DNA from: an uncultured Clostridia bacterium
GTDB lineage: Bacteria > Bacillota > Clostridia > TANB77 > CAG-508
Direction of reading: 5' to 3'
NCBI GenBank assembly: GCA_947623595.1
Contig: CANQHC010000021.1
Location: 1 to 38,143, forward strand
DNA: 38,143 nucleotides
This document shows positions 1 through 38,143 of the stretch, piece after piece; position 1 is the stretch's first letter; every line of letters begins with the position of its first letter. The position numbers were made by a program, and so were the translations under genes. The notes beneath the pieces were generated by a model. The model was not told where the DNA came from. It did not search any database and was given only the letters and a program-made list of their open reading frames with translations.

Positions 1-186
1 ACCATTAATCTTGTCAATTAACAGTTTACAGGTAAATCCACGAAACTACAAATGCGAGGTCACTTCATATTATCTTTACTCCAAAACTTTTGCTAATATT
101 ATTATACTCTATCTTCAAAAATCATCCAAGACAATTTTTCTATCACTGAAAACAAAACAGACTCATCAGTTAAGACAAAAATCAAA

Positions 187-708
187 TTATAATTCTTTAA
201 CAAGACATAATGTCAATTCATCATCGTTTTTGCATTGTGCATCTATCGGACATACTTTTGATTCATAATATACACCTTGCCCATCAGGTACATATCCTCT
301 CTTTATATACATTCTCTGTGCTGCTCCATAATCGCTATTAAGGCAAACTTCCAAATACATTTTATCACTATATTTGTTTGCCAATTTTTCCGCAACATCC
401 ATCAATTTACTTGCAATACCCATTCTTCGGTATTCCTCAAATACCATGAGATCGGCAATCCCTGGAAGCTTCATATATCTTAAGCCTCCCCATTTCAACT
501 TATAAAACAGAAATGCATAACCTGCAATTTTTCCATTATACAACGCCAATAATGCTTGACTTCGTTTTTCATCTTGGCTCTCGATTTGATTCTGCAAATA
601 TTTAATATTTTCTTCAGAAATATCTCCATCCGCTTCACAAATATGTTTAATATCATCTAATGTCATATTCCTAACAATAAGATTTTGCGTTTTTAAATAT
701 TCCATCAT
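187..708 (-). CDS. GNAT family N-acetyltransferase
   Basis: Probably transfers an acetyl group from acetyl-CoA to an amine; the substrate cannot be told from sequence. The acetyl-CoA pyrophosphate loop is seen as RRMGIASK at about residues 94-101, after a strand reading GIADLMVF. The late segment YGAAQRMYIKRGYV is the usual GNAT 'Y.k.GF' end. At 173 residues the length is normal. Two ATGs in a row follow AAGGAAGGTA, so translation may begin at 708 or 705. It is the last of five GNAT genes in the first 4 kb, all on this strand. The family call is firm; the specific role is open. Confidence 0.88.
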   Translation of the reverse strand: MMEYLKTQNLIVRNMTLDDIKHICEADGDISEENIKYLQNQIESQDEKRSQALLALYNGKIAGYAFLFYKLKWGGLRYMKLPGIADLMVFEEYRRMGIASKLMDVAEKLANKYSDKMYLEVCLNSDYGAAQRMYIKRGYVPDGQGVYYESKVCPIDAQCKNDDELTLCLVKEL

Positions 709-765
709 TACCTTCCTTTCAACGTAATAGCAAAAAGTTTCACTAAACTAAATTTTGTCCAAATC

Positions 766-1431
766 TTATTTAAATAAATCCGTATTATACACTTCTAATA
801 AATCTCTGGCAGCAACGACTCCCTCTGGAATTTCTCGACCACTTCGATTTATCCATATAGTATTTATTCCAATAGAAGAAGCTCCTTTCACATCACTGCT
901 TAAAGAATCTCCAATATGTACTACCTGCTCAGCGGACAAGCCCGTACTATTTAATGCAAATTCAAATAATTCTTTTCTTGGTTTATATGATTTTGCATCT
1001 TCACTTGTAAATACTCCATTAGGCTCTATTCCGTGAAATTTTATTGCCTGCAAAATATCATCTCTATCAATATTAGATACAATGTAAATCGGTACTGGAG
1101 AGGTTTCAAAAAATTGTTTTGACTCTTCAAAAATAGGTGGCTTCACCCAATGTTCAAACATCAAGTTACTTAATGCTTCTGCATCAGCAGACGAATTAAA
1201 ATATTTTATCGTTTTATCCAATGACTGATATTCCAGTTCCCGTTGAGTTTTGAAGCTTCCTCCGTAAGCAGAAATAAATGATGTTTGAAATTCATTCCAC
1301 CAATAGGAACCTATTTCAGATTTATCATTTACTTTTCCTGTATCGAATATTGCTTGTGATACCTGTTTAATTACTTCTCCATCTTCATGTACAACCGTAC
1401 CATAGAAATCTATAAATATTGCTTTCACCAT
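766..1431 (-). CDS. HAD-superfamily hydrolase
   Basis: A haloacid-dehalogenase-type hydrolase, probably a phosphatase on a small soluble phosphate ester. Motif I is FIDFYGTVV at residues 6-14, with the nucleophile Asp; the usual second Asp is Tyr, as in the FDxYGT subgroup. Motif II is the Ser of IVSNID, motif III the Lys of SYKPRKELFEF, and motif IV GDSLSSDVKGA. The insert between motifs I and II is helical, as in the subfamily I cap. The length of 221 residues is typical. A GAGG element stands 11 bases before ATG 1431. It lies 24 bases after the upstream GNAT gene, so the two may share a transcript. Confidence 0.88.
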   Translation of the reverse strand: MVKAIFIDFYGTVVHEDGEVIKQVSQAIFDTGKVNDKSEIGSYWWNEFQTSFISAYGGSFKTQRELEYQSLDKTIKYFNSSADAEALSNLMFEHWVKPPIFEESKQFFETSPVPIYIVSNIDRDDILQAIKFHGIEPNGVFTSEDAKSYKPRKELFEFALNSTGLSAEQVVHIGDSLSSDVKGASSIGINTIWINRSGREIPEGVVAARDLLEVYNTDLFK

Positions 1432-1455
1432 CTTATATTTATCCTCTTATAGTTC

Positions 1456-1869
1456 TTATTTATGAATGACTTTTCTCATACCCGAACCGCAATAATCATG
1501 AGGTATCCGTTTAAATCCTATTTTTTCATAAAAATTTTCTTTTCCTTTTTCCGCAATCAACTGTATGCTGGAACGCCCATCAATAGGAGTTCTATTCTTG
1601 ACATATTCTACTAACATATTAGTGATATTCATTCCTATCCCCTTTTTTTGATAAGCAGGATGTACTACAATATCGACTATCATATAATACATTCCGTCAC
1701 CAATCAGCCTTCCCATTCCAACAGTTTGATTACCATCAACTGCTGTTACCGTGTATAAACTATTATGGAGTGCTTCCTGTGTGTGTTCTTTAGAAAAAAG
1801 TAACCAATCGACACTTTCTCGTAACCAGCAATAATCTTCAAAACACAACACATTTTCTTTATATTCCAT
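1456..1869 (-). CDS. GNAT family N-acetyltransferase
   Basis: A short GNAT acetyltransferase of 137 residues. The acetyl-CoA loop is QKKGIGM at residues 74-80, preceded by the strand YMIVDIVVHPAY. The tail has FYEKIGFKRIPHDYCGSGM, the usual final strand region of GNAT enzymes of the YdfB/PaiA-like kind that end in a conserved GMxK. GGAGCAATGCA sits at good spacing before ATG 1869. Its neighbours are another GNAT upstream and the HAD gene downstream. The substrate is not predictable. Confidence 0.87.
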   Translation of the reverse strand: MEYKENVLCFEDYCWLRESVDWLLFSKEHTQEALHNSLYTVTAVDGNQTVGMGRLIGDGMYYMIVDIVVHPAYQKKGIGMNITNMLVEYVKNRTPIDGRSSIQLIAEKGKENFYEKIGFKRIPHDYCGSGMRKVIHK

Positions 1870-1926
1870 TGCATTGCTCCTTAATAATTTTATTTTTTTC
1901 TCAATTTAACAAACCAGAATTTATAG

Positions 1927-2427
1927 TCAAAAACATTTTTCCATCAAAAAGAATTTTCCTTTTCGCCAATCAGCATGACCAGCTTTCGAGTAACCCAAAG
2001 AATTATATAGCCTTAATGCAAATGGGTTATTAGAGAATACATCTAAGCGAATTACATGAATGTCTATTTCTTTTAATTGCTTTTCAATATGTAATAGTGT
2101 AGCTTTAGCAATTCCTGTATTTTGAAAAGTCGGATTCACACAAAGCCTATGTATGATATAAAAAGGCTCATCCTTATATTTCCATTTGCCGTTTTCATAT
2201 TCTTTATCACATTCTTGATTTAAGGTGTATATAACCGCTATTTGACCATTTACTAACCCAACAAAAAGTTGGCTTTTCTTAATATCTTCCTGAAAATCTC
2301 TTTTCGCAGGATATAAATCATCCCACTGAAAAATATGATCTCGCTCCATAACGTCTACAGCATCATGAACTATACTGCATATTTCTTCAATATCATTTGG
2401 CTCTGCTTTTCTATATTTTATTGTCAT
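1927..2427 (-). CDS. GNAT family N-acetyltransferase
   Basis: A GNAT acetyltransferase of about 166 residues. It opens with IKYRKAEPNDIEEICSIV, typical of the first strand and helix. The CoA-binding stretch is FQNTGIAKATLLHIEKQL, and FALRLYNSLGYSKAG forms the last conserved block. The gene could be read from GTG 2430, but ATG 2427 lies eight bases after GGAGG and is preferred. It shares little obvious identity with the four other GNAT genes here, so the cluster is a collection rather than a recent tandem duplication. Confidence 0.87.
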   Translation of the reverse strand: MTIKYRKAEPNDIEEICSIVHDAVDVMERDHIFQWDDLYPAKRDFQEDIKKSQLFVGLVNGQIAVIYTLNQECDKEYENGKWKYKDEPFYIIHRLCVNPTFQNTGIAKATLLHIEKQLKEIDIHVIRLDVFSNNPFALRLYNSLGYSKAGHADWRKGKFFLMEKCF

Positions 2428-2462
2428 CACTTCTTCCTCCTAAATACCAAGTTGGAGCTTGA

Positions 2463-2900
2463 TCACACATTTTCTTTGACAATGAGAAAATGGTAAACTC
2501 CAAAAACCAATGAGGCAGCGACCAAAGCAGGATGACGAAGTAAAATGCCGTTCAGCAAAAACAAAACGACTGGAACAAGTGCTAACCCGTAGAAAACGAA
2601 CACTTTGCCATTCTCTTTTTTGACCCAGAGAAAGCTGTAAATCACCAGCAACAATATTGTTAAACTTATCCAAATGAGCATTTCTGCTACAGAGCCGAAA
2701 CCAAATTTCCAACCACTTGTAAAAATAGGGAGAATCATAAGAACCATGCAACCGTATCTTCCTATTTGCTCAAAGATATTGACAATTAAATGTTTACTGT
2801 TAAAGCTGTCAAACAGTCCTTTTCGGGCAACGATCACATTAATTAATATAAGCCACACTACCGCCGCCATATTGATACAGTTGATCCAATTAAAGCTCAT
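2463..2900 (-). CDS. small multi-pass membrane protein
   Basis: I do not recognise the family. The 145-residue product is very hydrophobic, with about five predicted membrane segments (near residues 5-25, 48-62, 70-92, 98-117 and 122-140) and few charged loops. An upstream in-frame start at 2969 exists, but CGGAGG lies directly before ATG 2900, which also removes a non-hydrophobic leader, so 2900 is chosen. It sits between two GNAT genes on the same strand. No motif gives a function; integral membrane location is the only safe statement. Confidence 0.7.
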   Translation of the reverse strand: MSFNWINCINMAAVVWLILINVIVARKGLFDSFNSKHLIVNIFEQIGRYGCMVLMILPIFTSGWKFGFGSVAEMLIWISLTILLLVIYSFLWVKKENGKVFVFYGLALVPVVLFLLNGILLRHPALVAASLVFGVYHFLIVKENV

Positions 2901-2969
2901 AATTTTCCTCCGATAAATTACAATTTGTCTTAATACTTGGCTTCTCGACAAACGCAAATTTGTATTCAT

Positions 2970-3410
2970 CTATTGTACTATAAACTCTGTCCATTCAATA
3001 TGATTGTATTGCATTACATCATCTGCTTTTTTCATACCTATTTTTTCATAAAATGGAATGGCATTTTCGTTTGCAATTAGATATACGGCTATATCTTTTT
3101 GACCACCTGCTTTATTGTGTGCAGTTTTCATAAGATTTTTTCCTATGCCTTGTTTTTCATACGCTCTATCCACTCCAAGATCTGTTATATAAAGCCAATA
3201 AACAAAATCTGTTAATCCAAAAAGTACACCAACAACTATATTTTTTTCATTTCTTGCGACAAGACTGATTGAAACATTGTTCACCAGTTTTGCAATTCGC
3301 TCTTCAAATCGTTCTTTTGGATATTGCGACCCTAAATCTGTTCTTTTCAAAAAATCAATATATTCTTCAGCGGATATGCGTTCTTCTCTTATTTTCACTT
3401 TATTGTTCAT
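2970..3410 (-). CDS. GNAT family N-acetyltransferase
   Basis: A 146-residue GNAT acetyltransferase. The acetyl-CoA loop is YEKQGIGKNLMKTAHNKAG from residue 84, preceded by YITDLGVDRAY. The segment NENAIPFYEKIGMKKADDVM is the usual terminal block. GAGGAACAGTT precedes ATG 3410. It resembles the small GNAT enzymes often found next to resistance or stress genes in Firmicutes. The substrate is unknown. Confidence 0.88.
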   Translation of the reverse strand: MNNKVKIREERISAEEYIDFLKRTDLGSQYPKERFEERIAKLVNNVSISLVARNEKNIVVGVLFGLTDFVYWLYITDLGVDRAYEKQGIGKNLMKTAHNKAGGQKDIAVYLIANENAIPFYEKIGMKKADDVMQYNHIEWTEFIVQ

Positions 3411-3466
3411 AACTGTTCCTCACTAACTTCCGATTTATATAATCCCTTATTTCACAAACAAGACAC

Positions 3467-4024
3467 TTAATATGTTTGCTCCCATTCATTTCGTATTATC
3501 CCATATAAAGTACAATCATGAAATCCGTCTCGTGTTTTATAGTAATGTCGTAAAAGGCCTTCATAGTGCATTCCAACCTTTTCCATCACTTTTCCTGAAG
3601 CAGGATTTCCGATTGAACTAAAAGAATCAATTCGTTCAATATCCGTATTACGAAACATATAATCAATAACTGCTTTTGCTGCTTCACTTGAATAGCCTTG
3701 ATTCCACCAACGGCTGCCAATCTTGTACCCTAATTCACCTCTCAAATCATATTCTGAAATGATAGTAATACCAATCGAGCCAATCATTTCGCCATCTTTT
3801 AGGTACATTCCCCAATAATATGTAAAATCATACTGGTAATTATCAATCCATTGTTGAATCATATCCTTTGCATCATCTACTGTTTTATGCGCATTCCAAC
3901 GTAGGAAGCGTGTGACTTTATCATCACTGGTCCAATTACTAAACATCATTTCCGCATCGGTAAGTTCAAGTCTCCGCAATGTCAATCGAGTGGTTTCGAT
4001 TGTTTTCGTTCCTACATGCTTCAA
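3467..4024 (-). CDS. GNAT acetyltransferase, RimJ/RimL-like
   Basis: A 185-residue acetyltransferase of the RimJ/RimL/ribosomal-protein-acetylase type. Seen are the opening ETTRLTLRRLELTDAEMMF, the block ELGYKIGSRWWNQGYSSEA, and NPASGKVMEKVGMHYEGLLR with a terminal Y-rich region. Relatives acetylate protein N-termini or small amines. The start is TTG 4024, supported by a strong AAAGGAGG nine bases upstream; no ATG lies near it. It is the first of the five GNAT genes in transcription order. Confidence 0.9.
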   Translation of the reverse strand: MKHVGTKTIETTRLTLRRLELTDAEMMFSNWTSDDKVTRFLRWNAHKTVDDAKDMIQQWIDNYQYDFTYYWGMYLKDGEMIGSIGITIISEYDLRGELGYKIGSRWWNQGYSSEAAKAVIDYMFRNTDIERIDSFSSIGNPASGKVMEKVGMHYEGLLRHYYKTRDGFHDCTLYGIIRNEWEQTY

Positions 4025-4074
4025 GTGTATATTCCTCCTTTCTCCATCTAATTCCTGTTTATCGTTTTAGTACT

Positions 4075-4236
4075 TCAATAATTTCTATATTTTTTCTTAT
4101 CATTATCTGTAAACAAATGATACATTGGTCCTAATAGGAGAGTAAGATTGAAGGTTTCATCTTCGTATCGTAACAAAAGACGTTCCTCTTCATTGCAATT
4201 GATCGTGTAAAATTCTTTAATATAATTATTTTCCAT
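4075..4236 (-). pseudogene. class I SAM methyltransferase scrap
   Basis: This 53-codon frame carries the segment LTLLLGPMYHLFTDNDKKK. Intact methyltransferases of the UbiE/tellurite-type family have VLLLGPLYHLxxxxDKxxAL at the motif IV strand, followed by RVxKxGG. Here the protein stops a few residues later, and the SAM-binding glycine motif that should come before is missing because the first 30 residues run straight into motif IV. I read it as a gene with both an internal and a C-terminal deletion. ATG 4236 follows AGAGGG at 11 bases; a TTG at 4263 overlaps the preceding gene. A true small protein is not excluded. Confidence 0.55.
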
Positions 4237-4252
4237 GCTTAATTTAACCCTC

Positions 4253-4978
4253 TTATTTTTCAATTAGTTTAACAAGACACTCATGTATATTATTTAAGAC
4301 TTTCTTATGGTTCTCTGCTATATCTCTATCAAAAATATTTTTATCTAAATAATATTCAACAAGCTTCCTATTCTCATCACAGTACGATTCTAATAACTCA
4401 TGATTTGTCAGCGGATAAATTCCTGTTGTACAAAATCTCTCTTGCCTCAAAGCAAACATTAATGGTTTTAATATCCACATTTTAATTTTATCATGTGTAA
4501 GTTTTTCAATGGCTTCATTCACACATATATAATGCCTAATACTCATAATAACATCTGCGAGACTTTTCTTATATGTATTCTCTATTGTTTCCTTAAAATT
4601 ATTAGGTTTTATTATTTCTTTCCCATATAAAAGTACACTATTCAATTCTGTCACTGCAACTTCTGACCAATTTTCAAAAAATTTATTTTTGTATTCTTTT
4701 ACTGACATACTTTGCGTATTAATTTCTAAAACATTATATGGAATAGATGTACTATTTGCACAAATTCCAACAGTTTCTAAAATATATTGATTCATGTTAC
4801 GACAGATACAAAACACATCCAAATCAGAAGAATCTGTTGCATCACCTCTCGCATAACTGCCTGTTAAATATACCATAACCAATTCGTCACTTAATTTATC
4901 TTTAAGGTCATCTATAAATTCTTTCAATACACATATGTAATCATGTTTTACATTATTGAGTGGTATTTCTCGTCTCAT
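4253..4978 (-). CDS. nucleotidyltransferase, aminoglycoside adenylyltransferase-like
   Basis: A DNA-polymerase-beta-type nucleotidyltransferase. The motif GSYARGDATDSSDLDVF at residues 40-56 holds the GS helix start and the paired metal-binding aspartates. The rest is helical (LxDVIMSIRHYICVNEAIEKL, LMFALRQERFCTTGIYPLT), like the C-terminal domain of ANT(9)/AadA-type enzymes and their uncharacterised relatives. Of 241 residues, the size fits that group. A TTG at 4999 is in frame, but ATG 4978 has AGAGGA eight bases upstream and is chosen. Whether it modifies an antibiotic cannot be judged; many such genes do not give resistance. Confidence 0.82.
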   Translation of the reverse strand: MRREIPLNNVKHDYICVLKEFIDDLKDKLSDELVMVYLTGSYARGDATDSSDLDVFCICRNMNQYILETVGICANSTSIPYNVLEINTQSMSVKEYKNKFFENWSEVAVTELNSVLLYGKEIIKPNNFKETIENTYKKSLADVIMSIRHYICVNEAIEKLTHDKIKMWILKPLMFALRQERFCTTGIYPLTNHELLESYCDENRKLVEYYLDKNIFDRDIAENHKKVLNNIHECLVKLIEK

Positions 4979-5063
4979 ATTGTATATCCTCTTTTCCAAG
5001 ATTTTCTACTATAATTATTTTACCATAGCAAAGAAGTTAATAAAACACCAACTATCTTTGCTT

Positions 5064-5474
5064 TTAGTAAAATTTTTCTCTATTTTTTTGCCTTTCACAC
5101 TGCCTTTCGGCCATATTCACAATCTCGTCATACATTTCCCTTGGCAGATACTCCTTAAAATAATTCAATTTCCGGCTATCCTCCCTCAACTCATTATTTT
5201 CCCAATCCAATTCCTCATACTGCTCTTTCTGATACCTCTGTTTCTCTTTAAGTTTCTTACACTCCCATCTCAGATATGCATTTTCTTCTTTAACCGTATA
5301 TAGTATCTGCTGAACTTTTCTCAATTTCATAAAACAACTTTTTGCTCTTGCTACAAGCAAATTTACTGCTCCCCATATCTTATTTGGGAAAGACTTTACA
5401 ACCTTTTCCCAATATGTCTTTGCACTCATCAATCCCGAAGGTTCTTCCAATCCTCCGTCAATCAGGTAACTCAA
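5064..5474 (-). pseudogene. probable relaxase/mobilisation protein C-terminal fragment
   Basis: The 136-codon frame has no good start (TTG at 5474 with no binding site, entered directly from a terminator hairpin). Its content is a basic helix followed by a long coiled coil (KEENAYLRWECKKLKEKQ onward) and the end block YFKEYLPREMYDEIVNMAE. Coiled-coil tails with a final 'YLPxxxYxEi' helix are seen at the C-terminus of MobV/Pre-type and other Firmicute relaxases. I infer that the N-terminal catalytic part was lost when the sequence to its right arrived. A stand-alone coiled-coil protein is the alternative. Confidence 0.45.
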
Positions 5475-5482
5475 AAAATTGA

Positions 5483-5514
5483 AAAGGCATTCCCGAAACC
5501 TCGGGAATGCCTTT
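5483..5514 (-). terminator. rho-independent terminator of the EF-Tu remnant
   Basis: A perfect 14-base stem, AAAGGCATTCCCGA paired with TCGGGAATGCCTTT, with a four-base loop. Read on the minus strand it follows the broken EF-Tu tail and is followed by TTTTCAATTTTTT. This fits a terminator inherited from a tuf gene. Confidence 0.75.
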
Positions 5515-5535
5515 AAATACTAGCTTTAATTGATA

Positions 5536-5637
5536 TTATTCAATAATCGTAGCAACCTTTCCAGATTCAACTGTTCTACCATCTTCGCGGTCCAATTTGA
5601 TTAAAACCGTAACATTTTTGTTTCTGAAAATTATTCT
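5536..5637 (-). pseudogene. tuf: decayed 3' end of an elongation factor Tu gene
   Basis: Reading the minus strand gives a frame ending REDGRTVESGKVATIIE followed by TAA at 5536. EF-Tu proteins end REGGRTVGxGVVxxIIE, so the match is strong. Upstream in the same frame is NVTVLIKLD, matching the DNVTMxVELI strand of EF-Tu, but the intervening block that should read roughly HPIAxEEGLRFAI is missing, which points to an in-frame internal deletion. A TAA stop lies just beyond. This is therefore a remnant of about 30 codons, not a functional gene; it keeps its terminator. Confidence 0.68.
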
Positions 5638-5640
5638 TTA

Positions 5641-5899
5641 ATCCACTTATTATACAAAATATTCTATACTAATCTTTTTTCTTCGGCAAAAGTGTATCAA
5701 ATGTGTATCAGTGCGATACGTTTAATTATTCACCTGAGGATATTATAGATTAGTAAGGATTATTTGTAAATGAAAATATCAACCAACTTAATAATAACAA
5801 ATTACCCTGATTATTATACTGACATACTCTAAACTACCAGCGTAATGACTCTAAATTGACCAAACAAGTGACTCTATCACAAATAATGGTCAACTCAAA
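5641..5899. repeat. gene-free junction with short repeats, possible IS21-like end
   Basis: No gene is seen here. At 5692-5710 the octamer GTGTATCA occurs twice 11 bases apart, followed by the related GTGCGATACG. At about 5838-5898 two related strings occur, TGACTCTAAATTGACCA and TGACTCTATCACAAA with TGGTCAACTC after it. Repeated TGACTCTA and TGGTCAACT units resemble the multiple terminal repeats of IS21-family elements, but no istA/istB remains. This is a weak call. Confidence 0.3.
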
Positions 5900-7291
5900 C
5901 TAAATATAATTCAGTAAACCAAAATGTTCATTACTAAAAATAGGAATTGTATTGTAAAAAATATTTTTTTTAGTTAATTTCCATAAAGTTGGATCTGCAA
6001 TAAAAACAAAAAAGCCCCCTTCTATCTTAACTTCACACAACCATACATAATGTGGCATATCTAGTTCAAGAAGTCTATATATCTCTTCATTTAATGATTC
6101 ATTTGGTTTATCTATAGGCAATACTTTATCTTTCAGATATCTTTTTACAATTCTATTATCTGCAAGTAGATAACGTGTCTTATTTCTATCCAACAAACCC
6201 TTTCCTTCTAAATTTACTAATTCTAATGAATTTCTAAACAGATGATCAAATGCTTTCTTAAAATCGTCATACATCATATACACTTTTTCATGTATTGGAT
6301 ATAATATGAAACTTTTTTTGTCAAGATGTTCTTTTAGTTGTTCCCATGTAACAGTAGCAACAAAACCTGAAATGTTTAAGCTATTCTTGAGGAAGTACCC
6401 TGAATCATCATATATTATGTATTCATCTCTATTTTGCTGTGTATGACCTATAATTTGAACCACATGAGATTGCTGCCTCTCTTCAAAATTTTTTATTGAC
6501 ATCCCCAGGATAATCGGAAGTCCACTTTCAATAATATAGTCAATATAATTATAGTATATTTCCGTTAGGGACAATTCTTTTCCACTATGTTCTGCCGTAG
6601 CAAAATATCCTATAGGAATATCATACGAATTAAAAATTTCTATCATTTGAGTCGGACTTAATCCTGCCGTTGGAAAAAGTTTTTTCTTTCTAAATGAGAA
6701 TGATTTATTTAGATCTAAAATTCTAATTCTACGATAATCATATTTGTGATGTAGATACAATGTTAAAGAAATTATATCAGCTTGTGAACAGGCAACAGTA
6801 ATATTATCTTGTACAAATAATGGATATGTATGAAACCATAACTCTTTCCCCATTATATGTACACTTTTTTTGTAAGACATTACACATAATTTTTGTCCTT
6901 CATTTCGGATATTATTCCAATTTGGAAAAATATAAGATAACATAATTTGTGTTTCATCAATTTTTCTTAATGTAAAAAAACCAATATAATAATCGGATTT
7001 CAACTCTGGGAGTCCAAAAAGATGCACTCGCATTACTGTATTTTTAACATTATAAGAAGTATTAATATAATGTACACTTATCATATCTTTCCATTCTGTC
7101 TCTGTATAACTTTCCTCAAAAATGTAATAAACTTTTTCTTTATTACTACCATGCAGGAAATCTAATCTTGGCCAAATATACTCCTTAATTTCTTTACGCA
7201 GTATATTCTCTTTAATAGATACAGCATGTGATATGTCTCTCGCAAGGTTTGTACGATTAAATTTTTTAAATAATTCCTTCTTTTTCTGCAT
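5900..7291 (-). CDS. cysteine-peptidase-like protein (C39/papain-type core)
   Basis: I do not recognise this 463-residue protein by name. Its middle and C-terminal part looks like a bacterial C39-type cysteine peptidase: ACSQADIISLTLYL (Cys168) as the nucleophile helix; PTAGLSPTQMIEIFNSYDI as the second conserved helix; GLPIILGMS; SHVVQIIGHTQ (His276); and YIIYDDSG (Asp295 or Asp296). The first 160 residues form a separate domain with no match I know. No signal peptide or membrane segment is present, so it is probably cytosolic. ATG 7291 is preferred, because the upstream TTG 7309 lies inside the preceding small gene; only one base separates the two. It is the last gene of a four-gene operon. 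The peptidase reading is an inference from motifs. Confidence 0.62.
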   Translation of the reverse strand: MQKKKELFKKFNRTNLARDISHAVSIKENILRKEIKEYIWPRLDFLHGSNKEKVYYIFEESYTETEWKDMISVHYINTSYNVKNTVMRVHLFGLPELKSDYYIGFFTLRKIDETQIMLSYIFPNWNNIRNEGQKLCVMSYKKSVHIMGKELWFHTYPLFVQDNITVACSQADIISLTLYLHHKYDYRRIRILDLNKSFSFRKKKLFPTAGLSPTQMIEIFNSYDIPIGYFATAEHSGKELSLTEIYYNYIDYIIESGLPIILGMSIKNFEERQQSHVVQIIGHTQQNRDEYIIYDDSGYFLKNSLNISGFVATVTWEQLKEHLDKKSFILYPIHEKVYMMYDDFKKAFDHLFRNSLELVNLEGKGLLDRNKTRYLLADNRIVKRYLKDKVLPIDKPNESLNEEIYRLLELDMPHYVWLCEVKIEGGFFVFIADPTLWKLTKKNIFYNTIPIFSNEHFGLLNYI

Positions 7292-7292
7292 A

Positions 7293-7472
7293 TTACTTAA
7301 TTGCTCCAAAAGTTTCTAATATTTCTAAACTTTCCTCTGCTTTCTCAACAATTTGTTCATCTTGTTCTGCAATTATCCTCGCACGCTCAGACAATTTTTC
7401 ATGATCATTTGCATATTTTTTAAATTCCGTTTCTATATTTTTATAAAAATCATTATCTAAATAAATTGGCAT
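7293..7472 (-). CDS. 59-residue acidic helical protein
   Basis: A small gene with AAAGGATAA before ATG 7472. The product begins MPIYLDNDFYKNIETEF and ends EESLEILETFGAIK. It is acidic (about 14 Glu/Asp) and mostly helical with heptad-like spacing. It is 26 bases after the 60-residue gene and one base before the peptidase-like gene, so expression of all three is almost certainly linked. Size and position suggest a partner, substrate or inhibitor of the peptidase-like protein; this is inference only. I know no family match. Confidence 0.65.
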   Translation of the reverse strand: MPIYLDNDFYKNIETEFKKYANDHEKLSERARIIAEQDEQIVEKAEESLEILETFGAIK

Positions 7473-7498
7473 AATATTTATTATCCTTTCTTTACAAT

Positions 7499-7681
7499 TT
7501 AAAATGCCTGATATTCTTCATCAAGTATATCATCTATACTATTAAAATCATCTTCTACATTCTTACTATTTAGAAACTCCTCAACCCTGTCATATTCATT
7601 TGTCAAAGTTTCATCGCTTCTCAAAAATGTACCATCGTTATTCCTTTTTTGTTTTCCTTTGTTCTTTTGATTTTTATCCAT
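7499..7681 (-). CDS. 60-residue charged protein
   Basis: The protein has a basic first third (MDKNQKNKGKQKRNNDG) and an acidic last two thirds ending DDFNSIDDILDEEYQAF. GGAGAG stands six bases before ATG 7681; GTG 7696 and ATG 7693 are in frame but have poorer signals. It lies 17 bases after the membrane protein gene and 26 before the next small gene. No family is recognised. Its split charge and likely disorder would suit a linker, inhibitor or proteolysis substrate in the operon, which is speculation. Confidence 0.6.
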   Translation of the reverse strand: MDKNQKNKGKQKRNNDGTFLRSDETLTNEYDRVEEFLNSKNVEDDFNSIDDILDEEYQAF

Positions 7682-7698
7682 AAATCTCTCCATCACGG

Positions 7699-8205
7699 TT
7701 AAACACTACACACCATATGCACAAATAATGTGGCTAACGCAACAATTGCTACTATTATTGATAAATTTGCTATTTTTAAATTTCGAACTGCTTTATCATT
7801 ATTTTGCGATAGTCGTTTAGTAATTGAATCTTGTATCAAAATATTATTATATATAATTTCAAAATCCGAATTTTCTTGCGAAAATCTAAATTTATCATTT
7901 TTCAAAATTTCATGTCCCAACGGATGACATTTCACTTTTTGAGGATAATCTAGCAATAAAAGACACAACATCGCCACAATCAATCCTCCCATTAATACAC
8001 TATATAAAATAACAAAAAAAACATTACGATAATCAAAATCTATTTCCTTTACAATAATTGGAATTGCTATATTAAACACTGATATAAATATTGTTATCCA
8101 CTTGATAAGATATTCAGATTTTGTACGAATCGTTTTCTCTCTTTCAACTTGTTGTTTATATGCTTCGCTACTTACTTGAAAAGCATAATCCAATCTATTT
8201 TTCAT
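7699..8205 (-). CDS. three-helix membrane protein, first gene of the C39-like operon
   Basis: A 168-residue integral membrane protein. After a charged N-terminus come two adjacent hydrophobic helices (about residues 28-48 and 56-81), a 60-residue soluble stretch, and a last helix near residues 143-166. This layout resembles small membrane effectors of bacterial immune systems such as SLATT-type proteins, but I see no diagnostic motif. ATG 8205 has GGAG at five bases; ATG 8220 has no binding site. It heads a four-gene operon with two small charged proteins and the cysteine-peptidase-like protein. The 260 bases upstream are AT-rich and must hold the promoter, which I could not place. Confidence 0.65.
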   Translation of the reverse strand: MKNRLDYAFQVSSEAYKQQVEREKTIRTKSEYLIKWITIFISVFNIAIPIIVKEIDFDYRNVFFVILYSVLMGGLIVAMLCLLLLDYPQKVKCHPLGHEILKNDKFRFSQENSDFEIIYNNILIQDSITKRLSQNNDKAVRNLKIANLSIIVAIVALATLFVHMVCSV

Positions 8206-8466
8206 TTCCACTCCATTCATTTTAATGCTACTTTATTCACTATACTAACTCAATTTTATATATATTTCAATAATTATTAGCGCATTTAACGTTTAAATTA
8301 TAAAATATATTCCATTTTATCAGACAATATTTTTTCTCAACAGAATATCCATTTCATAAAATAAACAAAAAGCATATTAAAAAAATCATCAGCACTTTAA
8401 TTATATTATTTTCTTGCAACTTAATTTTACCCATCCTATTTCAAATAATTTTTATTAAAAATCTTT

Positions 8467-8718
8467 TTATCTATCAATACATTTATTTATGTTGCTATCA
8501 TATCCCCTAACCCACATCTGAATCGGTGAGGAATTTGGATTAAAACTAGCCGTTTCCAATGCATATTCAAATCCACCATCTTTATTCTGATAAGTACACA
8601 AGGTCGATAGCACGGCTTCTTTTGAACCATCCTCAAAATGGTATTGCCAACGAGCCAACTCAAGCGGTCTTGCATTTCTATAAATGAATTTTCTTACTTT
8701 CTCAAATGCTGTTTTCAT
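8467..8718 (-). pseudogene. truncated paralogue of the prenyltransferase-fold gene
   Basis: This frame matches the first 80 residues of the gene at 9268-10197: [19 protein letters not shown] against RSARPLDYTKWKFLFENGS, and [13 protein letters not shown] then [10 protein letters not shown] against YQNEDGGFGHNIE then NPHSSPYTVC. After that homology stops and the protein ends, while the intact paralogue continues for 230 residues. GGAG six bases before ATG 8718 is still in place. I call it a 3'-truncated gene copy. Confidence 0.7.
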
Positions 8719-8810
8719 GCTAATCTCCAATTTATAATTCCATTCTACTCAATTCTTTAAGCCTCAGTTTAAAATACTTTCACTAGTTTATTCTATTTCA
8801 AATTTCTTTT

Positions 8811-9101
8811 CTATCTTGGCATCTGCACCCATCTCAAAAATTTATAAAATAATAACTTTTTCTTACTCGAATTGATATTCAAAATCTCTCTTATCCTTCT
8901 AAGTAGTATATTTACAATTTCTATTTCTTTTTTAAGCATATCTAATAATTCCCCTTCATCCCCAATCTTTATTGATTCCTGAATATTATAATGAAGATTA
9001 TTTCTTACTTTTTTGAAATATTCAAACTCCTATTTATAAACTTGTTGTAAGGTTGTTTCATTATATTTTTCGCTCCACAACAGTTCATTTATGTACTGTT
9101 T
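8811..9101 (-). pseudogene. broken gene of unknown family with in-frame stop
   Basis: A frame of 96 sense codons reads as ordinary protein on both sides of one TAG at 9030-9032. Before it is YINELLWSEKYNETTLQQVY; after it is EYFKKVRNNLHYNIQESIK followed by GELLDMLKKEIEIVNILLRR. The acidic-basic helical style is typical of real proteins here, and no other frame is better. The helix with RNNLHY could belong to a HEPN-like or other helical domain, but I cannot name it. No good start is left. Confidence 0.35.
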
Positions 9102-9123
9102 TTACTTGTTTTATATATTTCTC

Positions 9124-9160
9124 TGACATTATATTGTCATTTTATTGTCACTGCGACAAT
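9124..9160 (-). promoter_or_regulatory. operator-like double inverted repeat overlapping a -10 box
   Basis: Two inverted repeats lie side by side: TGACATTATATTGTCA at 9124-9139 and ATTGTCACTGCGACAAT at 9144-9160. Both are built from the half-site TGACA(AT). On the minus strand the first repeat encloses TATAAT (9132-9137), which would serve the broken gene at 8811-9101. A dimeric repressor covering a promoter is the natural reading; which regulator binds is unknown. Confidence 0.45.
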
Positions 9161-9267
9161 AGGTAATTGTATTATTATCTTTAGTCCAACAAGCTGGAAG
9201 TTATCGCATTCTTTTACATAAAGAAATCAGTATATCGCGGTAGAAATCCAGCGCATCCCGTATATCC

Positions 9268-10197
9268 TTATTGTATGAGAACAGGTAAATCAAACTCCAA
9301 TCTGCCAAACTTTCTCAGTATATCCAAATCTCTTATGATAAAATTGCTGCCCCAATAATAATTTCCAATTGTCTGTTCGGCCACGCACCACCGCTTGCCG
9401 TCTGGATGGGGGTTACTTTGTTCAAACTCGTCAAGTTCCTCTGCAGAAGGAAACTGAAACTCGTGTGTACCGCGCAGCTTGTCAACAATTGTGTCCAGAT
9501 TCATATCCACAGTACGTCTGCACTCCGGGTAAAAACTGCTTTCTGGCGAACCAATAAAATACACCGGTAGAGGTAGCCAAGATGGATATGTTTCAGGGGC
9601 AAATGCTTTAATATTCAATGCTGTTGGATCGTAATCGGGATAACCATGGAGCAGAACCTGTCCGCATTGGCTATAACGCTCTTTCAAACTCTCCGCCTTA
9701 CAGTAGATGCTACTGTCCTCGTCTGCGTGTTTGAGGATGAAGTCCGCAAGGCGTTTGGTCACTCCGATATCGGCATATGGTTCTTTCCGGGAATCAAAAT
9801 GGAACCATGGCATATGTGCGAAGTCATTATTGCTGGGGATTCCCTGCATCCCTACCCAACCTTCATCTAATAAATATGCCCCAGAGCTAAGATATTTGAT
9901 GATACCCTCAATGATTTTGCTTTTTATATCGCTTTCGTGCTCACCTGTCGTATCCAGATAATCTAGCGCAATGCATACTGTATAAGGAGATGAGTGGGGG
10001 TTCCAGTTGTTGCACTCGATGTTGTGTCCAAACCCTCCGTCTTCATTTTGGTAGCTGGACAGAACCGACAGAAAATCATCGCAGCTGCCATTTTCAAAAA
10101 GGAATTTCCATTTCGTATAGTCAAGGGGTCTCGCACTGCGGTGAACCAGCTTTCTTAATCTCAAAAATTCATCAATGGATATTCTTTGCAATGTCAT
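9268..10197 (-). CDS. prenyltransferase/squalene-cyclase-fold protein
   Basis: A 309-residue protein of the alpha/alpha-barrel type found in prenyltransferases and terpene cyclases. The block YQNEDGGFGHNIE near residue 53 matches the QxxDGGFG repeat; other repeats are degenerate, and no catalytic DxDD of hopene cyclases is seen, so an enzymatic role is unproven. The start needs care: a promoter -10 (10227-10232) overlaps the region just ahead of ATG 10224, so transcription would begin too late for that codon. ATG 10197 lies three bases after GGGAGG and is preferred; a nearby TTG is possible. GC content is visibly higher than in its neighbours, which suggests transfer from elsewhere. Confidence 0.65.
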   Translation of the reverse strand: MTLQRISIDEFLRLRKLVHRSARPLDYTKWKFLFENGSCDDFLSVLSSYQNEDGGFGHNIECNNWNPHSSPYTVCIALDYLDTTGEHESDIKSKIIEGIIKYLSSGAYLLDEGWVGMQGIPSNNDFAHMPWFHFDSRKEPYADIGVTKRLADFILKHADEDSSIYCKAESLKERYSQCGQVLLHGYPDYDPTALNIKAFAPETYPSWLPLPVYFIGSPESSFYPECRRTVDMNLDTIVDKLRGTHEFQFPSAEELDEFEQSNPHPDGKRWCVAEQTIGNYYWGSNFIIRDLDILRKFGRLEFDLPVLIQ

Positions 10198-10226
10198 TAT
10201 CCTCCCAAATCCCGATTTATGCATTT

Positions 10227-10256
10227 ATTATACACTACACCCTTGCCCTTACACAA
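10227..10256 (-). promoter_or_regulatory. sigma-A-type promoter of the prenyltransferase-fold gene
   Basis: On the minus strand TTGTGT (10251-10256) and TATAAT (10227-10232) are separated by 18 bases. The predicted start of transcription, near 10220, gives a leader of about 20 bases to ATG 10197. Confidence 0.6.
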
Positions 10257-10295
10257 CAAAAAATCGGGCAGCCATCACACACCCAAATTAAAATT

Positions 10296-10373
10296 TTAAA
10301 TTCCACTCCCCCCTTCTGTTACAAAAGCAGAAAAAGCTGTTGCAAAAATAGTATTTAAAATTTCTTCTTTCAT
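10296..10373 (-). CDS. 25-residue hydrophobic peptide, coupled to the upstream small frame
   Basis: The frame begins ATG 10373 and encodes a peptide starting MKEEILNTIFATAFSAF and ending TEGGSGI. Its ATG overlaps the TGA of the preceding 31-codon frame (ATGA), a classic coupling layout. It could be a real short membrane-active peptide or the shifted second half of a broken gene. The low number of codons makes any call weak. Confidence 0.3.
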   Translation of the reverse strand: MKEEILNTIFATAFSAFVTEGGSGI

Positions 10374-10465
10374 TCCATTTGTATTTTTTTACTATTTATG
10401 ACCATATTATTAATGTCTTTTGATATTCTATATCTCAAGCGTTCAAAATTCTTAAATGAAATCAT
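10370..10465 (-). CDS. 31-residue basic peptide downstream of the 176-residue gene
   Basis: ATG 10465 follows TAGGAG at seven bases, directly after the stop of the gene at 10476-11006, so it would be cotranscribed. The peptide begins MISFKNFERLRYRISKDIN and is basic. The good binding site and position support translation; nothing indicates function. With the overlapping next frame it may be one gene of about 56 codons that has suffered a frameshift. Confidence 0.35.
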   Translation of the reverse strand: MISFKNFERLRYRISKDINNMVINSKKIQME

Positions 10466-10475
10466 ACTACTACTC

Positions 10476-11006
10476 CTAAAATACTTGGCTTAAAACTGAA
10501 TTGCCTGCAAATATATCGTCATGTAAATTTCTAGTCATCTCATTCCTATTCTCTAAGTACCACTCATGAAAAAGCTCATTTTGTTCATAATAAAAAATTG
10601 TCCTTCTAACTTCCCCAATAAAATTCTTCAGTTCATCTGGTAGCGGATATTGATTTTTTAGTTCATCCACTATTTCAAAGGTCGCTTTAAATATATAGTA
10701 TAACAAATACGGTATTTTTATGTACTTATTATTAAACATTGTAAGGAATTTTGAATAATAGGTTCTTATAGCTCTCACTTGACGTTTTGATACTTTAACA
10801 TCACTTCGTCCTATCATCCTATTCGCTTTTACCCTAATTGCTTTATATGCATTACCATACGGAAATTTCCTTCCCATATTCTTGTAAATATGAATATATG
10901 CATATAATCTACTAATATTTATTCCTATATTCTCAACAGTTTCTCCGTCTGGTATCCTAATAATTATATATGGATAAGTAATATTCCCAACCTTAACTTT
11001 GCTCAT
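10476..11006 (-). CDS. unknown protein downstream of sir2-herA
   Basis: I do not recognise this 176-residue basic protein. It has a short beta-rich start (VKVGNITYPYIIIRIPDGE), then long helices rich in Arg, Lys and Tyr, including RMIGRSDVKVSKRQVRAIRTYY and FKATFEIVDELKNQYPLPDELKN. No membrane segment or signal peptide is seen. GGAGG stands eight bases before ATG 11006. It follows herA by about 50 bases on the same strand, so it may be an accessory gene of the SIR2-HerA unit or a passenger of the island. Confidence 0.6.
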   Translation of the reverse strand: MSKVKVGNITYPYIIIRIPDGETVENIGINISRLYAYIHIYKNMGRKFPYGNAYKAIRVKANRMIGRSDVKVSKRQVRAIRTYYSKFLTMFNNKYIKIPYLLYYIFKATFEIVDELKNQYPLPDELKNFIGEVRRTIFYYEQNELFHEWYLENRNEMTRNLHDDIFAGNSVLSQVF

Positions 11007-11056
11007 AATCTAATCCTCCGTAGAAAAATATAATATAAAAATAATTTTTCAAAATA

Positions 11057-12767
11057 TTACTTGCTCTGCTTCCTTAATGCTTCCACAGCTTCTTTTATTC
11101 TATTAACAACACTTTCCTTTGACCATTCATCCCAAAAATCAACTGTTGCACTATTAGGTTCATTATCTGGCTTATCAACTAATATTCGACTCGGCAGCAA
11201 ACTTGCATCTCCAACTATCAATGCTTCCCCAATATCCAATATTGGTAGCATTTCTGCATAATTTCCAAGATTATCCGGAAGCAATTTCTTTATAACATTC
11301 TGATCATCCACATTGGTTAATCTCATTGCAATAAAATTGTTTGCCTGACTCAGAACTGTTCTATTCACTTCTGAAGGGCGCTGTGTTATTACTACCAAAC
11401 CAACACCATATTTTCTTCCTTCTTTAGCTATTCTTTCAAAACTTGATAAACTTGCCGTTTCTATTCCCTGCCTTGCACTCTTTGGAATATATAAATGCGC
11501 TTCATCACAGAATAAAGCTATTGGATGAATTTTTTCTATATCTGTCCATTGCTGAATAGAAAAAATCACTCTTGCAATTAACGAAACAATTAATGGCAAA
11601 ACATCCGATGGAACTTCCGAAAAGTCTATTATTTTTACCCCCACCAGCGTTTGATGCGGATGCCAACAACATTTCACAAAGTTTTTCCATATAGTCATAT
11701 TTCATCAGATCCTCTTTATTAGAAAACATAAAATTCAATCGTTTATCAGAAATCTTATTTTCTAATCTTTGAACAAATCTTGACAGTTTACCGTAAAAAT
11801 CCCCTTGTTTTGTTCTATTATTCGCTCCTGAAACCATTTCTGTATCCTTCGCACGTAGTTTTTCAACTAATTCATTAATATTGTATGGTATAGGACTGTC
11901 AATGGTAAAAAGATCTTGCATTTGTTTTTTACCTTCTGTCTCTAAGTATTTAGATTTCAATTCAATAACATATTTACTAAACATCATTGCCTGATTTGGT
12001 GCATTATTATCGGATCTATCTAACAGCAATGATAACATTTCATCATATGTCAGCAACCAATAAGGCAAAAACATAATATCATCCGATATTATATTACCCG
12101 GTCCTGCTATTTTATAATGTCTAATCCCTTCCCCAACTATTGTACTATATTCTCCATGTATATCAAAAAGAATTGCATTTGCTGATTTTAATTTTTCTAT
12201 TTGTTCTATAACTGTTGCAACGGTAAATGACTTTCCGGAACCTGTACTTCCAGTAATAACTGCATGCCTTTGAAAAAATTTATTTCCATCTAAATATGCC
12301 TCAGCAGTGTCATTTAAAACATACTTTCCAATTTTCAATGGGTTATCCATCATTGAACTACTTTGAGAAATTACACTCATAAAACCTGAAAGAGTTTCTG
12401 AAGACATAGTAAAACATTCTGCCTCAATCTCCGCTACTGATTGTAAAGTTCTTTTGAATATATTCTCTTTACTGCCAAGTTTATCAATAAAAGTACCAAC
12501 TAAAGATATTTTAACCAAATCATAAGAACTCATTTCCTCCAAGTCCGCATCTTCCATTAAACTATCTGTCGGATTATATTTTCTTACTATTTTATTTACC
12601 ATTCCAATAAGATATTGCCCAACTTTTGAGGAACGAATTACTACTAAGTGATTAACTTGTACATTTGATAATAATTGTGCATCTATGATATGAACAACAA
12701 CTGTTGCTGTATCTACACTTTCTACTTTGCCTATACATTTTTCTTTTTTTAAATTAATAATCATCAT
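11057..12767 (-). pseudogene. herA: HerA-type ATPase of a SIR2-HerA defence pair, frameshifted
   Basis: HerA is a hexameric FtsK/HerA-clade ATPase that assembles with SIR2 in an anti-phage complex. The N-terminal HAS barrel (residues 1-95) is followed by Walker A GSTGSGKSFT at 173-182. Walker B is ALFCDEAHLYIP, and the sensor region is LVVITQRPSEVNRTVLSQ. The reading frame breaks at a run of five C (plus strand 11638-11642): one frame reads SNAGGGKNN and soon ends, the other resumes VKIIDFSEVPSDVLPLIVSL. Removing one base restores a protein of 569 residues, normal for the family. ATG 12767 or 12764 follows AGGAGGGG. The break may be a sequencing error, phase variation or true inactivation; the rest of the gene shows no decay. 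Confidence 0.85.
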
Positions 12768-12774
12768 TCCCCTC

Positions 12775-13767
12775 CTAAATAACCTTTAATAATCCTTTTT
12801 GTGTCCACAATTGCTCATCTACTATTTCTGTTCCCATTGGTAATATTATTTCTGTTTTTGAATCATCATCCTTATATGCCTGAATAATAATAAATTTATC
12901 ACTATTACTTTTAACAAGTTTTGTCGCATCACCAGATAACTCTTTCGTTAAAACAACTATTGGTTTTCCCATTTGTATTCCACGAATAATCTTATGCTGG
13001 ATTTGGGAATCATTAAATCCATATCCAATACATAAATAATTTTGTGCTTTTTCTATAAGTACATCTGCTATATGCAATATATCTCGAAATGGTGACTCTA
13101 GCACTCTTTGATATTTACTGGTTCCCGGCGTTATAATTGCCGGCGTAAAAGCAGCTGGTATTTTTCTTTGTAGGGGGATTGAAACAACTTCATTTCTTTG
13201 CATACAATACCAGTCTAATGATCCATGAACCTTTAGTAAATTTACAATTTTCTTTCTACTCACCTGATTATTAGTTCTAAATTTTTTAAAAAATTCTCCC
13301 TCAAAAAGACAATCAACCGGAATACCCAACTGGTCACACGAATACTCTATTACTCTGTCATAATTTGTAGTTATAACATTTACACATTGTGGCTCTGCCT
13401 GATAAAATCTATTAATCATTTTTCCTAATTCAGGTCGTATTCCTCCAGTTATCCAATTTTCCATAAGTTTAATATCTGCTTCATTCACTAAATTCCATGT
13501 GACATTCACAACATCATATATCATTTCCTTTGTTAAACGAACATCAGTCAGTGCTCTTTCTAAATCAATACTTTTTTTCAAGTTTTCCGAAAATTTACTC
13601 CATTGCTTATCTGCACAATATTTTTTGTCCAAGTCATTTACTAGTCTCTGAGCCAATTCTCTCATTCCAGGTATTCCGTATGGGATTGTTCCTCCCGTTC
13701 CAACTAATATAAGTGGAACAGTACTTAAAGCCTTTTGTATTACTTCATAAATTTTATCTATATCCAT
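12775..13767 (-). CDS. SIR2-family NADase of a SIR2-HerA defence pair
   Basis: A 330-residue SIR2-like protein. The NAD-binding loop is LVGTGGTIPYGIPGM near residues 22-35, the Asn-bearing motif is VITTNYDRVIE (Asn134), and the catalytic His is in LLKVHGSLDW (His180). The later block YLCIGYGFNDSQIQHKI is the usual C-terminal SIR2_2 signature. Such proteins bound to HerA degrade NAD+ during phage infection. Seven bases separate it from herA, so the pair is an operon. Frames upstream to 13830 are open, but ATG 13767 (or 13773) follows AAAGGGA, and a terminator hairpin occupies the DNA above it, so 13767 is chosen. With herA broken, SIR2 alone may be inactive or uncontrolled. Confidence 0.88.
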   Translation of the reverse strand: MDIDKIYEVIQKALSTVPLILVGTGGTIPYGIPGMRELAQRLVNDLDKKYCADKQWSKFSENLKKSIDLERALTDVRLTKEMIYDVVNVTWNLVNEADIKLMENWITGGIRPELGKMINRFYQAEPQCVNVITTNYDRVIEYSCDQLGIPVDCLFEGEFFKKFRTNNQVSRKKIVNLLKVHGSLDWYCMQRNEVVSIPLQRKIPAAFTPAIITPGTSKYQRVLESPFRDILHIADVLIEKAQNYLCIGYGFNDSQIQHKIIRGIQMGKPIVVLTKELSGDATKLVKSNSDKFIIIQAYKDDDSKTEIILPMGTEIVDEQLWTQKGLLKVI

Positions 13768-13793
13768 CCACATATTCCCTTTCATATTTTTAT

Positions 13794-13909
13794 AAAAAAA
13801 ACAATAAACAGTATCCAAATCCACGGGCATCTACTAACCGTTAGATTCAGATACTGTTTATCGCTTTTATATTTCTATGCTATTATTCCGCTACTTGCCA
13901 AACAGTATC
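13794..13909 (-). promoter_or_regulatory. terminator/attenuator hairpin in the sir2 leader
   Basis: On the minus strand, ATAAACAGTATC (complement of 13850-13861) pairs with GATACTGTTTAT (complement of 13804-13815), extended inward by TGAATC/GATTTG with G-U pairs and by ACGG/CCGT, then a run of eight T (13794-13801). This is a good intrinsic terminator ending about 27 bases before the sir2 start codon. A second copy of GATACTGTTT lies upstream (complement of 13900-13909) and could pair with the left arm instead, freeing the U-tract: an antiterminator/terminator layout. The rest of 13910-14198 is AT-rich, with no gene seen. Confidence 0.55.
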
Positions 13910-14198
13910 ACCACACTACTCCCCCGTAAATTTTCACTCTCTTTTATATAATGTGAGTTTACAATATTTGGCGCAATTTGTCTATATTTATCAAAAAATC
14001 TTTTCAAACTTTCTAATTTCTGTAAAGTTCCCTTTCTCTTTACGAAATGTCAAAAATGTATTTTCCTTTCTGTTTTTCCAATATCTAATTCACTTCAGTT
14101 TCTTCCAATATTATGTAATATGCTTATACTTAATTACCGTTACATTACCTTGTTCCAAAGAATTGTTACTTTATCCAACAATTCTTTTTTGTCGTCAA

Positions 14199-14598
14199 TC
14201 AATCCGATTTTTCTCGGAACAACTCCCTATCCTGTTGCTTAAATTCCGATACCAGCAGTCCTTCTTTTTCCAACTTCCGATACATACAATCAACACTTTT
14301 ACAATACTCTTTAACATATTTATACGCTTTACAAAACTCTGCAATTTTCGGATTTGGAACATTCCTCATTCGCCACAAAAAGGTCTTCCATATCTGCCTA
14401 AATAAGTCCTTTTCTTAATCTGCGAATCAGATATGCAATTAATTTTTCAATTATGCTGAGAATGTGTCTTTCAAAAACACATCTTAAATAACATTCAAGT
14501 CTACACACAAACATATTCTGTTTCAACTCCGCTGTCAGAGAATATGAATCTAATTCTAACGGTTCACATGTAAATTTGCCCAATTGGCAATCGTTCAA
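14199..14598 (-). pseudogene. broken gene of unknown family, two frames
   Basis: One frame (14398-14598) reads LNDCQLGKFTCEPLELDS onward to EKLIAYLIRRLRKG and stops. The next frame continues naturally from about 14416 as DLFRQIWKTFLWRMRNVP, then EFCKAYKYVKEYC and EKEGLLVSEFKQQDRELF, ending at 14199. One shift near 14405-14416 would join them into a protein of about 140 residues. It lies directly after the AlbA-like gene. I do not recognise the product; the basic helical tail would suit a phage or mobile-element protein. Confidence 0.4.
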
Positions 14599-14636
14599 GT
14601 GTAGCTTATATTCATAAATTTGATTCTTTCATTCCA

Positions 14637-16169
14637 TCATTTTACATTACTAATTATTTTAATATATCTCCGTTTTTTTGTTTCAGCTGTTTTTTTCACT
14701 TTGCCCATTGCTACCAATTCATTCAATAACTGCCTCGTTCGTGCTCCTTTTAATCCAATGTAGCTTGCAACTTCTTCTGTACTGTATTCAACATTTTCGC
14801 TCATATTCTGCAAAATCTGCTTATGCCTATCAGATAATGTATTTCCATCTTGTATAGAATTATCTGCTGATTTTTCTGCTGATTCTGCTGATTTTTCTGC
14901 TGATTTTGCTAAACTATCTGCTGCTGAAACAATATTCAGTTCCAACGTGACCTGATCCAACACCGTATCTTCCACCAACTCCGGCTGCATCCAGCCTGCT
15001 TTCTCCCACACATCTAAAATCGTCGGGAAACCGGAACCGGCATTATCTCCGAATCCAACCATTCTAAGCATTGTCTGCATTCTTGGATTTCTCGGTTTAG
15101 AATTGCCGCCACGATAGATTTCTTCTTTCGGAAGTTTCAATGTTCCCGGATTTGTAAATGAAAAGCCATTCGCGGTTTTAACAATTTTCAGTGTTCCTGC
15201 ATCGACCAAATAATCTGCATGTATAATCAGATTGACAAATGCCTCTCTGATTGCTTTATGCACCGGCGAATCATCTACCCGATAATCTTTTTCAAGCACA
15301 AATGCTTTCTTCAAATCAGATGTCAGTTTCGGCGAAACTTTTGTAAAAAAATTAAAGAGATTATTTTCCCAAGTTCCATCATAGGTAATTCTGTCATTCC
15401 ATCTGATATCAGGCGTAACTTCCGTTTCATCACGATAGTCCATAAAAATATTATCAAATTCGTCCCTTATAGCTAAACCTTTTCCAAACATCATAAGTCC
15501 GGCCAAAGTCAGACCTTCAAGTCCATTTCTTCTGTCTCTTCTATATCCTCCTAATACCTCCAGAAATTCTTTGTCATCATAAGTATTCCATATGTGTTCG
15601 GGATTTCTCGTCTGAAACATTTGGCGGTAATGCTTCATTGTTTCCGAATCAATGTCGCCCATTGTATAATATTCCAAAATAAGGCTGTCATTTCCATCAG
15701 GATTTTGATCGCGAATCATGGCTCTTACCTCATGCTCTGTCGCATGATAATCGCCTTCATGATTTCTTTTATAGGTTCCCTTATATGGATTTTCGCCAAC
15801 ATATACCGGACGGAATTTATAATCTGCTCTTGGGACATGAATAACAATTAAACTGATGTCATCTTCTTCAACAATAAACACATCCTCGTCTTTCAGAATG
15901 TTTACATTGACTTTATTTCCATTAATCGTATTCCAAAAATCTTCAATCTGCTTTTTTGGATTTTGTATCCCTTGTATCATAAAGCGTTCTTCAGGTGCCT
16001 TTTTTGACTTATCTTCATCAATGCCAAGAATAATATATCCGCCTTTCGTATTTGCAAAGCCTGAATATGACTCATAGACAGACTTCGGCACACTCTTTTC
16101 TGCTTTCTTACACTCGATATCAACTTTTTCACCATCTAGGATTAATTGTTTTATTTCCTGCATGTCCAT
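14637..16169 (-). CDS. Schlafen/AlbA_2-domain protein with winged-helix tail
   Basis: A 510-residue protein of the ATP-binding/Schlafen AlbA_2 family. The AlbA_2 core occupies about residues 1-150, with EKVDIECKKAEKSVPKSVYES, SGFANTKGGYIILGIDED and YKGTYKRNHEGDY. The middle (FVNLIIHADYLV, FTNPGTLKLP, RNPRMQTMLRMVGFGDNAGSG) is the usual RecG-related ATPase-like domain, with G-rich loops. The end is a winged helix (TEEVASYIGLKGARTRQLLNEL), preceded by a SAEKSA repeat linker. Relatives are putative regulators and often sit in defence islands. AAGG lies nine bases before ATG 16169. It is 90 bases after the methyltransferase-like gene, perhaps as a separate unit. GC content is higher than around it. 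Confidence 0.85.
   Translation of the reverse strand: MDMQEIKQLILDGEKVDIECKKAEKSVPKSVYESYSGFANTKGGYIILGIDEDKSKKAPEERFMIQGIQNPKKQIEDFWNTINGNKVNVNILKDEDVFIVEEDDISLIVIHVPRADYKFRPVYVGENPYKGTYKRNHEGDYHATEHEVRAMIRDQNPDGNDSLILEYYTMGDIDSETMKHYRQMFQTRNPEHIWNTYDDKEFLEVLGGYRRDRRNGLEGLTLAGLMMFGKGLAIRDEFDNIFMDYRDETEVTPDIRWNDRITYDGTWENNLFNFFTKVSPKLTSDLKKAFVLEKDYRVDDSPVHKAIREAFVNLIIHADYLVDAGTLKIVKTANGFSFTNPGTLKLPKEEIYRGGNSKPRNPRMQTMLRMVGFGDNAGSGFPTILDVWEKAGWMQPELVEDTVLDQVTLELNIVSAADSLAKSAEKSAESAEKSADNSIQDGNTLSDRHKQILQNMSENVEYSTEEVASYIGLKGARTRQLLNELVAMGKVKKTAETKKRRYIKIISNVK
14862..14910. repeat. short tandem repeat coding the SAEKSA linker
   Basis: The plus strand repeats TCTGCTGATTTT with small changes about four times. 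It encodes SAEKSAESAEKSAD between the catalytic part and the winged helix of the AlbA_2 protein. Such repeats can change copy number by slippage and so alter linker length. Confidence 0.7.
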
Positions 16170-16259
16170 GTTTATTACCTTCTTTTAATACAATATGCAG
16201 TACAAATTATTTACAAATATTTATTTTATCTTCAAAACTTCAATATTAACATACTAACA

Positions 16260-17225
16260 CTATGTATTAAATTGTCCCTCCGCATAATACGGATAGTATC
16301 TGTATATCTTCTCAAATTTTTCAATTTCATCATAAGTAATTCCATAAAATTCATCTTTACGTGTTTCATACTCGCTTTTTGAAACAGGTATATTTTTTAA
16401 TATTATCTGAATTTCTTTATTGGTCAATTTGGGAATATCAATATTAAATATATCCTCTTGACTTGAAATATATTTGTATTTTTCATTTAAATTGCTTTTG
16501 CTTATTTTTTCTTTCAATGCTTGATTAACAAGAATTCCCCCTATAGTTAACATTGGTGCCCCGTCCTTATAAGTTAAAAATAGCAACTGTAAATATTCCA
16601 CTTTATCATTTGGATCCAATATGTTTCTCTTCTCTATTATTCTACTTATTTGTGTATTCATAATCCTTCTTATAACAAATGGAATGTTTTTATTTGTGTA
16701 CATCTTTTTTTCAATTTTTTCATCGAAAAAGTTTCCAATTCGTTCTTTAAAAGTTTCCATTTTTTTGGACTGATTTTCACCTTTAAATGAATAGTTACAG
16801 GATATAAAAAACATACTTCCTGTGTCAATATTTCTACAAATCGTTTCAATATCATATAACATATATTCCGAAAAAACATCGTCATAGTCTAACCATATCA
16901 CATTTGTTTTTTCAGCAAAACCACTAATCTGTGGTAAAATATCATTCGTAGAGCCATATCTCATTTGTATACACTTTAACGGTTTATTAAATTCATATCT
17001 AACTTGTCTTGAGATTTCTGATTCAATACTTATCATATCAGTAACTCCAAATTCATTATGAATAAGGAGAAAATCCGTAAAATATTTAGCCCCCAATCCT
17101 ATATATCTCAAATCCCTGTTGCCTTCTAAAATTTGTATTTCTTTAACTAATTCGCATAATATCTTTCTTTCAATTGATTTTGATGGTCGAATTTGATAGT
17201 TTATCGTTTGATCACTTCCTGGCAT
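16260..17225 (-). CDS. methyltransferase-like Rossmann protein, third gene of PP-loop operon
   Basis: A 321-residue protein that looks like a SAM-binding Rossmann fold. It has RYIGLGAKYFTDF at residues 40-52 (motif I position), MISIESE at about 64-70 (end of strand 2, acidic), and TNVIWLDYDDV at 107-117 (motif IV position). NCBI-style annotation of relatives is O-methyltransferase, but a catalytic role is unproven. The C-terminal third is helical and charged. GGAG lies eight bases before ATG 17225, two bases after the stop of the GHKL ATPase gene; GTG 17234 would overlap it. The tight spacing indicates one complex or pathway with the two genes upstream. Confidence 0.65.
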   Translation of the reverse strand: MPGSDQTINYQIRPSKSIERKILCELVKEIQILEGNRDLRYIGLGAKYFTDFLLIHNEFGVTDMISIESEISRQVRYEFNKPLKCIQMRYGSTNDILPQISGFAEKTNVIWLDYDDVFSEYMLYDIETICRNIDTGSMFFISCNYSFKGENQSKKMETFKERIGNFFDEKIEKKMYTNKNIPFVIRRIMNTQISRIIEKRNILDPNDKVEYLQLLFLTYKDGAPMLTIGGILVNQALKEKISKSNLNEKYKYISSQEDIFNIDIPKLTNKEIQIILKNIPVSKSEYETRKDEFYGITYDEIEKFEKIYRYYPYYAEGQFNT

Positions 17226-17227
17226 AT

Positions 17228-18550
17228 TTAACACTCCGCATCTATATAGTACTCAAAAGTTTTTTCTCCAACTTCTTTATAAGAAGATGCATTCAGTAAC
17301 TCTTTTAATTGATCAGCTTCTTTCTTTGGCTTTTTGTACGTTATTGTAACATTTGGGTTAGGATTTGCTACAATTTTCTTTATTGATATCTCTCGGTTGT
17401 CTTTTATAGCTTCTACATTTTCTATAGTTAATTCAACCCCTGACATATTAGAAATTTTTTCCTCAACACCATCATCATTATCTCTGGTATTTTTCTTTAT
17501 TTCATCTAATATATTTTTTACTATCTTAAAAATTTCTATCATTTTCTCTCGTGCTCTCAAATATAATAATGATGTTTCATCCAACCCAGTTTTTGTTGTA
17601 TTCCATGGTAATCTATCTGGATATTTAGAAGTAAAATAGACAATCCCTCTAAACCCTGCATAATCATTATGGAACGTAACACCACTACTTTTATTCTCCA
17701 TATCCTTCCACGTGGTCAATGATGTTCTATCGGCTGCTATTACCAATCTCCCATTACAATAAATATACCATCCCGCATTTTCTGGTTTATATTTGCTTCC
17801 CTCACGTGGTGCTATTCCAGCTAATATTTTCACATTAACACCATTGTCTTCATATGTTTCTTTAATAGACTGTATTTCAGTATTATCAATCAAAGCAACA
17901 TTATTTCCAACTAAATTTTTGCCATTAACTATAATTGACAATCCATGCGCTATGTCTAAACCCACACGCCTTTGCACATGTTCTATTACTTCATTCTCAA
18001 AGCTTGTCGTTGCTAATTCATTTGCAATTTCATCATGTAACCGTGTTACTTCAATAAAGGTTCCAGTCTCACTAATATCATTATTCATATTTTCTTTATA
18101 TGATGCTATTTCAAAGTCCCAATTTGCGCTATCGTCAACCACCCATTTTTCAACATCTAATTCAATTTCAAATTCTGTTGTTTTGGTTTTTGATTTTATT
18201 GTAAAAAAATTTCCCAACTTGAATAGCGCTCTTTTCATTCCTATTCCGAAAATCCCTGTAGTTTCTGCCTCTTCAGCTTTTTTTGATCTTGGTCTACCAA
18301 AACGAAAAGCATAATTTTCCGCCACATCTAAAGGTATTCCACCACAATTATCTTTAATAGAAAATTTTTGATTACTAAAATTGACTTCTATACTTAATCC
18401 TTCAAAATCATTATTACCTTTAATTTTTCGTGCACCATCTATACTATTATCAATCAATTCAATTATCGCCTGTTTTAATAATATATCTCGGACAAGCATA
18501 TTTACAAAAAATTCTTTTGTTGGATTTGCTTTAACTTTCTTTTCAGCCAT
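17228..18550 (-). CDS. GHKL (Hsp90/MutL/MORC-type) ATPase
   Basis: A 440-residue protein with a complete GHKL ATP-binding fold at the N-terminus: QAIIELIDNSIDGA at residues 27-40 (N box with Glu31 and Asn35), FSIKDNCGGIPLD at 63-75 (G1), and TTGIFGIGMKRALFKLG at 97-113 (G2). The transducer-like part follows (GWYIYCNGRLVIAAD, LPWNTTKTGLD, as in MORC and Hsp90 relatives). No membrane segment is seen. Members of this group dimerise on ATP binding and often work as clamps. GAGGAG is eight bases before ATG 18550; the gap to the upstream PP-loop gene is 13 bases. The partnership with a PP-loop protein and a methyltransferase-like protein is the unusual feature. Confidence 0.8.
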   Translation of the reverse strand: MAEKKVKANPTKEFFVNMLVRDILLKQAIIELIDNSIDGARKIKGNNDFEGLSIEVNFSNQKFSIKDNCGGIPLDVAENYAFRFGRPRSKKAEEAETTGIFGIGMKRALFKLGNFFTIKSKTKTTEFEIELDVEKWVVDDSANWDFEIASYKENMNNDISETGTFIEVTRLHDEIANELATTSFENEVIEHVQRRVGLDIAHGLSIIVNGKNLVGNNVALIDNTEIQSIKETYEDNGVNVKILAGIAPREGSKYKPENAGWYIYCNGRLVIAADRTSLTTWKDMENKSSGVTFHNDYAGFRGIVYFTSKYPDRLPWNTTKTGLDETSLLYLRAREKMIEIFKIVKNILDEIKKNTRDNDDGVEEKISNMSGVELTIENVEAIKDNREISIKKIVANPNPNVTITYKKPKKEADQLKELLNASSYKEVGEKTFEYYIDAEC

Positions 18551-18563
18551 ACTTTTTTCTCCT

Positions 18564-19553
18564 CTATCTGTTATTATCTCGCTTCTGCTTCACAAAATTC
18601 CTATATTCTCTCGTATACTCATATGAATCAGCAAAAATATTATTTACAGCTGCAAATAGTTGAGGTTCATTTTTCTTCATAGACTGTAATTCCTCTTCAA
18701 AATTTTTGCCATATGGGCATCCAGCACATCCTGTCCTTTTTAGTCCATATTCGCTATAACACTTACTATTAACAATATTATAATGTTCCTCATAAACCTT
18801 TTTTGTTTCACTTAAATACCAAAATATAGGTCTATATTCATCTCCCTCTTCCCCATTAGACGTGAAGCATGTCTTATAGGCACTTCTTCTAGCTCCCCCC
18901 TCTGATTTTCTAACACCATATATGTTTAAATCAAACTTACCATCTTTTTTAAACTTATTTGCCACCTTTTTTTTAGCAAAATAACAACATTTATTTGAGA
19001 TCTTAAACTTAGGTGGATTTTGAATCATAAATTCTTTCAAATATTGATTATATGCAATATTAAAACTACTTTCTCTACCTGAATCAGATTTTTCAAAATC
19101 ATTACACCACCATCTTAATGCTGCCCTACAGTTAGGATATTTTTCAAGTAATATTTCTAATCCTTCATCCTCCCATTGAAAATTATGAGCTTGTAACCTA
19201 CTGATCCATTCACTCACTTGTTTAGATAAAAATGGTTGTCCATACTCTTTACAACAGAGTGGAATTGGCTTAATTGCTCTGATGCGTTCGATATGTATTC
19301 CGTATTTTTTCTCCAAAAAGATTAAATGTTCCTTAGTGGCTTTGAATTCTAACCCTGTATCAAAAAAAGCATATGTAATTTTTTTAGCTTCCTCATATTT
19401 TTGGCACAAATCAATCAATACATCGCTATCACTTCCACCACTTATAGAACATAATATCTTCTCATACTTCTTCAATTTTGAATGTGTAATGACTATTGAT
19501 TCTACAATTGTAACATCATTCGGTGCATCTTTTATAATTTCATTGAGTTCCAT
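18564..19553 (-). CDS. PAPS-reductase-family PP-loop protein
   Basis: A 329-residue adenine-nucleotide alpha-hydrolase. SISGGSDSDVLIDLC at residues 36-50 is the PP-loop SGGxDSxxxL, which binds ATP or PAPS and forms adenylates. Cysteines are abundant and ordered: Cys100-Cys101, Cys189-Cys190, Cys229, Cys276 and Cys279 (KRTGCAGCPYG), suggesting a metal or Fe-S site as in DndC-like and tRNA-thiolation enzymes. IYGVRKSEGGARRS is the usual substrate-loop block. It is longer than assimilatory PAPS reductases, and no sulfate-assimilation gene is nearby. It starts the three-gene operon. A role in sulfur modification or nucleotide transfer is inference. Confidence 0.8.
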   Translation of the reverse strand: MELNEIIKDAPNDVTIVESIVITHSKLKKYEKILCSISGGSDSDVLIDLCQKYEEAKKITYAFFDTGLEFKATKEHLIFLEKKYGIHIERIRAIKPIPLCCKEYGQPFLSKQVSEWISRLQAHNFQWEDEGLEILLEKYPNCRAALRWWCNDFEKSDSGRESSFNIAYNQYLKEFMIQNPPKFKISNKCCYFAKKKVANKFKKDGKFDLNIYGVRKSEGGARRSAYKTCFTSNGEEGDEYRPIFWYLSETKKVYEEHYNIVNSKCYSEYGLKRTGCAGCPYGKNFEEELQSMKKNEPQLFAAVNNIFADSYEYTREYRNFVKQKRDNNR

Positions 19554-19663
19554 TTTTCTCTTGTTCCTAAAAAATATATTATAATCTTATATATACTATA
19601 CCATTATTTTTTACAATATGGTAATTTTTATTTATTAAGTTTACCGCTCCCAACAAAGGCTCT

Positions 19664-19903
19664 CTAAAAACCTTTAGCAAAAATTTTCTCCAACATAATA
19701 ACGTGGTAACCTTTTTGCTGCTTTAATCTTGGAACTAAAGACTTCTGAAGAATCGTAAAAGATTTTACTACTTGTTGCATACTTTTTGACATACTAGGAA
19801 CGTAAAGCAACTTTCCTAAACTATTTTTACTACATTCATTATTTAAAATTTGTTCTTCACTCGAATTTTTTTCTTCCAAATTTTTATCATTGTTATTATT
19901 CAT
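19664..19903 (-). CDS. 79-residue unknown protein ahead of the PP-loop operon
   Basis: A small gene with AGGAAATAAATAT before ATG 19903. The product has an acidic, Asn-rich first half (LEEKNSSEEQILNNECSKN) and a basic, partly hydrophobic second half (SFTILQKSLVPRLKQQKGY). No family is recognised; it could be a truncated gene. It sits 110 bases ahead of the PP-loop gene and about 50 bases after a terminator-like hairpin, the same arrangement as the sir2 leader. Confidence 0.42.
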   Translation of the reverse strand: MNNNNDKNLEEKNSSEEQILNNECSKNSLGKLLYVPSMSKSMQQVVKSFTILQKSLVPRLKQQKGYHVIMLEKIFAKGF

Positions 19904-19954
19904 ATATTTATTTCCTAATCAGCTTCATCTATTTCATAAGATTTCTAATAATAC

Positions 19955-19998
19955 AAAAGGCATCCAAATCCAGAACAACCGCAATTCAGATACCTCTT
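19955..19998 (-). terminator. RNA hairpin related to the sir2 leader hairpin
   Basis: On the minus strand AAGAGGTATCTGAATT pairs with GGATTTGGATGCCTTTT, 16 positions including several G-U pairs, followed by TTTTGTATTATT. G-U pairs that would be mismatches in the other strand's RNA show that the minus-strand RNA is the folded one. The arms TATCTGAAT and GGATTTGGAT are shared with the hairpin at 13804-13861. The flanking DNA 19999-20202 is AT-rich with no gene seen. Confidence 0.5.
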
Positions 19999-20202
19999 AT
20001 AACTCACTAAAAATATAGACCTTTAATTTTCCTTATAAGGTGTATCTTCATACCTATGTCCCCCACTCATTTAAATTACTCTTAATATACAATAACTGTA
20101 AAAAATTGTCTATAAAAATCCAATAACCTTTTTTGATTACAACAGAAAACATTCAAAATCTTCATCATCAATTCACTTTATTTCGTTTATCAGAAATCAA
20201 TC

Positions 20203-20445
20203 CTAACGTACTACAAGTTCTTGATACATTTCCATTAGTTTTGCAACACAACTTTCTGCTGTTGTTGTTTTAATATCAAATCCATATGCCCGCATAACCG
20301 CTTTATCATTTTTTCTAAGCGCTTCTCTTAATTCTTTAGGTATTAATAAAGGATCATACAAATCCGCAACGTACTGTTTGGATATAATTTTCTTAATTCT
20401 TTCGAATGGATCTGCTTTTAATTTCATTTCATGTATATTTCTCAT
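20203..20445 (-). pseudogene. chimeric fragment: ASCH start joined to DNA methylase end
   Basis: The 80-codon frame begins IHEMKLKADPFERIK, like the first strand of ASCH-domain proteins (MKLxxxPFxxIKxGxKTIExRL). It then switches to ADLYDPLLIPKELREALRKN, DKAVMRAYGF and VAKLMEMYQEL. The second part matches the C-terminal tail of large type II DNA methyltransferases of the YeeA/MmeI kind (LYDPxxMPxELxxAHxxxDxAVxxAYG). The join at about residue 20 is in frame. GGAG seven bases before ATG 20445 remains, so a short protein may be made. I read it as a deletion fusing two genes of a lost restriction or defence cluster. Confidence 0.5.
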
Positions 20446-20484
20446 GTTATTTCTCCATTATTTCAATTGTATAATCCAATTTTC

Positions 20485-20815
20485 TTATAACTTCTTATAC
20501 ATTTCATAATATCGACTATAATCATTTTCTGTCACAATATTTGCACCCACGCCCTCTAATATTCCTATTACAATTGAGCGATGGCATATTCTTTCATCAG
20601 GACAAAAGCAAAGCAATCCTTTTACCTTCCATATCTTTATTGTATAGTTCATTCATCAATTTCTATGCATGAGATACTTTTTATTTCTTTTAGAAATGCA
20701 GAAACATAGGTTTCATCAAATGTCTTTTTGTTCCATTTACCGTTTTCTCTTAAGATTCAGAGTATATTTAGAAGTTCTAGTGATGGTGATAAATCTTTAA
20801 TATGCCAAAAATTAT
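20485..20815 (-). pseudogene. degenerate DUF488-family gene
   Basis: Pieces of one DUF488 protein appear in order across shifted frames: HIKDLSPSLELL, then NGKWNKKTFDETYVSAFLKE, then LNELYNKDMEGKRIALL, then CPDERICHRSIVIGILEGVG and YSRYYEMYKKL ending at 20485. Stops and at least two frameshifts separate them. Intact family members are 115-190 residues with a CHR motif, seen here as ICHR. A 55-codon frame from ATG 20652 covers only the last part. The DNA from 20816 to 20968 shows one more short open stretch (VREQDYDEVWAIVRKLKS) that I cannot place. Confidence 0.62.
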
Positions 20816-20968
20816 TGGGATTTGAGTTTCCGAACTATTGCCCAAACTTCATCATAATCCTGTTCTCGTACTTCTTCCATATTACTAATGGTAATCACTA
20901 TACTCCTTTGCCTTGCAATACATTTATCTTATTAATTGCCCTCTTTTCCATAAGTTACTAAACAACCA

Positions 20969-21574
20969 TTACTCCTCAATACGGTATGTAACAATACTAT
21001 TTAACATAGAGGTAAGCATTCTCATATCTATAAGTTGATTGTCTTCCGCCATCTCCATTAACAGCTCTATTTTCTCAAAGACATCATCCAACCATTGGTC
21101 ATAATTTCCCATCTTATTCCTAATTTCTTTACTTTGGGAAATCAACAGTTCATACAATTTCGCATAATACAATGCAGCATATATAAAATCCAGTCTTTCC
21201 TTAAAATAGTGCTCTGCAATGTGAAACAATACCGTGAGATATATCTCAAGAACCGATACATTCTGCAAATCTGTATAATATCGTAGTTGTGCATCTAATA
21301 ATGCCATTTCTAATATCTCCATTGCCGTACCATATTCCTGATACTTTATCAGATAACCACTTACAACTAAACACCACAAAGGAAAATCCTTGCACTCCCT
21401 GCTATAATAATTTTTTTCAAACAAACACTTCATCTTCAAATAATCATCAACAGAAAGATCCATGTTCCCTTGAGTTTTCAAAATACTAGCACCCAGTTCC
21501 TCTATTTCTTTTTGATTATTTTCATCCATGTTTTGTAATAACTCATGGATTTTTGTTTCATTGATTTCTCTCAT
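20969..21574 (-). CDS. helical-repeat (TPR-like) protein, paralogue of 22558-23211
   Basis: A 201-residue, all-helical, acidic protein. The segments LWCLVVSGYLIKYQEYGTAM, EILEMALLDAQLRYYTDLQN and IAEHYFKERLDFIYAALYYA have TPR-like helix-turn-helix spacing with large residues at packing positions. It shares its order of motifs with the protein at 22558-23211 (WCILVSEYLEKYHQHMDVLE, ALEDAQKRYFAEKNDVS, LAEFYNNKEQ). AGGAGGTGTAGAG precedes ATG 21574. TPR proteins mediate protein binding; the partner is unknown but may be the PHP protein encoded between the two copies. Confidence 0.65.
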   Translation of the reverse strand: MREINETKIHELLQNMDENNQKEIEELGASILKTQGNMDLSVDDYLKMKCLFEKNYYSRECKDFPLWCLVVSGYLIKYQEYGTAMEILEMALLDAQLRYYTDLQNVSVLEIYLTVLFHIAEHYFKERLDFIYAALYYAKLYELLISQSKEIRNKMGNYDQWLDDVFEKIELLMEMAEDNQLIDMRMLTSMLNSIVTYRIEE

Positions 21575-21722
21575 CTCTACACCTCCTATGAATTCAAAAA
21601 TCTTTTTATCTTTACACTAAGAGCACATGGTAGCCATCTGTGTCCCAAATTTTCTATCTCCAATCGTCTTATAGAAACAACGGGCATTTTTTCATCATAT
21701 TTTCTCCGTATCCTAAACTAAT

Positions 21723-22568
21723 TTACAGTAAGTTATCCAAAATTGTAATTCTTGAAATATCAATGGCTTCTTTTTCCTTATTTAATTGTCCGAATTCCAC
21801 CATCTTATGTGCTCCATGAAAGTCACTTCCAGCAGATATTAGCAAATTATGATTCTTTGCAAACATCTCCAAATACTCATATTCCTTTTTTCCGAACATA
21901 GAATAAAATGCCTCCAAACCGTCAATATCATTTTTTACATATTCATATCGCTGCAGAAATTCATTCTCTGAAAAAATAACATTCCCTTTTCCTCGTAAAG
22001 GATGTGCCCACACTGCAATTCCGTTACCCGCGTTATGTATCGCCTCTGTTGCTTCCTTAATGTTTAACTTGTATGTTTTATCCGACGGGAAATTATTAAG
22101 AATATTATGAATTGCCGTCTCCAAATCCGGAGCTGCTCCATAGCTAACCAGTAGTTTACCGAGATCTGGCTTACGTGGAGACTTTTTCTTCATTAATTCT
22201 TTTATATCCTCATCAGATAAATAAATTTTCCATTCTGAAGCAAGATATTCAATCATATCAACTATTTTCTGTCGCCCTAATCGATTGCCCTTTGATACAA
22301 TCTCTTGCAATTTGTCTATTGCGAAATTGTAAGCCAATATATGATAGGAGTACCCACCTGATTCGCAGCTAATTTCCACTCCCGGGATGAAATTAATTCC
22401 TGTTAAATCTAATTTTGACATTTCCGGTAATGCAGATAAGGTATCGTGATCGGTAATTGCTATTATTGAAACTCCCATTTCCCTGGCTTTATCCAGAATT
22501 TCTTTCGGGCCACATGTGCCGTCAGAATAGTCGCTATGCATATGTAAATCCACCTTATTATGTAGCAT
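21723..22568 (-). CDS. PHP-domain phosphoesterase
   Basis: A 281-residue metal-dependent phosphoesterase of the PHP family, related to RNase AM/YciV and 3',5'-nucleotide bisphosphatases. Seen are DLHMHSDYSDG (His9, His11, Asp16), IAITDHDTLSALPEM, INFIPGVEISCE, VWAHPLRGKG and SAGSDFHGAHK, which together supply the three-metal site. Length and order are normal. The start at 22568 overlaps the stop of the upstream helical-repeat gene by 11 bases, with GGAGGG inside that gene, so the two are translationally coupled. The likely substrate is a nucleotide or short RNA, inferred from the family. Confidence 0.85.
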   Translation of the reverse strand: MLHNKVDLHMHSDYSDGTCGPKEILDKAREMGVSIIAITDHDTLSALPEMSKLDLTGINFIPGVEISCESGGYSYHILAYNFAIDKLQEIVSKGNRLGRQKIVDMIEYLASEWKIYLSDEDIKELMKKKSPRKPDLGKLLVSYGAAPDLETAIHNILNNFPSDKTYKLNIKEATEAIHNAGNGIAVWAHPLRGKGNVIFSENEFLQRYEYVKNDIDGLEAFYSMFGKKEYEYLEMFAKNHNLLISAGSDFHGAHKMVEFGQLNKEKEAIDISRITILDNLL

Positions 22569-23211
22569 TTGAGATCCCTCCTATATTGTTATCTAACAAA
22601 TCTGCCAGAGCTGAAATATCAGAATTTTTTTTATAGTTGTTTTTTTCATTCAGTATTTGCACATACATTTTTTGTTCGACTAACTCTGTCTCACTAATTA
22701 GCACGTCAATTTTCCTCGATATCTCCTGAAACCAATCTATGTGCTTTTCTGTAATCTCGTCCACTTCAAAGAGAACTTCATACGCCCTGGAATAGTAGGC
22801 CAATGCAAACATAGAATCTGTTTGTTCCTTATTATTGTAAAACTCAGCAAGGTAATAAAGTACCTTTGCATAATATATTTTTGAAACATCATTTTTCTCT
22901 GCAAAATATCTTTTTTGTGCATCTTCTAACGCTTTATCAAATAATTCCAAAACATCCATGTGCTGATGATATTTCTCTAAATATTCAGACACAAGAATGC
23001 ACCAATCAATTAAATCTCTGTTATCTATGGTATATGCTTCCAGCAATATTTCTTTCAGTTTTTTAACATCATCTAGCTGAAGTTCAACATTTCCATTTTT
23101 CATTTTGTGAAATGCCCATAGGTTGAAAAACAATTCTTCAACTTGTTCTTTATTTTTTTTATCCATTGCCTTTAAAAACTCATGTAGGGTTTTACTATTT
23201 ACTTTATTCAT
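22558..23211 (-). CDS. helical-repeat (TPR-like) protein coupled to PHP gene
   Basis: A 217-residue acidic helical protein, paralogous to the one at 20969-21574; both begin with a TLHEFLKAMDKKN/KIHELLQNMDENN block followed by LDWCxLVSEYL-type TPR-like helices. The last 30 residues (KNNYKKNSDISALADLLDNN) are extra. GGAAGGAACGAAGGC precedes ATG 23211. Its end overlaps the PHP gene by 11 bases. This tight link suggests that the helical protein binds or targets the phosphoesterase. Confidence 0.65.
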   Translation of the reverse strand: MNKVNSKTLHEFLKAMDKKNKEQVEELFFNLWAFHKMKNGNVELQLDDVKKLKEILLEAYTIDNRDLIDWCILVSEYLEKYHQHMDVLELFDKALEDAQKRYFAEKNDVSKIYYAKVLYYLAEFYNNKEQTDSMFALAYYSRAYEVLFEVDEITEKHIDWFQEISRKIDVLISETELVEQKMYVQILNEKNNYKKNSDISALADLLDNNIGGISNAT

Positions 23212-23334
23212 GCCTTCGTTCCTTCCTTTTTCTTAATAATATTTGTCAAATATTTTCCATCAGTACTTCATTTTATTAAGATACATTCTTGTTATCAAAT
23301 CATCTCATCCGCTTGTTGCTTTTTTTTATTATAA

Positions 23335-24252
23335 TTACACCACATCTTCACGAACCTCATACAGATAATCTTCTTTCTTCTCATATATCCATAATTTATT
23401 GGTACCATCAAATTCTTTCGCCGTAATTAAAAAAATCTCCTCCTTAAAGTCAGGTTTCTTTACATATATTTCTTTGTATTGTGGCTTTATTAGTACTTTT
23501 CCATAATGTCCAATTAGACCAGTATTTCCATTTTTATCTTTGACGTTAAAAAATATTCCTTCAGCTAAAGCTCCAATATCTGAATAATTTCCTATTTTTT
23601 TGGCTTTCCATATTAAATGATCACCTTCAATTTCAGTAAAAAGAAGGTACGCTTCTCCATGTTTCATAGCAGAAGTATATGCATGAACCTCGGAAATTTT
23701 ATTTATTTTTTCATATTCGCAGGGTACCATTATCTCCCCAGTAGTATCCATGATTCCCCATTTTCCGTCTTTCTTTATCCGCACATAAAAACCCAAAAGT
23801 TCATATTCATATGCGTCCTCAAAGTTATCTGATATTTTATTAGCATTCTCATCTATTAACCATTTGCTTTTTTTGTTTCCAACCACGATGGTTTTATCCC
23901 AATGAGATGCAGATGCATACTGGGCTTGAATATAGATTTCACCATTTTTTGAAGAAAGATACCCTATTCTTCCGTCTTGTACATAACGGATATATGGAAA
24001 TTTCTCGGCAACATCATTTTCATAGATTTCGTCATAAATATTTGAAATATAGTTATCTTCTTCATCAGCAAGAACATCTCCGCAATCCAGGTGAATTATC
24101 TTTCTGTCTTCTTCATTTACAACATTAGGATTTTCAAGAGGAGTACTCATCAGCTCGTTTTCAGCAGTTGCATCTGGACTCTTATTACATCCTGTCAACA
24201 AAATCATTGCACAAGTGATTATTATACATCTTCTAATTAAATTATACTCCAT
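23335..24252 (-). CDS. WG-repeat lipoprotein
   Basis: A 305-residue surface lipoprotein. The signal peptide is CIIITCAMILLTGC with the lipid-bearing Cys22. The mature part has WG-type beta repeats: IGYLSSKNGEIYIQAQY, SKWLIDENANKISDNFED, KWGIMDTTGEIMVPCEYE and NTGLIGHYGKVLIKPQYK, each about 45-50 residues. WG repeats are thought to bind partner proteins or ligands; no function is defined. GGAG lies ten bases before ATG 24252. It is not closely spaced with its neighbours. Confidence 0.8.
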   Translation of the reverse strand: MEYNLIRRCIIITCAMILLTGCNKSPDATAENELMSTPLENPNVVNEEDRKIIHLDCGDVLADEEDNYISNIYDEIYENDVAEKFPYIRYVQDGRIGYLSSKNGEIYIQAQYASASHWDKTIVVGNKKSKWLIDENANKISDNFEDAYEYELLGFYVRIKKDGKWGIMDTTGEIMVPCEYEKINKISEVHAYTSAMKHGEAYLLFTEIEGDHLIWKAKKIGNYSDIGALAEGIFFNVKDKNGNTGLIGHYGKVLIKPQYKEIYVKKPDFKEEIFLITAKEFDGTNKLWIYEKKEDYLYEVREDVV

Positions 24253-24344
24253 TATTTTTGTGCTCCTTTCGTATTTCCTATCCCAATAATTTGAGAATTA
24301 TTTATTCTGCTCTATGTATTCAGTAATTCTGGTATAATATTCTT

Positions 24345-24812
24345 CTAGTGCTTCTTCTGAATACTCCCCGGCAGTTTCCTCACACCTATTCTCTGAGCTG
24401 ACACAATTATTCGCTCAATACGTTTGCGCTTTATCCTTGTTTTACATTGTTTTCTTTTTACTTTCTGCATCATAACAATCATTGCATATGCGACAAGAAG
24501 CAAAACACAAAACAGAAGTACTGTTGATATCAGCAATTTGTTTGTTGAGAAATAAGCTAATGTAGTATATATACCAAACGGAATAACTAAATTTGAAAAT
24601 ATACTAAAACTATTTCTCCGTTTTCGGTATTCCAAACATATTCCAATTATTAAAGATACCAATATTAAAACAGTTAAAATGATTTTTGATTCCTTATATG
24701 TACAATAATCAATACATCTGAATAATTTCCTATACGATATAATTGCAGGGATCAAAAACAATATATTCTCAAATATAAATTCCCACATATCTTTTGTATT
24801 GTTCGGTCTCAT
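24345..24812 (-). CDS. multi-pass membrane protein, C-terminus possibly frameshifted
   Basis: About 155 residues with four hydrophobic helices (FIFENILFLIPAIISY, IILTVLILVSLIIGICL, IFSNLVIPFGIYTTLAYF, STVLLFCVLLLVAYAMIV), then a very basic stretch. ATG 24812 has AGGAGG at six bases and is preferred over 24836. The end RKLPGSIQKKH looks unnatural, while another frame over the same DNA reads CEETAGEYSEEALEEYY then TRITEYIEQNK and stops at 24298. A one-base change near 24400-24430 probably altered the tail. No function is assigned. Confidence 0.55.
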   Translation of the reverse strand: MRPNNTKDMWEFIFENILFLIPAIISYRKLFRCIDYCTYKESKIILTVLILVSLIIGICLEYRKRRNSFSIFSNLVIPFGIYTTLAYFSTNKLLISTVLLFCVLLLVAYAMIVMMQKVKRKQCKTRIKRKRIERIIVSAQRIGVRKLPGSIQKKH

Positions 24813-24845
24813 ATTATGCCTCCTATACAATTTCACATTTATGAA

Positions 24846-25100
24846 TCAGTAGAATCTACCCAAAAAATCTTCGTCATCTTCATCAATACCATCCAATGAA
24901 TCCAATACTTCTTTAAGTATAGCTATCCTCTTTGCAAGCATTCTATGTTCTTCATCGTAATAAGCATTGACCTGTATTAACTTCTCATAAGAAATCCTAT
25001 CCAAAATACTCGGATTGGCATCAATCTGCTCAATCAAATGCGCAAAATCCTTATTCTTTTCCACACCTTCTGAAATTTCCCTATCAAATAACTTATTCAT
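24846..25100 (-). CDS. 84-residue helical protein of a mobile-element operon
   Basis: A small acidic, fully helical protein: EGVEKNKDFAHLIEQIDANP, KRIAILKEVLDSLDGIDED. No family is recognised. Its ATG (25100) shares one base with the stop of a 34-codon gene, giving TAATG coupling. It follows the exonuclease, ClpP-like and VirD4-like genes on the same strand and is probably part of the same mobile-element transcript. Confidence 0.6.
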   Translation of the reverse strand: MNKLFDREISEGVEKNKDFAHLIEQIDANPSILDRISYEKLIQVNAYYDEEHRMLAKRIAILKEVLDSLDGIDEDDEDFLGRFY

Positions 25101-25204
25101 TATTCTATATCTTCTTTCTTTCCAAACAGATTCATATGCATTTCTGTGTCAGAAAACAACTTAATAACATTTTTGATTTCGCTAGAATATTCAAATTTTT
25201 TCAT
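25100..25204 (-). CDS. 34-residue protein coupled to the next gene
   Basis: The frame from ATG 25204 encodes a peptide starting MKKFEYSSEIKNVIKLFSD and ending LFGKKEDIE. The stop overlaps the next ATG by one base. The binding site is weak (AGGT). The overlap and amphipathic content support translation; it may also be a shortened gene. No match is known. Confidence 0.4.
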   Translation of the reverse strand: MKKFEYSSEIKNVIKLFSDTEMHMNLFGKKEDIE

Positions 25205-25275
25205 ACCTGAATTCTCACACTTGCTGCTTTATTAATAAATTTTCTTTTCATCATTTCCCCATGTCTTAAGTACTT

Positions 25276-26562
25276 CTATCTATATGTATTTTCCATTCTC
25301 TTTCCAATTTTCATTTTCCTTTTTATATCCATAAGTTTTTTATAGTGTTCAGATTTAAGTGTTTCATACCGTTCTGTTACGATTGGCCGAACGCCGCGGC
25401 GAATGACGTATTCCTTGCCAATTGGCATATAGAGCACGTCCTCTACCGGTAAATTCATCTTCACTGACATGTTTTTTGCAGTCTGTAAATCCATTCCACC
25501 AAGATATATCTGTGTATCCATGTTATTGAGAATGGTGGTTGCATTTTCCTCCCCATAAATCATTTTCAGCTGTGATTCACTTTGTAAGAGAACGCTTATT
25601 GAGATATTTGCAGAACGAATGATGCTCACGTACTTTTCCAAATTACTGATTGGCGTACCGCTGGCAAAGTCGTCTCCAATCAGATGTACCTGCAACGGCA
25701 GGGATTCATCCGGAAAGCAGTGTGAATACTCAAACAGCTGGTTTAATATCTGGCTATACATTATGTTCACATATGTATGATATTGTTCTGCAAAAGCCGG
25801 AACCGTAATGAACACAACCGATTTTTTATGGGCAATCTTGGTAATGTCAAAACAATTTCCCCATTTTACAAAAGTTCTCAATTCCGGCGTGAACAGATTT
25901 GAGAGTGTCGTGTTCAGCGTTGAATAGATGCATGCGGCTGTATTTGGGGCATTTATTTTAAAGGCGTTCCAGCATGAAAATGCAAACATTGCAATGTCAT
26001 TTTGAAACCCTGCCAGGGTTTCAAACGCTTCATCCAATGCCGTGGTCATTCCCAAATCCGACCTGCCCGGCTTCAGGGCATCAAAGTTATCTAATACGTC
26101 TGCAATTGTTGCCTTACCCTCTTTCTCTACAACTGTAAGCCCCATGATTGCATTAAAAAGATCGATTGCCGACAGGTTCCAATACTTATCCTTCTGGTTC
26201 TCGGTTTTACCATGTGCTCCTTCGATAATCGCCTTACTTAGCTGGGCAATGTCTTCCGCAGTGTTTACATTACGCATTAAGTCATAACTGTGCAGAGACA
26301 TTTTCGGGTTTGTAAAATCCACATCATAAACGTCAAAATTTTTACGCCTGCAGAATTCCATCAATGCTTCAATGTCCGCCCTTTTGGAACCGGTACATAT
26401 TAAACTTGTATTGTCTGTTTCCATGATTCTTGGATAGTTATATGATAATGTTTTACCCGTTCCGCTCCCGCCAATGACTGCCACATTATTGTTTAATCCA
26501 GTAATATCCGTATCTGTACTAACAGAGTATCCTTTTGCTAAATGAATCTGTTCTGCTTTCAT
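25276..26562 (-). CDS. VirD4/TraG-type coupling ATPase, short form
   Basis: A 428-residue ATPase of the type IV coupling protein family. Walker A is VIGGSGTGKT at about residues 29-38, and Walker B is HLIGDDFASG. LYMPIGKEYVIRRGVRPIV is near the end. Normal VirD4/TraG proteins of conjugative elements have about 600 residues with two N-terminal membrane helices; these are absent here, so this is a soluble short form starting just ahead of the ATPase core. GAGGAGG precedes ATG 26562. It follows the ClpP-like gene by three bases. In conjugation it would link DNA to the secretion channel; without membrane helices its role may differ. Confidence 0.78.
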   Translation of the reverse strand: MKAEQIHLAKGYSVSTDTDITGLNNNVAVIGGSGTGKTLSYNYPRIMETDNTSLICTGSKRADIEALMEFCRRKNFDVYDVDFTNPKMSLHSYDLMRNVNTAEDIAQLSKAIIEGAHGKTENQKDKYWNLSAIDLFNAIMGLTVVEKEGKATIADVLDNFDALKPGRSDLGMTTALDEAFETLAGFQNDIAMFAFSCWNAFKINAPNTAACIYSTLNTTLSNLFTPELRTFVKWGNCFDITKIAHKKSVVFITVPAFAEQYHTYVNIMYSQILNQLFEYSHCFPDESLPLQVHLIGDDFASGTPISNLEKYVSIIRSANISISVLLQSESQLKMIYGEENATTILNNMDTQIYLGGMDLQTAKNMSVKMNLPVEDVLYMPIGKEYVIRRGVRPIVTERYETLKSEHYKKLMDIKRKMKIGKRMENTYR

Positions 26563-26565
26563 TTT

Positions 26566-27150
26566 CTACCTCCTCAGTTCACCAAAAGTCACTACTTTAT
26601 CTGCTAATCCAAATTCAACCGCCTCTTTCGACGTGAAATAATGATCATACATGGTCTCATGATCTATTTCTTCTAAAGTATGTCCCGTCTGCTCTGCCAA
26701 CAGGGTATTTACTAATTTCTTGGTGGATTGCAGGCTTTCTGCAATCTGTTTAACATTACTGGTTGTTCCATCCACCCTGCTCCTCAGTAATGGTTCATGT
26801 ATCATCACTTCTGTATGGGGCAACAAATACCTTTTTCCTTTTATCCCTGCCGATAATATTACCGCCGCCATACTGTAAATATGTCCAATGCCGACAATGA
26901 CAATATTATCAAAGGATTTAATTACATCCAGCATGGATAACCCGGTTTGTATTTCCCCGCCTACGGAGCTCAGCCACACTTGAATTTCTTCATCGGACTC
27001 TTCTTCTAAATACATAATCTTTTCTGCCAAATCTAATGCCGTTTCTTCATTAATCTCACCACGTATAATAATTCTTCTTTTCGATAACATAAACGTTTCA
27101 AGTCCAACACTGCTTATTCCATTACTTGACTTCATTAATACATGACTCAT
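26566..27150 (-). CDS. ClpP-family serine protease of a mobile element
   Basis: A 194-residue ClpP-fold protease. The triad is complete: Ser93 in GIGHIYSMAA, His118 in VMIHEPLL, and Asp169 in ETMYDHYFTSKEA. RGEINEETALDLAEKI and SVGGEIQTGLSMLDVI are standard ClpP blocks. The N-terminal 20 residues lack the usual propeptide style of housekeeping ClpP. GGAGG lies seven bases before ATG 27150; a start at 27207 would overlap the exonuclease gene. It sits between an exonuclease and a VirD4-like gene, so it probably acts for the mobile element rather than in general protein turnover. Confidence 0.82.
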   Translation of the reverse strand: MSHVLMKSSNGISSVGLETFMLSKRRIIIRGEINEETALDLAEKIMYLEEESDEEIQVWLSSVGGEIQTGLSMLDVIKSFDNIVIVGIGHIYSMAAVILSAGIKGKRYLLPHTEVMIHEPLLRSRVDGTTSNVKQIAESLQSTKKLVNTLLAEQTGHTLEEIDHETMYDHYFTSKEAVEFGLADKVVTFGELRR

Positions 27151-27160
27151 AATATGCCTC

Positions 27161-27835
27161 CTAACAACAGATAAACATTTCCAACTCTCTGCCCAACAAG
27201 TCACCAATGGTTACTTTGCTTCTTTCATCCTCAATAAAACATGATCTTATTGCTTTCGTCTTTTTCTCAAACTTTTCCCTGTCTTCACATAATGCAAATA
27301 ATTTTGCCGTGTTCCTGGCATCATCAATTGCACTATGTTGTTTTCCCTCAAACAGAAAATCTACACATGAAAGTGCATTGGACAATGATATTGGCTGTCC
27401 ACTATACCCTATTTTCACTCCAAATTCCCGCTGGAAATTATGCCAATGGGAAAGGACTGCATCTAGTCTGAAATCAATAATACACTTTTCTCTTGCTTCA
27501 TCCCTAATTTGCTTCTCATCGCTGTCTGACCATGAGTATATATATGTATTTTCTATATCGTCTTCTATCCAACTAAGGAACTGATTCAATGCCTTTGCAA
27601 AGCAAGGTGCATCTTCTAAATTTTCCGTAGTAATTCCTGTCAGATTGGTAATACTTTTTGTAATCGTCGTATACTCAGGTTTGACATAACACATGAATTC
27701 ACCCACCACCTGCATCTTGTCATCCAACATAACAGCTCCAAACTGAATCACTTCATTATTCATATATTTTAATCCTTTACTGCCTCTCTTATTTATGGAA
27801 CAGAATTCCAAATCCAATATTACATTTCTACGCAT
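27161..27835 (-). CDS. DEDDh-type 3'-5' exonuclease
   Basis: A 224-residue exonuclease of the DnaQ-like class. Motif I is VILDLEFCS (Asp8, Glu10), motif II lies in IYSWSDSDEKQIRDE, and motif III is HSAIDDARNTAKLF. GVMLDD and KPEYTTITKSITNLTGIT are typical of the epsilon-like fold. GGAGG lies eight bases before ATG 27835; GTG 27844 overlaps that site and is rejected. It is the first gene of an operon with the ClpP-like and VirD4-like genes. It could trim single-stranded DNA or RNA during transfer. Confidence 0.82.
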   Translation of the reverse strand: MRRNVILDLEFCSINKRGSKGLKYMNNEVIQFGAVMLDDKMQVVGEFMCYVKPEYTTITKSITNLTGITTENLEDAPCFAKALNQFLSWIEDDIENTYIYSWSDSDEKQIRDEAREKCIIDFRLDAVLSHWHNFQREFGVKIGYSGQPISLSNALSCVDFLFEGKQHSAIDDARNTAKLFALCEDREKFEKKTKAIRSCFIEDERSKVTIGDLLGRELEMFICC

Positions 27836-28262
27836 ATAACGCACCTCCGAATCCGCTGTTTACTAAAATAATATTTCCCTAAATAATTTTTATCTTCTTT
27901 CATCCATTTTTCATTTGTTGACTATTTCTTATTTGGTATTGTAATTATAATCTATATGTTTCTGTTAAGTATAACAGGTAAAGTTACCTCTGACTCTTCT
28001 ATAAATCCATTTATTGTCTTACAGGATTAGTTATTATGTAAAAAGCATCAAATAACAAGGTGGATAGTAACGCCTAAATATTTTTAAGATAATTGTCCTA
28101 AAGCCTCTAAAGAAATGGACTGCCGGTTAATACCGATTGCCCCTTTTCTTTTTTGCTCAAAAAACAGGGATGTGAGTGGTCGCATGAACTACTCACATCC
28201 CTGTTTTTAAGCTATTTGTTTCCCAACAGCCCCATTATACTATGTATATAGACAATAACTTT
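27836..28262. other. gene-free interval upstream of the exonuclease operon
   Basis: No gene is seen. It includes the terminator at 28160-28208. On the minus strand there is a TATAAT within about 120 bases of the exonuclease start, and the near-palindrome AGGTAAAGTTACCT at about 27977-27990, which may be an operator. A similar TAAAGTTACCT string occurs at about 37367 next to the regulator gene. Confidence 0.4.
28160..28208 (-). terminator. strong bidirectional terminator
   Basis: An 18-base perfect stem AAAAACAGGGATGTGAGT/ACTCACATCCCTGTTTTT around a 13-base loop, with T runs on both sides. It ends transcription of the secreted-protein gene at 28263. Confidence 0.88.
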
Positions 28263-28715
28263 TTAATAAATTGTACAATTTTTATATGTCTTTAACCCCC
28301 AGTATTTTGCTCGATTCTTTTCTTTCGGATTATATGTTTCTGTAAATGTCCTTTTTATATATATGCGATAAGCTGTATGATTGTTTCCTAATCTTAACTT
28401 ACTCCCTGATTTCGTATCAAATTCACAAAGCCATTTTCCAGATGTTGTACGCATAATAACATGCATAGTATCTTTAGATTTTGTTTCTTTTCCATTGCTT
28501 TTATATGCATAAATTTTTACATATGCGTCCTTCTTTAAATTGCACACACCAACTAATGTATACCCACAGTTTTGATTATAATTTACCAAATTTCCAGTTT
28601 TCCAAACTGCTGCTAGAACACATGTCGGTACTACTGTACTCAATATTGATACAATCAAAATTACTGAAAGCAACATTGCGCATTTTCCTCTTAAACATAC
28701 TGCAACCTTTCTCAT
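28263..28715 (-). CDS. small secreted protein
   Basis: A 150-residue exported protein. After RKVAVCLRGKCA comes the hydrophobic core MLLSVILIVSILSTVVPTCV and a likely cleavage after LAA. The mature part is basic, with aromatic beta-rich segments (CGYTLVGVCNLKKDAYVKIY, TSGKWLCEFDTKSGSKLRLG, AYRIYIKRTFTETYNP), and three cysteines. The family is not recognised; such proteins may be surface modules or small effectors. GGAGG lies eight bases before ATG 28715; starts up to 28763 lack a binding site. The strong terminator follows. Confidence 0.68.
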   Translation of the reverse strand: MRKVAVCLRGKCAMLLSVILIVSILSTVVPTCVLAAVWKTGNLVNYNQNCGYTLVGVCNLKKDAYVKIYAYKSNGKETKSKDTMHVIMRTTSGKWLCEFDTKSGSKLRLGNNHTAYRIYIKRTFTETYNPKEKNRAKYWGLKTYKNCTIY

Positions 28716-28978
28716 ATAAATTTCCTCCATTCGTTTAATATTGTTAAAATAAATTTCAACCATTAAAAATCTATTTGTACTTTTTGGTTGATAAATTTAT
28801 TATAACAATATCATTTATTTATACCTAACACCTAAAGTTTACACTAATAATATTTAAGATAAATCCTCTTTATGCTGAGATTCACGCATTTAATTACTAC
28901 TCAGTTCTTATTACTATATAAAAATAGTTGGTCCCGTTAGAAACAAATGCTTTGTTAATCCTTTTATTTCCCAAAAAT

Positions 28979-29323
28979 CTATGCTTTTCGATAATCGTTA
29001 TATGAAACAATATTTGATGAATCCTTTAATATATCCATAATTTTTATTTCAGCGAAATTATCACAGTATAGTTCATTACAATATTCAATAATCTCTTGCT
29101 GCATATCTGAAGATAATTCGTCAAATTTTCTTTGTTCTTCAATCAGATTAATGAACTTCAATGCTCCCACTTCAATTGATAAATCTGGCTTTTTTCTAGT
29201 AATTTTAAATACTATACTACTTTTATTAAATTCTCCATTTTTGTCCCCTCCCTTACCTAACATCTCGCCTATTTCCCAATTATCAAATGATATTTTCTCT
29301 CCCGATTCTAAATTTCCCCGCAT
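28979..29323 (-). pseudogene. N-lobe fragment of a Ser/Thr protein kinase
   Basis: The 114-codon frame matches the first part of the kinase at 30319-33093: NWEIGEMLGKGGDKNGEFN against WSINSTPIGEGSRNSESND, SIVFKITRKKPD against STLVFKLTRRKT, ALKFINLI with the ATP-binding Lys, and MDILKDSSNIVSYNDY against MYQLRGASNIVSYLDY. It stops there; no HRD or DFG follows. AGGGATAAAAT precedes ATG 29323. Either a gene remnant from duplication or a short decoy of the N-lobe; the first is simpler. Confidence 0.62.
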
Positions 29324-29400
29324 ATTTTATCCCTCGTCTAATAAAATTTTCAACTTTGCTTAATTCTCATAAATCTTCTTTACAAGCCCCTATCTTTTAT

Positions 29401-30282
29401 TTACTTGCTTTCTAATAAGATACAAGTGAGATTATCTACGCCACCATTATCCAGTGCTACTTCCATCAATTGCTTAATTGCATTTTCTATATTATCATTT
29501 TTGCATATTATTTCCCCAATTTCAAAATCAGAACACATATCATACAGACCATCCGTACATACTAATATTCTATCTCCATATAACACTTCCATCCACTCAC
29601 TTTCTATAGGCTTTAAGCTCTTTCCTGTATAATCCCTTCCTATATACTCTGTAAGTTGATGTTTTTCTCTTTCCGGAGCTTCCTCCAAAGCATTATATAT
29701 CCCTACATCTGTTTTCATTTGTGCCAGAGTCTGATCTTTTGTTAGGATAAATGCCTTACGGTTTCTAATTAAATATGCTCTGCTGTCTCCAACATGAAAC
29801 ACTTTAAAACAATTTCCATCTGTCACCAATACAGTTCCCGTCGTTCCACATACAATCTCATTTCTTTGTTCTTTTCTTATTTGATTATTGGCATTTAGAA
29901 AACCAAGTCTTATCATATTATCAATTTCATTTTTATTTGTACCAGAAGCTACTTCAGGTATTAACTTCTCAAATTCCTGTGCAGCTGTCAATGCGGCTTT
30001 TGCACCATTTTCTCCTCCACCCATTCCATCAAAAACGGCAAGGCATTTCCATGTGTAATTGCAATTTATTTGCTTACTTTTTATGACTTTATACGGTTCA
30101 CTGTTTTTGTTAATCAAACCGTTTAATAAATAATTATCTTCATTTTCCACTCTAACTTTTCCAATATTTGTACTTCCTACTGCGTTTAACAAATGTACTT
30201 GTTTGTCAATCCGCTGTATACACATTTTATACCAGTTCTTTTCTAATTTATTATTATTAATTTTGTTATTTATAACTTCCAT
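29401..30282 (-). CDS. PP2C-type Ser/Thr phosphatase
   Basis: A 293-residue PPM/PP2C phosphatase. Metal and phosphate motifs are seen: GKVRVENEDNYLL, AVFDGMGGGENGAKAA, GTTGTVLVTDGNCFKVFHVG then DSRAYLI, RILVCTDGLYDM and GGVDNLTCILLE. It would reverse phosphorylation by the kinase encoded just upstream. It is 36 bases after the kinase gene, on the same strand. The binding site before ATG 30282 is weak (AGGAG, 14 bases away), which would keep levels low or require coupling. The first 30 residues are a charged leader of unknown purpose. Confidence 0.88.
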   Translation of the reverse strand: MEVINNKINNNKLEKNWYKMCIQRIDKQVHLLNAVGSTNIGKVRVENEDNYLLNGLINKNSEPYKVIKSKQINCNYTWKCLAVFDGMGGGENGAKAALTAAQEFEKLIPEVASGTNKNEIDNMIRLGFLNANNQIRKEQRNEIVCGTTGTVLVTDGNCFKVFHVGDSRAYLIRNRKAFILTKDQTLAQMKTDVGIYNALEEAPEREKHQLTEYIGRDYTGKSLKPIESEWMEVLYGDRILVCTDGLYDMCSDFEIGEIICKNDNIENAIKQLMEVALDNGGVDNLTCILLESK

Positions 30283-30318
30283 TATAATCTAATAAACTCC
30301 TACCAATTTATATGCCAC

Positions 30319-33093
30319 TTAAAGTTTCCCAAGAGTTTCCTCTAATGCACTTTTAGCATCTTCATTTCCCTGCTCCGCACTCTTCCTGTACCACTTTACT
30401 GCTTCTTTATAATTTTGTTCCACTCCTCTTCCAAAATAATAGCAGTTTCCTAAATTCTTTTGAGCATCTGCATCTCCCTGCTCCGCACTCTTCCTGTACC
30501 ACTTTACTGCTTCTTTATAATTTTGTTCTACTCCTTCTCCAAAATAATAGCATTTTCCTAGAACCCATTGAGCAACTGCATTTCCCTGCTCCGCACTCTT
30601 CCTGTACCACTTGACTGCTTCTTTATAATTTTGTTCCACTCCTCTTCCTGAATAATAGCATGCTCCTAGAACCCATTGAGCAACTGCATTTCCCTGCTCC
30701 GCACTCTTCCTGAACCACTTTACTGCTTCCTTATAATTTTGTTCTACTCCTCTTCCAAAATAATAGCAGTTTCCTAAATTCTTTTGAGCATCTGCATCTC
30801 CCTGCTCCGCACTCTTCCTGTACCACTTGACTGCTTCCTTATAATTTTGTTCTACTCCTTCTCCATTCGCATAGCAGTTTCCTAAATTATTTTGAGCATC
30901 TGCATTTCCCTGCTCCGCACTCTTCCTGTACCACTTTACTGCTTCCTTATAATTTTGTTCTACTCCTTCTCCAAAATAATAGCATTTTCCTAGAACCCAT
31001 TGAGCAACTGCATTTCCCTGCTCCGCACTCTTCCTGTACCACTTGACTGCTTCTTTATAATTTTGTTCCACTCCTCTTCCTGAATAATAGCATGCTCCTA
31101 GAACCCATTGAGCAACTGCATTTCCCTGCTCCGCACTCTTCCTGAACCACTTTACTGCTTCCTTATAATTTTGTTCTACTCCTCTTCCAAAATAATAGCA
31201 GTTTCCTAAATTCTTTTGAGCATCTGCATCTCCCTGCTCCGCACTCTTCCTGTACCACTTGACTGCTTCCTTATAATTTTGTTCTACTCCTTCTCCATTC
31301 GCATAGCAGTTTCCTAAATTATTTTGAGCAACTGCATTTCCCTGCTCCGCACTCTTCCTGTACCACTTTACTGCTTCTTTATAATTTTGTTCCACTCCTC
31401 TTCCAAAATAATAGCAGTTTCCTAAATTCTTTTGAGCATCTGCATCTCCCTGCTCCGCACTCTTCCTGTACCACTTTACTGCTTCTTTATAATTTTGTTC
31501 TACTCCTTCTCCAAAATAATAGCATTTTCCTAGAACCCATTGAGCAACTGCATTTCCCTGCTCCGCACTCTTCCTGTACCACTTGACTGCTTCTTTATAA
31601 TTTTGTTCCACTCCTCTTCCTGAATAATAGCATGCTCCTAGAACCCATTGAGCAACTGCATTTCCCTGCTCCGCACTCTTCCTGAACCACTTTACTGCTT
31701 CCTTATAATTTTGTTCTACTCCTCTTCCAAAATAATAGCAGTTTCCTAAATTCTTTTGAGCATCTGCATCTCCCTGCTCCGCACTCTTCCTGTACCACTT
31801 TACTGCTTCTTTATAATTTTGTTCTACTCCTTCTCCATTCGCATAGCAGTTTCCTAAATTCTTTTGAGCATCTGCATTTCCCTGCTCCGCACTCTTCCTG
31901 TACCACTTTACTGCTTTTTTGTAATCCCCTCTCTGATATGCTTCAATCCCCTTTTTTTCATAATCAATAAATGTAAATCTTTTTGCTTCTTTTATTTCAT
32001 TCTTTTGTTCTTTTGCGTTTATGTTGCTATCTTCTTCTGTTCCTTCTTCATAGAAATCAACAGCCGGCAAAGTCTTATAGGCATCTGAATCAACCATATC
32101 AACTTGTTTCATTTCAAAATTGACATCTAAATTCTGTTTGCTCCATTTACTTTCATACAAATTATTCAATTCCTTATAAAATTCTTCCGCCTTCTGGTAT
32201 CTATTATTTTCATCATATGAGCATGCTTTCGCTATCACTTGGATAAGCTCATTACTTATTCCTACAAGTTCCGGTAATTTTTCACCTCGTATTCTTTTTC
32301 CTAACGCTATATCATCTACATAACCGGTATCGGATGAAAATGGCAATCGATTATTATTTGATAACTGATATAGCACAAGTCCTAAACTATAAATATCCAC
32401 CCGCCAATCATATTTATCTTCACCTTTTCTCATAAACTGTTCAGGCGCTCCATACTCTTTTGTTCCAATTGATGTAACCGCATAATCTTGATTTTCAAGA
32501 ATTTTGGATATGCCAAAATCCCCCAGCATATATTCACCGCGGTTATTGATGAATATATTTTGTGGTTTTATATCTCTATGTATAATACCAAGCTTATGAC
32601 ATTCTATTAATGCTTTACAAATATCCAAACCAATCTTTATTATTTCGGCTTCAGAAAATTTCTTACCGTTTACAACATACTTATACAAATTGTCATAAAG
32701 TTCCATTCGAATTAGTAGGTCACATCCATATCTAAAATCTTCTTCCCATTCATCATAATCATAATCCAGATAAGATACGATATTACTAGCCCCTCTCAAT
32801 TGATACATTAATTGAATCTCTTTCTCTGCTTTTTCACGTTTATCGTTACATTCTTCCAAATATCTTCTTTTCGCACTTACTGGAAGTTCTCTATATTTTC
32901 CTCTTTTCGTTACTATATTTACTACTTTCATTGCACTCACTTCATCAAAAGTTGTTTTTCGACGCGTGAGTTTAAATACCAATGTCGAATCATTTGACTC
33001 CGAGTTGCGTGATCCCTCTCCAATAGGTGTAGAATTGATGCTCCAATCTTTAAATACTTTCCCATAGCTCTGTATTCTTGTTTCTATTGACAT
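30319..33093 (-). CDS. Ser/Thr protein kinase with Sel1-repeat tail
   Basis: A 924-residue Hanks-type kinase. The domain spans about 15-310: glycine loop TPIGEGSRNSESND, ATP Lys56 in VSAMKVVNI, HRD at 172-174 in IIHRDIKPQNIF, DFG at 192-194, and YGAPEQF at 214-220. A linker of about 70 acidic residues follows. Then come about 15 Sel1 repeats of 36 residues (382-924), each with EAVKWYRKSAEQGNADAQ and LGNCYxxGxGVEQNYK. Sel1 arrays are superhelical protein-binding scaffolds. No transmembrane helix is seen, unlike PknB. GGAGG lies before ATG 33093. It is in an operon with the FHA-ABC transporter and the PP2C phosphatase. Repeat copies are so alike that length may vary between strains. Confidence 0.9.
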   Translation of the reverse strand: MSIETRIQSYGKVFKDWSINSTPIGEGSRNSESNDSTLVFKLTRRKTTFDEVSAMKVVNIVTKRGKYRELPVSAKRRYLEECNDKREKAEKEIQLMYQLRGASNIVSYLDYDYDEWEEDFRYGCDLLIRMELYDNLYKYVVNGKKFSEAEIIKIGLDICKALIECHKLGIIHRDIKPQNIFINNRGEYMLGDFGISKILENQDYAVTSIGTKEYGAPEQFMRKGEDKYDWRVDIYSLGLVLYQLSNNNRLPFSSDTGYVDDIALGKRIRGEKLPELVGISNELIQVIAKACSYDENNRYQKAEEFYKELNNLYESKWSKQNLDVNFEMKQVDMVDSDAYKTLPAVDFYEEGTEEDSNINAKEQKNEIKEAKRFTFIDYEKKGIEAYQRGDYKKAVKWYRKSAEQGNADAQKNLGNCYANGEGVEQNYKEAVKWYRKSAEQGDADAQKNLGNCYYFGRGVEQNYKEAVKWFRKSAEQGNAVAQWVLGACYYSGRGVEQNYKEAVKWYRKSAEQGNAVAQWVLGKCYYFGEGVEQNYKEAVKWYRKSAEQGDADAQKNLGNCYYFGRGVEQNYKEAVKWYRKSAEQGNAVAQNNLGNCYANGEGVEQNYKEAVKWYRKSAEQGDADAQKNLGNCYYFGRGVEQNYKEAVKWFRKSAEQGNAVAQWVLGACYYSGRGVEQNYKEAVKWYRKSAEQGNAVAQWVLGKCYYFGEGVEQNYKEAVKWYRKSAEQGNADAQNNLGNCYANGEGVEQNYKEAVKWYRKSAEQGDADAQKNLGNCYYFGRGVEQNYKEAVKWFRKSAEQGNAVAQWVLGACYYSGRGVEQNYKEAVKWYRKSAEQGNAVAQWVLGKCYYFGEGVEQNYKEAVKWYRKSAEQGDADAQKNLGNCYYFGRGVEQNYKEAVKWYRKSAEQGNEDAKSALEETLGKL
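30322..31950. repeat. tandem 108-base Sel1 repeats in a 432-base higher-order pattern
   Basis: Fifteen units of 108 bases are nearly identical at DNA level. By their variable core they fall into types A (YANGEG), B (YYFGRG), C (YYSGRG) and D (YYFGEG), in the order A-B-C-D-B, A-B-C-D, A-B-C-D-B along the protein. Block copies such as 30661, 31093 and 31633 show spacings of 432 and 540. This shows recent unequal recombination of four-unit blocks. Confidence 0.88.
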
Positions 33094-33106
33094 AACTTAT
33101 CCTCCA

Positions 33107-33967
33107 CTATCTTGAATCTTTTGACACTCTATGTAATAAAAAATTTCCTGAAATTATAAATATAAAAATAAAAATTATAAGTATTCCCCAAACATTATAT
33201 AAATGCCTTGAACTATATTGAAACATATTTTCAATTTCATGTGGAACATTTTGCACTGTTAACTGAATTTTCAGTTTCATGGAATTCAAATTACTCGTTG
33301 TGCCCAGTGCCTCCATCCCCCATCGACTTATCATAATATAAGATACCCAATTCGCCATTCCTTTCATTTCAAATAAAATACCAGAAAATATCAACTGGAC
33401 AATCAGAATATATGGAGCCATAACATTCGCCGTTTCTGTTTTCTTTACTAGACATGAAATACACATTCCCATAGCATCTGCCGCATACATTAGCAACAAG
33501 ATGCTGATATAATATTCTATCAACGTGTTACCAAATATAATTCCATTATCCGGCAATGGATTATCATAATATTTATTTACTCCCACATAGCTTGTACATA
33601 GAATTGCACTTTGAATAATGCAGAGAACAAATTGTATACTGGCTCTAGATAATATGTAACAGCGTATTCTCAATCCACTGACATAATCTCGTTTTATGTT
33701 TGCCCTGTCTTTTACTATAGTCTGAATGGAATTAAAGATTCCTCCCCAAATTGCTGCACTCACCAATACAAAACTTGCAGATTTTGTTCCATCATAATGA
33801 ACAAACATATTCTCTCCTGCTATCCACACTGTTATGATAGATGCAATAACAGGAAACATAAGTGACACCAACAAATTTTTCTTATCACTTAACAATATTA
33901 ATAAATATTGTCTCATCAATAACCGCAATTCTTTAAATCCGCTTATCCGTTTTGTGCCTTTTTTCAT
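33107..33967 (-). CDS. ABC-2-type transporter permease
   Basis: A 286-residue membrane subunit of the ABC-2/ABCG type. It has six hydrophobic segments: one near residue 35-52, one at about 62-80, then 105-125, 145-170, 180-200 and a last near 255-278. RDYVSGLRIRCYILSRASIQ is the typical loop before the second helix of ABCG permeases. The partner ATPase gene lies three bases upstream, so this is the same transporter. The substrate is unknown, although lipids or peptides are usual for the class. Confidence 0.83.
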   Translation of the reverse strand: MKKGTKRISGFKELRLLMRQYLLILLSDKKNLLVSLMFPVIASIITVWIAGENMFVHYDGTKSASFVLVSAAIWGGIFNSIQTIVKDRANIKRDYVSGLRIRCYILSRASIQFVLCIIQSAILCTSYVGVNKYYDNPLPDNGIIFGNTLIEYYISILLLMYAADAMGMCISCLVKKTETANVMAPYILIVQLIFSGILFEMKGMANWVSYIMISRWGMEALGTTSNLNSMKLKIQLTVQNVPHEIENMFQYSSRHLYNVWGILIIFIFIFIISGNFLLHRVSKDSR

Positions 33968-33970
33968 AAT

Positions 33971-35449
33971 CTAATTTCTCCTTATATATTTAGCTGGATT
34001 TTCAGCGACTAACTCATATGCTTTTTTTATACTTGTGCCAAAATATTTTTCAGCCTCATCTGGCGAACCTGAAAAAGCTAATCTTCCTACATCATCTACC
34101 TTTACCATCATGATAATTTGATCAAATAAATTTATATCAGAAACATCATGAATAATAACCAAAATACTCTTTCCAGATTCATGAGCTAATTTTCTCAAGA
34201 TAGTAAATAGTTCTTTTTTCGAAAATGGATCTAAACCTGCATCCGGTTCATCCAAACATAACAATTTCTTATCTGACACTAACTCTTTCGCAATATTTAC
34301 TCTTTTCTTTTCACCGCCACTGCATTTTCTAATAACCGTCTTCTTTTTACTTTCCAAATTTAGTTGCTTTAGTACTTCTTCTACACGTTGCTTGATTTCT
34401 GCCCTTTTAGTATCTGACGGTAATTTTAACCTAGCTGATTCTTTTAATTCTTCTCCCACAGTAAGCATTTCATGAAATACATTTTCTTGTGGAACACTAC
34501 CAATTAAAACTTTTAGTCTATCAAAATTCTCTATAAGATTCTCTCCATAAAAGAGTACTTTACCTTCTACACCATTTGTCTCCATACCATTTAGGCAATT
34601 CATTACTGTGGTTTTACCAGCACCAGAGCCTCCTAGCAATGCCACCAAGTTTCCTTTTTTCACTTCAATTTTAACATCTTTTATAAGTTCTTTCTTTCCA
34701 TGTCGATTGATATCTGGAACTTTTTTGCTGATAATATTAGCACTAATTGCCACTTTACCACCAAAACTCCCCTTACTTATTTCATTGTACAAAAGGTAAT
34801 TTCCTATTATTACACCATTCCAATCACATAAAGATATCCTGTCTTTTTCTCGTAATTTTACTGTTTCATTTACTTGTTTCCCATTTACCCATGTACCTGC
34901 TTTACTTTTACAATCCGACAAATAATAAAAACCGTTTATACAATCAATCTCAGCATGTTTTGCAGATATATACGATTTATTTATAATGATATCATTTTGT
35001 CCATCTCTTCCTAAAGTCCAATTAGATTTTTGCTTTAAAAATATACTCTTCCAATTATTTCCTAATTGGTCTGTCGAGAATAAAATCCAAACCCCTCTAC
35101 TATCCGGAGCATTAAGATTGTTAGCATCTATTCTAAGAATGTCACCATTCTCAAGCATTTTAGGTTTTAGATTTCCATTGATTCCAACATTTATCTTTTC
35201 ACCATTGTAATATGTTCCATTAATACTACCTAAATCCACATAATACCACTCATCCTCAATATGTATAAACTTCCCATGTTTTCTACCTGCTATCGGAGAA
35301 CTTAATATAATATCCGGATTATTTTCCGGTGTTTTTCTTCCTAAAATCCATTCATTTTTATAATCTAATGCCACTTGTCTTATATTCTGATTTTCAAAAA
35401 TAATCAATCTCGCTTCACTAGGTATTTCCAAATATGATTCTGTTTGCAT
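33971..35449 (-). CDS. ABC transporter ATPase with two FHA domains
   Basis: A 492-residue fusion. FHA1 (about 20-110) has WILGRKTPENN, AGRKHGKF and GSINGTYYNGEKI; FHA2 (about 130-215) has WTLGRDGQND, SAKHAEID and AGTWVNGKQV. Both keep the Arg, Ser/His and Asn residues used to bind phospho-Thr. The ATPase follows (about 240-470): LLGGSGAGKTTVMN, CSGGEKKRVNIAKEL and LLCLDEPDAGLD. It resembles ABCG half-transporters with N-terminal FHA, whose activity is set by phosphorylation. The kinase and phosphatase of this operon are the obvious writers of that mark. AGGAGG precedes ATG 35449. Confidence 0.92.
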   Translation of the reverse strand: MQTESYLEIPSEARLIIFENQNIRQVALDYKNEWILGRKTPENNPDIILSSPIAGRKHGKFIHIEDEWYYVDLGSINGTYYNGEKINVGINGNLKPKMLENGDILRIDANNLNAPDSRGVWILFSTDQLGNNWKSIFLKQKSNWTLGRDGQNDIIINKSYISAKHAEIDCINGFYYLSDCKSKAGTWVNGKQVNETVKLREKDRISLCDWNGVIIGNYLLYNEISKGSFGGKVAISANIISKKVPDINRHGKKELIKDVKIEVKKGNLVALLGGSGAGKTTVMNCLNGMETNGVEGKVLFYGENLIENFDRLKVLIGSVPQENVFHEMLTVGEELKESARLKLPSDTKRAEIKQRVEEVLKQLNLESKKKTVIRKCSGGEKKRVNIAKELVSDKKLLCLDEPDAGLDPFSKKELFTILRKLAHESGKSILVIIHDVSDINLFDQIIMMVKVDDVGRLAFSGSPDEAEKYFGTSIKKAYELVAENPAKYIRRN

Positions 35450-35457
35450 AACTCCTC

Positions 35458-36438
35458 CTATCCTTCTATTTCATTTAAAAAAAATTCAACTTCCGGTATA
35501 TCAAGTTGTATGAAAACCTCCCTAACATATCTGCTGAGTCTTGCATCTCCGTCACACGAAAATGCATCTTCTAATTTTGCATTCTCTACCGCATATATGA
35601 CAGCATTCTCAAAAATATTCTTTGCACAAAGTGGTTCCATATAAGCAGTTTTTAACATTTCATCAATCTGGTCCGTATCCATATTCAAATTAATACATAA
35701 TGATATTAATTTATCTCGCTTTGGATACCAGCATCCTTTATTAATCTCTGTCAAACAATTATGCAGAGAACTGCTCCAACCTACCGATAATTCTGATAAA
35801 CTATTATAATTACCATTTTCTATATTAATTTTTATATATGCTTTTATCTTTTTATACAGTTTACTAAACTGCGACCGGAATACAGGAAGTTTTTCATGAA
35901 TGAACTTTATAAGTCCCTCTTCCGTGTCACTATCTAATATACATATCAGAACATCCGATGTTTCAAAAGTATTTATGCTTTCCTCAACTTCTGTTTCATA
36001 TAGCTCTTTCTTTATTTGCCTTACTATATTCAAATAACTTTCATAAGTACTTGGTATACTGTCTTTTTCTAAAATAAATATTATTATACTATCATCTAAT
36101 GACTTTGGATATAATCTGGGATATCTACCATATCGTTCTAAGAAGTCATTCATTTCTTCAAGATTATACCCTGCTGCCAATCCAATCCTTATAAATTCTT
36201 CTCTTTTCTGAGGGATTGCACCGTTACACCATTTTGTAACACTCTGTCTGCTTACACCACATAATTCAGCCATTTTCTGCTTAGTATATTTATTTACTAT
36301 CTCATTGATTTTCTTCTTCCAAGATTCCCGTCTATCTTGAAGTTTCATCAATATCCCTTCCTTATATTCTTCTATACTTTCTGCATTCTGTGTTTCGATT
36401 TTTAAATAACCTGTAGTACTATAAGCATCTCCCTTCAC
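35458..36438 (-). CDS. HTH protein with internally duplicated helical module
   Basis: A 326-residue protein. A Cro/C1-type HTH lies near residues 45-75 (TKQKMAELCGVSRQSVTKW). After it comes REEFIRIGLAAGYNLEEMND and YPKSLDDSIIIFILE; a related block recurs near residue 240: RDKLISLCINLNMDTDQIDE and CAKNIFENAVIYAVE. The two halves thus seem duplicated. The central part is unrecognised. The start is GTG 36438 with GGAGG nine bases upstream; TTG 36459 has none. It stands eight bases before the FHA-ABC gene and is probably its regulator or a DNA-linked partner of the system. Confidence 0.65.
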   Translation of the reverse strand: MKGDAYSTTGYLKIETQNAESIEEYKEGILMKLQDRRESWKKKINEIVNKYTKQKMAELCGVSRQSVTKWCNGAIPQKREEFIRIGLAAGYNLEEMNDFLERYGRYPRLYPKSLDDSIIIFILEKDSIPSTYESYLNIVRQIKKELYETEVEESINTFETSDVLICILDSDTEEGLIKFIHEKLPVFRSQFSKLYKKIKAYIKINIENGNYNSLSELSVGWSSSLHNCLTEINKGCWYPKRDKLISLCINLNMDTDQIDEMLKTAYMEPLCAKNIFENAVIYAVENAKLEDAFSCDGDARLSRYVREVFIQLDIPEVEFFLNEIEG

Positions 36439-36481
36439 AATATCTTTCCTCCAAGCCAATTAAATATAATAAAAAATTATA

Positions 36482-37300
36482 TCATTTTTTGCTGTTTATC
36501 GCTACTTTAAATATACTTTTCAATTCTTTTATAGTCTTTATGATTTTATTCAAAATAAAGTTTTCTGCACACGTTAATTTACTTTCTTCCGGAAATATGA
36601 TTTTAATATCATCATCTTCTTGAATGCTATATTTAATTTCAACAACTTTGTCTGTTTGTTTAACTTTCAAATATAATTTCTGTAAATTATCTCTATCATT
36701 TTTACCAATACCAATTATAAATTCAGTATTTTTATATTTGCTATAATAAAAATCAAAGTTACTATCATCTTTAATCAAATAGCTATCTTTCTTGGGTATA
36801 TCACATTTCTTTAGTTTAATAATCGTATTTATCAATGACCTATTTGAGTCATTTGAAATATCTGATATAGTTTCTATATCTACATCAAATAGATCTTCCA
36901 ACTTCTCTTTTGATAAATATATATCACCTGTTATCAATCCACTAACTGGGTTTATATTGCTTAAATGTAACCTCTCAAGTGCATAATTATATGTTGTTTT
37001 TAAGTTAAATAATGTTTTTTCAGTATTCATGTAAAACTCTATTATTGAAGATTTATTATCTTCTACATATAAATTTCCATAAATTTTATTTTTTTCTTTG
37101 TTTCCTTTGATTAGATAATTAGTACCTTTTTCCTCCTTTGAAATATTTTTCGAGACATGAATATCCACCGTGTATTTCCCATTTTTATCCAAATAATACT
37201 TGACCTGCTTAACTATTTTATATTTATTAAATACTATTATAAAAATAACAATAATTCCTAGTAAAAATATCACAGCAATACTTGCAAACAATCTTTTCAT
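36482..37300 (-). CDS. membrane-anchored extracytoplasmic protein, operon leader
   Basis: A 272-residue protein with one N-terminal helix (LFASIAVIFLLGIIVIFIIV) and a large outside domain rich in beta strands and Lys/Asp: YYLDKNGKYTVDIHVSK, IYGNLYVEDNKSSIIEFY, KYKNTEFIIGIGKNDRDN. No cleavage site is convincing, so it is likely an anchored protein. The family is not recognised. ATG 37300 has GAGG at five bases and fits the predicted transcript; ATG 37333 overlaps the -10 box and is rejected. It could be the sensor or the substrate-binding part of the transporter system encoded after it. Confidence 0.65.
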   Translation of the reverse strand: MKRLFASIAVIFLLGIIVIFIIVFNKYKIVKQVKYYLDKNGKYTVDIHVSKNISKEEKGTNYLIKGNKEKNKIYGNLYVEDNKSSIIEFYMNTEKTLFNLKTTYNYALERLHLSNINPVSGLITGDIYLSKEKLEDLFDVDIETISDISNDSNRSLINTIIKLKKCDIPKKDSYLIKDDSNFDFYYSKYKNTEFIIGIGKNDRDNLQKLYLKVKQTDKVVEIKYSIQEDDDIKIIFPEESKLTCAENFILNKIIKTIKELKSIFKVAINSKK

Positions 37301-37331
37301 ATGCACCTCTATAACTTTATTTATGTTTTCC

Positions 37332-37389
37332 ATTGTATAATTGTTTTTTTCTTTAGTCTAACATTTAAAGTTACCTTATGATTTAATGT
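37332..37389 (-). promoter_or_regulatory. promoter and inverted repeat ahead of the kinase operon
   Basis: On the minus strand TTAGAC (37356-37361) and TACAAT (37332-37337) are 18 bases apart. Partly over the -35 lies the inverted repeat ACATTTAAA...TTTAATGT (37361-37389), which holds TAAAGTTACCT. The Cro/C1 gene transcribed divergently is a natural candidate to bind it. Confidence 0.42.
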
Positions 37390-37454
37390 TCAAAATCAAC
37401 TTCTTCCACTACCACTGAAAGATAATTTTTATAGACGTTATTGAACGAATTGAT

Positions 37455-37736
37455 ATGCTAATGAAAGAACGTAACTGGACAGACTACAAATTATCCGTTG
37501 AATCCAGTCTCTCTCCATCAACAATTGTAAATATTCACCGCCGACATACTGTACCTTCCATTCCTACATTGGAAGCTCTTTGTGATGCTTTTGGTATTAC
37601 CCTTTCCCAATTCTTTAATGAAAACTATTCTTCTGTTCAATTGAGCAAGGAACAGCAGGAACTTTTCCGCACATGGGTATCTCTGACAGATAATCAAAAG
37701 AAAATTATTGCTTCCTTGATTAAAGAATTCAAATAG
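37455..37736 (+). CDS. Cro/C1-family transcriptional regulator, start uncertain
   Basis: A 93-residue XRE regulator: YKLSVESSLSPSTIVNIHRR is the HTH, IPTLEALCDAFGITLSQFF the following helices, and SKEQQELFRTWVSLTDNQK the tail, all typical. It is the only complete plus-strand gene and diverges from the kinase operon. Relatives start about eight residues earlier (M-x-I/V-IERIDMLMKERNW). Here the frame upstream does read DVIERID, but the codon at the expected start (37431-37433) is ATA, probably a mutated ATG, and GAAAG lies nine bases before it. Translation may use ATA or the weakly supported ATG 37455. Confidence 0.75.
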   Translation: MLMKERNWTDYKLSVESSLSPSTIVNIHRRHTVPSIPTLEALCDAFGITLSQFFNENYSSVQLSKEQQELFRTWVSLTDNQKKIIASLIKEFK

Positions 37737-37985
37737 TAATCTTATATTTTTATTTATTATTTTTCTACATTAAAATAGACAGCATCTGCCGTCTGAGTAC
37801 ATATCTACATATCCATTTTTAGTATTTGTATTCAAAAAAACTTACATTCTGTACAATTTCCAAACTTTTAGAACCACAACCTATTTTTCAACCTTTTCTT
37901 TAGCACGGTTATTCTCTATGTTCGCAATCATTTCCCACAACGTAAAAACCACAACCTCTCTATATACAAGAGATTGCGGTATATT
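37737..37985. other. gene-free interval after the regulator
   Basis: AT-rich with no gene seen. It holds a weak stem at about 37787-37805 (AGACAGC/GCCGTCT) and the minus-strand terminator at 37948-37980. The string ACCACAACCT occurs twice (about 37874 and 37948). Confidence 0.4.
37948..37980 (-). terminator. terminator hairpin read from the right
   Basis: On the minus strand ACCGCAATCTCT pairs fully with AGAGGTTGTGGT (two G-U pairs), loop of nine, then TTTTT. On the plus strand the same positions mismatch, so it serves transcripts coming from beyond the right edge. Confidence 0.6.
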
Positions 37986-38143
37986 GGCTCTAAACTTTAC
38001 TTGGGGGTAAAGTTTAGAGCTTCTTTAAATTTTAGGTAAAAAAAGTAGGCACAGGAGCCATATTCTTTTATAATTGAATCACCACAACACAACGAAAGGA
38101 GACTTACCTATGCCTAATAATGATTTTATATCAAATATTTTAG
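37986..38143 (+). mobile_element. probable left end of an ISL3-family insertion sequence
   Basis: The sequence starts GGCTCTAAACTTTAC; ISL3-family ends commonly begin GGCTCT. A perfect stem GCTCTAAACTTTAC/GTAAAGTTTAGAGC (37987-38020) with a six-base loop follows at once, then TTCTTTAAATTTT, which would shield the element from outside transcription. About 120 bases in, a gene starts whose first residues fit ISL3 transposases. The right end is beyond the window. Confidence 0.4.
38110..38143 (+). CDS. 5' end of a gene, possibly ISL3-family transposase
   Basis: ATG 38110 lies eight bases after AAAGGAG. Only MPNNDFISNIL is visible before the window ends. ISL3 transposases often begin with a similar DFxxxLLxI stretch; eleven residues cannot prove it. 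Confidence 0.45.
   Translation, partial: MPNNDFISNIL

Follow-up and report, generated by a model that had tools for sequence, protein, structure and literature searches.

A GHKL ATPase–Methyltransf_35 gene pair and its PP-loop partner: a candidate modification-linked defence cassette in Clostridia

Why should an APS/PAPS-reductase-like PP-loop protein be encoded in a compact operon with a GHKL ATPase and a methyltransferase-like protein, among genes of defence type? The question is raised by three genes in the window, by which we mean the whole stretch of 38,143 nucleotides analysed here, from an uncultured Clostridia bacterium. Their open reading frames are intact, tightly packed and all on the minus strand, and encode PPL, the PP-loop protein (18564..19553; 329 aa; assigned from PF01507, its AF2 model and gene order), a MORC/paraMORC-like GHKL (HATPase_c_3) ATPase (17228..18550; 440 aa; assigned from PF13589, profile matches and motifs), and MT35, a PF20553 (Methyltransf_35) protein with a class-I SAM methyltransferase fold (16260..17225; 321 aa from a conserved ATG). 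The preliminary description gave gaps of 13 bases between PPL and GHKL and 2 bases between GHKL and MT35, and coordinates and strand agree with this, the 2-base gap holding for an MT35 start at the ATG at 17225 (MPGSDQ...), which is the start kept in relatives. The ORF tool starts MT35 at a GTG at 17234, with an overlap of 7 bases with GHKL. A promoter and terminator scan gave no signal exceeding shuffles. The same three-gene order is repeated in other genomes at about 70% protein identity with dissimilar flanks, and is therefore more than chance; the absence of linkage elsewhere, which the preliminary description had named as grounds for dismissing the set, did not occur.

The setting had been described as a SIR2-HerA unit on one side and restriction-type fragments on the other. 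SIR2 and HerA are indeed present downstream, the latter frameshifted, but they lie past a Schlafen/AlbA_2 gene (14637-16169) that is the operon's immediate downstream neighbour; the fragments on the other side include a relic of an MmeI C-terminus (20203-20445).

PPL matches PF01507 (PAPS_reduct) with an E-value of 5.7e-11, and the residues singled out in the preliminary description, Ser38/Asp42 and a series of ordered cysteines, hold up in the alignment of 11 homologues. In the PP-loop motif SGGSDSD (residues 38-44; 19422..19442, minus strand), S38, G39, G40, D42, S43 and D44 are invariant, as are Cys189-Cys190 (18984..18989, minus strand) and Cys276-x-x-Cys279 (18717..18728, minus strand), the two halves of a predicted [4Fe-4S] site. 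APS reductases carry a CC...CxxC arrangement at their [4Fe-4S] site, which these cysteines match, and a cluster is predicted for PPL. PDB sequence searches were uninformative (zero matches with PPL and chance-level matches only with MT35), and fold comparison was therefore used. For the AF2 model of PPL (pLDDT 84.5, with a weak stretch at 216-234), APS/PAPS reductases are the nearest folds, and the [4Fe-4S] tRNA thiolases NcsA and TtuA come second. The catalytic cysteine of APS/PAPS reductases sits in a C-terminal tail; the PPL sequence after Cys279 contains zero cysteines, and 'activates and modifies' is therefore a better guess at its role than 'reduces APS'. A part in housekeeping sulfur assimilation was ruled out, as PPL scores 20-22 bits with the NCBIfam CysH models against cut-offs of 154-235, well outside sulfate-assimilation CysH, and is tied to GHKL-MT35. 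In a sample of 391 genomes of the class, close PPL proteins (at least 72% identity) were seen solely alongside the pair, the genomes being that of the window and, apparently, that of locus L002; relatives at 33-53% identity stood alone, mostly where the surroundings were phage-like. A viral-contig scan with the PPL alignment recovered one locus, with another distant PPL relative, and a plasmid search with PPL gave zero matches.

The second protein matches PF13589 (HATPase_c_3; E 7.6e-15), and its N, G1 and G2 boxes, already reported as intact, are conserved across relatives: in the N box ELIDNSID (Glu31-Asp38; 18437..18460, minus strand) D34, N35 and D38 are invariant in 41 homologues, and both G1 (D67-NCGG) and G2 (GIFGIGMKRA) are intact. 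The MORC/paraMORC family is defined by an N-terminal GHKL domain with intact N, G1 and G2 boxes, a following S5-type domain and restriction-modification (R-M) neighbourhoods; here the boxes are intact and relatives do lie in R-M neighbourhoods, and the MORC4/3 and topo VI B profiles match weakly.

That the third protein is methyltransferase-like was right as to fold, its AF2 model (pLDDT 92) being a class-I SAM methyltransferase, but it is better placed as a member of a curated Pfam family that is strongly linked to GHKL genes: it matches PF20553 at E 1.7e-96, with 323.7 bits against a cut-off of 27, over model positions 2-307 of 309. Among PDB structures the best fold match is to Trm1, a tRNA methyltransferase, and no other group can be aligned into the C-terminal extension of MT35. 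This Trm1-like fold, as modelled, leaves room for an RNA-based alternative; a shared fold does not give the substrate.

The distribution of the two downstream genes argues against regarding the three-gene set as an isolated oddity. In a first genome scan with GHKL as query, MT35 lay directly downstream of GHKL in all nine relatives, which range from Clostridia to Proteobacteria. The GHKL alignment was also the productive query of viral contigs, giving 75 further GHKL relatives with MT35 next to nearly all of them, while the MT35 alignment gave one locus. Reduction at 80% identity left 42 non-redundant, non-clostridial GHKL loci, 37 of which have MT35 nearby. A C5-cytosine (m5C) DNA methyltransferase is encoded within about 5 kb at 41 of the 42, as a raw count, and stands beside the pair in four side and strand combinations; Vsr is present at 6 of the 42. 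The sole exception, L069, comes from a short contig, where a DrmD-like gene adjoins it. The five loci without MT35 retain the m5C gene, and their GHKL proteins bear an extra C-terminal helical domain, which gave zero matches to HEPN families. Among complete E. coli genomes, 45 of 5426 carry the pair in P2-like prophages, between the portal and replication genes, where the trio is annotated as 'ATP-binding protein / O-methyltransferase / DNA cytosine methyltransferase'. The pair is also found in the Pf phage PfAC20, whose cytosine methyltransferase was counted by its authors in an incomplete R-M system (PMC11878078), and on a Microvirga plasmid it is nested within a DISARM cluster. Judged from these gene neighbourhoods, GHKL and MT35 form a widespread two-gene core, of which PPL is a variable partner.

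The association of GHKL ATPases with m5C methylases and Vsr is a known theme (PMC2292703, PMC8011034). In the parts of Iyer 2008 available to us, GHKL ATPases of the MORC/paraMORC group are placed beside DNA (mostly cytosine) methylases and Vsr endonucleases in mobile R-M settings and a clamp role is predicted for them (PMC2292703). The relatives of GHKL and MT35 share this setting, but the recurrent partner given there is a superfamily II helicase with a nuclease, and those parts mention no partner resembling PF20553 and no PP-loop protein. The 'two-component-like' HEF_HK / Response_reg_2 pairs similarly combine a HATPase_c_3 protein and a small partner with a C5 methyltransferase, and often Vsr (PMC8011034), as do GHKL and MT35; their partner, however, is Response_reg_2 and not PF20553, and in Pfam the window's GHKL and MT35 match neither of the new domains.

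The window's own GHKL belongs to a clade of eight (SH-aLRT 100) in which the partner differs. An ORF with m5C motifs was found near the pair at none of the eight loci, and both the window's genome (97.7% complete) and that of L003 contain zero PF00145 genes. At five of the eight, PPL is directly upstream of GHKL at a spacing of 2-13 bases. At the other three PPL is absent, and a dndB gene of the same orientation follows on the contig, some 6 to 19 kb downstream; DndB was searched for in the five PPL genomes, the window's included, and is absent from them. Behind the pair in L007 come a PLD-helicase, an SMC-like ATPase, a small protein, DndB and DndC, and the genes after DndC may be read as DndD and DndA. 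The L004 pair has behind it helicase and ATPase genes that match the DpdE, DpdF and DpdH models, next DndB, and after this genes that may be read as DndC, DndD, DndE and DndA. These two and L006 form one clade nested among the PPL loci and have upstream flanks in common, so that the exchange of PPL and Dnd may be a single switch and is not counted as three events.

A sixth clostridial locus with PPL immediately upstream, L157, was the one further full-length relative in a survey of 397 genomes of the family of L008, and it brings the number of very different pairs preceded by PPL to two. Its gene order is that of the window, at identities of 44% for GHKL, 35% for MT35 and 75% for PPL, and its PPL groups with that of the window (98%). 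The identities of GHKL and MT35 covary (r = 0.996), and PPL tracks them less (0.74). That pairs so divergent are preceded by nearly the same PPL speaks for a functional link that would have outlasted reassortment, with fast evolution of the L157 pair as the other explanation to be kept in mind. The L157 genome has m5C genes elsewhere, with none seen beside the cassette.

The preliminary description could not match the set to a named defence system, and neither could PADLOC 2.0.0 or NCBIfam, which returned remote matches only for PPL and GHKL and zero for MT35. Literature searches, covering mainly open-access journal papers, gave nothing specific for a GHKL and PAPS-reductase defence set, no paper on PF20553, and no description of the PF20553 pair or its PP-loop variant. 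Dnd, Ssp and BREX type 4 resemble the cassette in using a PAPS-reductase-type PP-loop protein as modifying enzyme, but the cassette has none of DndB, DndD, DndE, SspB and SspC. Dnd requires DndC with DndD/DndE (and DndB) in one cluster; the window's genome lacks DndB and has zero matches to the DndC model, and PPL can be aligned with DndC at the PP-loop only, at an hhalign probability of 12%. An Ssp or BREX type 4 system requires SspD/BrxP with DUF4007 (SspB) and the SspC/BrxC ATPase; PPL reaches 33-37 bits over 84-94 positions of the SspD/BrxP models, which does not place it there, and the window neighbours scanned had zero matches to SspB or SspC. MzaB of Mza is remotely similar to the GHKL domain (23.5 bits against an NCBIfam cut-off of 850), and no other Mza gene was seen. 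In DISARM one relative of the pair is nested among the m5C methyltransferase, Vsr, DrmD, DrmA and DrmC, but drm genes are absent from the window's cassette. A type II R-M system with a GHKL subunit would have a recognisable restriction endonuclease; Pfam and PADLOC scans of the three proteins revealed no nuclease, and the fold of MT35 is that of a methyltransferase. GrwAB (DUF262) and VcSduA, a Shedu protein with a GHKL domain, were compared and differ; BceSIV was dropped as a GHKL restriction precedent, since the papers concern helicase-type and other systems.

The preliminary description's suggestion of modification-based immunity fits the company that the pair keeps, with m5C DNA methyltransferases and Vsr, inside DISARM and upstream of Dnd. 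We propose that the operon may be a defence cassette of restriction-modification type, linked to modification and able to move horizontally; its activity is a prediction, about which we are slightly more doubtful than confident. It draws on the conserved genes and their order, the intact motifs, the changed modification partner and the defence-type settings, as far as these can be read from genomes. The core nearly always appears beside an m5C methyltransferase, a Dnd cluster (three clostridial loci) or PPL (six). In gut Clostridia the cytosine methyltransferase that neighbours the pair almost everywhere else gives way to a sulfur-chemistry enzyme, and the self-mark would accordingly be a different one, possibly sulfur-based. 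What the mark is, which molecule bears it and how restriction proceeds are inferred. PPL would replace the m5C methyltransferase in the modifier slot, adenylating a nucleic-acid site at its PP-loop and so activating it, and would put a self-mark on host DNA with the help of a cluster of [4Fe-4S] type and of sulfur that a housekeeping desulfurase supplies. GHKL would be an ATP-driven clamp that closes on DNA and discriminates marked DNA, and MT35 its SAM-binding, Trm1-like partner, acting as reader or effector; unmarked incoming DNA, and not marked host DNA, would trigger the two. Because no nuclease is recognisable in the cassette, the model is weakest at the restricting step, for which either MT35 chemistry or the recruitment of a host nuclease by the clamp might account.

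A bolder form of this proposal seems unlikely as a whole: that one PP-loop enzyme, belonging to none of Dnd, Ssp and BREX-4, suffices to place a new sulfur-containing self-mark on DNA, and that a GHKL clamp reads this mark together with a Trm1-like effector of methyltransferase fold. The whole would be an R-M system in which the mark can be exchanged (m5C, phosphorothioate or the PPL mark) and restriction does without a classical nuclease. 

If our main proposal is right, one ATPase-methyltransferase core would serve chemically different self-marks (5-methylcytosine, phosphorothioate and the PP-loop product), what the restriction half reads would become testable through mark swapping, a function would be assigned to PF20553 and to the E. 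coli P2-like prophage trio, and a new nucleic-acid modification would be indicated in gut Clostridia and their phages.

The mobile and defence settings, namely P2-like prophages, the Pf phage and DISARM, count for a defence reading. Counting against it, PPL is without the partners, DndB/D/E or SspB/C, by which known phosphorothioation is targeted; its distant relatives occur singly in phages, so that marking DNA for the pair need not be its role; the PPL/Dnd exchange is possibly a single event; and the cassette has no nuclease. The alternative to which we give most weight, because PPL and MT35 both resemble RNA modifiers, is an RNA-directed one, although we consider it rather unlikely: PPL would thiolate or activate tRNA or another RNA, MT35 would methylate RNA, and GHKL would sense invading DNA and switch on MT35, whose modification of RNA, be it toxic or protective, would provide immunity of an abortive kind or at the level of translation. 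Trm1 as the best fold match of MT35, and the sole group reaching its C-terminal extension, agrees with this, as do NcsA and TtuA in the second group of PPL fold matches; moreover, the C-terminal helical domain of GHKL proteins at loci without MT35 recalls the paraMORC-HEPN RNase fusions of R-M neighbourhoods (PMC3710099), which would put MT35 in the effector slot. Yet that domain has no HEPN family match, fold alone does not give a substrate, and the partners elsewhere (m5C methyltransferase, Vsr, DISARM, Dnd) modify or handle DNA.

Quite unlikely, in our estimate, is that GHKL and MT35 are a mobile-element regulator, a counter-restriction function or a modification helper that aids or guards the neighbouring modifier and is not the restricting part. 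The pair is added onto complete systems such as DISARM and Dnd, no nuclease can be recognised, and prophage carriers may gain by shielding their own DNA; against this, the pair and one modifier stand alone, with no other restriction gene, in prophages, the Pf phage and the PPL loci. Finally, a phage-derived PP-loop gene might have landed by the pair in a defence island with no functional link, as the orphan status of distant PPL relatives in clostridial phages and prophages would allow. This is very improbable and already disfavoured, for six loci share order and spacing although their flanks are unrelated and their two GHKL-MT35 types are only 44%/35% identical, and in the small sample at hand close PPL (at least 69% identity) was not seen without the pair.

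Dnd or Ssp genes adjoin the pair in four relatives. We note that in L008 the cassette is preceded by an Ssp-like set consisting of a BrxP/SspD-like PP-loop protein, SspB/DUF4007, SspC and an SspA-like desulfurase, accompanied by a helicase, another GHKL protein and a PLD protein.

Two of the three protein families of the operon, the HATPase_c_3 ATPase (GHKL) and the PP-loop APS/PAPS-reductase-like protein (PPL), are also found in other settings. GHKL proteins of 573-586 aa adjoin C5-cytosine DNA methyltransferase genes at five loci from other genomes or viral contigs (L086, L091, L092, L093 and L095) where the PF20553 methyltransferase-fold protein MT35 is absent; their C-terminal domain carries a conserved N-x3-HN motif, has zero matches in Pfam, and is possibly HEPN-like. 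PPL-family PP-loop proteins occur as lone genes within clostridial phage-like regions (L100, L134 and L136-L139), with a phage DNA or RNA modification as one possible role.

At the clostridial locus L008, the cassette is preceded by an Ssp/BREX-4-like set (L141 4587-11984 and L008 2407-6872), in which genes for BrxP-like, DUF4007, SspC and desulfurase proteins are followed by a PbeA-like helicase, another GHKL protein and finally a PLD protein, these last three standing in place of a usual SspE-type effector. A different, hybrid cluster is presented by Lachnospiraceae IMSAGC_003 (L144 4248-18546 and L145), where a Dnd cluster headed by DndB has DpdE-, DpdF- and DpdH-like genes upstream, as though a restriction set of the 7-deazaguanine type had become attached to phosphorothioation genes.

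Within the window, a Schlafen/AlbA_2 plus HATPase_c_4 protein is encoded 90 bases downstream of the operon (14637-16169, minus strand), and the same architecture recurs near the L008 cassette (L141 2963-4555). The HerA gene of the SIR2-HerA unit is in two pieces (11057-12767, minus strand), with overlapping frames of 420 aa (model positions 1-377) and 213 aa (378-576); G and A runs lie inside the overlap, and the split is a frameshift, an assembly error or a slippage site. An 80-aa remnant (20203-20445, minus strand) aligns with MmeI-type (IIG/IIL) restriction enzymes at their C-terminal end alone. The minus strand also encodes, at 25276-26562 and 30319-35449, a TraG-like coupling protein and a Sel1-repeat protein kinase, the kinase lying close to an FHA-ABC protein.
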